DNA from: a virus
Direction: 5' to 3' (one strand)
Virus record (IMG/VR): IMGVR_UViG_3300049255_000280
Coordinates: 1 to 51,083 of that record
DNA length: 51,083 nucleotides
The position numbers and the translations under genes are program-made. Under the pieces are notes generated by a model. That model searched no databases. It was given only the letters and a program-made list of their open reading frames with translations, and was not told the origin of the DNA. This document shows positions 1-51,083 of this stretch, one piece after another; within the stretch, counting starts at the first letter, position 1, and every line of letters starts with the position of its first letter.

Positions 1-53
1 AGTTCCTTCCGGTCCTTTGGCGTGACATCGATGGTCAGAGGTGGGCGACCCAT
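1..53 (-). CDS. IS630-like transposase, N-terminal end (partial)
   Basis: Reading leftwards from the ATG at 53, the first 17 residues are MGRPPLTIDVTPKDRKE, and the frame runs off the window edge. A short Gly-Arg-Pro start followed by a charged helix that leads into a helix-turn-helix is typical of IS630/Tc1-like transposases. Only this fragment is visible, so no catalytic residue can be checked. If right, an insertion sequence lies just outside the left end. It could instead be another DNA-binding protein starting the same way. Confidence 0.4.
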   Translation of the reverse strand, partial: MGRPPLTIDVTPKDRKE

Positions 54-107
54 ATCCCGAGTATGGGCCAAAACAATTCTACATAAAAACGGTTTTTAAG
101 AATCTTT

Positions 108-620
108 TCAAGCGGACAGAGAACTAGGAGGCGGACCATTCGGGTGCCCCAACCTTCTGAGCACTTCTTCCTTGGCTTCGCCGATACTCACCTTGTCGCC
201 AGCCGTTAGTTGACCGCCCGGTGACCACGTTCCGTCAGCGTTCTGATGGCTGAGATTAGGGTTCAACGAGGATGTCGAACCTGCTGGTTCCGCTTGGGAG
301 TAAATGTGCCGAAACGATTTGACTATGTTCTTCCGGAATGTCACCACGAGCGTGTCCTGCGGCGACAATTCCCAAATCTCAGCCATGTCACCGCCTTTCA
401 CGTGATCGAGCACATATCGGGTCGGTCTGCCGAGCGCTTTGACTAACTCCTGCTGTGTCTGTCCGAGCCTGATTTCCGGAAGAGTAGGCGGCTGGGTGGT
501 CTCCAGATTGGCCGGCAATGATGAAGGTATCGGTTCGACCTTGTTCTGCGCGTTAAGGTCGGCCGCGGCCGCCAGAGCGACCAGTGTGTAAAGAACAGCA
601 ACAGAGCGGCGCGAGTCCAC
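108..620 (-). CDS. Secreted protein with BamE/SmpA-like repeats
   Basis: This 170-residue protein starts at a GTG at 620, chosen because GGGAGG lies 8 nt upstream (629-634) and because this start places a clean signal peptide at the N-terminus: a basic MDSRR, a hydrophobic VAVLYTLVALAAAA core and a cleavage-like LNAQ. There is no lipobox cysteine. The mature part has two copies of the pattern G-x(4)-[EL]-[LV]-x(3)-LG-x-P (IRLGQTQQELVKALGRP and VSIGEAKEEVLRRLGHP), which is the signature of SmpA/OmlA (BamE) domains. The role is unknown. It faces away from the phage genes and is probably host flanking sequence. Confidence 0.6.
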   Translation of the reverse strand: MDSRRSVAVLYTLVALAAAADLNAQNKVEPIPSSLPANLETTQPPTLPEIRLGQTQQELVKALGRPTRYVLDHVKGGDMAEIWELSPQDTLVVTFRKNIVKSFRHIYSQAEPAGSTSSLNPNLSHQNADGTWSPGGQLTAGDKVSIGEAKEEVLRRLGHPNGPPPSSLSA

Positions 621-749
621 TGCCGTCACCTCCCAAGGATTTGCGGTACGCCGAGTTGCTGCGAGCCGTCGGTAATGGTTCCAAAATCGGACACGAAAGT
701 ACATTATCGTACTGCTTTCCGCGCTCTGCAATCAGCCCTCCGCTAATGA

Positions 750-965
750 CTAGGCCTCGATCGCATTTTGTAGTTCGCCTGCCACGGCGCGCTTGATTCC
801 AAAGCAAATAAAACGCTTGAAGCCGATCCTGTTCTCTGCGACATTGTGGGCGGCAGGGAGCAGGCAGTACGTGGCGCCGAGGCACCACGAATCAAAACAA
901 TCCTCGCACTGAGCGTTAGGAGAGGTGTCGGTTATCCCCGATGCTCGCGTCAGATCCCCCACCAC
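750..965 (-). CDS. Possible small Cys-rich protein
   Basis: An open frame of 71 residues from a GTG, with a Cys cluster (CEDCFDSWCLGATYC) and an amphipathic C-terminal helix (IKRAVAGELQNAIEA). The composition looks protein-like, but there is no ribosome-binding site and no family is recognised. It would lie divergently from the first phage gene, in what I take to be the host-phage junction area. It may be a shadow frame. Confidence 0.25.
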   Translation of the reverse strand: MVGDLTRASGITDTSPNAQCEDCFDSWCLGATYCLLPAAHNVAENRIGFKRFICFGIKRAVAGELQNAIEA

Positions 966-975
966 CGAGATCCTG

Positions 976-1338
976 ATGACCGTCCCGTTGTACGCATCCG
1001 ATCTATCCTTCGAGGGCTATATCCCCGCGCGCCTCGCTCTCCGCATGGAGCAGGATGGCCTCGCCCAACTGGTTCGACAGAGGGGCGGCGTCCGCAAGGG
1101 CGCGATCCGCCGCGCGGTGATGTGCCGCCGGCCCGGAGATCCCAAGCCCACCAAGCTGCGCGACCACATGGGCCAGGCGTATTCCTACCGCCACGAGTTG
1201 GACGACGGCCATCGTCCTTGGGCGTTGCGCCCGTTGGGGCATCGCATCAGGAACGACCAGAGCTTCGAGTACAACCTCGCGCCGCAATACACGCGCCCGA
1301 TCTTTATGCGCGTTTTACTTGACTGCTCAGCGCCTTAA
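976..1338 (+). CDS. Hypothetical phage protein
   Basis: This 120-residue protein begins MTVPLYASDLSFEGYIPARL and is rich in Arg and Pro, with no recognisable domain, signal peptide or membrane segment. An upstream in-frame GTG at 925 would add 17 residues, but its AGGAG lies only 2 nt away, too close to be good, so the ATG at 976 is preferred with only a weak GAG upstream. It is the first rightward gene of the phage block. Its 3' end overlaps the convergent small gene at 1304-1480 by 35 bases. Confidence 0.45.
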   Translation: MTVPLYASDLSFEGYIPARLALRMEQDGLAQLVRQRGGVRKGAIRRAVMCRRPGDPKPTKLRDHMGQAYSYRHELDDGHRPWALRPLGHRIRNDQSFEYNLAPQYTRPIFMRVLLDCSAP

Positions 1339-1480
1339 ACGTGCGCATCGCCTCTTCGACCTGGGCACTATCGCGAATAACAGTTGTCGCAGTCTCCAGC
1401 ACGGCGAGCTTCTCTTCGGTCGGTAGGTCCGCATCGCGCATCAACGCGAGCGTAATCCGCAGCAAATCTCGGGCGTCCAT
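1304..1480 (-). CDS. Small helical hypothetical protein
   Basis: A 58-residue frame on the minus strand begins MDARDLLRITLALMRDADLP and is strongly helical and charged (TEEKLAVLETATTVI, VEEAMRTFKAL). The composition fits a real cytoplasmic protein much better than the longer plus-strand frame across the same bases, which is Ser/Ala-rich antisense sequence. No clear Shine-Dalgarno is present; the bases upstream read TCCTCC on this strand. It ends inside the convergent neighbour. Function unknown. Confidence 0.45.
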   Translation of the reverse strand: MDARDLLRITLALMRDADLPTEEKLAVLETATTVIRDSAQVEEAMRTFKALSSQVKRA

Positions 1481-1611
1481 GGGAGGATTATACGCCCCAA
1501 ATGCAAGCGTACTGCCGCTTAATGCATCGATAGGTACTTCCTGGGCGGCGGCGGGCGGCGCGTTGCCTAGTGGCGCGATTTTTCTAGCGTTTCACCGTTA
1601 AAGAGGCGGTC

Positions 1612-1887
1612 ATGGTGGCCATGGGCGGCGGCCAGTGTCGGATCATCATGCGGGATCGCGTGCTGCTGCCGGGCATGACGATGCCCGCCCTTGGCCCGCC
1701 GCCTCCGGACCCGCACCCGAACGCCGCCGTCCAGCGACTCCGCGATGCGTGGGACATGAGGATCATTGCCTGGTACGACGGACCGCGCTACACCGTGCGC
1801 TGCGAGGTGGTTGCTCCTTGGGCGACGCGGAGGGCGGTGCGCCAGCCGGATTCTCTATTCGACCAGGATCCCGAGGACCCGGAATGA
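1612..1887 (+). CDS. Hypothetical phage protein
   Basis: A 91-residue protein starting at an ATG with AGAGG about 6 nt upstream. It has a Pro-rich middle (GPPPPDPHPN) followed by RLRDAWDMRIIAWYDGPRY and an acidic tail. No domain is recognised. It overlaps the next gene by 4 bases (ATGA), so the two are probably translationally coupled. This starts the run of overlapping small phage genes before the methyltransferases. Confidence 0.5.
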   Translation: MVAMGGGQCRIIMRDRVLLPGMTMPALGPPPPDPHPNAAVQRLRDAWDMRIIAWYDGPRYTVRCEVVAPWATRRAVRQPDSLFDQDPEDPE

Positions 1888-2615
1888 TCCACTACCACGG
1901 CGGGCGGCACAGCACGTGGCAGGTCGCGGTCGAGATTTGGAAGCGCCGCCACGCGCTCGTCTCTTACGCGGACCCGCAGCAGATCGCCATTGCTGCCGAG
2001 GTGGCGCAGTCCTTCGCGCTCGACAACGGCGCGTTCTCGGTCTGGAAGCAGGGCATCGCGGTCGATTGGAAGGCCTATTACGCGTGGGTCGACGAGTGGT
2101 GGCGGCATCCCGGCTTTGACTGGGCGGTGATCCCCGACGTGATCGACGGCGACGAGGCCGCCAACGATGCGCTCCTCGCCGAGTGGCCGTTCGGGAAGCA
2201 CGTGGGCGTCCCGGTGTGGCATCTGCACGAGTCGCTCGACCGCTTGGCCCGCCTGACGAACGACTGGCCGCGCGTAGCGCTCGGGTCGTCGGGGCAGTTC
2301 CGGACGCCCGGCACGCCGGTGTGGTGGGGCAGGATGCAGCAGGCGATGGAGACAGTCTGCGACGAGCAGGGCAGGCCCAAGGTCAAACTGCACGGGCTTC
2401 GAATGCTCCGGCCTGCGGTTTGCAAGGACGTGCCGCTGGCGAGCGCAGACAGCGCCGGCGTCAGCCAGAGCATCGGTTTCAACAAGAACTGGGGCCACGC
2501 TTACCGCAACGCAAGCGATCCGGCACGTGCGCACGTGCTAGTCGACAACTACGAGGGCATGCAGAGCGCGGCGGTGTGGAAGGGCATCCCGGCGCAGGAG
2601 GAGTTGTTCGGATGA
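1884..2615 (+). CDS. TGT/DpdA-like TIM-barrel protein (putative base exchange on DNA or tRNA)
   Basis: A 243-residue protein with ordered motifs resembling the tRNA-guanine transglycosylase fold. LDNGAFSVW matches the DxGGF-type substrate loop, PDVIDGDEAAND the second aspartate motif, and GSSGQF the glycine-rich loop. LHGLRML is followed by ASADSAG, which would hold the nucleophilic aspartate. Short phage proteins of this style are grouped with DpdA, which swaps guanine for a 7-deazaguanine in DNA. No preQ0 synthesis genes are visible here, so the host would have to supply substrate. The family fold is fairly likely; DNA rather than tRNA as target is inference. It is coupled by ATGA overlaps on both sides. 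Confidence 0.6.
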   Translation: MIHYHGGRHSTWQVAVEIWKRRHALVSYADPQQIAIAAEVAQSFALDNGAFSVWKQGIAVDWKAYYAWVDEWWRHPGFDWAVIPDVIDGDEAANDALLAEWPFGKHVGVPVWHLHESLDRLARLTNDWPRVALGSSGQFRTPGTPVWWGRMQQAMETVCDEQGRPKVKLHGLRMLRPAVCKDVPLASADSAGVSQSIGFNKNWGHAYRNASDPARAHVLVDNYEGMQSAAVWKGIPAQEELFG

Positions 2616-2767
2616 ACGGCGGGTTGACGTACAAGGATCTGGACACGTTGAAGCGCAAGGCCAATGCGCTAGACGAGATCCGCGACTGGCTGCGCGGCCG
2701 GATTGACAGCGAGAAACTGCTCACCATCGAGGCGATGGTCGAGCGCGCATACAAGGAGCCCGCATGA
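2612..2767 (+). CDS. Small helical hypothetical protein
   Basis: A 51-residue protein starting MNGGLTYKDLDTLKRKANAL and made of charged helices (EIRDWLRGRIDSEKLLTIEAMVERAYKE). It overlaps the DpdA-like gene by 4 bases and the next gene by 4 bases, a coupling pattern that supports it as a real gene despite its size. No family is recognised. Confidence 0.55.
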   Translation: MNGGLTYKDLDTLKRKANALDEIRDWLRGRIDSEKLLTIEAMVERAYKEPA

Positions 2768-3060
2768 GCATGCCCGCACCTCGCCCCGGTGTCATCTGGA
2801 CGCCGGGCGGCCACGCGATCCTGGTCCGCAAAGACGAGCCGCCGAAGCCCAAGCCGCGGATCGGCATGATCCCGTACATGACGGACCTGCTGCGCGAACC
2901 GCACATCCCAATCACGATCTCTCCGGCGCCGCGCCGCATGGTCGCTCACTGCTGCACGTGCCAGCGCACAGTGTACAGCACGGACCAGCAGGACTGTCAG
3001 CGTTTCGGGCACGAGTTGCGTTTCATGCTGGTGCCGGATCTCCGGCAGGAGAAACCGTGA
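2764..3060 (+). CDS. Small protein with a Cys/His zinc-binding motif
   Basis: A 98-residue protein. The N-terminal part is Pro-rich and basic. Near the end is HCCTCQRTVYSTDQQDC followed by FGHE, an arrangement of Cys and His able to hold one zinc ion. It starts at an ATG overlapping the previous stop, and its own stop overlaps the next start. Function is unknown; it is one of several small zinc-ribbon-like proteins in this phage. Confidence 0.5.
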   Translation: MSMPAPRPGVIWTPGGHAILVRKDEPPKPKPRIGMIPYMTDLLREPHIPITISPAPRRMVAHCCTCQRTVYSTDQQDCQRFGHELRFMLVPDLRQEKP

Positions 3061-3233
3061 TGGAGACGGCGGGCGAGGTCGCATACAACGCCTATCGCGA
3101 GGCTTACGAGGCTGGCCAGCCCGAAGTCTCCAGCGACCGGCTGCCTCCGTTCGAGGAACTGCCGGCGCGCGTGCGCGTCGCCTTCGAGGCGGCGGCACAG
3201 GCGGTGTGCCGCAGGTACGGCGCGATTTACTGA
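3060..3233 (+). CDS. Small hypothetical protein
   Basis: A 57-residue protein starting METAGEVAYNAYREAYEAG and ending with an Ala-rich helix and CRRYGAIY. The start codon shares a base with the previous stop (TGATG). Its stop is followed without a gap by the tRNA at 3234, so tRNA and gene probably share a transcript. No family is recognised. Confidence 0.5.
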   Translation: METAGEVAYNAYREAYEAGQPEVSSDRLPPFEELPARVRVAFEAAAQAVCRRYGAIY

Positions 3234-3309
3234 GCCGGGGTAGCTCAACTGGTAGAGCACTCGATTCGTAATCAAGCGGTCGCCGGTTCAACTCCGGCCT
3301 CCGGCCCCA
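3234..3309 (+). tRNA. tRNA-Thr (anticodon CGT), CCA encoded
   Basis: It folds as a full cloverleaf. Acceptor GCCGGGG (3234-3240) pairs with CTCCGGC (3299-3305) with one G-T. The D stem is GCTC/GAGC, and the T arm is GCCGG-TTCAACT-CCGGC. The anticodon loop TTCGTAA (3265-3271) gives CGT, which reads ACG. The first acceptor pairs G-C and C-G fit threonine identity. Two oddities: the anticodon stem CTCGA/TCAAG has a central C-A mismatch, and the discriminator base is C. CCA is encoded at 3307-3309. It lies well inside the phage block, so it is probably phage cargo rather than the integration target. Confidence 0.85.
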
Positions 3310-3326
3310 ACGAAAGGAGGACGCCC

Positions 3327-3341
3327 ATGACAGACCACTAG
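3327..3341 (+). other. Four-codon minigene MTDH with its own strong ribosome-binding site
   Basis: AAAGGAGG at 3313-3320 lies 6 nt before ATG-ACA-GAC-CAC-TAG. The stop TAG overlaps the GGAGG that serves the next gene at 3351. This layout suggests a leader or coupling minigene, so that ribosomes ending on the stop are placed on the next Shine-Dalgarno. Such minigenes are known in phages; the function here is inferred. Confidence 0.4.
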
Positions 3342-3350
3342 GAGGTCGTC

Positions 3351-3500
3351 ATGAACGTCAAGAAGCATTCCCGCCGATACGGGAAGCGATTCAGCAGCCC
3401 CTATCAATCCTGGCCCTGCGGCCATCGTCGGAATCCGACGAGGAAGCGGCGCGGGCGCAGGGTTCCCACGAAGCAGGTCGTGGTGAAGGGCAAGGCGTAA
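3351..3500 (+). CDS. Small very basic protein
   Basis: A 49-residue protein starting MNVKKHSRRYGKRFSS. About a third of its residues are Lys or Arg, including NPTRKRRGRRVPTKQ. GGAGG at 3341-3345 lies 5 nt before the ATG. The charge suggests nucleic-acid binding, but no family is recognised. It follows the tRNA and the MTDH minigene and precedes a GC-rich inverted repeat. Confidence 0.5.
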   Translation: MNVKKHSRRYGKRFSSPYQSWPCGHRRNPTRKRRGRRVPTKQVVVKGKA

Positions 3501-3526
3501 CCGAGATACACACTGCAAAGCGACTG

Positions 3527-3566
3527 CGGGGCGGGCTGAGAGCCCATCGCGGACGGTCCCGCCCCG
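3527..3566 (+). other. 9-bp perfect GC-rich inverted repeat
   Basis: CGGGGCGGG (3527-3535) and CCCGCCCCG (3558-3566) pair perfectly around a 22-nt loop. The stem ends 10 nt before the ATG at 3577, a gene with no visible Shine-Dalgarno, so it could affect translation or transcript stability. No T tract follows, which argues against a simple terminator. Confidence 0.4.
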
Positions 3567-3576
3567 CCCGATCACC

Positions 3577-3732
3577 ATGCTCAAGACTTTCAAGCCTCGC
3601 CAGTATGTCCCGGCGATGATCTATTTGATCGACGGCGTGCGCGTCCCCAAGCACGTCTTCGAAGCCCGGCAGATTTTCGGGGAGTATCATGGCGCGCGAT
3701 TCGAAGCGCTGGAGGTACGGCGGCTCAAATGA
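3577..3732 (+). CDS. Small hypothetical protein
   Basis: A 51-residue protein starting MLKTFKPRQYVPAMIYLIDG, with a short hydrophobic stretch and a basic C-terminal end. No ribosome-binding site is visible, and a strong stem lies just upstream. It overlaps the first methyltransferase by 4 bases (ATGA), which supports its reality and implies coupling. Function unknown. Confidence 0.5.
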   Translation: MLKTFKPRQYVPAMIYLIDGVRVPKHVFEARQIFGEYHGARFEALEVRRLK

Positions 3733-5225
3733 CCATCACGCCCGCGATGGCGCGGCGCATTGAGATCTGGCCCACCGGCCGGCTGGTGCCGTACGCGAAG
3801 AACGCGCGGACGCACTCGCCCGAGCAGGTCGCCCAGATCGCGGCCTCCATCGTGGAGTTCGGCTTCGTCAACCCGATCCTCGTCGACACAAACGCGGGGA
3901 TCATAGCCGGCCACGGTCGGCTTTTGGCGGCGCGCAAGCTGGGCCTCGGGGAATGTCCAGTGGTGGTGCTGGACCATCTCTCCGAGACCCAGCGTCGTGC
4001 GTACATCATCGCTGACAACAAGCTGGCGCAGAACGCCGGGTGGGACGACGCGACGCTGGCCGCCGAGTTGGGCGATCTCGAAGCCGAAGGCGTGGATCTG
4101 TCCGTCGTTGGATTCTCCGACGAGGAGGTGGAGGAACTGCTGGCCAAGGACGACGAGCCGGACACCGCCGCGGAATCCAGCGAGGAGGTCGTGCCGGATG
4201 CTCCAGAGAACCCGGTCACCCGGCCTGGCGACGTGTGGATCATTGGCTCGCACCGCCTGATCTGCGGCGATTGCCGCGACCTCGCGGTCGTGAGCCGGTT
4301 GCTCAATCCGGCGAAGAAGGATGCCCGGCAGGTCAACGTTGCGATCACCTCGCCGCCCTATGCTTCGCAGCGGGCATACGATCCGGCCAGCGGATTCAAA
4401 CCTATCCCGCCGACGGAGTACGTGGCTTGGTACGCCGACGTGGCGGCAAACGTGGCCGCCGTGCTGGCGCCTGACGGTTCGTACCTCCTGAACATCAAGG
4501 AGCACGCGCAGGACGGCGAGCGCAGCCTGTACGTGAAGGATTTGGTGCTGGCGCACAAACGCCAGTGGGGATGGCGTTTCGTGGATGAGTTCTGCTGGCG
4601 CAAGACCGACGACGGCGTGCCTGGCGGGTGGGGCAACCGCTTCAAGAACGCCTGGGAGCCGGTGTTTCACTTCTGCCGCGAGCAGAAGATCAAGTTCCAC
4701 CCGAAGAGGGTCGGCCACTGGTCGGACGACTGCTTCGATTATTCGCCCAACAACCCCAAGTCCACGTCGGGGAGTGGCCTGCTCGGCACCGGCCCGCGCG
4801 GCGCGGCGGCGGATCGCGGCAAGAACCACGACGCATGGCAGACCAGCCACCAAAACCTTCAAAACATGGAGGGCCGCCACGGCGGGATCGCGCGCCCGTC
4901 GAACGTGATCGAGGTCAAAAGCGAGAGCAGCCAGGGATCGCACAGCGCGCCGTTCCCCCGCGCGCTGGTCGAGTTCTTTGTGAAGGCGTTCTCGGACGAT
5001 GGCGACGTGGTGTTCGATCCGTTTCTCGGCAGCGGGACCACCATCGCGGCGGCGGCCGGACTCGGGCGCGTCGGGTGTGGCTGCGAGATCAGCCCGGCGT
5101 ACTGCGACGTGATCGTGCAGCGGATCTCGGCGCTCACCGGCGAGCCTGCGATGCTCCACGAGACGAGTCAGACGTTCAACGATGCCGCGCACGAGCGTGG
5201 TATCGAGTTGCGGAAGACGGCATGA
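3729..5225 (+). CDS. ParB-like domain fused to a DNA methyltransferase (TSPPY type)
   Basis: A 498-residue two-domain protein. Residues about 10-110 form a ParB/Srx-type domain (NARTHS, NPILVD, IIAGHGRLLAARKLG). A linker then leads to a beta-class amino-methyltransferase with motif IV TSPPY near residue 215 and motif I DPFLGSGTT near residue 440. Motif order IV before I defines the beta class; SPPY occurs in N4-cytosine and some N6-adenine enzymes, so the base is unsure. It lacks a restriction partner and is followed, with a 4-base overlap, by a second fusion of the same design. Likely role: phage DNA methylation. Confidence 0.85.
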   Translation: MTITPAMARRIEIWPTGRLVPYAKNARTHSPEQVAQIAASIVEFGFVNPILVDTNAGIIAGHGRLLAARKLGLGECPVVVLDHLSETQRRAYIIADNKLAQNAGWDDATLAAELGDLEAEGVDLSVVGFSDEEVEELLAKDDEPDTAAESSEEVVPDAPENPVTRPGDVWIIGSHRLICGDCRDLAVVSRLLNPAKKDARQVNVAITSPPYASQRAYDPASGFKPIPPTEYVAWYADVAANVAAVLAPDGSYLLNIKEHAQDGERSLYVKDLVLAHKRQWGWRFVDEFCWRKTDDGVPGGWGNRFKNAWEPVFHFCREQKIKFHPKRVGHWSDDCFDYSPNNPKSTSGSGLLGTGPRGAAADRGKNHDAWQTSHQNLQNMEGRHGGIARPSNVIEVKSESSQGSHSAPFPRALVEFFVKAFSDDGDVVFDPFLGSGTTIAAAAGLGRVGCGCEISPAYCDVIVQRISALTGEPAMLHETSQTFNDAAHERGIELRKTA

Positions 5226-6511
5226 ACAGCATCACCGGGCGGTTGAAGCAGATCAAGGATCTGGTCGTCCAGCACTGGCCGATCGACAAGCTGCTGCCGT
5301 ATGCGCGCAATGCGCGGACGCACAGCGACGAGCAGGTCGCGCAGGTTGCCGCCAGCATCGTCGAGTTCGGTTGGACGAACCCGATCCTGGTCGGCGCGGA
5401 CAAAACCATCATTGCCGGGCATGCCCGCCTGGCGGCGGCGCGGAAGCTTGGCATGACCGAGGTGCCGGTTATCGTCCTCGACCATCTCAACGAGACGCAG
5501 AGGCGCGCGCTCGTGCTGGCCGACAACCGCCTGGCCCTCAACGCCGGGTGGGACGAGGAGATGCTGCGCGTCGAGTTGCAGGCGCTCAAGGAGGATAATT
5601 TCGATATCGATCTCGTTGGGTTTACGGACGAGGAACTCGAGGAATTCCTCCGCGATCCGGAGGGAACAAGCGCCGGCCTGACGGACGAGGACGCCGCCCC
5701 GGAGCCGCCGCAAACGGCGGTCACGGTGCCGGGCGACGTGTGGGTGATGGGCAACCACCGGCTGCTCTGCGGCGACGCCACGGTGCTCGCGGACGTGGAG
5801 AAGTTGCTGGCGGGCCGCCTGGCCGACATGGTCTTCACGGACCCACCCTACAACATCGATTACGAAGGCCGCACCAAGGACAAACTGAAGATCCAGAATG
5901 ACAAACTGGGCGGCAAGTTCTACGATTTCCTGCGCGACGCGTCGGCCAACCTCCTGTCCGTGTGCAAGGGCGCTGTGTACATCTGCATGTCCTCGTCGGA
6001 GTTGCACACGCTGTACGCCGCTTTCCTGGACGCGGGCGGCCACTGGTCCACGTTCATCATCTGGGTCAAGAACCACTTCACTCTGGGGTGGGGAGACTAC
6101 CGCCGCCAGTACGAGCCGATCCTGTACGGTTGGCGCGAGGGCAACAAGCATTTCTGGTGCGGCGACCGGAACCAGGGCGACGCCTGGCAGATCAACCGGC
6201 CGGCGGCCAACCGGGAGCACCCCACGATGAAGCCGGTGGAGTTGGTCGAGCGCGCGCTCCGCAACAACAGCAAGAGCCGGGACACGATCCTGGACCCGTT
6301 TGGTGGGAGCGGGACGACGATCATCGCCTGCGAGAAGACGGGGCGGCAGGCGCGCGTGATTGAGTTGGACCCGAAGTACTGCGATGTGATCGTGCGGCGC
6401 TGGCAGGCGTTCACGGGCGGCGTCGCGCGCCACGAGGAGTCGGGGCGGGCGTTCGACGAGATGGTGGATTTAACTCGCGCCGTTGGAGAAACTGGCGGGG
6501 ATGGCGTATGA
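5222..6511 (+). CDS. ParB-like domain fused to an N6-adenine-type DNA methyltransferase (DPPY)
   Basis: A 429-residue paralogue of the preceding protein. The N-terminal ParB-like domain (NARTHSDEQVAQVAASIVEF, IIAGHARLAAARKLG) is closely similar in sequence to its neighbour's. The methyltransferase half differs: motif IV is TDPPYNIDYEG near residue 205 and motif I is DPFGGSGTT near residue 358. DPPY points to N6-adenine. The pair looks like a duplication in which catalytic halves diverged or were swapped, giving two specificities. The 3' end overlaps the convergent gene at 6470-6697 by 42 bases. Confidence 0.85.
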   Translation: MNSITGRLKQIKDLVVQHWPIDKLLPYARNARTHSDEQVAQVAASIVEFGWTNPILVGADKTIIAGHARLAAARKLGMTEVPVIVLDHLNETQRRALVLADNRLALNAGWDEEMLRVELQALKEDNFDIDLVGFTDEELEEFLRDPEGTSAGLTDEDAAPEPPQTAVTVPGDVWVMGNHRLLCGDATVLADVEKLLAGRLADMVFTDPPYNIDYEGRTKDKLKIQNDKLGGKFYDFLRDASANLLSVCKGAVYICMSSSELHTLYAAFLDAGGHWSTFIIWVKNHFTLGWGDYRRQYEPILYGWREGNKHFWCGDRNQGDAWQINRPAANREHPTMKPVELVERALRNNSKSRDTILDPFGGSGTTIIACEKTGRQARVIELDPKYCDVIVRRWQAFTGGVARHEESGRAFDEMVDLTRAVGETGGDGV

Positions 6512-6697
6512 GCGGTGCCCGACACGCTTTCCGGTTGCGCTCTCGGTGATCGTACCGCATCGCTCGCAGCAGAGCAGATCACCACTGCCAACCCGCCTAC
6601 CATCGGCATCACAGATGTAAAATCCCTCGTGTGCGGTGCTGTTCCCGCACTCGCATGTTCTATCCGGCTGTGCCTGACATGAATGGTGAGCCGCCAT
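6470..6697 (-). CDS. Small two-CxxC zinc-ribbon protein
   Basis: A 75-residue minus-strand protein with CECG near residue 15 and CCERCG near residue 43, plus YICD between them, a spacing suited to a zinc ribbon. It starts MAAHHSCQAQPDRTCECG. It is the first gene of a leftward block (6470-8343) placed between the methyltransferases and the packaging genes, and it overlaps the second methyltransferase tail to tail. Function unknown. Confidence 0.5.
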   Translation of the reverse strand: MAAHHSCQAQPDRTCECGNSTAHEGFYICDADGRRVGSGDLLCCERCGTITESATGKRVGHRSYAIPASFSNGAS

Positions 6698-6730
6698 CGT
6701 AACAAACCAGGGTGCGAGGGCTTGTCTGAA

Positions 6731-6985
6731 TCATCCTGCCGTGCCACTCAGGGCCTTAACAGTCGCGATGCGATTCTTGATCTGCTCTTCGGCGTGGAAC
6801 CAATCTTCGTCTGGGGTTCCTATCGGGCAGCCGCGCTCAATCCAGTGCTGATACGCAAGCGTCGCTATCTCCTGGCGGTTGTCGAGTTCTTGAATTGTTG
6901 TTTCGGGCGTGATGCTCTCAGTCGAGGCCTCGATTGATGGGAGATCAGGCGTCTTAGGTGCCGTGCTGATTTTTTCTCGTTGCAT
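6731..6985 (-). CDS. DUF2934 protein
   Basis: An 84-residue protein whose C-terminal part (ATLAYQHWIERGCPIG, then DEDWFHAEEQI) matches the DUF2934 pattern of an AYxxWxxRG helix followed by a D-WxxAE helix. The N-terminal part is low-complexity. The ATG at 6985 is preferred because AGGAAA lies 6 nt upstream. A longer frame from 7108 would overlap the preceding gene by 76 bases. DUF2934 is of unknown function and is found in soil bacteria including Acidobacteriota. It probably belongs to the same leftward transcript as the receiver-like gene. Confidence 0.65.
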   Translation of the reverse strand: MQREKISTAPKTPDLPSIEASTESITPETTIQELDNRQEIATLAYQHWIERGCPIGTPDEDWFHAEEQIKNRIATVKALSGTAG

Positions 6986-7032
6986 TTGAGCTTTCCTTTC
7001 ACGTGCTGATTCATCAGCGACGGGAGGTGGCT

Positions 7033-7518
7033 TCACCCAGCCGCCGCTGTTCTTGCGATTGCGGTTGGGCTGCTTTGAGAAAGTGAAGCCCTTTTCCGAC
7101 GCAGCCACGCCAAGCTGACGATGCGAATCACCTCAGTGGCATCAAACGGCTTTGCGAGGACGTCGTAAGCGCCGATGTTGAGAGCTTCCGCCCAGAGGTA
7201 ATCATCGGCAAGTCGCGAAGTCACAACGAGGAGTGGCGGATTGGGGGCTTTCCCGATTTCCGCCAGTACCTCTTTCCACGACCCCGGCAGCAGATCGCTC
7301 TCGGAGAGGACGATTGAAATGCTATTGCAGCGCAGTTCGACAATTGCCGCTTCGAGCGTGAGAACTGGTGTAAGCGACCAGGTTGCGCCCGTATAGGTGT
7401 TCCACTCAGGTTGCTTGAAGATGCAACCGAGGACTGTGTGGTCTTCTTCGATAGGGCTGACCGACAGAACAGTAACGACTTCCGATATGCTAGTAGCCCT
7501 TATGGGGGGTTTTCGCAT
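7033..7518 (-). CDS. Degenerate response-regulator receiver-like protein
   Basis: A 161-residue protein with a CheY-like layout. LSVSPIEEDH forms the first strand and acidic loop, and SIVLSESDLLPGSWK occupies the site where the phosphoacceptor normally lies. LLVVTSRLADDYLWAEALN is followed by GAYDVLAKPF with the conserved Lys-Pro. The VLSESDL segment lacks a standard xxDxxMP phosphorylation loop, so phosphorylation may be lost. Pseudo-receivers with the LWAEALNxGAYDVLAKPF signature are, to my knowledge, common in Acidobacteriota. AAGGA lies about 9 nt before the start. It looks like host-derived cargo. Confidence 0.7.
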   Translation of the reverse strand: MRKPPIRATSISEVVTVLSVSPIEEDHTVLGCIFKQPEWNTYTGATWSLTPVLTLEAAIVELRCNSISIVLSESDLLPGSWKEVLAEIGKAPNPPLLVVTSRLADDYLWAEALNIGAYDVLAKPFDATEVIRIVSLAWLRRKRASLSQSSPTAIARTAAAG

Positions 7519-7848
7519 CCTGTGCCATCCTTCTTACTCTGCCCCGCAATCCCTACTGCCTCGAAGAGTAGGGGGAGCGGCTGGACGCTGGCACCCCGAG
7601 GCGCAATCAGACTATCTCGATTGTCCGCCCCGACAAAAGATTTTCATATCTAGAATACCGCATTTACTGCGAACAGCCCGAGACGGTTTCGTTCGATGCC
7701 ACTGGGTTGAGAGAATCCATACAGAGATCGCCGCCTGGCATTTCAGGAGGAGAGATGAGCAGACAGGGAGGGAGGCTCACCCGGTGAGCCACCACGAACA
7801 AGAAACGCCGCCCGGGCGTACCGAGCGGCGCGAGGATGGCGGTGTAAC
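7519..7848. other. Non-coding gap between two leftward genes
   Basis: This 330-bp stretch separates the receiver-like gene from the DUF3489 gene and should hold the promoter of the former. On the plus strand AGGAGG precedes a 10-codon reading frame at 7755 (MSRQGGRLTR), which may be chance. The only convincing structure is the inverted repeat at 7806-7830. I see no RNA gene in it. Confidence 0.4.
7798..7830 (-). terminator. Possible terminator of the DUF3489 gene
   Basis: On the minus strand CGCCGC (7830-7825) pairs with GCGGCG (7811-7806) and is followed by TTTCTTG. It lies 19 nt beyond the DUF3489 stop. The loop is 13 nt and the T tract is broken, so support is moderate. Confidence 0.35.
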
Positions 7849-8343
7849 CTACTTCGCGATTCGGTACGTCCGCTCGCCTGCGTCGTTCTTGGTGCTCTCG
7901 ACCTTGAGGCCCATCTTCTTGGTGAGGCCGCCGGAGATGAAGCCCCTGATGCTGTGGTTCTGCCAGTCGGTCGCCTTGGCGATCTCGGCCAGGGTCGCGC
8001 CCTCCTTGCGGCGCATCATCTCGATGACGATGGCCTTCTTGCTGAACTCGCGGGGTACGGCGGCTTCGGATTTGGCGGCCTTCTTGCTGGCGGGCTTCGC
8101 CTCCTTCTTGGCGGCCTTTTTGGCAGCGGGCTTGGCAACCGGCTTGGTGACCTTCGCGGCCTTCTGGCCCTTGGGCGCGTTCTTCTTGGCTTTGGTGGTC
8201 TTGGTCGAGGGTGCCTGCTCCGGCGCAACGGGGGCGGCCTGTTCCGCAACGGCGGCGGCTTCGGTGGTGGTGCTGGCTTCGGTCTTCATGGTCGTATTTG
8301 CTAATCCTTTCTGGCGCGTTCTGATCCGCGCATGACGATTCAT
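7849..8343 (-). CDS. DUF3489 protein with a histone-like Lys/Ala/Pro tail
   Basis: A 164-residue protein. Residues about 20-95 are a low-complexity basic region with repeats such as KPAAKKAAKKEAKPASKKAA, like bacterial H1-type histones. Residues about 100-164 form a small winged-helix-like DUF3489 domain (ATLAEIAKATDWQNHSIRGF, ERTYRIAK). Together they suggest DNA binding. An internal ATG at 8289 is an alternative start. It is divergent from the small terminase gene across only 47 bp, so it is well placed to act on the packaging operon, though this is inference. Confidence 0.7.
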   Translation of the reverse strand: MNRHARIRTRQKGLANTTMKTEASTTTEAAAVAEQAAPVAPEQAPSTKTTKAKKNAPKGQKAAKVTKPVAKPAAKKAAKKEAKPASKKAAKSEAAVPREFSKKAIVIEMMRRKEGATLAEIAKATDWQNHSIRGFISGGLTKKMGLKVESTKNDAGERTYRIAK

Positions 8344-8390
8344 ACCTTCCTGTTGGCGCGGAAGGGAAGCTCTATCTTCAGGAATCTTCG

Positions 8391-8879
8391 ATGGCGATTT
8401 TGGGCCTGCGCGAATACGCCAGGCATCGCGGCACGAGCCTCTCCACGGTTCAGAAGGCGATTAACTCCGGCCGCATCTCGACCTTGCCCAACGGCATGAT
8501 CGACTCCGACCGGGCCGACCGCGAGTGGCAGGAGAACACCGAGGTACGCCCTAAGGGCAGCAGCAAGAAACGCCAGGACGATGATGATGCGTTCGGCGCG
8601 GCGCAGTACACCAAGGCGCGGGCCGTCCGCGAGCATTACCAGGCGCGACTGGCGAAGCTGGAGTACGAGGAGAAGGTCGGCAGCCTGATCTCGAAGGATG
8701 AGGTGCAGGTCGCGACGTTCAATCAGTTTAGGCAGTACCGCGACGGGATGTTGAACATCCCCGACCGCGTGGCGGCGATGCTGGCCGCCGAAAGCGACGC
8801 CGCCAAGTGCTACGAGATCCTGGCCACGGAAATCCGCAAGGCGCTCAATGAGTTTTCAGACTCCCCTGTCGGCGACTGA
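8391..8879 (+). CDS. Terminase small subunit, Nu1-like
   Basis: A 162-residue protein. The N-terminal part (LGLREYARHRGTSLSTVQKA) is a winged-helix DNA-binding domain of the MerR/Nu1 kind, followed by a charged linker and a coiled-coil region (KARAVREHYQARLAKLEYEE) as in phage small terminases. It would recognise the packaging site and recruit the large subunit. AGGA lies just upstream of the ATG. The gene overlaps the large subunit by 32 bases, fitting the role. Confidence 0.75.
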   Translation: MAILGLREYARHRGTSLSTVQKAINSGRISTLPNGMIDSDRADREWQENTEVRPKGSSKKRQDDDDAFGAAQYTKARAVREHYQARLAKLEYEEKVGSLISKDEVQVATFNQFRQYRDGMLNIPDRVAAMLAAESDAAKCYEILATEIRKALNEFSDSPVGD

Positions 8880-10764
8880 GGTCGTTGGTGCGGCGGCGCG
8901 CGCCGGTGCGCGGCCAGATCCGCTCCTCACCATCTCGCAGTGGGCCGACCAGTATCGGATGCTCTCGCAACGGGCTTCGTCGGAGCCAGGACGCTGGCGC
9001 ACCGACCGGACGCCCTACCTGCGGGAGATCATGGACTGCCTGTCGCCCATGTCGCCCATCGAGCGCACGGTGTTCATGAAGGGTGCGCAGATCGGCGGGA
9101 CGGAGTGCGGCAACAACTGGATCGGGTACGTGATCCACCAGGCGCCAGGCCCGATGATGGCCGTGCAACCGACCGTCGAGATGGCCAAGCGCAACTCGAA
9201 GCAGAGGATCGATCCTCTGATCGAGGAGTCGGGCGTCCTCAACACGCTGGTGAGCGATCCGCGCTCGCGTGACTCGGGCAACACGGTTCTCTCGAAGGAA
9301 TTCCCTGGCGGGGTGCTGGTAATGACCGGCGCCAATTCCGCGGTGGGCCTCCGCTCCATGGCGGCGCGGTATCTGTTCCTCGACGAGGTGGACGGATATC
9401 CCGGCGACGTAGAGGGAGAGGGCGATCCGGTCAACCTTGCGATGGCCCGCACGCGCACGTTCGCCAGGCGCAAGGTATTCCTCGTCTCGACGCCCAAGAT
9501 CACCGGCATGAGCCGGATCGAGGCGGCATACGAGGAGAGCGACCGCCGCCGCTATTACGTCCCCTGCCCGACCTGCCGGGAGTTCCAGGTCCTTGTTTTC
9601 TCGCAGTTGCGATGGCCCAAAGGCCAGCCCGATAAGGCAGTGTACGTCTGCCAGCATTGCGGCCAGGAGATTCACAACCACCAGAAGCAGTGGATGCTGG
9701 CGCATGGCCAGTGGCGCGCGAATCCGGCCGCATCATGGGACGGGAAGACGGCGGGATTCCATCTGTCGAGTCTGTACTCGCCGGTGGGCTGGTTCTCGTG
9801 GGGCGATGCAGCCAAGCAGTTCGAGCAGGCGCAGAAGAAGCCGGAGTTGCTCCAGGTCTTCGTGAATACGGTCCTGGGCGACACGTGGACGATGCTCGGC
9901 GAGGCCCCCGACTGGAAGCATCTGTACGACCGGCGCGAGCAGTACAAGTTCGGGACCGTGCCGCGCGGCGGCGTCTTCCTGACCGCAGGCGCGGACGTCC
10001 AGAAGGACCGAATCGAGGTCGAGATCGTCGCATGGGGGCGCGGCAAAGAGTCTTGGTCGATCGATTACCACGTCTTCGAAGGCGACACGTCGCGCCAGGC
10101 GGTGTGGGATAACCTGTCCGGCCTGCTTAACGAAACCTTCCCGCACGCTTCCGGTATCCAGATGCCGATCCTGCAACTGGCGGTGGACTCCGGATACGCG
10201 ACCACGGAGGTATACGAGTGGGCGCGGCATCAGGGCGGGCGCGTGGTCGTGATCAAAGGCGACCAGCGCTCCGGTGCGATCCTGGGTGCGCCCTCGCCGA
10301 TTGAGGTGGGCCCGCTTGGCAGCAAGGTGAAGCGGGGCGTCCGCGTCTGGCCGGTGAACTCCGGCATGGCGAAGGAGGAGTTGTACCGCTGGCTGCGGTT
10401 GGACGGTTTGACGGACGAGGAGGTCGAACAGGGCGTTCCGTTCCCGCCCGGCTTCTGCCACTTCCCCCGGTACAGCGAGGAGTACTTCAAGCAGATCACC
10501 GCGGAGCAGCTCGTAACGAAGCTGGTCAAGGGATACAAGCGCCTGGAGTGGCAGAAGATGCGCGAGCGCAACGAGGCGCTCGATTGCCGGGTGTACGCGC
10601 GTGCGGCGGCGGCGCGCGTGGGGATCGACAGGTTCCAGGACAAACATTGGGCCGAGTGGGAGCGCAAGGTTGCTCCGAGCGCCATCGCGCCGCAGCAGCC
10701 GTTGCCCCAGCGCGTGATGCCCGCGCGTCCGCGCAACCAGATCCGCTTCCGAGTGGAGGTTTAG
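8848..10764 (+). CDS. Terminase large subunit, GpA family
   Basis: A 638-residue packaging motor. An ATPase Walker A-like motif KGAQIGGTE lies at residues 78-86 and Walker B YLFLDEVDGYP at 175-185. A zinc finger with CPTC at 240-243 and CQHC at 269-272 is a mark of GpA-type terminases. The nuclease domain has GADVQKDRIEVEI (Asp near 383) and VDSGYAT. Length matches the lambda GpA family. It cuts concatemers and drives DNA into the prohead, which predicts cos-type ends. Translation start overlaps the small subunit. Confidence 0.92.
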   Translation: MSFQTPLSATEVVGAAARAGARPDPLLTISQWADQYRMLSQRASSEPGRWRTDRTPYLREIMDCLSPMSPIERTVFMKGAQIGGTECGNNWIGYVIHQAPGPMMAVQPTVEMAKRNSKQRIDPLIEESGVLNTLVSDPRSRDSGNTVLSKEFPGGVLVMTGANSAVGLRSMAARYLFLDEVDGYPGDVEGEGDPVNLAMARTRTFARRKVFLVSTPKITGMSRIEAAYEESDRRRYYVPCPTCREFQVLVFSQLRWPKGQPDKAVYVCQHCGQEIHNHQKQWMLAHGQWRANPAASWDGKTAGFHLSSLYSPVGWFSWGDAAKQFEQAQKKPELLQVFVNTVLGDTWTMLGEAPDWKHLYDRREQYKFGTVPRGGVFLTAGADVQKDRIEVEIVAWGRGKESWSIDYHVFEGDTSRQAVWDNLSGLLNETFPHASGIQMPILQLAVDSGYATTEVYEWARHQGGRVVVIKGDQRSGAILGAPSPIEVGPLGSKVKRGVRVWPVNSGMAKEELYRWLRLDGLTDEEVEQGVPFPPGFCHFPRYSEEYFKQITAEQLVTKLVKGYKRLEWQKMRERNEALDCRVYARAAAARVGIDRFQDKHWAEWERKVAPSAIAPQQPLPQRVMPARPRNQIRFRVEV

Positions 10765-10974
10765 ATGTTCACCCAATCCGACCGCGACACCCTCGACGCG
10801 CTCTATAAGCAGGGCGCCAAGCGCGTGCGCTTCCAGGACCGCGACTTCGAATTGCAGAGCGTGGACGATTACGTGAAGCTCCGGCACCTGATGGACAACG
10901 ACATCGCACAGGCGGGCGGCCAACAGCCGGTGCGTCAAGTGCGCATCTATACGACCAACGGATGGGGGTACTGA
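10765..10974 (+). CDS. Head-tail joining protein, gpW-like
   Basis: A 69-residue protein starting directly after the terminase stop. The pattern, helices (DTLDALYKQG) followed by a beta hairpin (KRVRFQDRDFELQSV) and a final helix (VKLRHLMDND), matches the gpW head-completion family by size and position between terminase and portal. It would plug the portal and allow tail attachment. Its stop shares a base with the next start. Confidence 0.75.
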   Translation: MFTQSDRDTLDALYKQGAKRVRFQDRDFELQSVDDYVKLRHLMDNDIAQAGGQQPVRQVRIYTTNGWGY

Positions 10975-11267
10975 TGACCGATCCGAGTCCGTTCTCGATT
11001 CTCGACGAGTCCGTGGCGGCGGCCAAGAACCGCCAGCACCTGCGCCCCCTGCGCGCGCCCAATGCCCTCCGACGCGGTTTGGCGGCGTTCCGCAAGTCGT
11101 GCCAGAAGCGCATGCCTGCCGTTCTGGAGCACGGCCTGTTCTTTGGCGGCCTGGCGTCCGTCACCGTCGGGTGCTGGATGGTGTACCACCCGCTCGGTCC
11201 CTTGGTCGGCGGTGGCCTGGTGGTGTGGGTGTCGATGCTCGCCTCGATGGAGCGTGAATCCAAATGA
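10974..11267 (+). CDS. Small membrane protein between gpW and portal
   Basis: A 97-residue protein with a basic first half (NALRRGLAAFRKSCQKR) and one long hydrophobic region of one or two helices (GLFFGGLASVTVG, GGGLVVWVSMLASM). A start at 10974 overlaps the gpW stop; an upstream ATG at 10962 is also in frame. Lambda has no gene here. A membrane protein in the head cluster may be cargo or an exclusion factor; the function is unknown. It overlaps the portal start by 4 bases. Confidence 0.5.
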   Translation: MTDPSPFSILDESVAAAKNRQHLRPLRAPNALRRGLAAFRKSCQKRMPAVLEHGLFFGGLASVTVGCWMVYHPLGPLVGGGLVVWVSMLASMERESK

Positions 11268-12829
11268 ACCTCGTGCGGCGTGCTGCGCAGATGATTGCGC
11301 CTCCGCGGCGTCAGGCCATGGGGACGTTCCCGTTCGATGCGGCGGGCAAGGGCCGGCGGGGATACGGTTGGAACCCGAGCTACCTCGGCATCAACACGCT
11401 CCTGTTCTCGCACGGGCTGGAACTGCTGACCCGGAGCCGCGACGCGGTGCGCAACAGCGCGTGGGCCGTGGGCGCCATCGAGTCGTATGTGGCCAATGCC
11501 ATCGGGCGCGGCATCCGCCTTATCCCGCAGCACCCCGAGGAGCAGGTACGCGACTTGATCCGGCATAAATGGGAGCGGTGGATCAAGGAGTCGGACATGG
11601 AGTACGACCCCAGGAATCCGGCGTCCGGCCAGACCGACTTCTACGGTCAGCAGATGATCCTGGCGCGCGAGTGCATGGAGGCGGGCGAGGTGTTCGTACG
11701 CTTCCGGCCGCGCTCTCCCAAGGAGGGCCTGGCGGTCCCGCTGCAACTTCAGTTGATCGAGGCCGAGCAGTTGCCGTTGTGGCGCAACCAGCCGACCTCG
11801 GATGTGCCGGAGCAGAACCGCGTCCGATGCGGCATCGAGTTCCGTCCGGATGGCCGCCGCGCCGCCTATCACTTCTGGCAGGCGCATCCGGGCGAGACGA
11901 TGTTTTACCCGATGGAGGCGCTGCACGTAGAGCGCGTGCCCGCGACGGACGTGCTGCACGTTTACAAGCCGATCCGCGCCGGGCAGTTCCGCGGCCAGCC
12001 TTGGCTCACCTCCGTGCTGGCGAAGCTCTACGAACTGGAGCAGTACACCGACGCGGAGATCGCGCGCAAGAAGGCCGCCGCGATGATCACCGGCTTCATC
12101 AAGCAGGTGAGCCAGGACAATCCGGTCATGGTGCCCGACCAGACGGTCGCGCAGGCTCCCGCCGATGCTGGCACGCAGGTAACAAAACTCGAGCCCAACA
12201 CTTTCATCAACCTCGGCTTCGGTGAGGAAGTGCAGTTCGCGCAGGTTCCGGAGACGGGGGATTACAAAGGGTTCGTTCGTGCGTGCTTGCAGGCGTTTGC
12301 GACCGGCGCGGGCCTGGCCGAGTACCAGATCAGCGGGGACCTGTCGGGGATCAACTACTCCTCGATCCGCGCCGGGCTGTTGGAGTTCCGCCGCAAGTGC
12401 GAGCAATTCCAGCACGCGGTGTTCGTGTTTCAGGTTTGCCACCCCATCTATCGGAGGTGGCTGCGCGAGGCAATGCTCGCGATGGTGTTCGGCATCGATC
12501 TGCTGAACGCCTATGACAAGGACCCGGAGCCGTTCGAGGCGGCCCAGTGGGTCACGCCTGGCTGGCCGTGGGTCGATCCCGAGAAGGATATCAAGGCCGC
12601 CGAGCGCGCGATCCGCGACGGCCTGTCCACCCGCACGATTGAGTGTGCGGCGCAGGGATACGACGCGGCGGTGATCGACCAGCAGCAGAGAGATGACAAC
12701 GACCGCGCCGACCGTCTCGACCTCTCTTACGACTCGGACGGCCGGAAGATCCTGACCGGTCGGAACGCCGGTCTGACCGAGGACGAAGTGGCACAGGATG
12801 CGGCGACGGGGAAAGTGGAGGTCCAATGA
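11264..12829 (+). CDS. Portal protein, GpB family
   Basis: A 521-residue protein of the lambda portal family. The early segment has LLTRSRDAVRNSAWAVGAIES, a conserved portal helix, followed by FYGQQMILARECMEAGEVFVRF. Later parts include DVLHVYKPIRAGQFRGQPWL and GDLSGINYSSIRAGLLEFRR, which are strong portal signatures. Twelve copies would form the DNA channel at the head vertex. It is coupled by ATGA overlap to the protease gene. Confidence 0.92.
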   Translation: MNLVRRAAQMIAPPRRQAMGTFPFDAAGKGRRGYGWNPSYLGINTLLFSHGLELLTRSRDAVRNSAWAVGAIESYVANAIGRGIRLIPQHPEEQVRDLIRHKWERWIKESDMEYDPRNPASGQTDFYGQQMILARECMEAGEVFVRFRPRSPKEGLAVPLQLQLIEAEQLPLWRNQPTSDVPEQNRVRCGIEFRPDGRRAAYHFWQAHPGETMFYPMEALHVERVPATDVLHVYKPIRAGQFRGQPWLTSVLAKLYELEQYTDAEIARKKAAAMITGFIKQVSQDNPVMVPDQTVAQAPADAGTQVTKLEPNTFINLGFGEEVQFAQVPETGDYKGFVRACLQAFATGAGLAEYQISGDLSGINYSSIRAGLLEFRRKCEQFQHAVFVFQVCHPIYRRWLREAMLAMVFGIDLLNAYDKDPEPFEAAQWVTPGWPWVDPEKDIKAAERAIRDGLSTRTIECAAQGYDAAVIDQQQRDDNDRADRLDLSYDSDGRKILTGRNAGLTEDEVAQDAATGKVEVQ

Positions 12830-14484
12830 AGCACCTCACGCACGTCGCATCGCGCTTTGTGAACACGCCTCTGATGATCCACCCGCCCAAGTTGGAGGTG
12901 ATCATCAAGGCGCTCGGCCCGCGCCTCGGTATCGATCCGGAGGCTGTGCTGGCACGGCGCGTCCCGATGGACGCCACGGCTACGCTCGTGTCGCGGTATG
13001 AGGACGCTGGCGAGGAGAGGGATTACTCGGTCATCGATGGCATCGCGGTCATTCCGGTACAAGGAACGCTGCTCAAGAAGGAGTCCTTCATGTCCGCGTG
13101 GAGCGGGAGCAGTTCCTACGAGCAGATCCATCGCCAAATGGCCGATGCGGTTGCGGACGCGGGTATAGCCGCGATCCTGCTCGATATCGACTCGCCTGGC
13201 GGGGAGACTGCCGGATGCTTCGATCTGGCCGACTACATCTTCTCGATGCGGGACGAGAAGCCGGTCTGGGCCGTGGCCAACGACATCGCTCTGTCGGCGG
13301 CGTATGCCATCGCGAGTTCGGCAGAGCGGATCTGGTTGAACCGCACCGGCGCGGTTGGTTCCATCGGCGTCTATGCGCTGCACCTCGACCAGTCGGGGTT
13401 CGATAAGGATCTGGGTGTCAAGTACACGTACGTCTTCGCTGGCGACCGCAAGGTGGATGGCAATCCCCACCAGCCGCTCTCGGAGCGCGCGCACACGGAC
13501 ATCCAGGACGAGGTTGACCGCGAGTACGGGATCTTCACGGAGACCGTAGCGCGGAACCGCAACGCCAGCAAGAAGGAGATCGTAGGCACGCAGGCGGCGG
13601 TCCTGTGGGCCGACAACGCGATCCCCCTGCTGGCCGATGAGGTTGGCACGTTCGAAGATGCCATGAATGCGCTGCGCGAGTTGATCAACGGTTCGGCGTC
13701 GGTCAATCGGTCTGGTAGGGCCACGTCGCAGTTTCTGACTGGCGATGCCAGTCCCAAATCGGCGGCACATGCCGCACCGCTCAACACAGGAGGTACAGCA
13801 ATGGCTGCACTTGACGTACAGGCTGCCGCCGCCAAAAAGGACGGCGAGCCGGAAGAAAAGCAGGGCAAAAAGGAGCCGGAGAAGTCCGACGCCAAGGAGT
13901 GCGACTCCAAGGGCAAGGACGGCGACGAGGAAGACGGAGCCGAGGGCAAGAAAGGCAACGGCAAGAAGGGCGAGAAGGAGGACGAGGCCACCGAGGGCAA
14001 GAAGGCCGCCAGCGTCACCGTCGTCGGCCAGCCCCTCCAAGCCATGCGCGCGGAATCCGACATTCAGGCAATCGCCGCGCTCTGCAAGATGGCCGGGAAG
14101 CCCGAGCAGGCGGCCGAGTTCCTGATGAAGCGGAACTCGAAGGGCGAGTATTTGAGCGTCGCGGAGGTCAGCGCGGAGTTGACCGACGCCCGCGTCGCCG
14201 AAAGCGAGAGTCACATGGTCGATTCGAAGGTGAACCCGAACGCGGGTTCGGGCGGCATCCAGGAGATCGAGGCGCAGGCCACGTCCTTTGCGCGCCAGAA
14301 CCGTGGGCAGGCGACGCAAGGGATGTACGTGAACGGCGTGACCACCAGGGTCACGAAGGAGCGGGCGTACGCCGCGATGCTCGAAGAGCATCCCGAGGCG
14401 TATGCGGCCTTCCGTGCGCAGCACAACGCGAAGGGCTTGATCGCCACGCTTGAAGCGGCGGGAATCCGCCTGGCGGCGCGGTAG
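12826..14484 (+). CDS. Head maturation protease (S49/ClpP-like) with C-terminal scaffold
   Basis: A 552-residue fusion. Residues about 60-290 are an S49 peptidase: LLDIDSPGGE at 118-127, the catalytic serine in ALSAAY (near residue 157), and TGAVGSIGVY at 174-183. A linker is followed, from residue about 326, by a highly charged Lys/Glu/Asp region and a helical scaffold domain, as in lambda gpC with Nu3. Portal upstream and decoration and capsid proteins downstream fit. An internal start at 13801 should make the scaffold separately. Confidence 0.9.
   Translation: MKHLTHVASRFVNTPLMIHPPKLEVIIKALGPRLGIDPEAVLARRVPMDATATLVSRYEDAGEERDYSVIDGIAVIPVQGTLLKKESFMSAWSGSSSYEQIHRQMADAVADAGIAAILLDIDSPGGETAGCFDLADYIFSMRDEKPVWAVANDIALSAAYAIASSAERIWLNRTGAVGSIGVYALHLDQSGFDKDLGVKYTYVFAGDRKVDGNPHQPLSERAHTDIQDEVDREYGIFTETVARNRNASKKEIVGTQAAVLWADNAIPLLADEVGTFEDAMNALRELINGSASVNRSGRATSQFLTGDASPKSAAHAAPLNTGGTAMAALDVQAAAAKKDGEPEEKQGKKEPEKSDAKECDSKGKDGDEEDGAEGKKGNGKKGEKEDEATEGKKAASVTVVGQPLQAMRAESDIQAIAALCKMAGKPEQAAEFLMKRNSKGEYLSVAEVSAELTDARVAESESHMVDSKVNPNAGSGGIQEIEAQATSFARQNRGQATQGMYVNGVTTRVTKERAYAAMLEEHPEAYAAFRAQHNAKGLIATLEAAGIRLAAR
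13801..14484 (+). CDS. Nested scaffold protein, Nu3-like, from an internal start
   Basis: The ATG at 13801 is in frame with the protease and has AGGAGGT at 13788-13794, 6 nt away, a better site than most starts in this window. The product would be 227 residues starting MAALDVQAAAAKKDGEPEEK, with a charged coiled region and a helical tail (EHPEAYAAFRAQHNAKGLI). In lambda the scaffold Nu3 is likewise made from inside gene C. The signal is seen in the sequence; use of the start is inference. Confidence 0.75.
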   Translation: MAALDVQAAAAKKDGEPEEKQGKKEPEKSDAKECDSKGKDGDEEDGAEGKKGNGKKGEKEDEATEGKKAASVTVVGQPLQAMRAESDIQAIAALCKMAGKPEQAAEFLMKRNSKGEYLSVAEVSAELTDARVAESESHMVDSKVNPNAGSGGIQEIEAQATSFARQNRGQATQGMYVNGVTTRVTKERAYAAMLEEHPEAYAAFRAQHNAKGLIATLEAAGIRLAAR

Positions 14485-14509
14485 CCCCGCGCGGAAAGGG
14501 AGGCACAAA

Positions 14510-14878
14510 ATGGCGTTTGAACAGACTCTTCGCACCATCGGAGTTCCCGCCAGCGCGGATCTGAGCGCGTCTCAGTTCTGCTTCATGACGACGAACTCCA
14601 GCGGTCAACTTGCGTTGCCCACGGCTGGTGGGGACGCGGACGGCATCCTTCAGGACAAGCCGAACGGCGTTAGTGTCCAGGGCGAACTGGCCGTGCTCGG
14701 CGTGAGCAAGGTCGTGGTCGGGACTGGCGGTGTTACCGCTGGCGATCTGCTGGCCACCGACGCGAGTGGCAAAGCCGTGACGGCGGCCGCCGGCAACAAG
14801 ATCCTCGGACGCGCGCTGGCGACCGGTGCGGCTGGAGTCATCATCCCGGCTCTCATTCAGCAGAAGGGCAAGCTCTAG
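14510..14878 (+). CDS. Head decoration (capsid cement) protein
   Basis: A 122-residue Gly/Ala/Thr-rich beta protein starting MAFEQTLRTIGVPA, with GGGAGG upstream. Features such as LPTAGGDADGILQDKP and GTGGVTAGDLLATDASGKAV match the DUF2190/gpD-type cement proteins that stabilise expanded capsids. It lies between scaffold and major capsid protein, as gpD does in lambda. It is followed by a terminator hairpin, so it should be more abundant than downstream products unless a new promoter is used. Confidence 0.8.
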   Translation: MAFEQTLRTIGVPASADLSASQFCFMTTNSSGQLALPTAGGDADGILQDKPNGVSVQGELAVLGVSKVVVGTGGVTAGDLLATDASGKAVTAAAGNKILGRALATGAAGVIIPALIQQKGKL

Positions 14879-14907
14879 TCGGCAACCCCGAGTAGCGCGC
14901 AGCACCC

Positions 14908-14934
14908 GCCGACCGGCAACGGTCGGCTTTTTTT
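14908..14934 (+). terminator. Rho-independent terminator between decoration and capsid genes
   Basis: GCCGACC (14908-14914) pairs with GGTCGGC (14921-14927) around a 6-nt loop, followed at once by seven T residues. It lies 30 nt after the decoration gene stop and 21 nt before the capsid start, so it may attenuate rather than fully stop the head transcript. Confidence 0.8.
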
Positions 14935-14954
14935 GTTTTCCAAGGGAGATTTGA

Positions 14955-15962
14955 ATGCCTCAACCGACTTTGGGCGATGTTCACGTGAACCGCCCGCTCA
15001 CCAACATCTCCGTGGCCTACAGCCAGGAGGCGGCGGGGGTCGAGTTCGTTGCCGACCGCGCCTTCCCCGGCATCCCGGTGGAGATGAAGAGCGACCTGTA
15101 CTACACGTACAAGCGCGCCGACTTCAACCGCGACGAGATGCAGCAGCGCGCGCTCGCGACCGAGTCCGCCGGCTCCGGCTACGGGCTCGACTCGACGGGC
15201 ACCTATAGCTGCAACGTCTGGGCGCTCCACAAGGACGTGGACGACCAGATCCGCGCCAACAGCGACTCTCCGCTGTCGCCGGATCGCGACGCGACCATCT
15301 TCCTGACCAACAAGGCGTTGATCCGCCGCGAGAACGTCTGGGCTTCCACGTTCTTCAAGTCCGGTGTTTGGACCGGCGAGGTGGCGGGCGCTGGCAGCTC
15401 CGACAGCACCCACGTAGTGTATTGGGACAGCTACGGCACGTCGGCCCCGATCACCGACATCCGGCGTGCGAAGACGCAGGCGCGGTTGAACTCCGGTGGC
15501 TTCGCGCCGAACATCGGCGTGTTCTCGCGCGCCGTGTTCGACAAGCTGGTCGATCACCCCGACTTCATCGACCGTACCAAGTACGGCCAGACGGCTCCGA
15601 ACCCGGCCATGGCGACCCGCCACATCATCGCCGAGATCCTGGAACTCGAAGAAGTGCTCGTGATGGATGCGGTGTACAACACCGCCGCCGAGGGCGCGAC
15701 CGAATCCCCGGCCTTTATCGGCGGCCTGTCCGCCGCGCTGTTCTACCGGCCCCGCAATGCCGGTCTGATGACCCCGAGCGCCGGCTACACCTTCAACTGG
15801 ACCGGTCTCATCGGCAGCACGGGCGGGGCGGGCCTGCGGATCAAGACGTTCCGCATGGAGCACCTCGCGAGCGACCGCGTCGAGATCGATTCCGCGTTCG
15901 ACATGCGGATCGTTTCGAAGGACTGCGGCTTCTTCTTCAACGATGTGATCTCGGCGGTGTAG
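14955..15962 (+). CDS. Major capsid protein, gpE-like
   Basis: A 335-residue protein with GGGAGA upstream of the ATG. The opening (RPLTNISVAYSQEAAGVEF, ADRAFPGIPVEMKSD) and later parts (RRENVWASTFFKSGVW, NIGVFSRAVFDKLVDHPDF, IIAEILELEEVLVMDAVYN) are typical of the lambda gpE/HK97-fold family. The length fits. It directly follows the terminator hairpin, which suggests control of capsid to scaffold ratio. Confidence 0.88.
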   Translation: MPQPTLGDVHVNRPLTNISVAYSQEAAGVEFVADRAFPGIPVEMKSDLYYTYKRADFNRDEMQQRALATESAGSGYGLDSTGTYSCNVWALHKDVDDQIRANSDSPLSPDRDATIFLTNKALIRRENVWASTFFKSGVWTGEVAGAGSSDSTHVVYWDSYGTSAPITDIRRAKTQARLNSGGFAPNIGVFSRAVFDKLVDHPDFIDRTKYGQTAPNPAMATRHIIAEILELEEVLVMDAVYNTAAEGATESPAFIGGLSAALFYRPRNAGLMTPSAGYTFNWTGLIGSTGGAGLRIKTFRMEHLASDRVEIDSAFDMRIVSKDCGFFFNDVISAV

Positions 15963-15964
15963 CC

Positions 15965-16270
15965 ATGTTCTACCGCAGACCTACCTGGGCGCAGTTGACG
16001 AGAAGCGGCGTGCCGCCGCTGTACGTTCTGCGCCCGGTCGCGGGCGGGGGAACGCCGTCGAACCTCGGCGACGAATACCCCGCACCCGACCCCAATAACA
16101 AGCTCCAGATGACCCGCGCCCGACAGCTCTACGAGCAGCGCCGCGTCGGCACGTGGCCCGATCTGGAGATCGCGCTTCTGAGGGCGGGACGGCAGCCGGC
16201 ACATCCCAAGGTCAAGCTCGCCGACCCCTCGAAGCCGGGAAAGGAGAGAAGGCATGATCGAAGTGCATAA
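15965..16270 (+). CDS. Hypothetical head-tail region protein
   Basis: A 101-residue basic protein starting MFYRRPTWAQLTRSGVPPLY, with a Pro/Gly-rich middle and a helix (MTRARQLYEQRRVGTWPDLE). It occupies the position of lambda FI, after the capsid gene, but no sequence motif of that family is recognised. Its 3' end overlaps the next gene by 17 bases. Confidence 0.5.
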   Translation: MFYRRPTWAQLTRSGVPPLYVLRPVAGGGTPSNLGDEYPAPDPNNKLQMTRARQLYEQRRVGTWPDLEIALLRAGRQPAHPKVKLADPSKPGKERRHDRSA

Positions 16271-16562
16271 AACGCCGATTGCCGCGCCGGACTTTCAGGC
16301 CCCCGGCCCGCTGCCGAACTTCAAGGGCTTCTACCCGTCGAAGGGCAAGCTGTTCTGCTCCACGGTGCAAACCGGCACCGGCGCGGCGCAGAACATCGCG
16401 CACGGGCTGGGCGCCGTCCCGGCTGGCGTGCTGGTGTCCGTCGTTGACAACAGCACGGCTGGCGCGGACCCGTTCACCGTCGCTGAGGGGGCGCACACTG
16501 GCACCAACGTGGTCGTGACCGTTACTACCGGCGCGAAGTATAAGGTGCTGGCCTGGCTGTAG
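16254..16562 (+). CDS. Hypothetical structural protein
   Basis: A 102-residue beta-rich protein (GKLFCSTVQTGTGAAQNIAH, GVLVSVVDNSTAG, NVVVTVTTGAKYKVLAWL) with Pro-rich N-terminus. Its composition is like small virion beta-sandwich proteins. It lies between capsid and connector genes, so a minor head or connector role is likely, though unproven. AGGAGA lies about 8 nt upstream. Confidence 0.5.
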   Translation: MIEVHKTPIAAPDFQAPGPLPNFKGFYPSKGKLFCSTVQTGTGAAQNIAHGLGAVPAGVLVSVVDNSTAGADPFTVAEGAHTGTNVVVTVTTGAKYKVLAWL

Positions 16563-16566
16563 GGTG

Positions 16567-16884
16567 ATGGCGTTCTCGGATCTCGTCAACGCGATGGATA
16601 CCGCGTGCCTCGCCGCATTCGGCACACCGGTCACCTTCACTCCGCAAGATGGCTCCGGCCCGCAGCAGATCACCGGAATCATCCAGACTCCGGCGATGGC
16701 CGAGGATTACGTTCCTGGGAGCATCCAGGGAACGTCGGTCGTTCGGCTATTCGTCCGATTCGCGAACCTCAACCCGCTGCCTCAGCACGGCGACACGATC
16801 GCGATCAACGGAATCACGTACGACGTGACCGAGGTCGAGGCCGACTCGCAGGGCGGCGCGGTGCTCAAACTGAGGACCACGTAA
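16567..16884 (+). CDS. Head-tail joining protein, FII-like
   Basis: A 105-residue protein of beta strands (TPVTFTPQDGSGPQQITGII, SVVRLFVRFANL, GDTIAINGITYDVTEVEADS), typical of lambda FII-type connector proteins that join the head to the tail. The start is taken as ATG 16567, with a GTG just before it. Its stop shares a base with the next start. Position between capsid and tail-completion genes agrees. Confidence 0.6.
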   Translation: MAFSDLVNAMDTACLAAFGTPVTFTPQDGSGPQQITGIIQTPAMAEDYVPGSIQGTSVVRLFVRFANLNPLPQHGDTIAINGITYDVTEVEADSQGGAVLKLRTT

Positions 16885-17375
16885 TGCTCAACCCCTCCGC
16901 GATGGTCGACGCCATCGTCAATACTCTCCAGTCGATTCCGGACCTGGCCGCCGCGATGACGGTGCTTGGCCAGAACGGCGCACCGACGTGCCGGATCGCG
17001 GCGTTCCACTATCGGTTGGGCCTCGAGCACCGGCTCGCCCAAGCCATTTACAAGATGCCGGCGCCCTCGATGCTGCTCGCGTGGGACGGGACGCAGGGCG
17101 GGACTTTCGACGGCCAGACGATCTGGAAACATCGCTTCAGCCTCTACTTCCGCATGGGGAACGCGGTCGGACAGAGCGAACCGATGGGCTACGAGGAGTT
17201 GTGGTGGACCCTCTGCAACCAGCCGCCCACCGGGAGCGCGGTGTGCATCCGGTACATGAACGTCTATCCGGGCCTCGACATCATGGACACGCCGAGCGTG
17301 GCCCACGCGCTCGATGAGGACCTCCAGGACCGCTTCGTGGGCACCATTGTGATCAACGAGATTGGAGATAACTGA
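16884..17375 (+). CDS. Tail completion/terminator protein (Z/U-like position)
   Basis: A 163-residue protein starting MLNPSAMVDAIVNTLQSIPD, with an alpha-beta layout (KHRFSLYFRMGN, YEELWWTLCNQPP, DRFVGTIVINEIGDN) like minor tail proteins that cap the tail tube. No specific family motif is certain. It sits between the FII-like gene and a small protein before the tube gene and overlaps both neighbours by one base. Confidence 0.55.
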   Translation: MLNPSAMVDAIVNTLQSIPDLAAAMTVLGQNGAPTCRIAAFHYRLGLEHRLAQAIYKMPAPSMLLAWDGTQGGTFDGQTIWKHRFSLYFRMGNAVGQSEPMGYEELWWTLCNQPPTGSAVCIRYMNVYPGLDIMDTPSVAHALDEDLQDRFVGTIVINEIGDN

Positions 17376-17578
17376 TGCCCGATCTGAAGCAGGAGATGGC
17401 CGACGTGGCGGCGGCCATCGAGAAGATGGAGAAGCAGGCCGCCGCGCCCGCTCCCCCGACCGCGCCTGGCAAGGTCCGGCTGCGCCATCCGAATACCGGC
17501 GACATCAAGGAAGTCGATGCCGTCCCCGAGGCGATGATTTCGCTCATGGGCCTCGGCTACCAGCAGGTGAAGGAGTAA
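17375..17578 (+). CDS. Small hypothetical tail-region protein
   Basis: A 67-residue protein with an N-terminal coiled-coil-like helix (EMADVAAAIEKMEKQAAA), a Pro-rich linker, and a C-terminal patch (GKVRLRHPNTGDIKEVDA, MGLGYQQVKE) that resembles short phage head or tail accessory proteins. It lies 3 bases before the tube gene. Function is not known. Confidence 0.5.
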   Translation: MPDLKQEMADVAAAIEKMEKQAAAPAPPTAPGKVRLRHPNTGDIKEVDAVPEAMISLMGLGYQQVKE

Positions 17579-17581
17579 ACT

Positions 17582-18595
17582 ATGCCCGCGAGAGTACAAC
17601 AGCTTGTCCTTGGCCTCGGAGCGAATAAGCAGACCGCCATCGGCACGGCGGGGACCACGTTCCTCCGCTTCAAGAAGCTCGATACGACCATCACGACGCC
17701 GAAGCCGGTATTCGAGAACGACGCCGCCGAGATCGGCAAGGGTCATGAGTTCATCACGCAGACGTTTCCGTCGCATTACGATGTGGCCAACCGCCTCGAG
17801 AAGTACGCCAGCGCCGAGTTCGTTACCTGGGCCGTGGCTTACGGTCTCGGCAACGCCACGGTGACCGGCTCGTCCGCGCCGTACACGTACACCATCGTGC
17901 CGATTGATCCTGGCACCACGCTCGAACTGCCGTACTTCTCGCTGGTCGAGCAGGTCGCCGAGGGCGGCGGCAAGGCGGTCGATAACCTTTACGTCGGTTG
18001 CGCCATCGAGGACTTCACGTACCAGTTCTCCTACGGGCCTGGCCGGTCGTCCTCGAAAATGACGGTCAACTGGGTTGGCTCCGGCCTGCTCACGACTCCG
18101 TCTGGCATCACGGTCCCGGCGCTGACGACCGAGAACAACATGTTGGCGGCATCCATGTCGCTGTCGGTCAACGGTGTGGATTACGTCTCGTCCAAGCGCA
18201 TCCTGTCCGGAACCATCGGGTGGAAGAACAACCTGCTGCTCAACGCGGGCTTCTTCCCTGGCTCCGGCTTGCAGAATGGCCTCCAGGTGCGCGGACGCAT
18301 GGAGATCGGCGCTCGCGTGCCGACCTTCCAGTTCACCGCGCGCCTGCTCGCGACCTCGACGGAATACACGACGCTCGTCAACCAGACCACCGGCACGGCG
18401 ACGCTCACCGTCCAGCACGATGCGAACAACTCCGTCTCGTTCACGTTCCCGCAGATGGCCTTCCAGATGGCAGAGAACGCGGAAGCCGATGGCATCGTGG
18501 CCGTAACTGTCACTGGCGCGCCGCAGTACAACACGACGGCCAACAACGTGATGTCCGCCGTCACGAAGTGCGGCATCAACAACATCGCGCAGTAA
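17582..18595 (+). CDS. Major tail tube protein
   Basis: A 337-residue beta-rich protein rich in Thr, Gly and Asn. It starts MPARVQQLVLGLGANKQTAI and includes SKMTVNWVGSGLLTTP and RVPTFQFTARLLATSTEY. It lies between tail-completion genes and the frameshifted tail chaperone pair, the usual place of the tube gene. Size and composition fit siphophage tube proteins, which polymerise around the tape measure. Confidence 0.75.
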   Translation: MPARVQQLVLGLGANKQTAIGTAGTTFLRFKKLDTTITTPKPVFENDAAEIGKGHEFITQTFPSHYDVANRLEKYASAEFVTWAVAYGLGNATVTGSSAPYTYTIVPIDPGTTLELPYFSLVEQVAEGGGKAVDNLYVGCAIEDFTYQFSYGPGRSSSKMTVNWVGSGLLTTPSGITVPALTTENNMLAASMSLSVNGVDYVSSKRILSGTIGWKNNLLLNAGFFPGSGLQNGLQVRGRMEIGARVPTFQFTARLLATSTEYTTLVNQTTGTATLTVQHDANNSVSFTFPQMAFQMAENAEADGIVAVTVTGAPQYNTTANNVMSAVTKCGINNIAQ

Positions 18596-18618
18596 AAATC
18601 CACTCCCAGGAGTAGTTC

Positions 18619-19233
18619 ATGTACGGCAGCATTCCCGACCAGGGCATCACCATCAAAGTGCCTAACCCGCCCAAGGCGGCCCGCGTCCGTCTTCCCACCA
18701 GCGACGAGATGCTGGGCCGCCTGGCGGCGCAGAAGTCGATCCGGCGCACCATCGGCCGGCGCAAATCGCAGACGCAGTTCATTCCGAATCCGCAGGCCGA
18801 TCTCGCCTTGTTCAACCAGATTCGGTTGGACAAGGACGGCGCGGAGTTCGACGAGTTCGAGGCCAGCAACGCCGTCTCGAAGCTTACCTTCTGCGAGGTC
18901 ACGGACTGCGAGCGTGTTGGCGACGAGTACCGCATCACGCTCAAGACTCCGTTTGGGGACACCACCCACACGATGCGCATCCCGACGCAGCGGGACGTGA
19001 CGCTATACAGGCGCACGGTTGTGTCGGCGACCGATCTCCCGCACGGCCAGGAGGAGATCCGTTACCGCACGGAACCGGCTATCGATCTGTACGACTCCGT
19101 GGTCGCCAAAGCCGAAGGCTACATTGACGGCCTCAAGATGACGGACGTGCCGCCGCACCACAAGTCGGCGGTCGTCGTCGAACTTGTTCAGGCCATCGAC
19201 GATCTCGACCCGCAGGTCGACCCAAACTCCTAG
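18619..19233 (+). CDS. Tail assembly chaperone, gpG-like (short form)
   Basis: A 204-residue protein between the tube and the tape measure genes. It contains alternating helices and strands (GRLAAQKSIRRTIGRRKSQT, CERVGDEYRITLKTPFGD) and ends with an acidic helix (AVVVELVQAIDDLDPQ). The stop TAG at 19231 lies 4 nt after a slippery heptamer, which adds a long extension in the -1 frame. In lambda, G and GT chaperone the tape measure in this way. AGGAG precedes the ATG. Confidence 0.7.
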   Translation: MYGSIPDQGITIKVPNPPKAARVRLPTSDEMLGRLAAQKSIRRTIGRRKSQTQFIPNPQADLALFNQIRLDKDGAEFDEFEASNAVSKLTFCEVTDCERVGDEYRITLKTPFGDTTHTMRIPTQRDVTLYRRTVVSATDLPHGQEEIRYRTEPAIDLYDSVVAKAEGYIDGLKMTDVPPHHKSAVVVELVQAIDDLDPQVDPNS

Positions 19234-19682
19234 GGCCGGATGAGTGGCCGCATCCGGTCCCTCTCCGGCTGCTCGTCTATCGGTCCATCCACCAGGAGGA
19301 TCTCTGCGACGGCGGCGCGGACGGCCCGCACGGTTGCCCCGACGCGAACGATGTAACGTGCGGAAAGTGCGGGCACGAGCGCACGGTGGGCGACACCAAC
19401 GCGCCTGGAGCCTGCCCGCATTGCGGCTCCTGGCAGTACAACGTCAATCGCTGCTCTCATTGCCGACTCGACGACCTGGACCACATGCGGTCCCACTCGG
19501 TCGCCGGTCGCCTCTTTGAGCGGGTCCTCGAACTGGAGTTCGATGCGGCTCACTTCAGCGTCCCATGGACCGACGTAAACGCCGAGGAGGTGCGTGGGCT
19601 TCAGATCGTCAAAGAAGAACGCGAGCGATATCGGCAGGAACTCGCGCACAACAATCCAATCCAACCACCAAGGCCACAATGA
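18619..19682 (+). CDS. Tail assembly chaperone, gpGT-like fusion by -1 frameshift
   Basis: Slipping back one base at 19227 joins the gpG-like frame to an open frame ending at 19682, giving 354 residues. The added part begins LLGPDEWPHPVPLRLLVY and contains two zinc-ribbon-like Cys groups: CGKCGHE, then CPHCGSW and CSHC. It ends with a helix (IVKEERERYRQELA). The frame has no good start of its own before a GTG at 19386, and the region upstream of that already codes sensible protein, so fusion is the best reading. A T domain built on zinc ribbons is unusual. Confidence 0.75.
19221..19261 (+). promoter_or_regulatory. -1 programmed ribosomal frameshift signal
   Basis: The heptamer C CCA AAC (19221-19227) is in the X XXY YYZ register of the gpG-like frame. 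A 5-nt spacer follows, then GGGCCGGATG (19233-19242) pairs with CATCCGGTCCC (19251-19261), with one bulged T at 19258 and an 8-nt loop. This is the classic slippery site plus downstream stem layout. The stop codon of the short form lies between them. Confidence 0.8.
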
Positions 19683-19939
19683 ACAATCCAACACCACCTT
19701 GCTCTGTGTGCGGGACGCCGGTCGAGATGGAGCTCGACCAGCAGTCCATCCGCTTCTCGTCTGGAGTCGGCAGCACCGCCATCGTAATCGAGCACCCGAC
19801 GCAGGTCGCGTGCCTGGCGTGCGGCAGTCTGCTGCACCTCGTCATTGCTGGCATCCAGAACATCCAGTTGAAGACCTCCGTCGTGCCGCCCGCGAAGCGG
19901 CAGTTGGTGGTCCCGATCAGTCGCGTTCGCGTCGGTTAG
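19679..19939 (+). CDS. Small zinc-ribbon protein
   Basis: An 86-residue protein with CSVCG near residue 8 and CLACG near residue 44, flanking beta strands (VEMELDQQSIRFSSG, STAIVIEHP), which together suggest a single zinc ribbon. Its start overlaps the stop of the frameshifted chaperone extension (ATGA), so it is coupled to that frame. The extra zinc-ribbon gene here has no counterpart in lambda. Confidence 0.55.
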   Translation: MNNPTPPCSVCGTPVEMELDQQSIRFSSGVGSTAIVIEHPTQVACLACGSLLHLVIAGIQNIQLKTSVVPPAKRQLVVPISRVRVG

Positions 19940-19941
19940 CC

Positions 19942-20391
19942 ATGCCCTTTCAGGCCAAGATCACTCGCGCCCGGTGGGTCCTCGGGCCGTTCACGTCCGA
20001 GGACATGCTGGAAATCGGCAACGTGGTCGTGGATTCGATCAAGGCGCGCCTCCACAACGGCCTGAACGTTCGCGACGAGGAGGCCAAACCGCTCAAGCCG
20101 GGCCGCAACGGGAAGCGCGGTTATCCGGATTACAAGCTGGCGCGCGGTCTCCAACCCCTCCGCGACTGGTTCTGGACTGGTCGGACCATCCGCTCGCTCA
20201 AGGTGAAGCAGGTGAGCGAGAACCGTTGTGTCATCGGCTTTATCAACCCGAACGCCGACGCCGTCGCGCACATCAACAACATTCGCGAACGCGCGTTCGG
20301 TATCTCGCCCAAGGACCGGCAGGCCATGATCGCGGTCATCAGCGCGATCCTCCGCACGTCGCGGGTCATCCAGGTGAGGAAGGCGGCATAG
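19942..20391 (+). CDS. Virion morphogenesis-like protein
   Basis: A 149-residue basic protein starting MPFQAKITRARWVLGPFTSE. The segments FWTGRTIRSLKVKQV, FINPNADAVAHINNIRERAF and GISPKDRQAMIAVI are reminiscent of phage virion morphogenesis or tail completion proteins, which typically end with a similar ARxH...FLGxSxxD pattern. Confidence in the family is low. It is one gene before the tape measure. Confidence 0.45.
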   Translation: MPFQAKITRARWVLGPFTSEDMLEIGNVVVDSIKARLHNGLNVRDEEAKPLKPGRNGKRGYPDYKLARGLQPLRDWFWTGRTIRSLKVKQVSENRCVIGFINPNADAVAHINNIRERAFGISPKDRQAMIAVISAILRTSRVIQVRKAA

Positions 20392-20394
20392 CTC

Positions 20395-23300
20395 ATGGAT
20401 CAAGAATCCGTCGTACTCGAACTCGATCCTCGCAGTGTTCATGCAGCCATCGTCCAGGCCAACAAGGACGTTGAGTCTTGGGAGAAGGGCACGGTCGGCG
20501 CGGGTGAGCGCATGCAGAAGTCGCTCGAACGCATGGCCGACATGCTCATCAAGATCAACGACAAGTCCCGCAGCTCGATGGAGCGGTTGACGCAGTCGAT
20601 CGAGAAGCAGGCCGCGGCGTATGGCAAAACCGGGGTGGACAAGCTGATCGCAGAACGCGACCGTCTGATCAAGAAGCTCGGCGACGAGCAGGGCATGGTG
20701 GATCGTGTGCGCGCCGCCTACGAGAAGATGATCGCCGTCGAGGAGAAAAAGAACGGCGGCGGCGGGGAGGCGTTCGGCAAGCAAATCGAGGCGATGATCC
20801 GCGACCCGCTCAACGGCGCGAAGGAGGCGGCGGCGGGCCTGCTGGAGAAGGTCGGCACCATGGGTGCTGGCCTGGCGGCCGGAGTCGGGGTCCTCACCGC
20901 CATCGCCGCAGCCGGGTGGGAGGCGGCCAAGAGTCTCGGCGAGTACGGCACGCGCATCCGCGACGTGGAGATGCGTACCGGGCTGGCGGCCAAGGAGGTC
21001 GGCCAGTTCGAGTTTGCCGCCAAGGCTGTCGGCCAGGACGTGTCGATTGTCGAGCGCCTGATGCGCGGGCTGTCGCAGGCCGCCGACGACAACTCCCGCG
21101 AGGGCGACAAGGCGCGAGCCACGATGGCGCGGTTGGGCATCGAAATGCGCACGGCGTCCGGAGAGATGAAGCCCACGTCTCTCATCTTGAGCGAGGTGTC
21201 GGACGCGCTGAACAAGCTGCCGGAGGGAGTCCAGCGCGACGCCGCCGCGATGGATCTGTTCAAGCGGGTGGGCGTCGAGGCCATCCCGTTCCTCACGGAG
21301 TTGAACGAGAACCTGCGCACGGCCAAGGAGCAGGGATTCGGTCCGACCGAGGACGATGTGCGCCGCTTCACCGAGTATCAGCACAACGTCGCCGAGTTGG
21401 AGACGAAGTGGGACGCGCTGATGCGCAAGTTCAAGGAGGGCCTCGTCACTACGCTCACGATCTCCATCAACTGGGTCGGCGCGGGTGTGAAGTGGTTCCT
21501 CGACAACGTGACAACCTACGGCGACGACATGCGCCAGCGTCAGGAGGAGGAGGACGCGCGGCAGATCGCGGCGGCCGGAGGCGTGGGTGCCCACGGGTCC
21601 AGGAGCCAGCACCGCGCGCTCCAGCAGCAGATGGACAAGATGGCGCCCGGCTTCATGCAGGACAAGCCCGCTATCGAGGCCCGGATCGCGGAGGTGCGGC
21701 AGCAGCAGCAGGACCTTGTGGGCAACCTCGGTTGGATGGCCATGATCGCACCCACCGACGACGAGTTGGCGCGCATGAAAAAGGCCGACGAGATCCAGAA
21801 GGACATCGAGCAGATGCAGAACACGCTCGTTGAAGCGGAGAAGGCCGTTCACCGCCAGGATCTCAAGGAGGGCCAGGGCTACATCGACCGTCTGCGCTCC
21901 CGGTACTTCGGCACCCACGACGGCATCGAGGAGGCGTACCAGCAGGCCAAGAAGGACGTGGAGCGGTACCGCAAAGAGTTGTTCGAACCGGAGCACCCGC
22001 TCACCAAGCCGGAGGCGTCCGACCTCAACAAGAAGCTCGTCGAAGCGGAGGGTCGCGAGGCGCGCGCCAAGGCTTCGCTCGATGCGGAGTCGGAGCGCAA
22101 GAAGTTCATGACGGAGGCGCAGTCGTTCGTCCGGAAGGGCGATGAGGCCGAACTGGACGCTATCGGGAAGATTTACTACCAGCGCGACCTCCTGTTGCAG
22201 CAGGCTGCCAAGGTCAAGGCGTCGGAAGCGGAGATCGCGGCCATTCGCAAGTCTGCCGACGAGCAGGCGGGCAAGGTGCTGAAGGAGTCGATGGAGAAGT
22301 TCGAGGAGTACGACCAGAAGCGCCGCGCCGACCAGCAGAAGCGGTTCCTGGAGATGTTCCTGCCCAGCAAAGAGCAAATGAAGGAGTGGGAGGACGTGTT
22401 CAAAGCGCAGGAGCGCATCGAGGATATCGGTGTGCAGGCGCAGAAGGAGGCCCTGCGGCGGCACGCGAACATGGAGGCCAAGCAGGCCGAGACGCCGGAG
22501 GACGCATACCGGATTCGCGTCGATCTGGCCGAGAAGCTGGCGCAGATCGAGATTGACCGGATCTTGCGCGAGTCCGATCACGCGAAGCAGATGGTGATGG
22601 CCGCCGAGGCGCAGAAGCAACTCTACACGGACCTCGCGGCGGCGCAGGACGAGTTGGAGGAGAAGCGCGCGGAAGCGGCGCGCAAGGCCGCGGAGGAATC
22701 GCAGCGTCAACTCGACACGATCCAGAAGACCTCCTCTGGCCTGTTCCACACGCTGTTCACGAAGCCCCAGGACTTCCCCAACCAACTCGGCAGCACGGTC
22801 CACGAGGCGATCCTCAAGCCGGTGACTGAGGGGCTGGGCGGCATGGTCGCGGGAGTACTCCATCCGATCATCTATGGGTCGGACGGCCAGGGCGGCATCT
22901 CCGGCGCGCTCAAGGGCATCTTCGGCGGCGGCAAGCAGGACCCGGTGAAGACGGCGACTGACCAGAACACCGTGGCCACGGCGCAGAACTCGGCGCACGT
23001 GTGGGCGCTCACGGCGACGCTGGCGGCGTTCATGGGCATGTCCGCACCGGCAGTCGCCAGCCCGAGTATCCCCGGCCTGGCGGGCGCATCCATGCCCGCG
23101 ATCACCATGGCGATGCCGGGAATCGGCGGGGGCGCGTCCATGGCGAGTCTCCCGGCCCTCGCGTTGTCGTTGGGCACGGCGGCGTACTCGCCCGCTCCGT
23201 GGGCCGGCGGCGGCGCGGCGGCTGGCGCGACTGGCGGCTATACACCTGCTCCGTGGGCTGGCGGTGGCGGGTATTCCCCGCTCGGCGGGTACTCTCCGGT

Positions 23301-24225
23301 TGGCGGTTCGTCTCCGCTCGCGCATGGCGGCCTTGCGGGGCTGGCGGCTCCTGGCGGCAAGGGAGGGTTCTCCCTCTCGAACCTGAAGGGATCGCTTGGC
23401 AACCTGGAGAACTTCGTCATCAACCCGAAGATTTGGGACGCGACCGGCACGAGCTTCGGCGCTTACGCTGGCTCCGTCCTCACGTCTCCGGCCGCGATGA
23501 TGGCCGGGATGATGATGGGTACCAGTGGCCTCATGGGGTCGCATCGCGGCACCTGGGGCGGCGTGGCCATGGGGACCGCGGGCGGCGCGCTCGTCGGCGC
23601 GGGTATCGGCGCGCAGTTCGGCGGCCCGATGGGCGCGGCGCTGGGCGCTGGCATCGGCGCGGTCGCGGGCTTTGGCATCGGCCTCGGCGAGAAGTTGTTC
23701 GGCGTTGAGACGCCGGAGAACCAGGCCAAGCGACTCGCGAAGCAACTGTACTCGATCAGCATCGACAACTCGATGGCGAAGCAGATCGTGCAAATCGCGC
23801 AGCAGAAGTACGCCGGTGAGGTCAGCGTCGCCGTCCGTGATCCCGACGTGCGGAAGATGCTGATGCTGTACTCGCAGGCGACCGGCCAGAAGATGCCTCT
23901 CTCCGCGACCACGCCGCAGTCGGCGGCGCTCGCGGAATCGGGCGGGCGTCTCTATCAGCAGGCCACTTACGTGAACGGCACGCCGTACACGTTCCAATCG
24001 AATCTGCCGGTGATGGGCGGTTACCCGACCGGCACGTACCCGACTCCGGGCAGCGCCATGTCGCTCCAGTTGAACGTCTCCGGCCAGGGCGCGGCGCAGT
24101 TCGTCGCCGGGCAGGTCGTGACGCCGGAGTTCGTGCAGGCCCAGTGGTCGAGCGCCGGGGCGTCGAGTAACGGGCGTCTCCAGAACTCGGCCATGATACA
24201 ACAACCTGGGCTGGTGGTGGCCTAA
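20395..24225 (+). CDS. Tape measure protein
   Basis: A 1276-residue protein, the longest-helix gene of the tail cluster. The N-terminal third is coiled coil and contains a hydrophobic Ala/Gly segment (LEKVGTMGAGLAAGVGVLTA). The middle is charged coiled coil with repeated KEL/EEK/RADQQKR stretches. The C-terminal third is Gly/Ala/Pro-rich with glycine-zipper hydrophobic helices (GAALGAGIGAVAGFGIGLGE). These are standard tape measure traits; it would set tail length and help DNA cross the membrane. The next gene is on the other strand. Confidence 0.85.
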   Translation: MDQESVVLELDPRSVHAAIVQANKDVESWEKGTVGAGERMQKSLERMADMLIKINDKSRSSMERLTQSIEKQAAAYGKTGVDKLIAERDRLIKKLGDEQGMVDRVRAAYEKMIAVEEKKNGGGGEAFGKQIEAMIRDPLNGAKEAAAGLLEKVGTMGAGLAAGVGVLTAIAAAGWEAAKSLGEYGTRIRDVEMRTGLAAKEVGQFEFAAKAVGQDVSIVERLMRGLSQAADDNSREGDKARATMARLGIEMRTASGEMKPTSLILSEVSDALNKLPEGVQRDAAAMDLFKRVGVEAIPFLTELNENLRTAKEQGFGPTEDDVRRFTEYQHNVAELETKWDALMRKFKEGLVTTLTISINWVGAGVKWFLDNVTTYGDDMRQRQEEEDARQIAAAGGVGAHGSRSQHRALQQQMDKMAPGFMQDKPAIEARIAEVRQQQQDLVGNLGWMAMIAPTDDELARMKKADEIQKDIEQMQNTLVEAEKAVHRQDLKEGQGYIDRLRSRYFGTHDGIEEAYQQAKKDVERYRKELFEPEHPLTKPEASDLNKKLVEAEGREARAKASLDAESERKKFMTEAQSFVRKGDEAELDAIGKIYYQRDLLLQQAAKVKASEAEIAAIRKSADEQAGKVLKESMEKFEEYDQKRRADQQKRFLEMFLPSKEQMKEWEDVFKAQERIEDIGVQAQKEALRRHANMEAKQAETPEDAYRIRVDLAEKLAQIEIDRILRESDHAKQMVMAAEAQKQLYTDLAAAQDELEEKRAEAARKAAEESQRQLDTIQKTSSGLFHTLFTKPQDFPNQLGSTVHEAILKPVTEGLGGMVAGVLHPIIYGSDGQGGISGALKGIFGGGKQDPVKTATDQNTVATAQNSAHVWALTATLAAFMGMSAPAVASPSIPGLAGASMPAITMAMPGIGGGASMASLPALALSLGTAAYSPAPWAGGGAAAGATGGYTPAPWAGGGGYSPLGGYSPVGGSSPLAHGGLAGLAAPGGKGGFSLSNLKGSLGNLENFVINPKIWDATGTSFGAYAGSVLTSPAAMMAGMMMGTSGLMGSHRGTWGGVAMGTAGGALVGAGIGAQFGGPMGAALGAGIGAVAGFGIGLGEKLFGVETPENQAKRLAKQLYSISIDNSMAKQIVQIAQQKYAGEVSVAVRDPDVRKMLMLYSQATGQKMPLSATTPQSAALAESGGRLYQQATYVNGTPYTFQSNLPVMGGYPTGTYPTPGSAMSLQLNVSGQGAAQFVAGQVVTPEFVQAQWSSAGASSNGRLQNSAMIQQPGLVVA

Positions 24226-24274
24226 CCAATGAGTCGCAAGTTATTGGCAATCTCTGATATGTCTTAGTTTCCTG

Positions 24275-25306
24275 TTACTTGCTCTCATTCGGCGTCGGAC
24301 CTAATTTCCCGAAAATCTTATACGCGTGATCAAAGTCTCCAACACTTCCATGAAACAGTTTCTTATCGAGACGGATCGGCTTCGGCGGTGTCGCAGTTGG
24401 CACCAAGGTCGTATCCGTGGATTCGACTCCGTTTGACGTTTTCGTCTTTTCGATAGCGACCCAGCTTCTCAGCACTACTACACTGTCCTCGGACTCATAT
24501 AGAAGCTTCAAAGGGTTGGTGATGTTTGTTCCATCGATAAACGAGATGCCGAGTTCTTGCAGATAACCCTTTGCGGCTGGGTCAGCTTGGAATAGAACCT
24601 GTTCGCACTGACCGCCACCCCACCGTTGGGGTATATGCGAATAAATCGCCTCAGAGAACTGGTAGATATAGGCGGCCATCGAGAAAATGCAACCTGTTGA
24701 AAGGATAGCCATCTTGGCCCAACCTGTCGCCATTCCACTAAAGCTTGTTAGCTTCAGAGCTCGTCGATAGAACCTTATGGCCTCAATCCCCAACACGGCT
24801 GTACCGGCAGCACTAATCCATAGTGAAACCGCGGCACCAAAACCTCTCAAGATCCAGTGATCAGCCAAATCATTCGGATCACCCCATTCCGTCAAGCCCG
24901 AATAGACGGGATTCGCTCTTGAAAGCGGAAGACTAATCAACAGAGCAAGGGGAAGTGGCAACAATAGCTTGAGCGCGCTGGGTGGTCTGAGCAAAGCCAA
25001 AAGGAACTTTCGAGTGCTTCCCGTACGTGCTGCAGACCCAACTGCTGAAAGCACGGGAATAGCGAACAGAACGAGGCTAAGAACCACAAGCGCGCCCGTA
25101 AGTATCGCTTGAGGTTTCCAGAACGAGAAGTTCGTAATTTCGAACTGCTCCAAATATGCGTTAGCTGTCAAAAGCCCTACCGAATAAACGACTGCGACTA
25201 AAAGGGCTCCCGCCTTAGCGATTTGTTCGAAATCGAGATCCTCTCGATGTTCAAAGCCTGTGCTACTGCTTCGGGCAGACAATTGACCCGCTGCTGAATC
25301 CGACAT
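24275..25306 (-). CDS. Multi-pass membrane protein, opposite-strand cargo gene (moron)
   Basis: A 343-residue protein with about six hydrophobic segments (AGALLVAVVYSVGLLTANAY, AILTGALVVLSLVLFAIPVL, LLLPLPLALLISLPL, ISAAGTAVLGIEAI, MAILSTGCIFSMAAYIY) and a soluble C-terminal tail. It lies between the tape measure and the next tail gene, on the opposite strand, and its base composition is visibly less GC-rich than both neighbours. That is the pattern of a moron picked up by transfer. Plausible roles are superinfection exclusion or host fitness; no family is recognised. Confidence 0.6.
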   Translation of the reverse strand: MSDSAAGQLSARSSSTGFEHREDLDFEQIAKAGALLVAVVYSVGLLTANAYLEQFEITNFSFWKPQAILTGALVVLSLVLFAIPVLSAVGSAARTGSTRKFLLALLRPPSALKLLLPLPLALLISLPLSRANPVYSGLTEWGDPNDLADHWILRGFGAAVSLWISAAGTAVLGIEAIRFYRRALKLTSFSGMATGWAKMAILSTGCIFSMAAYIYQFSEAIYSHIPQRWGGGQCEQVLFQADPAAKGYLQELGISFIDGTNITNPLKLLYESEDSVVVLRSWVAIEKTKTSNGVESTDTTLVPTATPPKPIRLDKKLFHGSVGDFDHAYKIFGKLGPTPNESK

Positions 25307-25355
25307 AATCCGATCAATCTACCATAACGCAGCACTAGTGAAACCGACATCCTTC

Positions 25356-25742
25356 ATGCCTGGTAATCTCCAGAACGCGGTTCCGAGTGGCGTAATGCCG
25401 TACGCCCTCTGCACCGCGTTCTCCGAATCTCGCGAGTACGCCCAACTGCAGTATCACGACGGCACCGTCCAGCGCTCGCAGTTGGCGAGCACCTCGCGGC
25501 GCACGTTCAAAGTTTCGCAGCGATTGAACGCGACGAAAGTCGCAGCGCTCAAGACCTTTTGGGACGGCCAGCAGGGCGGCGTCGTCCCGTTCGTCTTCTA
25601 CAACCTGATCGAGGGCACCTACGATCCCACCGGCAACTCCGTGACGGGCCGGTACACGGTCGTGTTCCGGAGCAACTGGCAGCAGACCACCGGCCTCGCG
25701 CGCACCGACGTGCAGAACCTCGAATTGATCGAAGTCGCCTGA
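25356..25742 (+). CDS. Minor tail protein, gpM-like
   Basis: A 128-residue protein starting MPGNLQNAVPSGVMPYAL. A GTG at 25338 would add 6 residues; neither start has a clear Shine-Dalgarno, perhaps because the cargo gene inserted just upstream. The core (RRTFKVSQRLNATKVAALKTFWDG, VVPFVFYNL) resembles the first domain of the next protein and the beta-rich minor tail proteins that follow the tape measure. It ends 4 bases before the next start. Confidence 0.6.
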   Translation: MPGNLQNAVPSGVMPYALCTAFSESREYAQLQYHDGTVQRSQLASTSRRTFKVSQRLNATKVAALKTFWDGQQGGVVPFVFYNLIEGTYDPTGNSVTGRYTVVFRSNWQQTTGLARTDVQNLELIEVA

Positions 25743-25746
25743 TCCT

Positions 25747-28700
25747 ATGTCCGACACCATTGGTCGCATCGCCGTCCCGTCGCTCGCCTCCTCGGGTCAG
25801 ACGTTCCCGTTGACGAGTGACGTTGGATTCGGCTTCGCTCAGGAGCGCCCCGTCGTGGTCCACCGCTTCGGCGAGTTGGACGCCAAGGCAGAGCAGCGCT
25901 TCGCGGTCGGACTCGGCCCGCGCAAGTTCGCCTTCAGGCGCCAGCACCTCTCGAAGCGCGACCGCAACTCGCTGATCACGTTTTGGGAGGGCGTCCAAGG
26001 CGCGTGGCAGTCGTTCACGTACAACGCGCCGAACGCCGACCAGACGACGACGCCGACCACGGTGACGTGGGAGTACGCTCCTCTCTCGCTCCAGTACCTC
26101 GCCAACGCCTGCCAAGTCGGCTTCAATTTCCTCGAGGTCCCGACCGCCGGCCCGACCTATCAGGTCAACAGCACGTGTACGCGGTTCCCGTCCTCGACGC
26201 TCAAGACTGCTCTGCTGTCGCAGGTCCAGCAGATCATCCCGTTGATCCACATCCGCGTGCGCGAGGCGGCGGTGCCGGATATCTGGATCGCCGACCGGCG
26301 CTGCACGCTCTCGGACAACGCGAGCGGTGCGGTCCAGTCCGCGATGGGCTGGCCGACCAGCAGCCAGCTCTACCTGCCGCGAGTCCTCGGCCTCGGCGAG
26401 CCCGGCTCCGACACGATCATCTCGCAGGACATCAAGGGCACCGCCGACAACGTGCAGTTCACGTTCGGCAACGCCGACCGCGTGATGACCGCGCTGGCCA
26501 ACGATACGGATCTCAAGTTCGCGTCCATCGACCTGTGCCTCCTGCACGTCAACTCGAACACCATCCTCCAACTCTGGAAGGGTTTCATCGTGAGTTACAC
26601 GACGGACGGATCGCCGCAGTTCACCGTCCGGTGCTCCGATGGCCTGTTCCAACTCACGCAGATGTACCCGGTGCGCGTGATCTCGCGCCAGTGCTGGAAG
26701 ACGTACAACGACGGCGTGAACTGCCCCTATGCTACGCATGGCAGCCTCCAGACGGGCGTCTCCTGCTCCGGCGTTCCGTTCCAGGCCAGCGCGTCCTCCT
26801 GCGACTATTGCTTCGACTCGGCCAATGGCTGCCAGGCGCACGGCATGTCGAAGTACTTCGGCGGCCACCCCGCCGAACCGCAGGGCGTCTGGATCAAGGA
26901 CAACTCGACCGGCCTGTGGGGCATCGGGCGCAGCACCGTGACCGCCACGTCCATCATCTCGGACACCATCTGGGGCAACGCGCTCCAGGAGATCTGGTGC
27001 AACGACGACGGCGATCCGGGGAAGGCGTTCTGGGTGAACTGTATGATCGCGGCCGGCCGCGACGAGTCCGACTTCTACGATGCCCTCGGCGTCGTTGGCG
27101 CCGGGCCGATCTGCTCCTACACCGGCATGCTGGTGTACCAGAACGCGGACGGCTACCGCTACATCATCGCGCCCATGCTCGATGGCCAGACGCCGCAAGG
27201 ATTCGTGGTCGATGGCAATCTCAACGTCACCAAGGACCAGCCCACCATGGGCCTGCGCGAGGTGGCCGGCAACGACCCATGCGATCCGACGCACGACTCC
27301 TTCTCGCTGGGCAACGGGACGCCGCAGGTGTGGGGTCCGGAGATGGCAGCCGGGACCGCGTTCGTCGAGATCCGGCGCACCGACCAGAAGGGCATCCAGC
27401 CCACCACGACGGACCAGCATCAGATGCAGGTGCCGGTGTCGCAGGGCCTCGCGGGCTATACCTGGGACCAGAACGGCAATCGCACGCTCGTCAACGGCCT
27501 CACGAACCCGTTTTGGATCGGTGTCAACTCACTCCTGCGCGCGCTGGGGCTGTTCGGCGCGTCGTCCGCGACGCAGCTCCAGACGTTCGTCCTGGCCTCG
27601 CTGTACGCCGGTGATGGCAGTGGTGCCGCCGAGATCGCGGACGATCTGGTCACGCCGATCATCGGCACCGGGTACGAGAAGCAGTGGCGGTTCCAGGGCG
27701 TCCTCGCGTCACAGAAGCCATTCCGCGATTGGCTAGTGGAGATCCTGGCCTGCGGCCTCGGGTACTTCACCTTCGAGTTCGGCAAGCTGAAGATTGGGTC
27801 GCGCATCAATGCGTCGGCGGTCGAGGCGTTCACCCTCGGGAACATGCTGTTCCAGACGCTCCGGTTGGAGCCGGTCGAGGCGGCGTTCGAGCACCTGATC
27901 ATCGACTTCGCGGATCAGGCGTACCAGTATCAGGCCAACACCGCCGAGTACACGGACAAGGATCACGCCGCCTACTATGGCCGCGCCGGAGCGCCGTTGA
28001 CCGCGCGCCAGCACCTCGTCGGTTGCGGCACGCTCTCGCAGGCGTTGCGCCTGGCGGTCGTGCGGACGCGCGAGGAGGTCGGCGGCATCAACTCGACCGA
28101 GTGGCGCAACGCGCGTGTGGCCTCGTTCCAGACGACTATCCTGGCGCTCAACACGGAGGTCGGACAGGTCGTGTCGATCACCCATGGCGACGTGCCGGGC
28201 GGCGCGGGCAACTTCCGCATCCAGTCGTGGCGCCTCAAGAAGGACTGGAGCATCGAGATCACCGCCAAGACGGTGACGTCCTCGATGTACGACTTGACGG
28301 TCGGCCCAAAGCCCATGGACGTGGTGCCCTCCCCGCTGCCGGGGATGGTCTATGCGATCCCGCTCGGGCCGATGTGGGCACCGTACCAGATCCAAGCGCC
28401 GGCCGGAGATGCTCTGTTCCCCAACGAGTGGACGTTCGACTCGGACCAGACGTACACGAGCCTCGCGGACGGCAGCGCACTCGCGTCGCTGGCCATCACC
28501 GGCAAGCTGCCGGTCAACGCGTTCAGCCCCGGCGTGAGCGGGCCGCTCATCGGCGGCGTCAGTCAGAGCGCGACCGGAGGCCAACTGCCCGGAGGGACGA
28601 CCTACCGCATTACCCTCTGTTTGATCGATCCCAACGGACTGCCGTCCACGCCGTCGCCCATCGTTATCGTGACTACGGCGGCGGGAACCAACACGAACAG

Positions 28701-29958
28701 CATCACGCTGACTGGCCTCACGTGGCCTGCGGGTGTCGATTCCACCTGGAGCTATGCGCTGTTCGCCTCGACGGAGGACGACCTCATCTGCTGCCAGGCG
28801 ACCGCCCAGATGACGGGACTCTTCTCGTCGATTAGCTGGTCGGGATTCGCGCTTCGGTCCACGTGGGCGCTGCCGTCGCCTTATGTCTCGAAGATCCGAA
28901 TCAAGGCGAAGCACATCGTCCACAGCGGGATTGTCGGCGTGAACGTGGACAACGTGACCGGGACGACCATCGTCTGCAACGAACTGATCAACCCGGCCAC
29001 GACGTTCAGCCCGGTGGGCCGGATCGTCTCGGTCATCGGGCGGCCGGAGAGCAGCACGCCGTTCGTGAGCTTCACAATCACGGCTTTCGACAAGACGACC
29101 GGCACGCTCACGGTGACTCCCTCGCCGATCACCAGCGGGCACCCGGAGTTGTCGGTCCAGCAGAACGACACCATCGTCATTCGGTTCAAGGCGGATGCCG
29201 CCAACACGAGCAACCAGACGCAGATCACCGACTCCGGTTGCCAGAACATGATCTATGCGAACGGCATGACGCTGGGTGCCGAGGTTGGCAACGTCCTGCG
29301 AGTCATCCAAGGCACGGGACGCGGCCAACTGCGCAAGATCACCGGCAACACACAGACCCAACTCTCCTGGGACCTGCCGTTGCTGCTCGACACCACGTCG
29401 GTCTGGATAGTGGAGGCTCCGGCGTGGGATTACAGCGCCGACTCGACGGCGATCAACAATGCCGACCCGTCGCACCCGGTCACGCTCAACGTGCCCACGG
29501 ACAACTTCGTGGACACGCCTCTGCTGATCGCCGGGTTCACCGTCGATTCGAATGGCAACGAGTGTCCGGACGGCGACGTGCCCATCCGCGAGGACTGGAT
29601 CTATGGCGCGGAGGGGCAGGGCAACGGGTTCATGCTGCCGGTTGCAGGCGTCCTCGGAATCCAGTCCGATGCCGCGCCTGCGTTCTACCTCAATGGCGAT
29701 ACGACGCCGGGTGCTATCAAGGCTTACGTGAAGTCCGCTCCGGTGGGCGCGGATCTGACGTTCTCGCTTTACATCGGCACGAGCAGCACCCCGTACATTA
29801 CGCTCACCATCGCCAACGGCAGCAAGTCGGTCGTGGCCACGTCCGACGTAATAGACGCGCTCGCGCCAATCCCAGCCAACACGAACGTGCGCCTCGCGAT
29901 CACGTCGGTTGGCGCCACGTATCCCGGCACCGATCTGACGGTGTTTGTGTACTCGTAA
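25747..29958 (+). CDS. Tail hub/tip protein with BR0599-like domain
   Basis: A 1403-residue protein. Residues about 30-135 repeat the fold of the preceding protein (RRQHLSKRDRNSLITFWEGV). Near residues 315-375 is a Cys-rich stretch (CWKTYNDGVNCPY, SCDYCFDSANGCQAHG) typical of the phage BR0599 and GTA-like hub domains. The region around 660-830 (DWLVEILACGLGYFTFEFG) looks like a hub domain. The C-terminal half has Thr/Ser/Asn-rich strands like FN3 or carbohydrate modules. It probably forms the baseplate hub and the host-contact tip, equivalent to lambda L, K, I and J functions. Confidence 0.75.
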   Translation: MSDTIGRIAVPSLASSGQTFPLTSDVGFGFAQERPVVVHRFGELDAKAEQRFAVGLGPRKFAFRRQHLSKRDRNSLITFWEGVQGAWQSFTYNAPNADQTTTPTTVTWEYAPLSLQYLANACQVGFNFLEVPTAGPTYQVNSTCTRFPSSTLKTALLSQVQQIIPLIHIRVREAAVPDIWIADRRCTLSDNASGAVQSAMGWPTSSQLYLPRVLGLGEPGSDTIISQDIKGTADNVQFTFGNADRVMTALANDTDLKFASIDLCLLHVNSNTILQLWKGFIVSYTTDGSPQFTVRCSDGLFQLTQMYPVRVISRQCWKTYNDGVNCPYATHGSLQTGVSCSGVPFQASASSCDYCFDSANGCQAHGMSKYFGGHPAEPQGVWIKDNSTGLWGIGRSTVTATSIISDTIWGNALQEIWCNDDGDPGKAFWVNCMIAAGRDESDFYDALGVVGAGPICSYTGMLVYQNADGYRYIIAPMLDGQTPQGFVVDGNLNVTKDQPTMGLREVAGNDPCDPTHDSFSLGNGTPQVWGPEMAAGTAFVEIRRTDQKGIQPTTTDQHQMQVPVSQGLAGYTWDQNGNRTLVNGLTNPFWIGVNSLLRALGLFGASSATQLQTFVLASLYAGDGSGAAEIADDLVTPIIGTGYEKQWRFQGVLASQKPFRDWLVEILACGLGYFTFEFGKLKIGSRINASAVEAFTLGNMLFQTLRLEPVEAAFEHLIIDFADQAYQYQANTAEYTDKDHAAYYGRAGAPLTARQHLVGCGTLSQALRLAVVRTREEVGGINSTEWRNARVASFQTTILALNTEVGQVVSITHGDVPGGAGNFRIQSWRLKKDWSIEITAKTVTSSMYDLTVGPKPMDVVPSPLPGMVYAIPLGPMWAPYQIQAPAGDALFPNEWTFDSDQTYTSLADGSALASLAITGKLPVNAFSPGVSGPLIGGVSQSATGGQLPGGTTYRITLCLIDPNGLPSTPSPIVIVTTAAGTNTNSITLTGLTWPAGVDSTWSYALFASTEDDLICCQATAQMTGLFSSISWSGFALRSTWALPSPYVSKIRIKAKHIVHSGIVGVNVDNVTGTTIVCNELINPATTFSPVGRIVSVIGRPESSTPFVSFTITAFDKTTGTLTVTPSPITSGHPELSVQQNDTIVIRFKADAANTSNQTQITDSGCQNMIYANGMTLGAEVGNVLRVIQGTGRGQLRKITGNTQTQLSWDLPLLLDTTSVWIVEAPAWDYSADSTAINNADPSHPVTLNVPTDNFVDTPLLIAGFTVDSNGNECPDGDVPIREDWIYGAEGQGNGFMLPVAGVLGIQSDAAPAFYLNGDTTPGAIKAYVKSAPVGADLTFSLYIGTSSTPYITLTIANGSKSVVATSDVIDALAPIPANTNVRLAITSVGATYPGTDLTVFVYS

Positions 29959-29960
29959 TC

Positions 29961-30770
29961 CTATCCGCGTTCCGCACCCGCGGCAGTCGATAGGTGCTGG
30001 ACTTCAGCGGAAGAGGGGGGTGTAGGCAGAGGCACGGTGCGCGGTATGCCGGATAGTCTGGGGGGGTTCGGGTCTTCCTCACGAATGATGGCCGCCTCAG
30101 GCATAGTTCCCTCAATACCCAACAGGTCAACCTTCATTGCGTGCTTTATCTCCGCTAGTGAACGAGGGACTTCGTGCATCTTGGGGTGGATTATGGCTCC
30201 AGGGCGGCCATCCGCCAGGACTTCACGTAAGGCACTGAAGACAGCATCGAATCCTTCGACCACAGAATTCGAGAAATACAACTCGTTGCAGTACACATAT
30301 TCCATAGCATCAACAAGTTTCTGTTCTGCGGCCCCGATGCGATAGAACTCAATCGTGTGAATAAGGTGGCCCATGCCTTGCTGTGGGTCCGCAGAAAGGC
30401 GAGTAGCGACCATCTTTCTTTCATCGAGCGGGACGCCCGTGGCCGCCAAATAGTTGTCCAATTCCTCGGCAGAAAGCAGCCCCAAAGCTTCACCGCGCTT
30501 TAGCGCAAACATCTCTCGGTTGATGGCGTGATACGCAGTCCGCGCAAGTCGGTAAGCTTTCGAATTGACCTTGTGCTTCTTGGCTGCGTATAGGGTAAAG
30601 TCTTGAAGCTTCGTCTGATACTCAAACTGCAGTTGTTGTTTGGCCTCGTCGACGCGCTTGTCGACCTCGACCTTTACACTGCCCTTTAATCGCTCCTCAA
30701 TCCAAATCTTCAGAGCCCACTGTACCGCCGCGAAGACTGCAATTGCCAAACTCAACTGAAGCCCGGTCAT
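29961..30770 (-). CDS. Membrane-anchored coiled-coil protein, opposite-strand cargo gene (moron)
   Basis: A 269-residue protein starting MTGLQLSLAIAVFAAVQWAL: one transmembrane helix, then a coiled coil (KVEVDKRVDEAKQQLQFEYQ) and a soluble helical domain (NREMFALKRGEALGLLSAEE, VVEGFDAVFSALREVL), with a Pro-rich tail. The ATG at 30770 is preferred over a TTG at 30794. Like the gene at 24275-25306 it opposes the tail genes, begins 2 bases beyond a tail stop, and is less GC-rich than its surroundings. It may act in exclusion or signalling at the inner membrane; function unknown. Confidence 0.6.
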   Translation of the reverse strand: MTGLQLSLAIAVFAAVQWALKIWIEERLKGSVKVEVDKRVDEAKQQLQFEYQTKLQDFTLYAAKKHKVNSKAYRLARTAYHAINREMFALKRGEALGLLSAEELDNYLAATGVPLDERKMVATRLSADPQQGMGHLIHTIEFYRIGAAEQKLVDAMEYVYCNELYFSNSVVEGFDAVFSALREVLADGRPGAIIHPKMHEVPRSLAEIKHAMKVDLLGIEGTMPEAAIIREEDPNPPRLSGIPRTVPLPTPPSSAEVQHLSTAAGAERG

Positions 30771-30808
30771 TCTCGAAAAAATAGCACAGACCAATAGGAA
30801 TCGCGAAA

Positions 30809-33800
30809 TTGGATCCGATCTACAAATTCCAGCCTCACCGGACCATGCACCTCCAGGGCTTTGACGCCTATGGCGCGGCGGCTGCCCTTTGGGGCGCGTC
30901 CGAAACCGCCTTCAACGTCTCCGGAGTGTTCCGCGACCAGGGCGATTTTGCGGTTCTGCTGCTGTTCCAGAAGGACGATCCCTTCGGCCACCCGCGCTTC
31001 TCCTACCTGCCGGATGGCAACATCTCCGGGCTCACGCTCGACTTCGATGTCGAGTTCCAGGGCATCCAAGCGTTTGAGTCGAAGCGCTGGCCCTGGATCG
31101 ATTGGGCCTACATCAACGCCTCTGACGAGAGCGGGAACTTGCTCCAGCACTCGCTTCGCGATCTGGCGATCGGCCCCGCCGGCCGAACCGGAGCGTCGGG
31201 CACGTTCACGCTCAACCTGGGCACGCCGACAAGCAGCGACCGCGTGACGCTCTGGTATCAGAACCAGTCGTTCGATTACAGCGTGAGTTCCGCCAGTGGC
31301 GGTACCTCCTGCGTGCAGAGCATCTGGTGGGCAGCGGCGGCGTCCTCGTGCGAGCAGGATATGTGGTGGCAGAGCGCCGTCTCGTCGTGCTACCAGGCCA
31401 TGTGGTGGCAGGGCGACCACGAGTCCTGCGTCCAAGCGATGTGGGGCGGCCAGGGAGCCAACTACACCCACTTCGTTGAGATCCAAACGCAGGCGCACGG
31501 GTGGAACCACATCTATGGCGTCCAGGAGGGCAGTCTCAACAGTGCGCAGATCGCGCAGAACATCGCGGCGCAGATCAACGGCTCGGACCCGTACTGCGCG
31601 GCCACGGTGGGCGGCCAGTACGGCAACGAGATCACCGTCACGCTCAAGACCCTGATCCCGATGACGGACTGCGTCGTGTCGAGTTCCGATGGCTCGGCAT
31701 CTGCGACGTTGTCGATGTATGTCCATTGGGTGCAGATCGGCAGCAACAAGTATCAGGTCGCAGAGGATGGCCTCAACAGCCAGCAGATCGCGCAGGCGCT
31801 CGCGGGGCAGATCAATGCCGCCGACCCGAATTGCACCGCTGTGGCGGGCGGCCCGGATGGAACCAACGAGATCGTCATTACGCTCAAGAGCGGTGTCGCC
31901 GGGCCGGTCACCGTGTCGAGTTCGGACGGCTCGGGCACGGTCACGTTGAGTGGTTACACCCATTGGGTGAAGATCGGAACCGTCCAGTACTCCTGCGCGC
32001 AGGGCAGTCTTACTTCGGCGCAGATCGCGGCCAACATCGCGGCGCAGATCGCCGCCAGCGACCCCAACTGCACGGCCACGGTCGGCGGTACCTCCGGTAA
32101 CGGCGTGATGGTATCGCTCCGGAGCGGGGTCGTCGGACCCATCGCGGTGTCGAGTTCGGACGGCTCCGGCCCGGCGACACTGAGCGACGCCACGCACAGC
32201 GTGACTATCGCGGGCATCGTGTACTCCTGCGACCAGGATGGACTCTCGTCGGCGCAGATCGCACAAAACATCGCCGACCAGATCAACGCGAGCGACTCCA
32301 ACTGTTCGGCCACGGTGGGCGGGGACGGCAACACGAACGACATCACCATCGCGCTCAAGACCGGCGTCCAAGGACCGATCAACGTCTCCAGTTCGGACGG
32401 TTCCGCGGCGGCTACGCTCACGGCGTTCGACCCCGCCGCCATGTGCTCGCAACTCGCTACGGGCATCAACAACGTGGACTGGACGACGTATGGGCCGGTG
32501 GTGCTCCACGCGACCGCCTCTGGCAACCAGATCACCATCACCGCCGAGCCGGGCGCGGACGGGAACGCGGTCACGTTCTACGAGCTGCACGCCAGCGAGA
32601 ACCTCTACTTCTCGCCCTCGACGCTGCAACTGGCGGGTGGCTCCTCGGACAACGTGAAGTGGCATTTGACGATCGACTTCGGAGCGTTGGGCTGGACGGA
32701 TGTGACGAAGGTGTGGCTCACGTTTGCGCCCGCGCTGGCCAACGGCGCGGCCTATACGCCGACCGAGTGGAGCGTCAACGTCACCAACTGGCGGTCACCG
32801 ACCCCAACAACGTCCGCGCGCTCAAGGTCGCCGGGCCTGGCTCCCTCCGGTTGGAGGAGGACGACTATTGGGTGGCGCAGGCTGGCTATTGGGAGGACCC
32901 GTCGCTGGTGGCGCCCAAGGTGGCGGCGTACTGGAGCATGGGCCGGGCGATCCGGTCGGCGTACAGCCAGTACGAGACGCGCACGCTCACCATCGAGACG
33001 CATTGCCAGTCCACCCACGATGTTTACCTGGGGACGTGGCTGGACACGAACTGCGGCATCATCTCCGCGACCCTCGATGGCGGTGCGCCGGTCACGCTCG
33101 ACTGCTACGGCTCCGGCATGCTGGCGCGGCGGCGTCTGTTCCAGAACGTGGCGGCGGGCCAGCACACCATCGTGATCTCGATGACCGGCAACAAGAACGC
33201 GAGCAGTGATGGGTGGTACTTCTACTTCGACTTCCTGGAGTGCGCGGTCCTCTCGGACGTGCCCGACGCGCCGGAGACGCGATCCGATATTGGCCTGGCC
33301 ACCGACTATGACACCGACAACACGTACAAGCTCTCGCCGCAACGCCTGATCTGGAACATCCAGAAGCTCGGGCTCGTGGGCGAGATCGATCATTACTGCG
33401 GCGTCTTCTGGTGGAACCAGCGCAAAGCGTCGGGCGGCGTCTATCCGAGTGCGACGATCACGTTCGACGGGGCATGGCAGGACCAGGACACGATTTGGGT
33501 CCACATCGGCGACGGCGCGGTTGGCAAGACCGTCTTCCCCGCCGACACCTCCGAGACCATCGCGGCGCACTTCGCATACTTCATCAACGCGACGCTGGTC
33601 GGGGTGTGGGCCGAGGCCAACGGGGCGGTCCTCACCATTACGTGCCGGAGCACCGCCGCTAACTGGCTGTACTCGTTGTCGGTCGATACCAGCACGGCGA
33701 ACGGCACCGCCACGGTCGTCGGCGACCTGCAAACCGGCGCGGCGGCTCCCACGTGGGTCATCGACCCGACCGCCAGCCAGCCACTCAACCGCGCGATCCG

Positions 33801-34701
33801 CGACTGGTACGCGGATTACTTCTCCGCGCTCAAGGCGGCCGGAATCGGCGTGGTCGTCTCGTTCTCGCAAGAGTTGGTCAACCCGCCCGACGATCCGGCC
33901 GGCGGCGCGGTGTGGACGCAGAGATATCCGGACAACAGCCCGGCGACCACTGACACCGGCTTTGGCGGGCTGTATAGCTCCATGTCGGCGTTCAGCACGC
34001 CGGTCGTGAACTATCTGGCCTCGGTTTACGCCGAGATGGGCGCGCTCATGGCGGCGGCTGGATTGACGCCCCGGCTCCAGTTCGGTGAGGTGCTGTGGTG
34101 GTACATCATCGGCGCGAGTGGCATGGGGTTCTATGACGCCGACACCAAGACTGCTGCGCAGGCGACCCTTGGCCGCGCGCTCCACACGTTCCTCACTTCC
34201 AACGACGACCCGAGCGTCAACGGGTACGCGGACGCGAACTTCCTGGCGGCGCGGTTGGCCGGTTACGTGGCGGCGGTGCAGGCGGCGGTCCTCGCGCAGG
34301 TGCCGTCTGCGCTGTTCGAGATCCTGTGGCCGTTGGACGTGAACGATCCGACGAACTGCCGGTTGCTGCATTACGTGAACCTGCCGCCGGCGTGGACGGC
34401 GCGCGCTGGCTCCGGGTTCGATACGTTCATGTGCGAGGGATTCCAGTACGGCGGGATCGACTTCAATCTCGACGAGGCGCAGACCTGCGCGGGATACCCG
34501 TTCACGGTGCTCTCCTGGGACCGCGCCCACTGCCGGTATTTGGAGGGCTGGTACAACCCGGCCTGGCCGTGGGCGCGCGAGTTTCAAGCTGCGCAGCGGA
34601 CGGCGGTTCCGCTGATCAAGTTTTGGGCTTACGACCACATCTGCCTGTTCGGATGGCCGTTGCCCTTGCCGAAGCAACCCCCCGCTCCGGTGATCCTCTA
34701 A
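30809..34701 (+). CDS. Large tail/receptor protein with tandem repeats, frameshifted at about 32791
   Basis: Two frames that overlap near 32791 together code one protein of about 1297 residues (the first ends in NVTNW, the second continues AVTDPNNVRALKVAG). An N-terminal domain (about 1-165) is followed by four 13-residue SCxQxMWW repeats and four 79-residue repeats, then a galactose-binding-like domain (YLGTWLDTNCGIISATLDGG). Last comes a TIM-barrel-like, glycoside-hydrolase-like domain with Trp-rich ends (VLWWYIIGASGMGFYD). The start is a TTG at 30809 with weak support. The break could be decay, an assembly indel, or rarely frameshifting; there is no slippery heptamer there. Confidence 0.7.
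31307..31462 (+). repeat. Four 39-bp (13-residue) tandem repeats, SCxQxMWW type
   Basis: Four in-frame units of 39 bases encode SCVQSIWW, SCEQDMWW, SCYQAMWW and SCVQAMWG, each followed by a variable 5-residue tail. The Ser-Cys, Gln and Trp positions are fixed while the rest varies. It suggests a cystine or aromatic ladder at the virion surface. Confidence 0.75.
31463..32425 (+). repeat. Four about 79-residue repeats in the large tail protein
   Basis: Units at 31463-31717, 31718-31954, 31955-32188 and 32189-32425. Each has a strand (xHWVxI), a helix LxSxQIAxxxAxQI, a Cys near NC, and ends VSSSDGSxxxTL. The first unit is longer at its start. They look like recently duplicated tail-fibre beta-alpha modules. 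Confidence 0.75.
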
Positions 34702-34722
34702 ACCGACTCCAAAGAGGTGCTT

Positions 34723-35211
34723 ATGAACGACCGCGACGCGCGGCTGCAGGAAGTCGCGCGCATTGCCGTTGCGCTCGAAGCGCAGACCGGGTGCCCGGCG
34801 CAGTTGTTGATTGCGCAGTGGGCAGTCGAGTCCCAGTGGGGCGCGAAGCCTGCGGGCCACGCGAACTACTTTGGCATCAAGAAGGCCGCGTGCCACGAGA
34901 TGTGCTGCACGGTCACGACGCGCGAGGTGATCCACGGCGTCTCGAAGATGATGGATCTGGAGTTCGCCGATTACCCGTCGCTGGCCGACTCCTGCGAGGA
35001 CTATGCGTGGCTCATCACGCAGGGCAGTCCGTACAAGGACGCGTGGGCCAAGTACCAGGTCACGCACGACCTCCATGGGCTGATCGCGTCGGTGGCGGGC
35101 ACGTATGCCACGGACCCGCATTACGCCAGCATGGTGTCCCTGATCGCCTGCCAGGAGAACGTGGCCGACGCTATCGTGGCCGCGCGCCAGGAGGCGACCC
35201 ATGTGGCTTAG
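34723..35211 (+). CDS. Endolysin, glucosaminidase (GH73-like)
   Basis: A 162-residue soluble enzyme with LLIAQWAVESQWGAKPAGHAN, in which Glu36 is the likely catalytic acid. It also has YFGIKKA, FADYPSLADSCEDYAWL and a Tyr pair in AGTYATDPHYA, the GH73/FlgJ-type N-acetylglucosaminidase layout. It would cut host peptidoglycan glycan strands at lysis. There is no signal peptide, so a holin is needed. AGAGG at 34713-34717 precedes the ATG by 5 nt. It opens the lysis-like cassette and overlaps the next gene by 11 bases. Confidence 0.8.
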   Translation: MNDRDARLQEVARIAVALEAQTGCPAQLLIAQWAVESQWGAKPAGHANYFGIKKAACHEMCCTVTTREVIHGVSKMMDLEFADYPSLADSCEDYAWLITQGSPYKDAWAKYQVTHDLHGLIASVAGTYATDPHYASMVSLIACQENVADAIVAARQEATHVA

Positions 35212-35899
35212 GCTGCGCTTGGCCCTTCTTTGTGCCCTGTTGGCCGCCCTGACCGGGGTGGCAGTGCAGGCCGCCCTCCTCCTCCACGCCGCCACACAGG
35301 CCACCCGTGCGTTGCCAGGGGCCGTTTGTGCGGAGGTCCGGACCACGCGCGCCACTCTGGTGGGCGAGATCGCGGCCACGCGCAAGGAGTTGCTGGCCGC
35401 CGTCAACTCCCAGGCCGGTGATGCGCAGGCGAAAGTGGATAGGGCCTTGTCGATCCTGGACCGGCGCACCGGCGACGCGCTGGCGCGCGTGGACACGCTG
35501 CTCGCCACGACCGGCACCGCCGTGGCTGAGGCCAACGCTCAACTCTCGGTGGCCAATGGCACGCTGGCGGGGGTGCGTGAGGATCTGAAACCTTCGCTTC
35601 AGGAAACTCAAAGCACGGTTAAGGACCTGCGCGACTCCTGGGACGACCTGTATTGGGACGTGAAGGCGTCCGTCGAATCGGCGACGGTTGCCGCGCGTGG
35701 AGTCGCTGAGGCATCTGAGGCGGCGGGCAGGGCCGCGCCAAAGCTCGCGGATGCGGCAGTGAGGAACGGCGACAACATCGCGGGGATCACTGCCGATGTT
35801 CACACCGCCACGAGCGCCTTCGTGAAGCCGAAGACGACGTGGCAGAAGATCAAGTCCGCACTCTGGCTCGTCGCCTATGGCGCGGCGCACGCCATTTAG
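35201..35899 (+). CDS. Membrane-anchored coiled-coil protein (spanin-like candidate)
   Basis: A 232-residue protein with a basic start, one hydrophobic segment (LALLCALLAALTGVAVQAAL) and a long Ala-rich coiled coil in the rest, ending with a Trp-rich basic tail (KPKTTWQKIKSALWLVAYGA). An N-terminal membrane anchor plus coiled coil is the layout of inner-membrane spanins, which bridge envelope layers during lysis. No partner lipoprotein is obvious. It overlaps the endolysin by 11 bases. Confidence 0.5.
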   Translation: MWLRLRLALLCALLAALTGVAVQAALLLHAATQATRALPGAVCAEVRTTRATLVGEIAATRKELLAAVNSQAGDAQAKVDRALSILDRRTGDALARVDTLLATTGTAVAEANAQLSVANGTLAGVREDLKPSLQETQSTVKDLRDSWDDLYWDVKASVESATVAARGVAEASEAAGRAAPKLADAAVRNGDNIAGITADVHTATSAFVKPKTTWQKIKSALWLVAYGAAHAI

Positions 35900-36008
35900 C
35901 GAACCACAACCACAGCGGGCTGACCCGACGAGCGCTCGTTCACCGTCCAGGTCCAGGACCGCTGATCACATCGCGCCCGGCGATCTCCGGGCAGAAAAGA
36001 GAAAAGCC

Positions 36009-36353
36009 ATGATCATGTTCAAGTCGGTGGGGCATGCGTTCGCCTTCACCATCCAAAAGATCCACGCCGGCCTTCAGGCCGTCGAGAAGGTCATCCCGGC
36101 AGTCCAGAAGGACGAGGCCATTGTCGAAGGGATCACGGCGTTGATCCCCGGTGCCGGTGCGCAGACGGCTGTTGCCATCGAGCGGGTGGCGTTCGGCATC
36201 CTCGGCGACGTGGCGGCGGCGGTCGCGAAGACTGACCAGGCGGCGCTCGCCAACGGCGTGAACGTCGCGTTCGACGCCGACGTGGCAACGGCGGTAAAGA
36301 CGCTGATCAGCGACTTCAAGACGGAACTCCAGGCGGCTGGCCTGAAGGTATAG
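36009..36353 (+). CDS. Hypothetical protein of the lysis-like cassette
   Basis: A 114-residue protein starting MIMFKSVGHAFAFTIQKIHA and Ala/Val-rich, with helices (AVEKVIPAVQKDEAIVEGI, AAAVAKTDQAALANGV). It has a moderately hydrophobic middle (ALIPGAGAQTAVAIE) but no clear single membrane span. It lies between the spanin-like gene and a small membrane protein. Function unknown; it could be a holin partner. Confidence 0.5.
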   Translation: MIMFKSVGHAFAFTIQKIHAGLQAVEKVIPAVQKDEAIVEGITALIPGAGAQTAVAIERVAFGILGDVAAAVAKTDQAALANGVNVAFDADVATAVKTLISDFKTELQAAGLKV

Positions 36354-36358
36354 CGCCA

Positions 36359-36550
36359 ATGTCAATCCGCGCCGAGTTCCTGGAACGCGAGGCGGGCCAC
36401 GTCGTTGTCTGCCTCATCCTGATCGTGATGGGCGCGGGGCTGTGGATGCTCAAGGTGCCCAAAGGCGAGGACTTGATTCCCTTCGCCTTGGGCGTCCTGG
36501 GCCGCAGCATGATCGGGCGCAAGCCCGCACCGGAGGACAACGACAAATGA
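36359..36550 (+). CDS. Small membrane protein (holin-like candidate)
   Basis: A 63-residue protein with a single clear membrane span (VVVCLILIVMGAGLWMLKV) and a basic tail (GRKPAPEDNDK). Size, position after an endolysin gene and the single span fit holins or antiholins, but single-span small proteins are not specific. Its stop overlaps the next start (ATGA). Confidence 0.45.
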   Translation: MSIRAEFLEREAGHVVVCLILIVMGAGLWMLKVPKGEDLIPFALGVLGRSMIGRKPAPEDNDK

Positions 36551-36960
36551 CCGCACAGGAAGCTACCGTCATCATCTCGTTGGTCGGCCTGATTTCCGTG
36601 GCGATCAACGTGTACGTGGGCCTGCGCCTGGCCGCCATGCAAGCGAAGATCGACGCGGACTCGGCCACGCTCCGGGCCGAGTTGCTGAAGCAGTTCGTGG
36701 TGTGGAAAGACGAGGTGCTGGGCGCCATCAATGGCAAGTACGTGAGCGAAAAACTCATCGTCGAAATCCGATCCGGCATCGGGCGGGAAATCGGCCTCCT
36801 CGCCACGAGGATCGACCGCATGGACGAGCGGTGCGAACGGCGGTACAGCGTTTGCCCCGCACGTACCAGAGAGTCCCAGGAATACCCCCCCACCGTGGGC
36901 CGCCCGGCCATCCCCCGGCTTGGCGGCCCGCCCGTTGTTGTATTTCCCTGCAAGCAGTAA
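36547..36960 (+). CDS. Membrane protein with coiled coil (spanin- or holin-like candidate)
   Basis: A 137-residue protein with an N-terminal span (ATVIISLVGLISVAINVYVG), a following helical region (LAAMQAKIDADSATLRAELL, IDRMDERCERRYSV) and a Pro-rich tail. This is like phage membrane proteins that act with lysis genes. It ends the rightward late cluster; the next 355 bases are AT-rich control region. Confidence 0.45.
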   Translation: MTAQEATVIISLVGLISVAINVYVGLRLAAMQAKIDADSATLRAELLKQFVVWKDEVLGAINGKYVSEKLIVEIRSGIGREIGLLATRIDRMDERCERRYSVCPARTRESQEYPPTVGRPAIPRLGGPPVVVFPCKQ

Positions 36961-37315
36961 TCCGCGCTGTAACTCCTTCCGTTATCACCAATTACAAACC
37001 GCCCCAAATAGGCCCACAAAGAATAACCGGATTTCAAACTACAAAACTATGGTTTGAGGTCGTACTATATTTTCCGCAGAATCAACGGGCTGCACAAAAA
37101 CGGGTCAAGTACACTTCCGGACAAATCTTGACCGCGTTTTGGACTCCGATTATTTTTGATCTTGTAGTTAGATCGCAGCAGCGCTTCGGTGCGCTTCCCA
37201 CAGAGCGGGCGACGCCGCAGACGCGCCATTTTCGGCGGCGGTTAGCACGCTCAAATCCAGCAGATCGTGGTGTATGCCCGAGGTGTGTCTGCACGACGAA
37301 ACGGCGAAAACGAAT
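36961..37315. promoter_or_regulatory. AT-rich control region before the early genes
   Basis: About 355 bases with no gene, clearly more AT-rich than the surroundings. It holds the promoter and operator-like repeat at 37103-37156 and further T- and A-rich tracts (37012-37075). It separates the late genes from the replication genes. An origin is possible, but I see no iterons. Confidence 0.5.
37103..37156 (+). promoter_or_regulatory. Promoter with overlapping operator-like inverted repeat
   Basis: TTGACC (37128-37133) and TATTTT (37151-37156) are 17 nt apart, the standard sigma70 spacing. A perfect 7-bp inverted repeat GGTCAAG (37103-37109) / CTTGACC (37127-37133) overlaps the -35 element, so a repressor bound there would block it. 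The promoter would drive the replication operon starting at 37316. Confidence 0.55.
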
Positions 37316-37576
37316 ATGGAGAACTCGCAGTACAGGAAACGTGTGTCTAAACCGGGCCCCAAGCCCAAGAAGGCCCGCATCAATCAGGATCACCATGGCC
37401 TGCCGCAGATGATGGTCGCGGTCAGCGCGGAACCCGAGTTCGGCGGCAATCCGATCTCGCTTACCTGGGCGTACAAGTTCCTCAATGGCCAGGGCGTCTC
37501 CGCGCCGATGCAACGCGTGAAGAAGGAAGCCCTGCGGCGCCTCCGGATGAAGCAAACCCAGGAGTGCGCGGCGTGA
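37316..37576 (+). CDS. Small basic protein, first gene of the early operon
   Basis: An 86-residue protein starting MENSQYRKRVSKPGPKPKKA, with an AT-hook-like PGPKPKK stretch, and a C-terminal helix (QRVKKEALRRLRMKQTQE). An upstream ATG at 37274 would add 14 residues; neither has a good Shine-Dalgarno. The strong basic charge suggests nucleic-acid binding, possibly regulatory, but no helix-turn-helix is certain. Its stop overlaps the helicase start (GTGA). Confidence 0.45.
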   Translation: MENSQYRKRVSKPGPKPKKARINQDHHGLPQMMVAVSAEPEFGGNPISLTWAYKFLNGQGVSAPMQRVKKEALRRLRMKQTQECAA

Positions 37577-39291
37577 TCGAGACCGCTGTGAGCGTCGAAT
37601 CCGGCATCATCCGAGTGGAGCCGTCCATGGCCAATATGCTGCGCTGCATCCGCCTCGGTGGGCGGATGGCCGGCAACGGCCAGTCGTGCTTCTTCCCGGC
37701 GACCGCGGATTACGCCCGGCTGTTGCGCACCGCATTGCGCGACATCCGTACAACTCCGGAGTTCGACGCTCTGATTTCCGGCACCGGGGTTCTCATGTCC
37801 CCGCCTCCTGTCACGGGCGCGGTTTCACCCGCGACCTTGGCCGCGCCCGTGCTCGTGCCGGAGATCGTGGTGCCCGAGCCGGAGATTATCCTGCCGGCGG
37901 GACTGCTTACGACTCCCTGGCGGCACCAGAAGGCCGCCTATAAGTTCTGCCTCGATAAATTCAGCGCCGGAATGCACGGAGTCCTCCTGGCGATGGGCAT
38001 GGGCACGGGCAAGAGCCTCGTCGCCTGTATGCTGCTCCTTTCGCTCTATGAGCGCCGCGCCGGTAAGAAGCCTCCGGTCGTGATGATCGTGTGTCCGTTG
38101 CGCGTGATCCAGGTGTGGCAGGCGCAGTTCGCCCGCCACATCGGCATCGAGATGATCGTGGTCACGCTGGATGACGACGCCGGATCGGTCGCGCAGAAGA
38201 TGAGGCTCGCCGAGGAGAAGCGGAAGCTCGCGGAAGTGCTGGGCAGGCCCTTCGTCTGCGTGATCAATTACGACTCGGCCTGGCGCGACCCATACGCCTC
38301 GTGGGCAGAGAAGCTGTGGTGGGACTTCATTATCGCGGACGAGGCGCACCGGATCAAGAGTCCGAGTGGCAAGGCGTCCCTGGAATTCAAGCGGCTGCGC
38401 ACCCGCGCCGCATATCGCGTGGCGCTCACCGGAACGCCCATGCCCCACGGCCCGATGGACATTTACGCCATGTTCCGGTTCCTGGACGTGACGGTCTTCG
38501 GGCCGTCGTTCACGGCGTTCAGGGTCAAGTACGCCGTCATGGGCGGCTACCAGCGCAAGCAGATCACCGGCTTCCAGAACCTTGAGGATCTGGAGCGCCT
38601 CATGAGCCGCATCACGTTCCGCGTCGGACCGGAAGTGCTCGACCTGCCGCCCGCGACAGAGGTCACGTATTACTGCGCGCTCACCGGCGAGGCCGCCCGA
38701 ATCTACAAGGATCTGGACGAGGACTTCGTGGCGCGCGTCAAGGACGGCGCCGTGACGGCGGCAAACGCCATGGTGAAGCTGCTGCGCCTCCAGCAAGTGA
38801 CTGGGGGCTGCGTGCCAACCGACGATGGCGAGCCGCAACGTGTCGATTCGAGCAAGCTGAAGCTGCTGGCAGACGTGCTGGAGGATATCGGCCCGGATGA
38901 GCCAGCGTGTGTGTTCTGCCGGTTTCACAAGGACATGGACGCTGTTCACGAGGTCTGCGCGGAAGCCGGTTTCAAGAGCTTGGAGTTGTCCGGCCGCCGC
39001 GACGATTTGAAGCGGTGGCAAAACGGTGAGGCGCAGGTGCTCGCCGTGCAGATCGAGTCGGGCGGCGAGGGCGTCGATTTCACGCGCGCCCGATACTCGA
39101 TCTTCTACTCGGTGGGCTTCCGTCTGGAGAAGTACGAGCAGGCCAAGAAGCGAACGCACCGGCCTGGCCAGGAGAGGCCGGTAACGCATATCCACCTCGT
39201 CGCGAGGAACACGGTGGACGTAAAGGTCATGCGCGCACTCGAAAAGCGCGCGGACATCGTTGGGTCGATCCTCGCCGAGATCAAGAACTAA
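37573..39291 (+). CDS. SNF2-type DEAH helicase
   Basis: A 572-residue phage helicase. After a helical N-terminus (about 100 residues) come Walker A (GMGTGKSLVACMLL), then VCPLRVIQVWQAQF, the Walker B box DEAHRIKSPSGKAS, and LTGTPMPHGPMDIYAMFRF. C-terminal motifs follow: HRPGQERPVTHIHLVARNTVD with the RxxRxGQ-like arginine finger region. This is SF2/SNF2 architecture, found in phages for recombination or replication. The start is a GTG overlapping the previous stop; ATG 37627 is an alternative. Confidence 0.85.
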   Translation: MIETAVSVESGIIRVEPSMANMLRCIRLGGRMAGNGQSCFFPATADYARLLRTALRDIRTTPEFDALISGTGVLMSPPPVTGAVSPATLAAPVLVPEIVVPEPEIILPAGLLTTPWRHQKAAYKFCLDKFSAGMHGVLLAMGMGTGKSLVACMLLLSLYERRAGKKPPVVMIVCPLRVIQVWQAQFARHIGIEMIVVTLDDDAGSVAQKMRLAEEKRKLAEVLGRPFVCVINYDSAWRDPYASWAEKLWWDFIIADEAHRIKSPSGKASLEFKRLRTRAAYRVALTGTPMPHGPMDIYAMFRFLDVTVFGPSFTAFRVKYAVMGGYQRKQITGFQNLEDLERLMSRITFRVGPEVLDLPPATEVTYYCALTGEAARIYKDLDEDFVARVKDGAVTAANAMVKLLRLQQVTGGCVPTDDGEPQRVDSSKLKLLADVLEDIGPDEPACVFCRFHKDMDAVHEVCAEAGFKSLELSGRRDDLKRWQNGEAQVLAVQIESGGEGVDFTRARYSIFYSVGFRLEKYEQAKKRTHRPGQERPVTHIHLVARNTVDVKVMRALEKRADIVGSILAEIKN

Positions 39292-39311
39292 CGCGAAGAA
39301 CGGAGAACAGG

Positions 39312-39755
39312 ATGGACACGACAAAGGTGAAGGAATACGTGTGTCTCGAACGGCGAAAGAAGGATCTGAGCGCCGAGTTGAAACAGGTCGAGCACGACCT
39401 CAAGGACCTGGAGCGCGTGGTCATCGACCAGTTGGTCAACGCCGGGCTCGATGAGGTTGGTGCGGATGGACGGACGCTGAAGCTGAAGCCGTGCGTGTAC
39501 ATCAGCCCGGTGGAAGGCCGTTACGGCGTGATCGAGGCGCTCAAGGATGCGGGCCTCGATCAGTTCATCCCGCCCAACTACAACGACGCGCAGCTCCGGA
39601 GCTTCGTCGAGGAGATCGCCTCCGGCGTTCGCGCCCTCGCCAAGCGCGAGGACCGGCTGGCCACGGCAGAGGAGATCCGCGCCGCGCTGCCCGAGCCTCT
39701 CGCCCGTGCTCTCACCGTCATCGAGGGCTACAAACTCAGCAGCACGAAGTCGTGA
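39312..39755 (+). CDS. Coiled-coil hypothetical phage protein
   Basis: A 147-residue protein with a 45-residue N-terminal coiled coil (RRKKDLSAELKQVEHDLKDL) and a C-terminal compact domain (LDQFIPPNYNDAQLRSFVEE). The domain pattern is like phage proteins of unknown function in replication operons. The ATG has a GGAG-like element (AGAACAGG). It is the second gene after the helicase. Confidence 0.5.
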   Translation: MDTTKVKEYVCLERRKKDLSAELKQVEHDLKDLERVVIDQLVNAGLDEVGADGRTLKLKPCVYISPVEGRYGVIEALKDAGLDQFIPPNYNDAQLRSFVEEIASGVRALAKREDRLATAEEIRAALPEPLARALTVIEGYKLSSTKS

Positions 39756-39765
39756 GGGGAGAGCC

Positions 39766-40017
39766 ATGTCGCAGGAGGAGAGCACCCGTTCGCGCAAGAT
39801 GAGCGCCCTCACGGGGAAAGGCTACCGGCGCGTGGAAGCCGATTATGCCGGTCCGATCGTGGTCGAGGTCCACGAGGCCAACTTCAGTTTTGAGCAGCAC
39901 GCGCTGTTTCGGCGCGTGTGGGGCCCGGAGTGGCCGGTCGTGCGGTCGGAGCCCTGGCATCCGAATGCCAAGGCGCCCGCCGATTCGCAGTTTGAGTTTC
40001 GCAGTCGAGAGTACTGA
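39766..40017 (+). CDS. Small hypothetical protein
   Basis: An 83-residue protein starting MSQEESTRSRKMSALTGKGY, with beta-like middle (GPIVVEVHEANFSFEQHALF). It has a GGGGAGAG element upstream. No family is recognised. It lies between two conserved phage replication-module proteins and may share their function. Confidence 0.5.
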   Translation: MSQEESTRSRKMSALTGKGYRRVEADYAGPIVVEVHEANFSFEQHALFRRVWGPEWPVVRSEPWHPNAKAPADSQFEFRSREY

Positions 40018-40032
40018 ACCAAAAGGAGAGCT

Positions 40033-40728
40033 ATGCCCCAGGAACTTGTCAAAAGCATCGGTGCGCCTCTCGCGCTCACCATGCCCGAAGAAGAACGCAA
40101 GGAGGTCATGGCGGCGTTTGCCGTCAACTGCGCGAGTGGCAGCATCACGGAGTTCGATCTGCCCCGCATCAAAGTGGCCTCCGGAACAGCCCTCTGGCTG
40201 ATTCCCGATCTGGAGGGCGACACCACGGCTCCGGCCATCGAGGGCGTCGTTGTTCACGCCCGCGACAACCGGACCTATTACAAATCCAAGGACGCGGGGA
40301 ACGTGCCGCCCGACTGCTCGTCGCGCGATGGCCTCACCGGCTCCGGCACGCCAGGGGGCGACTGCTCGTCGTGCCCCCTGGCGCAGTGGGACTCCGCGCA
40401 GGATGGCGGCGAGGGCCAGGCGTGTAAGCAGTCGAAGCAGTTGTTCATGCTGCGTGGCACGTCGATGCTGCCGGAGGTCGTCTCGATCCCGCCGACCAGC
40501 CTCAAGGCGGTGCGTCAGTTCTTCCTGAAGCTCGTTACGCAACGGGTGCCGTACCACCACTGCATCCTGCGGATCGAGTTGGAGAAGGCGCAGAACGCGC
40601 AGGGCAAGCCTTACGGCAAGGCCGCGCTGAAGTTCGTGCGGAAGCTCTCGCCCGCGGAGATCGCCAACGCCGAGCACATGCGCCAGTTCGCGCAGACGTT
40701 CGCCGAGCGCGTGACGCCGGAGAAGTAG
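40033..40728 (+). CDS. Cys-rich phage protein with zinc-binding centre
   Basis: A 231-residue protein. Residues about 95-135 hold CSSRDGLTGSGTPGGDCSSCP and then ACKQSKQLFML, a Cys set suited to zinc binding; the rest is alpha-beta (VVSIPPTSLKAVRQFFLKLV, GKAALKFVRKLSPAEIANAE). I recall the pattern from conserved phage proteins of replication modules, function unknown. AAAAGGAGAG lies upstream. It could act on single-stranded DNA, but that is inference. Confidence 0.6.
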   Translation: MPQELVKSIGAPLALTMPEEERKEVMAAFAVNCASGSITEFDLPRIKVASGTALWLIPDLEGDTTAPAIEGVVVHARDNRTYYKSKDAGNVPPDCSSRDGLTGSGTPGGDCSSCPLAQWDSAQDGGEGQACKQSKQLFMLRGTSMLPEVVSIPPTSLKAVRQFFLKLVTQRVPYHHCILRIELEKAQNAQGKPYGKAALKFVRKLSPAEIANAEHMRQFAQTFAERVTPEK

Positions 40729-40734
40729 AACGCT

Positions 40735-41067
40735 ATGTTCCCTGAAACGATCCTGCAACTCAACAACGGTGCGGCGGTAGCGGAGCTGTCTGCCGCGCTG
40801 GCCAAGGTTCTTGCCGCCGTGCGGGAATCTGGCAAGGCCGGTTCGATCACGTTCACCGTGACGGTGAAGCCCGCGTCCAAGGGCGTCACCAACGTGGTGA
40901 TGGTCGAGTCGCAGATCAAAACGAAACTGCCCGAGCCCGAGCGCGGCATGACGGTCTTCTACCTGACCGAGGACAACCGCCTCGTGCGCAACGACCCGCG
41001 TCAGCAGCAGCTTCCACTTCGGGTCGTGGAAATCGAGCAGGCCAACGAACTCAAGGAGGTCATTTAA
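40735..41067 (+). CDS. Conserved phage hypothetical protein
   Basis: A 110-residue protein starting MFPETILQLNNGAAVAELSA, with an amphipathic helix (AKVLAAVRESGK), then beta strands (SITFTVTVKPAS, VVMVESQIKTKLP) and a tail. It is encoded between the Cys-rich protein and the DUF2303 protein, a common phage neighbourhood. Function unknown. Confidence 0.6.
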   Translation: MFPETILQLNNGAAVAELSAALAKVLAAVRESGKAGSITFTVTVKPASKGVTNVVMVESQIKTKLPEPERGMTVFYLTEDNRLVRNDPRQQQLPLRVVEIEQANELKEVI

Positions 41068-41069
41068 TC

Positions 41070-41933
41070 GTGTCCCGTACTCAGTACCCGTACGACAACA
41101 GCACCGGCCCCACCGTCATCGGCGACGTGGCGGCGGCCCTGGCGGCGGGCGGCGCCCTCGGTGAGCCGCGCACGCCGATGGAGCTTCCCGATCCGGCCGG
41201 CGGCCAGCCCGGCGTTTACACTGTGGTCCCCAAGGATTACAAGGTCGAGGACCTGGAACCCTTCCTGCCGCGCCCGCTGCGGATCGATCAGGACGTGACG
41301 CTCCAGGACACCGACTCTTTTATCGGTTACGTGAAGGAGTTCATGACCGGCGCCACGCTGATCTTCTTCGACGTGCAGACCGAGATCTTCAAGGCGGCCT
41401 TCGAGTACCACGAGATCGGCAAGCCCTCGTGGAACGAGCACACCGCCAGCTTCAAACCGCGCCGGAGCGTCGAGTTCCAGACGTGGATGGACTCCAACCG
41501 CAAGCAGATGACCCAGGTGGAGTTCGCCCGGTTCCTGGAGGAGAACCTGCCGGATATCGTGGAGCCGCCCGCCGCGGAATTACTCCAGATCGCGCTCACC
41601 TTCGAGGCCAAGAAGTCGGTGGAGTTTTCCTCCGGCGTGCGCCTGGCCAACGGGCAGATCCAGTTCCAGTACGACGAGGTGGTGCGCGGCACCGCGCAGA
41701 AGGGCACCATCGAAATCCCCGAGAAGTTCGTTCTCGGGATTCCCATCCACGTGAACGGCCCGGCGTACCGCATCGACGTGCGGCTGCGCTGGCGGCTCCA
41801 GGAGGGCAAGGTCGTGTTCTGGTACGAGGTCGTGCGGCCTCACCGTTTCATCGAGCACGCGCTCAAGGAGATCAGCCAGCGCATCGCGAACGAGACGGGT
41901 GTGCCCCTTCTCGCGGGGAGCATGGACGAGTAG
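41070..41933 (+). CDS. DUF2303 protein
   Basis: A 287-residue protein from a GTG. The pattern TDSFIGYVKEFMTGATLIFF, PSWNEHTASFKPRRSVEFQT and DSNRKQMTQVEFARFLEEN is that of DUF2303 phage proteins, found next to recombination and replication genes. Function is unknown. No membrane or signal segments. Followed by about 108 bases of GC-rich non-coding sequence. Confidence 0.75.
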   Translation: MSRTQYPYDNSTGPTVIGDVAAALAAGGALGEPRTPMELPDPAGGQPGVYTVVPKDYKVEDLEPFLPRPLRIDQDVTLQDTDSFIGYVKEFMTGATLIFFDVQTEIFKAAFEYHEIGKPSWNEHTASFKPRRSVEFQTWMDSNRKQMTQVEFARFLEENLPDIVEPPAAELLQIALTFEAKKSVEFSSGVRLANGQIQFQYDEVVRGTAQKGTIEIPEKFVLGIPIHVNGPAYRIDVRLRWRLQEGKVVFWYEVVRPHRFIEHALKEISQRIANETGVPLLAGSMDE

Positions 41934-42041
41934 CCAGGCCGGGCGGGCGGGAGGGGAGTTAGGAGCCGCCCCGTTAAAAGACCGAAGTCCGACACGGCAC
42001 CAGCCCGGCGCCCGCCCCAACTCCAACACAAGGACAACACC

Positions 42042-42356
42042 ATGAATAAGACGAAGGCAACGCAGAAGACGAAGACGGGCGCGACCGAGAAAGGAGCCCA
42101 CGATCCCATCATCAGCGTCGCGACCTCCTGGTGCGCCGAGCACGATGTACCCACGCGCGTAATGCCCGAGCACACCATGCGGCTCATCGAGAGCGCGGGA
42201 CTGCTGGACCACGCCATCGCGGAGGCTGGCGGACGGGACAAGGTGCCGGAGGCGGTGCTGCTGTACCGCGAACTGCTGCACGAGGCGGCGCTGGCGACGG
42301 CGATGCACGGGCTGAAGCGGGCCATCCTTGGCCTGTACGGCGAAGCGGGACGGTAG
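42042..42356 (+). CDS. Hypothetical phage protein
   Basis: A 104-residue protein with a Lys/Thr-rich start (KATQKTKTGATEKG) and a folded part with helices (TMRLIESAGLLDHAIAEAGG, ALATAMHGLKRAILGLYGE). There is no recognised family. It follows a 108-base GC-rich gap and is followed after 10 bases by a ParB-like gene. Confidence 0.5.
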   Translation: MNKTKATQKTKTGATEKGAHDPIISVATSWCAEHDVPTRVMPEHTMRLIESAGLLDHAIAEAGGRDKVPEAVLLYRELLHEAALATAMHGLKRAILGLYGEAGR

Positions 42357-42366
42357 GAGCACCGCC

Positions 42367-43281
42367 GTGGCCGATACCAAACCCGACTATGGCATGCCGG
42401 TTCACCCGGTCTGTGACCTGTTCCCCCTGATGGATGCCAAGTCGCTGGCAGGGTTGGCAGGCGATATCAAAGCCAACGGCCTCGTCAATGCAATTGTGCT
42501 TCACGAAGGTCAGATCGTGGACGGCCGCAATCGGCTCCTGGCGTGTCGCAGTGCTGGCATCGAACCCCGTTTCGTCCAGTGGTGCGAAATCTACACAGGC
42601 CCAATGCCCATCGATGGATGGATCTGGAGTCTGAATGTTGAGCGCCGACACCTTACGCCAGATCAGATTGCATGGGCGATTGTGCAGCGCCGGGCATGGC
42701 AGGAGGAGCAGGCTGCGCGCAAGCGGAAGGTTGACGCCGGGAAGCAGTTCCACAAGGGCAGCCCAAAGGTTCCGGTGGAAGCACCGGAACCTTTGCCGAG
42801 GCCGAAAGGCGAGATCCGCGAAATCCTCGCGCAGGAAGCTGGCATAAGCACAAACAAAATCCGGCAAGCCCTTGAGGTCCAGAAGCTTGCTCAACGGCAA
42901 GTTGTCGGGCCGGAAACGGCCGACCAACTCAGACAGGGCACGGTCAAGCTACATGAGGTTTTGAAACAAGCCCGCCCTAACGTCGCCACGGTCGTTGTCG
43001 ATCAGCCCCAGCGCGCGCCTGCGCTTGTGCAGGAAGAAGCCAACAGCAATACGCCGACGAGCCGGCACGATGCCCCCTCGAAGCGCAGGTTGACCGATGC
43101 ACTGTCGCAGATTCGGGGCCATTGCCGTGGGCTGTTGGAATTAGATGCTTCTGCCATTCGTCGCGCATGCACGGCAGAAGAGACCGAAACCTGGGCTGAG
43201 ATTGCCCACAACGCCGCCAAAGACCTCCGGTTGTTCAGCCGCAGGCTTACGGCGGCAACTGCAACGGAGGACAAAAAGTGA
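42367..43281 (+). CDS. ParB/RepB-like DNA-binding protein
   Basis: A 304-residue protein from a GTG with AGGAG 8 nt upstream. The N-terminal ParB-type nuclease-like domain has LAGDIKANGLVNAIVLHEG, DGRNRLLACRSAGIEPRF and LNVERRHLTPDQIAWAIVQR. A helix-turn-helix-like part follows (AQEAGISTNKIRQALEV) and then a Pro/Ser-rich linker and a C-terminal helix. It may be a partition or regulatory factor. Composition is slightly less GC-rich than its neighbours. It overlaps the next gene by 4 bases. Confidence 0.65.
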   Translation: MADTKPDYGMPVHPVCDLFPLMDAKSLAGLAGDIKANGLVNAIVLHEGQIVDGRNRLLACRSAGIEPRFVQWCEIYTGPMPIDGWIWSLNVERRHLTPDQIAWAIVQRRAWQEEQAARKRKVDAGKQFHKGSPKVPVEAPEPLPRPKGEIREILAQEAGISTNKIRQALEVQKLAQRQVVGPETADQLRQGTVKLHEVLKQARPNVATVVVDQPQRAPALVQEEANSNTPTSRHDAPSKRRLTDALSQIRGHCRGLLELDASAIRRACTAEETETWAEIAHNAAKDLRLFSRRLTAATATEDKK

Positions 43282-44063
43282 CGAAACCGAAATCGAAGAT
43301 GCTGCGGGTGCGCGCACAGGAGTTGCGCATTCATCAGTTCGCGCAGCGGGACATTCTTCCCTCGAAGCAAAAGAAACTGATCGAGGAACTGGATTTGGAC
43401 GCGCTCGGCGTGTTTCATGCCGTCCAGTACGAGATCAATGGCGAACTGGCGTTGTGGGTAATCGATGGCCAGCACCGATTGAGTGCGTTGATGGCGCACG
43501 GCTTCGGGGAATGGTTCGTGGACGTCAAGGTTCACCTTGACATCACCGACGATGCGCACGCCTCCGCTCTGTTTCTGAAGTTGAACGACCGCTCAGTTGT
43601 GTGCCCCTACGACAAATTCAAGAACGAGGTTACTGCGGGAGACCAAGTAGCGCGCGGGGTTCGCGACCTCGTGGTGGCGCACGGCATCAGGGTGGCGAAG
43701 GAGCCCGGGGATGGGAAAGTGCGCTGCGTCATGTCCATGAAGCGAGTGTACGGGTTCGATAGCGGCGCAAGCCTCGGACGAACGCTCGACACCATCATTG
43801 CGGCTTGGGGACGGACAGAAACGGCGATGGACGGAAAGATTATCGAGGGCCTCGGTTTGTTGTTTAAGGCCTATGGCAACGTGATCGATCACGCCGCGCT
43901 CACGAAAAAGCTGGCCAAGTATCCTGGCGGCGCACCGGCTGTGCTTGGGGATGCCAGGGGGCTGAGGACCCACCGCTCCGGTGCGGTGGCGCGCTGCGTG
44001 GCCGAGATAATCATCGACGTCTACAACACGGGACGTAGAAGTGGAAAGTTGGACCCCCTTTAG
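43278..44063 (+). CDS. ParB-like/DGQHR-type domain protein
   Basis: A 261-residue protein starting MTKPKSKMLRVRAQELRIHQ. The motif WVIDGQHRLSALMAHG near residue 61 is characteristic of the DGQHR/ParB-like (DUF6551-type) family. In such proteins the loop resembles the ParB nuclease motif GxxR. The rest is helical. With the preceding ParB-like gene it forms a pair on a GTGA overlap. Function unknown; DNA-related by analogy. Confidence 0.65.
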   Translation: MTKPKSKMLRVRAQELRIHQFAQRDILPSKQKKLIEELDLDALGVFHAVQYEINGELALWVIDGQHRLSALMAHGFGEWFVDVKVHLDITDDAHASALFLKLNDRSVVCPYDKFKNEVTAGDQVARGVRDLVVAHGIRVAKEPGDGKVRCVMSMKRVYGFDSGASLGRTLDTIIAAWGRTETAMDGKIIEGLGLLFKAYGNVIDHAALTKKLAKYPGGAPAVLGDARGLRTHRSGAVARCVAEIIIDVYNTGRRSGKLDPL

Positions 44064-44081
44064 GCCGGAGGGGAAGTAGCC

Positions 44082-44291
44082 ATGGTCATCTCGCTTTGGC
44101 ATTCCCTCCTGTCCTCCGGCCACAAGTGGGGATTCCCCCGCCGTTGGCGGGAGTTCGACGGCCAGCGCAACGTGGACGTGCAGACCTGTACGATGTGCGG
44201 CGCGCGGCGGATCTCGCCGGTGCAGTTCGGGCCGGCGGCAACCGCGCCTGCGCGCCGCGACCGGCAGCATCTCTCGGAGGTGCAGGCGTGA
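44082..44291 (+). CDS. Small Cys-containing hypothetical protein
   Basis: A 69-residue protein starting MVISLWHSLLSSGHKWGFPR, with CTMCGARR near residue 36, a half zinc ribbon. Its final bases overlap the next gene (GTGA). It is not clear whether it is functional alone; the second CxxC needed for a ribbon is missing. It precedes the VRR-NUC nuclease gene. Confidence 0.4.
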   Translation: MVISLWHSLLSSGHKWGFPRRWREFDGQRNVDVQTCTMCGARRISPVQFGPAATAPARRDRQHLSEVQA

Positions 44292-44728
44292 ACCAGCCCC
44301 CGTTGGAGAAGGTCATCGTGTCGCGGATCGTCGCGACGCTCAAGAAGGTGCCAGGCCTGGTGGTCCGCAAGCGCCACGGCACAGTCATGGGTATGGCGGG
44401 CGATCCGGACCTGTACGGCAGTTATCGCGGGCGTCACTTCGAGATCGAGGTCAAGAGGCCCTTCGATTCGAAGTCGCAGTTGACGAAGCTCCAGGTTCAG
44501 CGCCAGGAGGAGTGGCGCCTCAACGGCAACGCGATCGTCGGCGTGGCGAGGAGTCCCGAAGAGGCGCTCGCCATTCTCGGGATCAGCACGGCGCGGCCGG
44601 AGTCGTACTGGCTTTGCCTCGGCTGCCGCGACTATATGTGGCGCGGCCATGAAGCGCCGGCCCGCTGTCCTCGGTGCGGGCATCGCCACTTCGAGGAGCG
44701 TCCGCAGAGGACGACGGCGACCGCATGA
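44288..44728 (+). CDS. VRR-NUC nuclease with C-terminal zinc ribbon
   Basis: A 146-residue protein from a GTG. Residues about 22-75 form a VRR-NUC endonuclease: VVRKRHGTVMGMAGDPDLYG, then HFEIEVKRPFD (the ExK catalytic pair) and LTKLQVQRQEEWRLNGN. The C-terminal part holds CLGCRDYMW and CPRCGHRH, a zinc ribbon. Such phage nucleases cut branched DNA or act in recombination. It overlaps the previous gene by 4 bases. Confidence 0.8.
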   Translation: MNQPPLEKVIVSRIVATLKKVPGLVVRKRHGTVMGMAGDPDLYGSYRGRHFEIEVKRPFDSKSQLTKLQVQRQEEWRLNGNAIVGVARSPEEALAILGISTARPESYWLCLGCRDYMWRGHEAPARCPRCGHRHFEERPQRTTATA

Positions 44729-44735
44729 TTTACGG

Positions 44736-44855
44736 GGCATCTACTCCGGCATCGAGGCCGCCACGCTGACGGTCCACGCGGTAAGGCGATTGGCAGCTCG
44801 ATGGCCGTGCCGGGTAATGGAGTACGTGGACCACGTGCTCAAGGAGGCGGCATGA
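44736..44855 (+). pseudogene. Relic of a phage cytosine-5 DNA methyltransferase
   Basis: One frame gives GIYSGIEAATLTVHA, the N-terminal SAM-binding motif of Dcm-type phage enzymes (SGIEAAT). A second frame at 44780-44812 gives GKAIGSSMAVP, and the first frame resumes with VMEYVDHVLKEAA to a stop at 44855; Dcm C-termini end in KALGNSMAVPVM-type sequence. An extra G near 44813 breaks the join, and the catalytic centre (PCQ) is deleted. The remnant overlaps the next gene start. Confidence 0.65.
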
Positions 44856-45019
44856 TCTGCCCGGCGTGTGGGGAGGCCGAATTGCGCTTCCGCGAGCACG
44901 ACAGCATCGAGAAGCACGGATTGGAGTGCGGGCCGTACGAGCACTTCCACGACGAGTGGTGGGAGTGTCCGGAGTGCGGCGATTGGTTCACCGAGAAGGA
45001 ATTGGAGGCGTTGTCGTGA
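44852..45019 (+). CDS. Small zinc-ribbon protein
   Basis: A 55-residue protein with CPACGEAELRF, then LECGPYEHFHDEWWE and CPECGDWFTEKE, the two Cys pairs of a zinc ribbon. AAGGAGG at 44841-44847 is 4 nt before the ATG. It starts within the relic methyltransferase end and overlaps the next gene (GTGA). Function unknown. Confidence 0.6.
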   Translation: MICPACGEAELRFREHDSIEKHGLECGPYEHFHDEWWECPECGDWFTEKELEALS

Positions 45020-45297
45020 TTTACGATCGCGAGGCGTTGCGCCAGTATCGCGAGGAGCAGCAGCAGGCAGGGGGGCGCCAGGCAAGCGGGGCCGACCTGC
45101 TCGCTCAGATCGCCGCCGACGCGCCGATGGACGACGCCACTGTCACCGTGTGGAACGGCGAGCGGTGGGTCGCGTGGGACACGTGGCTGGCGACGGCGCC
45201 GATCATCATCGAGGACGCGCCGATCACGGAATTGAAAGCAGCACCCGCTCCGGCCTCGCGTCCGCGCGGCTCGAACGACCAGAAGGCATTGTGGTGA
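45016..45297 (+). CDS. Small hypothetical protein
   Basis: A 93-residue protein starting MIYDREALRQYREEQQQAGG from a GTG that overlaps the previous stop. It has a helical N-terminus, then VTVWNGERWVAWDTWLATAP and a Pro-rich tail. No family is recognised. It is coupled to the next gene by GTGA. Confidence 0.5.
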   Translation: MIYDREALRQYREEQQQAGGRQASGADLLAQIAADAPMDDATVTVWNGERWVAWDTWLATAPIIIEDAPITELKAAPAPASRPRGSNDQKALW

Positions 45298-45302
45298 ATT
45301 CA

Positions 45303-45836
45303 ATGGCGAACTATTTCCGCACTCATACCGGGCGACACGTTGATCTCTTTGATCCCAAGGCCAGCGAGATCAGCATCTTCGATATCGCCCGCTCGCTCTC
45401 GCAACTCTGCCGGTTCCTTGGCCACACCACGAAGTTCTATTCCGTGGCACAGCACTCGGTCCTCGTGAGCCAGTTGGTGCCCAAGGAGGACGCCCTGTGG
45501 GGTCTCCTTCACGACGCCAGCGAGGCGTACACGGGCGATCTGCCCCGCCCGTTCAAAGCGCTCCACGAGATGCTGCAGTACCGCGTCGCGGAGGTCCGGC
45601 TGATGGTCACGATCTGCGACCGCTACAAGCTGCGGCCGGAGATGCCGCGCACCGTGGAACTTGCCGACCGGGCGATGCTCGCGACCGAGTTCCGCGACGT
45701 GACTTCGGTGGACGACACCAAGTGGATTATCGCGGAGTGCGGTCTGCCGCCTCTACTGCATCTCACGATCGAGCCGTGGCTCCCTAAGGTCGCCGAGACG
45801 CGGTTCCTGGATCGCTTCACGGAGTTGACCGCATGA
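45303..45836 (+). CDS. HD-domain nucleotide phosphohydrolase, YfbR-like
   Basis: A 177-residue protein from ATG 45303; a GTG at 45294 would add 3 residues. HD residues are visible as His51 in AQHSVLVSQLV and the HD pair in WGLLHDASEAYTGDLPRPF (70-71), with a late Asp in ELADRAMLATE near 135. This layout matches YfbR-type 5'-deoxynucleotidases. It may adjust the nucleotide pool during replication. It overlaps the primase gene by 4 bases. Confidence 0.8.
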   Translation: MANYFRTHTGRHVDLFDPKASEISIFDIARSLSQLCRFLGHTTKFYSVAQHSVLVSQLVPKEDALWGLLHDASEAYTGDLPRPFKALHEMLQYRVAEVRLMVTICDRYKLRPEMPRTVELADRAMLATEFRDVTSVDDTKWIIAECGLPPLLHLTIEPWLPKVAETRFLDRFTELTA

Positions 45837-47665
45837 CGCCCAAGGAGTTCCTGGATCTCCTCTGGGGCGCGAAGCCCGAGGAGCAGCACGTTCTGCTGTG
45901 GACGTGGCCGGATAGGCGCTCGCACTGGTTTCTCGACGTGTCCAAGGCGGGCGAGTTCGCCGCCGGCATCGGCCAGCAGAAGGATGTGTACGTGGGCGTC
46001 GGCTGCTCCAAGAATCAGTACGGGCCGGCGCGGCGGGCCAAGTCCGAGGAGATCACCGGCCTCTGCGGGATCGGAACCGATCTCGACCTGCTGTCCGAGG
46101 CTCACAAGAAGGCGCTCCCGACGACCGTGGACGAGGCGCTCACGATACTGCCGCCGGGGCTGCCTCCGTCGATCATGGCGTCCACCGGCAACGGTGTGCA
46201 TCCCTGGTGGCTGTTCAAGGAGCCTCTGATCTTTGACAACGACGCGGAGCGCCAGGCGGCGGCGCGCGTCCTGGCACGCTGGCACAAGATGCTGGAGCGC
46301 AATGCCGCCGCCCATGGGTGGGTGTACGACAAACTCGCGGACCTCGCGCGCATCCTGCGCATCCCCGGCACGCGGAATCTGAAGGACCCGGCCAACCCGA
46401 AGGACGTGACGATCCTGTCCGTGACCGACCGTCGCTACAACCTCTCGGACATCGAGGAGTTTCTTGGCCCCGATGTTGGGGACCTGGAGTCCAGAGACCA
46501 GCGCGCTTTGCCCCCCGACTGGAAGCAGGGGTTCAACCACAAGACGCTCGTCGTCGATCTCCGGCAGCGCATCTCCCAGGACCGCATCGACGGCTGGATG
46601 CGCGAGGACATGCGCTTCCGCAACACGTGGCTCCGGCAGCGCCACGACCTGGAGGACCAGAGCCAGAGCGGTTACGACCTGGCGCTCGCCTGCTTTGGCG
46701 TGGACGCGGGCCTCTCCGAGCAGGAGATCATCACGTTGATCATCCACCACCGCAGCATGTACGCCCGCACCCATCGCACGAAGGTCGATTACTTCGAGCG
46801 GACTATCGCCAAGGCCATGCGCAAGACTGGCGGCGTTCCCGCCCCCCTGACCGCCGAGGAGGCCGACAAGGCCATCGCCGACGAGATTGCCAAGGATCAC
46901 GGCCCCGTGGGAGACACCGCCTTCACCGACGCGGCCGCCAGCCCGCCGCCCGCGACCGGGCCGGTTGCGCCACAGGCCGCCCCCGTTGCGCCAGCCGTAC
47001 CGCCCGCCGTCAATAGCGCCGCGAGGGAGTTGCCGCCCGAAGAGAAGGATAAGCTCTGCGCCGAAGTCGCCCAACTCTTCCGGACGCCCATCGTGAAGTT
47101 CCGCAAGATCAAGGGCAAGGAGCCGACCTACCAGATTGTGCTCGCCGATGACAGCGTGATCGACATCGCCGGGTTCGGCAAGTTCACCAACCAGCAGGCC
47201 ATCTATGAGGCCATCGGCAACGCGACCAACGAGCCGATCCCGCATTTCAAGCCCGCGCTGTGGGAGGAGGTGAAGCGGCGCATGCTGAAGGCCTGTTACA
47301 TCGAGGAGCCGACCGACGAGGAGGACCTCGTGCGCGGCGCCCGCATGCACATCGAGAACTATCTGCGGGAGACGGGGTTCATCGCGTCCATCCCCGACGA
47401 GAGCGTTCAGGATCAGCGCAAACCGGTCATCCTCGATGACGGGCGGATCGCCGTCTCGACGATCGATTTGCAGGCGTACCTGCTGAAGACCACGTGCGAG
47501 AAGATCCCCCGCCGCCTGGTCGCATCCATGCTGGTCGCTGTCGGCGGTACCAAGCACCGCGTGTGCGGTCAGGGATTCGACCAGATCCGCCGCGCCCTCC
47601 CGTACCCTGAGTTCGATCCGAAGAAGATCCGTCCCGAGGAGGCGGCCCATGCCGTTGTCAACTGA
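45833..47665 (+). CDS. Primase-polymerase (AEP-like)
   Basis: A 610-residue protein. The archaeo-eukaryotic primase core is visible: IGTDLDLLSEAH (metal-binding Asp83 and Asp85), STGNGVHPWWLF (residues 117-128, GxGxH motif), and KLADLARILRIPGTRNLKDP near 167-186 (Asp and the PGTRN motif). After a linker rich in Pro/Ala come helical C-terminal domains, possibly for helicase binding. It would prime phage DNA replication. No polymerase gene is visible, so host polymerase is likely. It overlaps the next helicase by 17 bases. Confidence 0.75.
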   Translation: MTPKEFLDLLWGAKPEEQHVLLWTWPDRRSHWFLDVSKAGEFAAGIGQQKDVYVGVGCSKNQYGPARRAKSEEITGLCGIGTDLDLLSEAHKKALPTTVDEALTILPPGLPPSIMASTGNGVHPWWLFKEPLIFDNDAERQAAARVLARWHKMLERNAAAHGWVYDKLADLARILRIPGTRNLKDPANPKDVTILSVTDRRYNLSDIEEFLGPDVGDLESRDQRALPPDWKQGFNHKTLVVDLRQRISQDRIDGWMREDMRFRNTWLRQRHDLEDQSQSGYDLALACFGVDAGLSEQEIITLIIHHRSMYARTHRTKVDYFERTIAKAMRKTGGVPAPLTAEEADKAIADEIAKDHGPVGDTAFTDAAASPPPATGPVAPQAAPVAPAVPPAVNSAARELPPEEKDKLCAEVAQLFRTPIVKFRKIKGKEPTYQIVLADDSVIDIAGFGKFTNQQAIYEAIGNATNEPIPHFKPALWEEVKRRMLKACYIEEPTDEEDLVRGARMHIENYLRETGFIASIPDESVQDQRKPVILDDGRIAVSTIDLQAYLLKTTCEKIPRRLVASMLVAVGGTKHRVCGQGFDQIRRALPYPEFDPKKIRPEEAAHAVVN

Positions 47666-49351
47666 GCAGAGCGCGGCTGGCAGGCTCGAGGAAATCGGCC
47701 GGCGCGACCACGAGATCACCTCCGAGTACCGCATCTTCGGGCCTCCTGGAACAGGGAAAACCACCAGTCTGACCCGCCAGATCCAGCGCGCCGTGGATCG
47801 CTTCGGTCCTGATGCCGTGTTGGTAACGTCCTTCTCGCGCGCCGCCGCCGCGGAGTTGGCTGGCCGCGACCTGCCCATCTCCTCGGATCGCGTCGGCACG
47901 CTGCACTCCCACTGCTGGCACGCGCTCGGCGGGCCGGAGGTCGCGGAGGCCAACGTGGACGATTGGAACAAGGCCAACCCGCACCTCGCCATCACTCCGC
48001 AGCGCAAACAGGGGAAGCTCGATGGCGAGGAAGCGGTCGAGGATAGCGACCAGGAGAAGGCTGGCGACGCCTTGCTGGAGCAGTTGGGCCGGTTCCGCGG
48101 CCTGATGTTGCCGACGCGTGTCTGGCCCGCGAACCTGCTCCACTTCGACCGGTTGTGGAGCGCGTACAAGCGGGACAATGGCCTTCTCGACTTCACCGAC
48201 CTAATCGAGACGGTACTCCACGATGTCGCGATGGCGCCGAAGAACCCCGCCGTCATCTTCGCCGACGAGGCACAGGACCTCAATCGAATGCAGTTGTCGC
48301 TGGTCCGGAAATGGGGCGAGCGCGCCAGCTATTTCATCGTGGCGGGCGACGACGATCAGACCATCTATTCCTTCACCGGCGCCACGCCGGAGGCGTTCCT
48401 CAAGCCCGAGATCCCCGAGGACCACAAAATCATCCTCAAGCAGTCGTATCGCGACCCGCGCGCCGTACATCGGTTCGCCGAGGCGTTGATCCGCAAGGTC
48501 ACGTTGCGCCAGGCGAAGGAGTATCTCCCGCGGCCCGACGACGGGGCGCTCGAACGTCTGAGCAAGGTCGATACCTACCATCGGACGGAGTACGAGATTC
48601 TGAAGGCCGCAATCCGGCACATCGAACGCGGCCAGACCGTGATGTTCTTGGTCTCGTGCTCGTACATGCTGCACCCGCTGATCGCGGTCCTGCGCAAGGA
48701 GGGCATCCCATTCCATAATCCCTACCGGCGCAGCAACCGCTTCTGGAATCCCATTCGCCTCGGCGCGCGCGTGTCGAGCGCCAGCCGTGTGCTGTCCCTC
48801 CTGGTCGCGCACTCGCAGTTCAGCGACGGCGACCGCCCGTGGACGAATGGGGATCTCGCGCAATGGGCCGAGGCGCTCCAGGCCAAAGGCATCCTGCGGC
48901 ACGGTATCAAAGGGAAGCTCAAAGCGGCGGATGTGTCGCGCCCGGTCAGCATGGATCGTCTTGTCGAGATCTTCGAGCCGGCAGCCCTTGATTCGCTCAT
49001 GGGCGCGATGGAGGGCGACTATCGGTGCCTGCTGGAATGGTGGCGCACGCGGCTCACCACCGAGATGACCGCACGCGCGAAGTATCCCATCGAGGTTGCC
49101 GTTCGGGGGGGGCCGAAGGCGTTGCTCGACAAGCCGCAGATCATCGTCGGCACACGATCCATTCGGTTAAAGGCGGCCAGGCCGACGTGGTGTTCCTGTT
49201 TCCCGATCTCAGCCGGGCGGGCGATGCGCAGTACGCCCACGGCGGCGCGTCGCGCGACGCGGTCGTGCGCCAGTTCTACGTTGGCGCAACGCGCTCCCGC
49301 GAGGCGCTTTACATCTGCGGCCAGGCGAGCAATATGGCGATCAATTTGTAG
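47649..49351 (+). CDS. UvrD/Rep-like SF1 helicase, frameshifted at about 49154
   Basis: Walker A is GPPGTGKTT (residues 31-39), followed by VTSFSRAAAAELAGRD, DEAQDLNRMQLSLV, GDDDQTIYSFTGATPEAF and a QSYRDPRAVH motif. After KPQIIVGT the sequence must shift by one base to continue as IHSVKGGQADVVFLFPDL, the SF1 motif V, and on to RQFYVGATRSREALYICG (motif VI). The break is a duplicated AC in GGCACACG (49149-49156). Intact it would be 567 residues. Without repair it loses motifs V and VI and runs into the integrase frame, so as given it is probably inactive. Confidence 0.75.
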
Positions 49352-49445
49352 CCGTGCGGCCGCGCGTAAGCGACTGAAATTGTTCGAGTTGCCCATGAAT
49401 CCAACCGAAGGTACCCTCCTGATGTGGTTGACAGGAGGCCCACAG

Positions 49446-51008
49446 TTGAAACAGCGAGTGCAACATCCCGATGTGCATGAGCGAGAGGATCGCGGGACGT
49501 ATTACTGGTACTTCCGCTACCGCGACGACGTGATCCAGCAGGATGGCTCGTTGAAGACCGTCCAGCGATTCCACAAGATCGGCCTGAGCCGTCCCAACAG
49601 GGCGCTGTTGCGGCGCGCTGGCGAACTGGAATCGGAGGCGAAACAGGCGCAGGACGATGCCACGCGCCAGAAACTACTCGAAGAGGCCGCCGTGCTGCGC
49701 GAGCAGGGAACGGCGCTCAGCAAGCGCGATGCCGAGGGCAAGCGCGACGCCTTCTTCGCGGAGAGGTTCGCGAAAGCAAAAGTGGCGCCGACCGGGGCAG
49801 AGGCGCCCGGCGTCGCCAAGCAGTCTGATGACCCTGGCGACGTCCGGATCGCCCGGCTCGCGGAGTTGTGGCGCAAGGATTACGTCGATAATCCCAAGGT
49901 CAAGCTGGCGAAGCCGACGCGCGAGAAGTACAACGACCGGCTGGACAACCATATCCTGCCGAAGTGGAAGGACGGGCGGCTCAAGGACCTCAACGACAGC
50001 AAGGCGGTCCTGGACTGGCTGCACAACACCTGCTCGTCCTGGTACATGATGATCGACCTGCGCAACATCATTAGCGGGATGATCACCCGTGCGCAGGAGT
50101 GGAACGTCATCCCGCGATCTTATGCCAACCCGATGCAGTGGGTGAAGGTCGGCAAGCAGTGGAGCGTGCGGGAGCAGCGGATTTATACGCCCGAGGAGAC
50201 GGCGTGGGTGTTCAGCAATATGTCCGACCCGCACCTGCTGATTTGCGAAACGTGCCTTTACACCGGCACGCGCATCAGCGAGGCGGTTGGCCTGCAATTG
50301 AAGCACTTCGACCCAGAGGCGGGTTGCATCGTGATCGCGCAACGGCATTGCCGTGGCGATGTGGACGAGCCGAAGACGAAGAACGGTAAGCGGGTCCTGG
50401 CGCTCGGCGCCTTGACCGAGCGGTATAAGGAATGGATCGCCAAGAAGGACATCAAGGACCCGAACGCATGGATGTTCGCCCAAAACGATAAGCATGGCGG
50501 GCGGCAAAACGGCGATCCCAATCAACCCATGTGGGATTCAGGCGTCCGTAGGGTCCTGAAACTGGCGGCGCGTGCCTGCAAGCCCGCTAACGCGGACAAG
50601 GACCATCCCGGCCTCGACTTCCCCGGTATGGGCCTGCACTCCTTCCGCCGCGCCAACATCTCCTGGCGGCAGAGCGTCGGCAAGGCCACGGCAATCGAAG
50701 CCAGCAAGATCGCCGGCCACGGCACCCTCAGCATGACTGGTGAGTACACCTTCGTGCCCGTCGAGCGCCAGGAGGAGACCACGCGCCCCATCCAGGAGCG
50801 GATGGAGAAGGCTAAGGCTAAGGTCGTTGAAATCGAGTTCACGGCCTGCTGCGAAGAGTTGCACTGGCTGCCCGTAATGGTCAGCGTGGCCAAGATGAAC
50901 AAGGCTATCGATGAGGTCCGCGCCGGCGAATCACGCCGTATGGCCTTCGACGGACTCGCTCCCGTGCTGAAGAAGTCTCGGGAGGGTCGCTACACACCAT
51001 GGCGATAA
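49446..51008 (+). CDS. int: Tyrosine recombinase (phage integrase)
   Basis: A 520-residue integrase. TTG 49446 has AGGAGG at 49433-49438, 7 nt before it; ATG 49395 (537 residues) is the alternative. The catalytic residues are visible: Arg in LYTGTRISEAVGL, Lys in EPKTKNGKRVLAL, His-Arg in LHSFRRANISW, His in IAGHGTLSMTG, and the Tyr in GEYTFVP near 50746. N-terminal halves hold coiled-coil and core-binding parts (LNDSKAVLDWLHNTCSSW). It joins phage and host att sites. The upstream helicase frame reads into the same frame only because of the frameshift. Confidence 0.88.
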   Translation: MKQRVQHPDVHEREDRGTYYWYFRYRDDVIQQDGSLKTVQRFHKIGLSRPNRALLRRAGELESEAKQAQDDATRQKLLEEAAVLREQGTALSKRDAEGKRDAFFAERFAKAKVAPTGAEAPGVAKQSDDPGDVRIARLAELWRKDYVDNPKVKLAKPTREKYNDRLDNHILPKWKDGRLKDLNDSKAVLDWLHNTCSSWYMMIDLRNIISGMITRAQEWNVIPRSYANPMQWVKVGKQWSVREQRIYTPEETAWVFSNMSDPHLLICETCLYTGTRISEAVGLQLKHFDPEAGCIVIAQRHCRGDVDEPKTKNGKRVLALGALTERYKEWIAKKDIKDPNAWMFAQNDKHGGRQNGDPNQPMWDSGVRRVLKLAARACKPANADKDHPGLDFPGMGLHSFRRANISWRQSVGKATAIEASKIAGHGTLSMTGEYTFVPVERQEETTRPIQERMEKAKAKVVEIEFTACCEELHWLPVMVSVAKMNKAIDEVRAGESRRMAFDGLAPVLKKSREGRYTPWR

Positions 51009-51083
51009 TCCGCTGCTTCTGGCTGGCATCCAGAACGGGGGCCGCGCCGGGGCGCTGCTTTTCGAAAAGCGTGGCCTCCAGGC
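51009..51083. other. Right edge after the integrase
   Basis: 75 bases with no gene. A perfect 14-bp palindrome (51057-51070, GCTTTTCGAAAAGC) is the only structure. It could be part of a terminator or an integrase-related site; no att core can be identified because the left partner is not visible. Confidence 0.3.

Follow-up and report, generated by a model that had tools for sequence, protein, structure and literature searches.

The window analyzed here (the whole stretch of 51,083 nucleotides, IMG/VR virus record IMGVR_UViG_3300049255_000280) very probably encodes, at positions 18619–19233, a lambda gpG-type tail assembly chaperone, whose −1 slippage would yield a GT-like fusion with a metal-binding T part (we assign to this reading a probability of roughly 0.87). 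Judged from comparative evidence, the programmed −1 frameshift of the G/GT kind is real and conserved. Indeed, the slip site, the stem, the −1 coding, the lack of a start codon, the conservation of the cysteines, and the modular character of an insert among them are established by sequence comparison, and we infer the slippage with its efficiency, zinc binding, the chaperone role, and the binding of T to the tube. The frameshift itself, of the lambda G/GT type, was already known; for a cysteine-rich, probably zinc-binding T extension in this role, we found no earlier description.

In the mechanism that we propose, a minority of ribosomes would step back by one base on C CCA AAC, the Pro and Asn tRNAs re-pairing with CCC and AAA, and an 18-bp composite stem beginning 3–6 nt downstream would aid the slippage. 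The slipped ribosomes would read 151 further codons, giving a GT-like fusion of ~354 aa, and most ribosomes would end at the TAG at 19231, giving G alone. The T part would comprise a discontinuous four-cysteine metal site (Cys29, Cys39, Cys78, and Cys81), behind which the C-terminal half is helical; the T of the window's clade would also carry an inserted second zinc ribbon (Cys47, Cys50, Cys65, and Cys68). By analogy with lambda, G would coat the tape measure protein and T would recruit the tube subunit, while zinc would fold the T part.

All the genes of the locus lie on the + strand. A putative tail tube protein gene (17582–18595, 337 aa), assigned on the basis of its position and without a family match of its own in the family libraries, PHROGs included, precedes the G-like ORF (18619–19233, 204 aa, 0 frame, stop TAG at 19231–19233). 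The slippery heptamer (19221–19227) and the T-like extension in the −1 frame (19227–19682, stop TGA at 19680–19682) are followed by a second small zinc-ribbon-like ORF of 86 aa (19679–19939), the start of which overlaps the T stop (ATGA), by a conserved 149-aa ORF with no family match (19942–20391), and by the tape measure protein gene (20395–24225, 1276 aa), recognized by the PHROG tail length tape measure profiles (E down to 5.8e-11). A previous reading, made from the sequence only, had placed the G-like gene between the tube and tape measure genes, and this placement holds. The same order, with the tube assigned by position, recurs in L297, a locus of clade C (described below) on a 4.7-Mb Acidobacteriota contig, in which the 346-aa gene 5′ of G/T resembles the putative tube of the window (stretch GKGHEFPTQSF).

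The sequence-only reading had also drawn attention to the zinc-ribbon gene at 19679. The ORF is real and has two CxxC motifs, but a general link to T did not emerge: among the clade A loci examined, it is present only in the window, L003, L004, and L048, and it is found also in L077. This restriction to the nearest relatives of the window suggests a local accessory gene. In most other relatives, the 149-aa gene starts within or just past the T end, and the general rule drawn from the comparison is that the next gene is closely coupled to the T end, rather than that a second zinc-ribbon gene is present. At position 7565 of L297, the tape measure gene starts inside the T end with nothing between, and the locus lacks the 149-aa gene found in clade A.

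The 3′ end of the G-like ORF reads, in the 0 frame, GTC GAC CCA AAC TCC TAG, with the heptamer CCCAAAC in register; this feature had been noticed from the sequence only, and both the reading frame and its conservation bear it out. As a word, CCCAAAC is no rarer than expected by chance in the window (2 copies vs 4.7 expected), thus the argument has to come from comparison: the position, the register, and the conservation of the heptamer are what exceed chance. The closest relatives, clade A, are ~38 contigs retrieved from IMG/VR scans with G and T, with a G 49–90% identical to that of the window. All those with a readable G end have CCCAAAC, a stop 3 nt on, and a −1 ORF, and the codons GAC CCA AAC are unchanged in 32/32 distinct sequences, whereas the neighbouring codons vary. 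CCA is the rarest Pro codon in the structural genes of the window (6/248 Pro codons).

Clade B (>150 contigs; the scans gave 89 T-bearing and 156 G-bearing stretches, and 80 of each were kept) has a G 35–38% identical to that of the window and lacks CCCAAAC. Its G ends with GAC CCG GAA TAG; as in clade A, T continues in the −1 frame and carries its cysteine array. The heptamer CCCGGAA is in register in 61 of the 66 distinct sequences, with CTCGGAA in four and ATCGGAA in one, and a further T locus of this clade (L145) has TCCGGAA. The T frame is intact in these members (L222, L228, L233, L244, L247, and L145), thus slippage may do without the Pro codon and depend on GAA only. In the PRFect study, CCCGGAA is the most common form of the “threetwotwo” motif in SEA-PHAGES frameshift genes, nearly all of which are tail chaperones, and G:U re-pairing has been suggested for slippage on it (PMC10885494). 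Clade B uses this same heptamer, whereas clade A, to which the window belongs, uses the classical CCCAAAC instead.

Clade C came to light when T profiles were run against 299, and then 399, genomes of the host class. CCCAAAC precedes T in ~20 of the ~22 distinct sequences; the two exceptions, again in register, are GGGAAAC in L285 and A AAT TTT in L281. Compared across the clades, slippery sequences turn over at one fixed site (CCCAAAC, GGGAAAC, AAATTTT, and CCCGGAA), the letters changing while the slippery rule is kept. The locus is therefore a natural experiment in slip-site evolution, with at least four slippery sequences at one fixed site.

Clade C is also found on contigs of 4.4, 4.7, and >9 Mb, which indicates chromosomal prophages in Acidobacteriota. 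Clade A and B loci also occur in metagenome-assembled genomes (MAGs) of Solibacteraceae, Bryobacterales, and other Acidobacteriia; binning errors are possible in such host assignments, a doubt from which the megabase contigs of clade C are free. In one Solibacteraceae MAG (G001, the source of L076–L078 and L082), seven T copies were found, one of clade C type and the others of clades A and B, with several prophages in one bin. Overall, the bearers seem to be soil phages of Acidobacteria, and the cultured phage records contained no relative of G or T from clades A, B, or C. The G/GT frameshift is thereby extended to a large uncultured group of Acidobacteriota phages, in a gene that no library names.

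The cysteines of T are organized in two parts. The eight-cysteine region (19305–19463) contains the core site, formed by Cys29 (19305), Cys39 (19335), Cys78 (19452), and Cys81 (19461), and the inserted zinc ribbon (19359–19424), with Cys47 and Cys50 in CGKC and Cys65 and Cys68 in CPHC. All eight are present in 32/32 clade A sequences. The core four are common to clades A, B, and C; the CxxC...CxxC ribbon is present in clades A and B and absent from clade C, the T of which aligns with both ends of the T profile, with the middle missing and the core LC...C...CxxC kept. Clade C thus splits the eight cysteines into a core site and an insert, and no structural assumption is needed. The previous description of a T domain made of zinc ribbons is refined accordingly: the domain is cysteine-rich and clades A and B do have a CxxC-x14-CxxC ribbon, but the part shared by all clades is the four-cysteine core, and the ribbon is an insert.

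From its sequence, T is probably a zinc-binding domain. Its structural model (pLDDT 80.7) has predicted strands at residues 44–47, 53–55, and 73–75, in addition to CGKC and CPHC. Foldseek returned local zinc-ribbon fragments only, and the local similarity is to the zinc ribbons of HypA, Elf1, and an RNA polymerase subunit. The comparison with HypA (PF01155) gave an E value of 0.0021 and 18.5 bits, below the Pfam gathering cut-off of 28.9. With HypA-type and rubredoxin-like ribbons, the insert shares the CxxC-x14-CxxC spacing and local similarity, below every curated cut-off; unlike them, it is interleaved with a second four-cysteine site and frameshift-fused to a tail protein. Neither G nor T had an accepted match in Pfam, PHROGs, or NCBIfam, and the PDB sequence profiles gave nothing useful. 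In the open-access literature, subscription papers lying outside that scope, we found no description of zinc ribbons in frameshifted tail chaperones, and no earlier description was found, in a tail-chaperone role, of a putative T type with a four-cysteine core site and an optional inserted zinc ribbon. Phage Loki was considered as a precedent and set aside, as its zinc ribbon sits in an unrelated gene. The role of the T domain is understood in few phages; thus, a small T defined by its cysteines, with a removable ribbon, is a useful handle, and its predicted metal site lends itself to knock-out one residue at a time.

The frameshift could be real and the zinc-binding extension could nevertheless serve something other than tube recruitment, such as the binding of nucleic acid or of a host factor, or the sensing of metal or redox state to time tail building. 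Binding to nucleic acids or to proteins is common among zinc ribbons, and the local similarities listed above agree with such a role, as does the absence of a comparable cysteine array from the T parts of the capsid-related phages RSP and RDJL Phi 2. Conversely, the position of the extension, the frameshift architecture, and its universal retention fit a GT role, and the helical half past the cysteine region is likewise conserved; we consider the different role unlikely, although it is the most serious of the alternatives. Less likely again is the bolder proposal that a metal-dependent T makes the GT chaperone, and hence tail assembly, conditional on the zinc or redox state of the host; in it, the inserted ribbon would be a further module for control or binding, specific to the clade, and the coupled small zinc-ribbon protein encoded at 19679 would be its partner.

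The GT reading, in which T is made as an extension of G, requires the −1 frame to be coding. In the window this frame is open from 19221 to 19682 and closed upstream by a TGA at 19125; its 153 codons agree with the ~150 first counted, and the three cysteine groups reported with them (CGKCG, CPHC, and CSHC) are all present. After the slip it reads ..D-P-N-L-L-G-P-D-E-W-P... In clade A, T had a pairwise dN/dS of 0.178 when read in the −1 frame, compared with 1.4 and 2.1 for the remaining frames; G gave 0.113 in frame 0, and the stretch of T between the slip site and any possible start gave 0.28. In clade B, it was 0.174 for T and 0.269 for codons 4–22, which precede the usual first possible start. 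By this comparison, purifying selection acts at the amino-acid level on the −1 frame, beginning immediately past the slip site. Furthermore, five clade A loci (L005, L057, L058, L059, and L062) have a −1-frame stop one codon 5′ of the heptamer, and 29/65 clade B sequences have one within three codons upstream of the slip site. With stops directly 5′ of the heptamer, translation from G can enter the −1 frame only at the slip site.

These data bear on the possibility that T is a separate gene, expressed from an internal start or by re-initiation after the G stop, with the heptamer being incidental. Some relatives do have a −1-frame TTG or GTG 12–27 codons past the slip site, and the G stop forms part of an ATGA (GGAATGA) in a few members of clade B. 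However, no start codon precedes the first cysteine in the window, in several members of clade A, and in many of clade C. The first ATG, GTG, or TTG in the −1 frame of the window is the GTG at 19386, with no start before codon 55, and four of the eight cysteines precede it, so a protein started there would lose them. Moreover, protein-level selection on the −1 frame already acts ahead of any start, the slip site is either invariant or swapped for another slippery site, and among the relatives of clades A, B, and C we found no separately started T gene without the heptamer. A separate gene is thus very improbable, and T, with no usable start in its frame and constraint from the slip site on, appears to be read only through G. 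The programmed frameshift put forward by the sequence-only reading is supported by the invariant or replaced slippery site, by the selection on the −1 frame, and by the −1 stops upstream. Automated annotation would overlook the complete T part, which lacks a start codon of its own.

In G/GT frameshifts, a downstream stimulatory structure is common but not obligatory. In clade A, we found a conserved composite stem-loop of 18 bp (19231–19274, + strand), with 92.6% of the cells paired and three pairs changed on both sides, the covariation score of which exceeded all 500 shuffles and all slid controls. The predicted fold of the window itself contains the composite stem from 19234 to 19270 (MFE −24.2 kcal/mol, z −2.34), with its outermost pairs broken. 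All the bases of this stem also encode T, thus part of its conservation is at protein level. The synonymous divergence of T in clade A is 0.33 in the first 25 codons vs 0.54–0.65 later, as expected if an RNA structure also constrains them. Clade C has a 12-bp stem 6 nt 3′ of the slip site (87.3% of cells paired); in three sequences a double change turns a G-C pair into C-G, and 4/500 shuffles reached the covariation score of the stem. Covarying conserved stems are therefore present downstream of the slip site in clades A and C. The clade B members inspected have a candidate stem, GCCCGG/CCGGGC, ~7 nt downstream; the RNAalifold consensus for this clade pairs into the slip site and was left out as evidence. 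A different structure had previously been proposed as stimulator, a bulged 10-bp hairpin (GGGCCGGATG/CATCCGGTCCC, 19233–19261, + strand). It can be drawn in the window with a 5-nt spacer, but only 66.7% of the cells are paired, there is no excess covariation, and it is not the MFE fold of the full region; the longer composite stem is conserved instead. Of the features for which conservation in related phages had been proposed as a check, the heptamer and the extension at amino-acid level are conserved and the hairpin is not.

Slippage of the polymerase during transcription, instead of slippage of the ribosome, would give the same −1 product and is inseparable from it by sequence alone. Nevertheless, CCCAAAC, GGGAAAC, and CCCGGAA contain no homopolymer run longer than three, and an in-register X XXY YYZ with a downstream stem is a ribosomal feature, which leaves this explanation with hardly any weight. 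A sequencing error or a decayed gene is refuted by conservation, the same break being found in >30 distinct clade A, >60 clade B, and ~22 clade C sequences, and both sides of it being under purifying selection in clades A and B.

The putative identity of G as a tail chaperone, claimed from the start, is supported by its position and, weakly, by structural similarity to the HK97 chaperone. More precisely, its AlphaFold model is poor (pLDDT 57), and the best of the 1000 PDB chains compared with VIA-align was 2ob9, the HK97 tail assembly chaperone, with Z 4.5 over 67 residues, a weak score from a low-confidence model; a non-chaperone scores 4.4. That the HK97 chaperone comes out as top match of the model is no more than suggestive. 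Foldseek with G gave nothing convincing in the viral library, the hhalign profile comparison of G with HK97 gp13 gave an E value of 0.019 and a probability of 2%, the T profile was not significant against HK97 T, and the G profile had no significant match to the chaperones of RSP and RDJL Phi 2.

In lambda, the frameshift lies at the end of G and T exists only as a fusion, G covering the tape measure protein and T bringing in the tube (PMC5009743). As with lambda gpG/gpGT, the pair of the window lies between tube and tape measure, with a −1 shift at an X XXY YYZ heptamer at the G end and T only as a fusion; unlike lambda, it has C CCA AAC with an extended stem and a cysteine-rich, probably zinc-binding T. 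No library profile connects G or T of the window with the lambda proteins. HK97 gp13 and its −1 fusion have the same layout as the window (NC_002167 annotation), and HK97 T has no cysteine cluster. HK97 T starts with P-G-V-K-F-L and clade B T with P-G-V-R-F-L, the shared P-G-V-[KR]-F-L lying soon after the slip site in both (L090, 407–742, for HK97; L074, 4573–5028, for clade B); this shared start may reflect a homology too weak for a profile test. HK97 gp13 ends with CCC CCG GCG TAA, again a C CCG G context.

The major capsid protein of the window is 48–52% identical to those of the Pseudomonas phages RSP and KPP23 and of the Roseobacter phages RDJL. Like the window, RSP and RDJL Phi 2 have a −1 extension between tube and tape measure; theirs follows A AAA AAC and, unlike that of the window, is a T of ~120 aa without zinc motifs. 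The tube and G of the window had no detectable relation to their counterparts in these two phages.

Some further observations concern the rest of the window and its relatives. The tape measure protein of L077 (10178–15376) has 1732 aa vs 1276 aa in the window, with a large insertion in its C-terminal part; this may point to an extra domain or to a longer tail. In the window, the tape measure gene and the tail gene that follows it are separated by a moron-like 343-aa ORF with hydrophobic stretches on the opposite strand (24275–25306, − strand), for which PHROG and Pfam gave no match. At 3729–5225, a ParB-like nuclease domain is fused to an N6/N4 DNA methyltransferase (PHROG E 5.8e-102), close to a tRNA-Thr(CGT) at 3234–3309. 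Finally, the 752-aa protein encoded at 32443–34701 contains the TIM-barrel domain of non-contractile tail sheath proteins (PF23845, E 3e-25).
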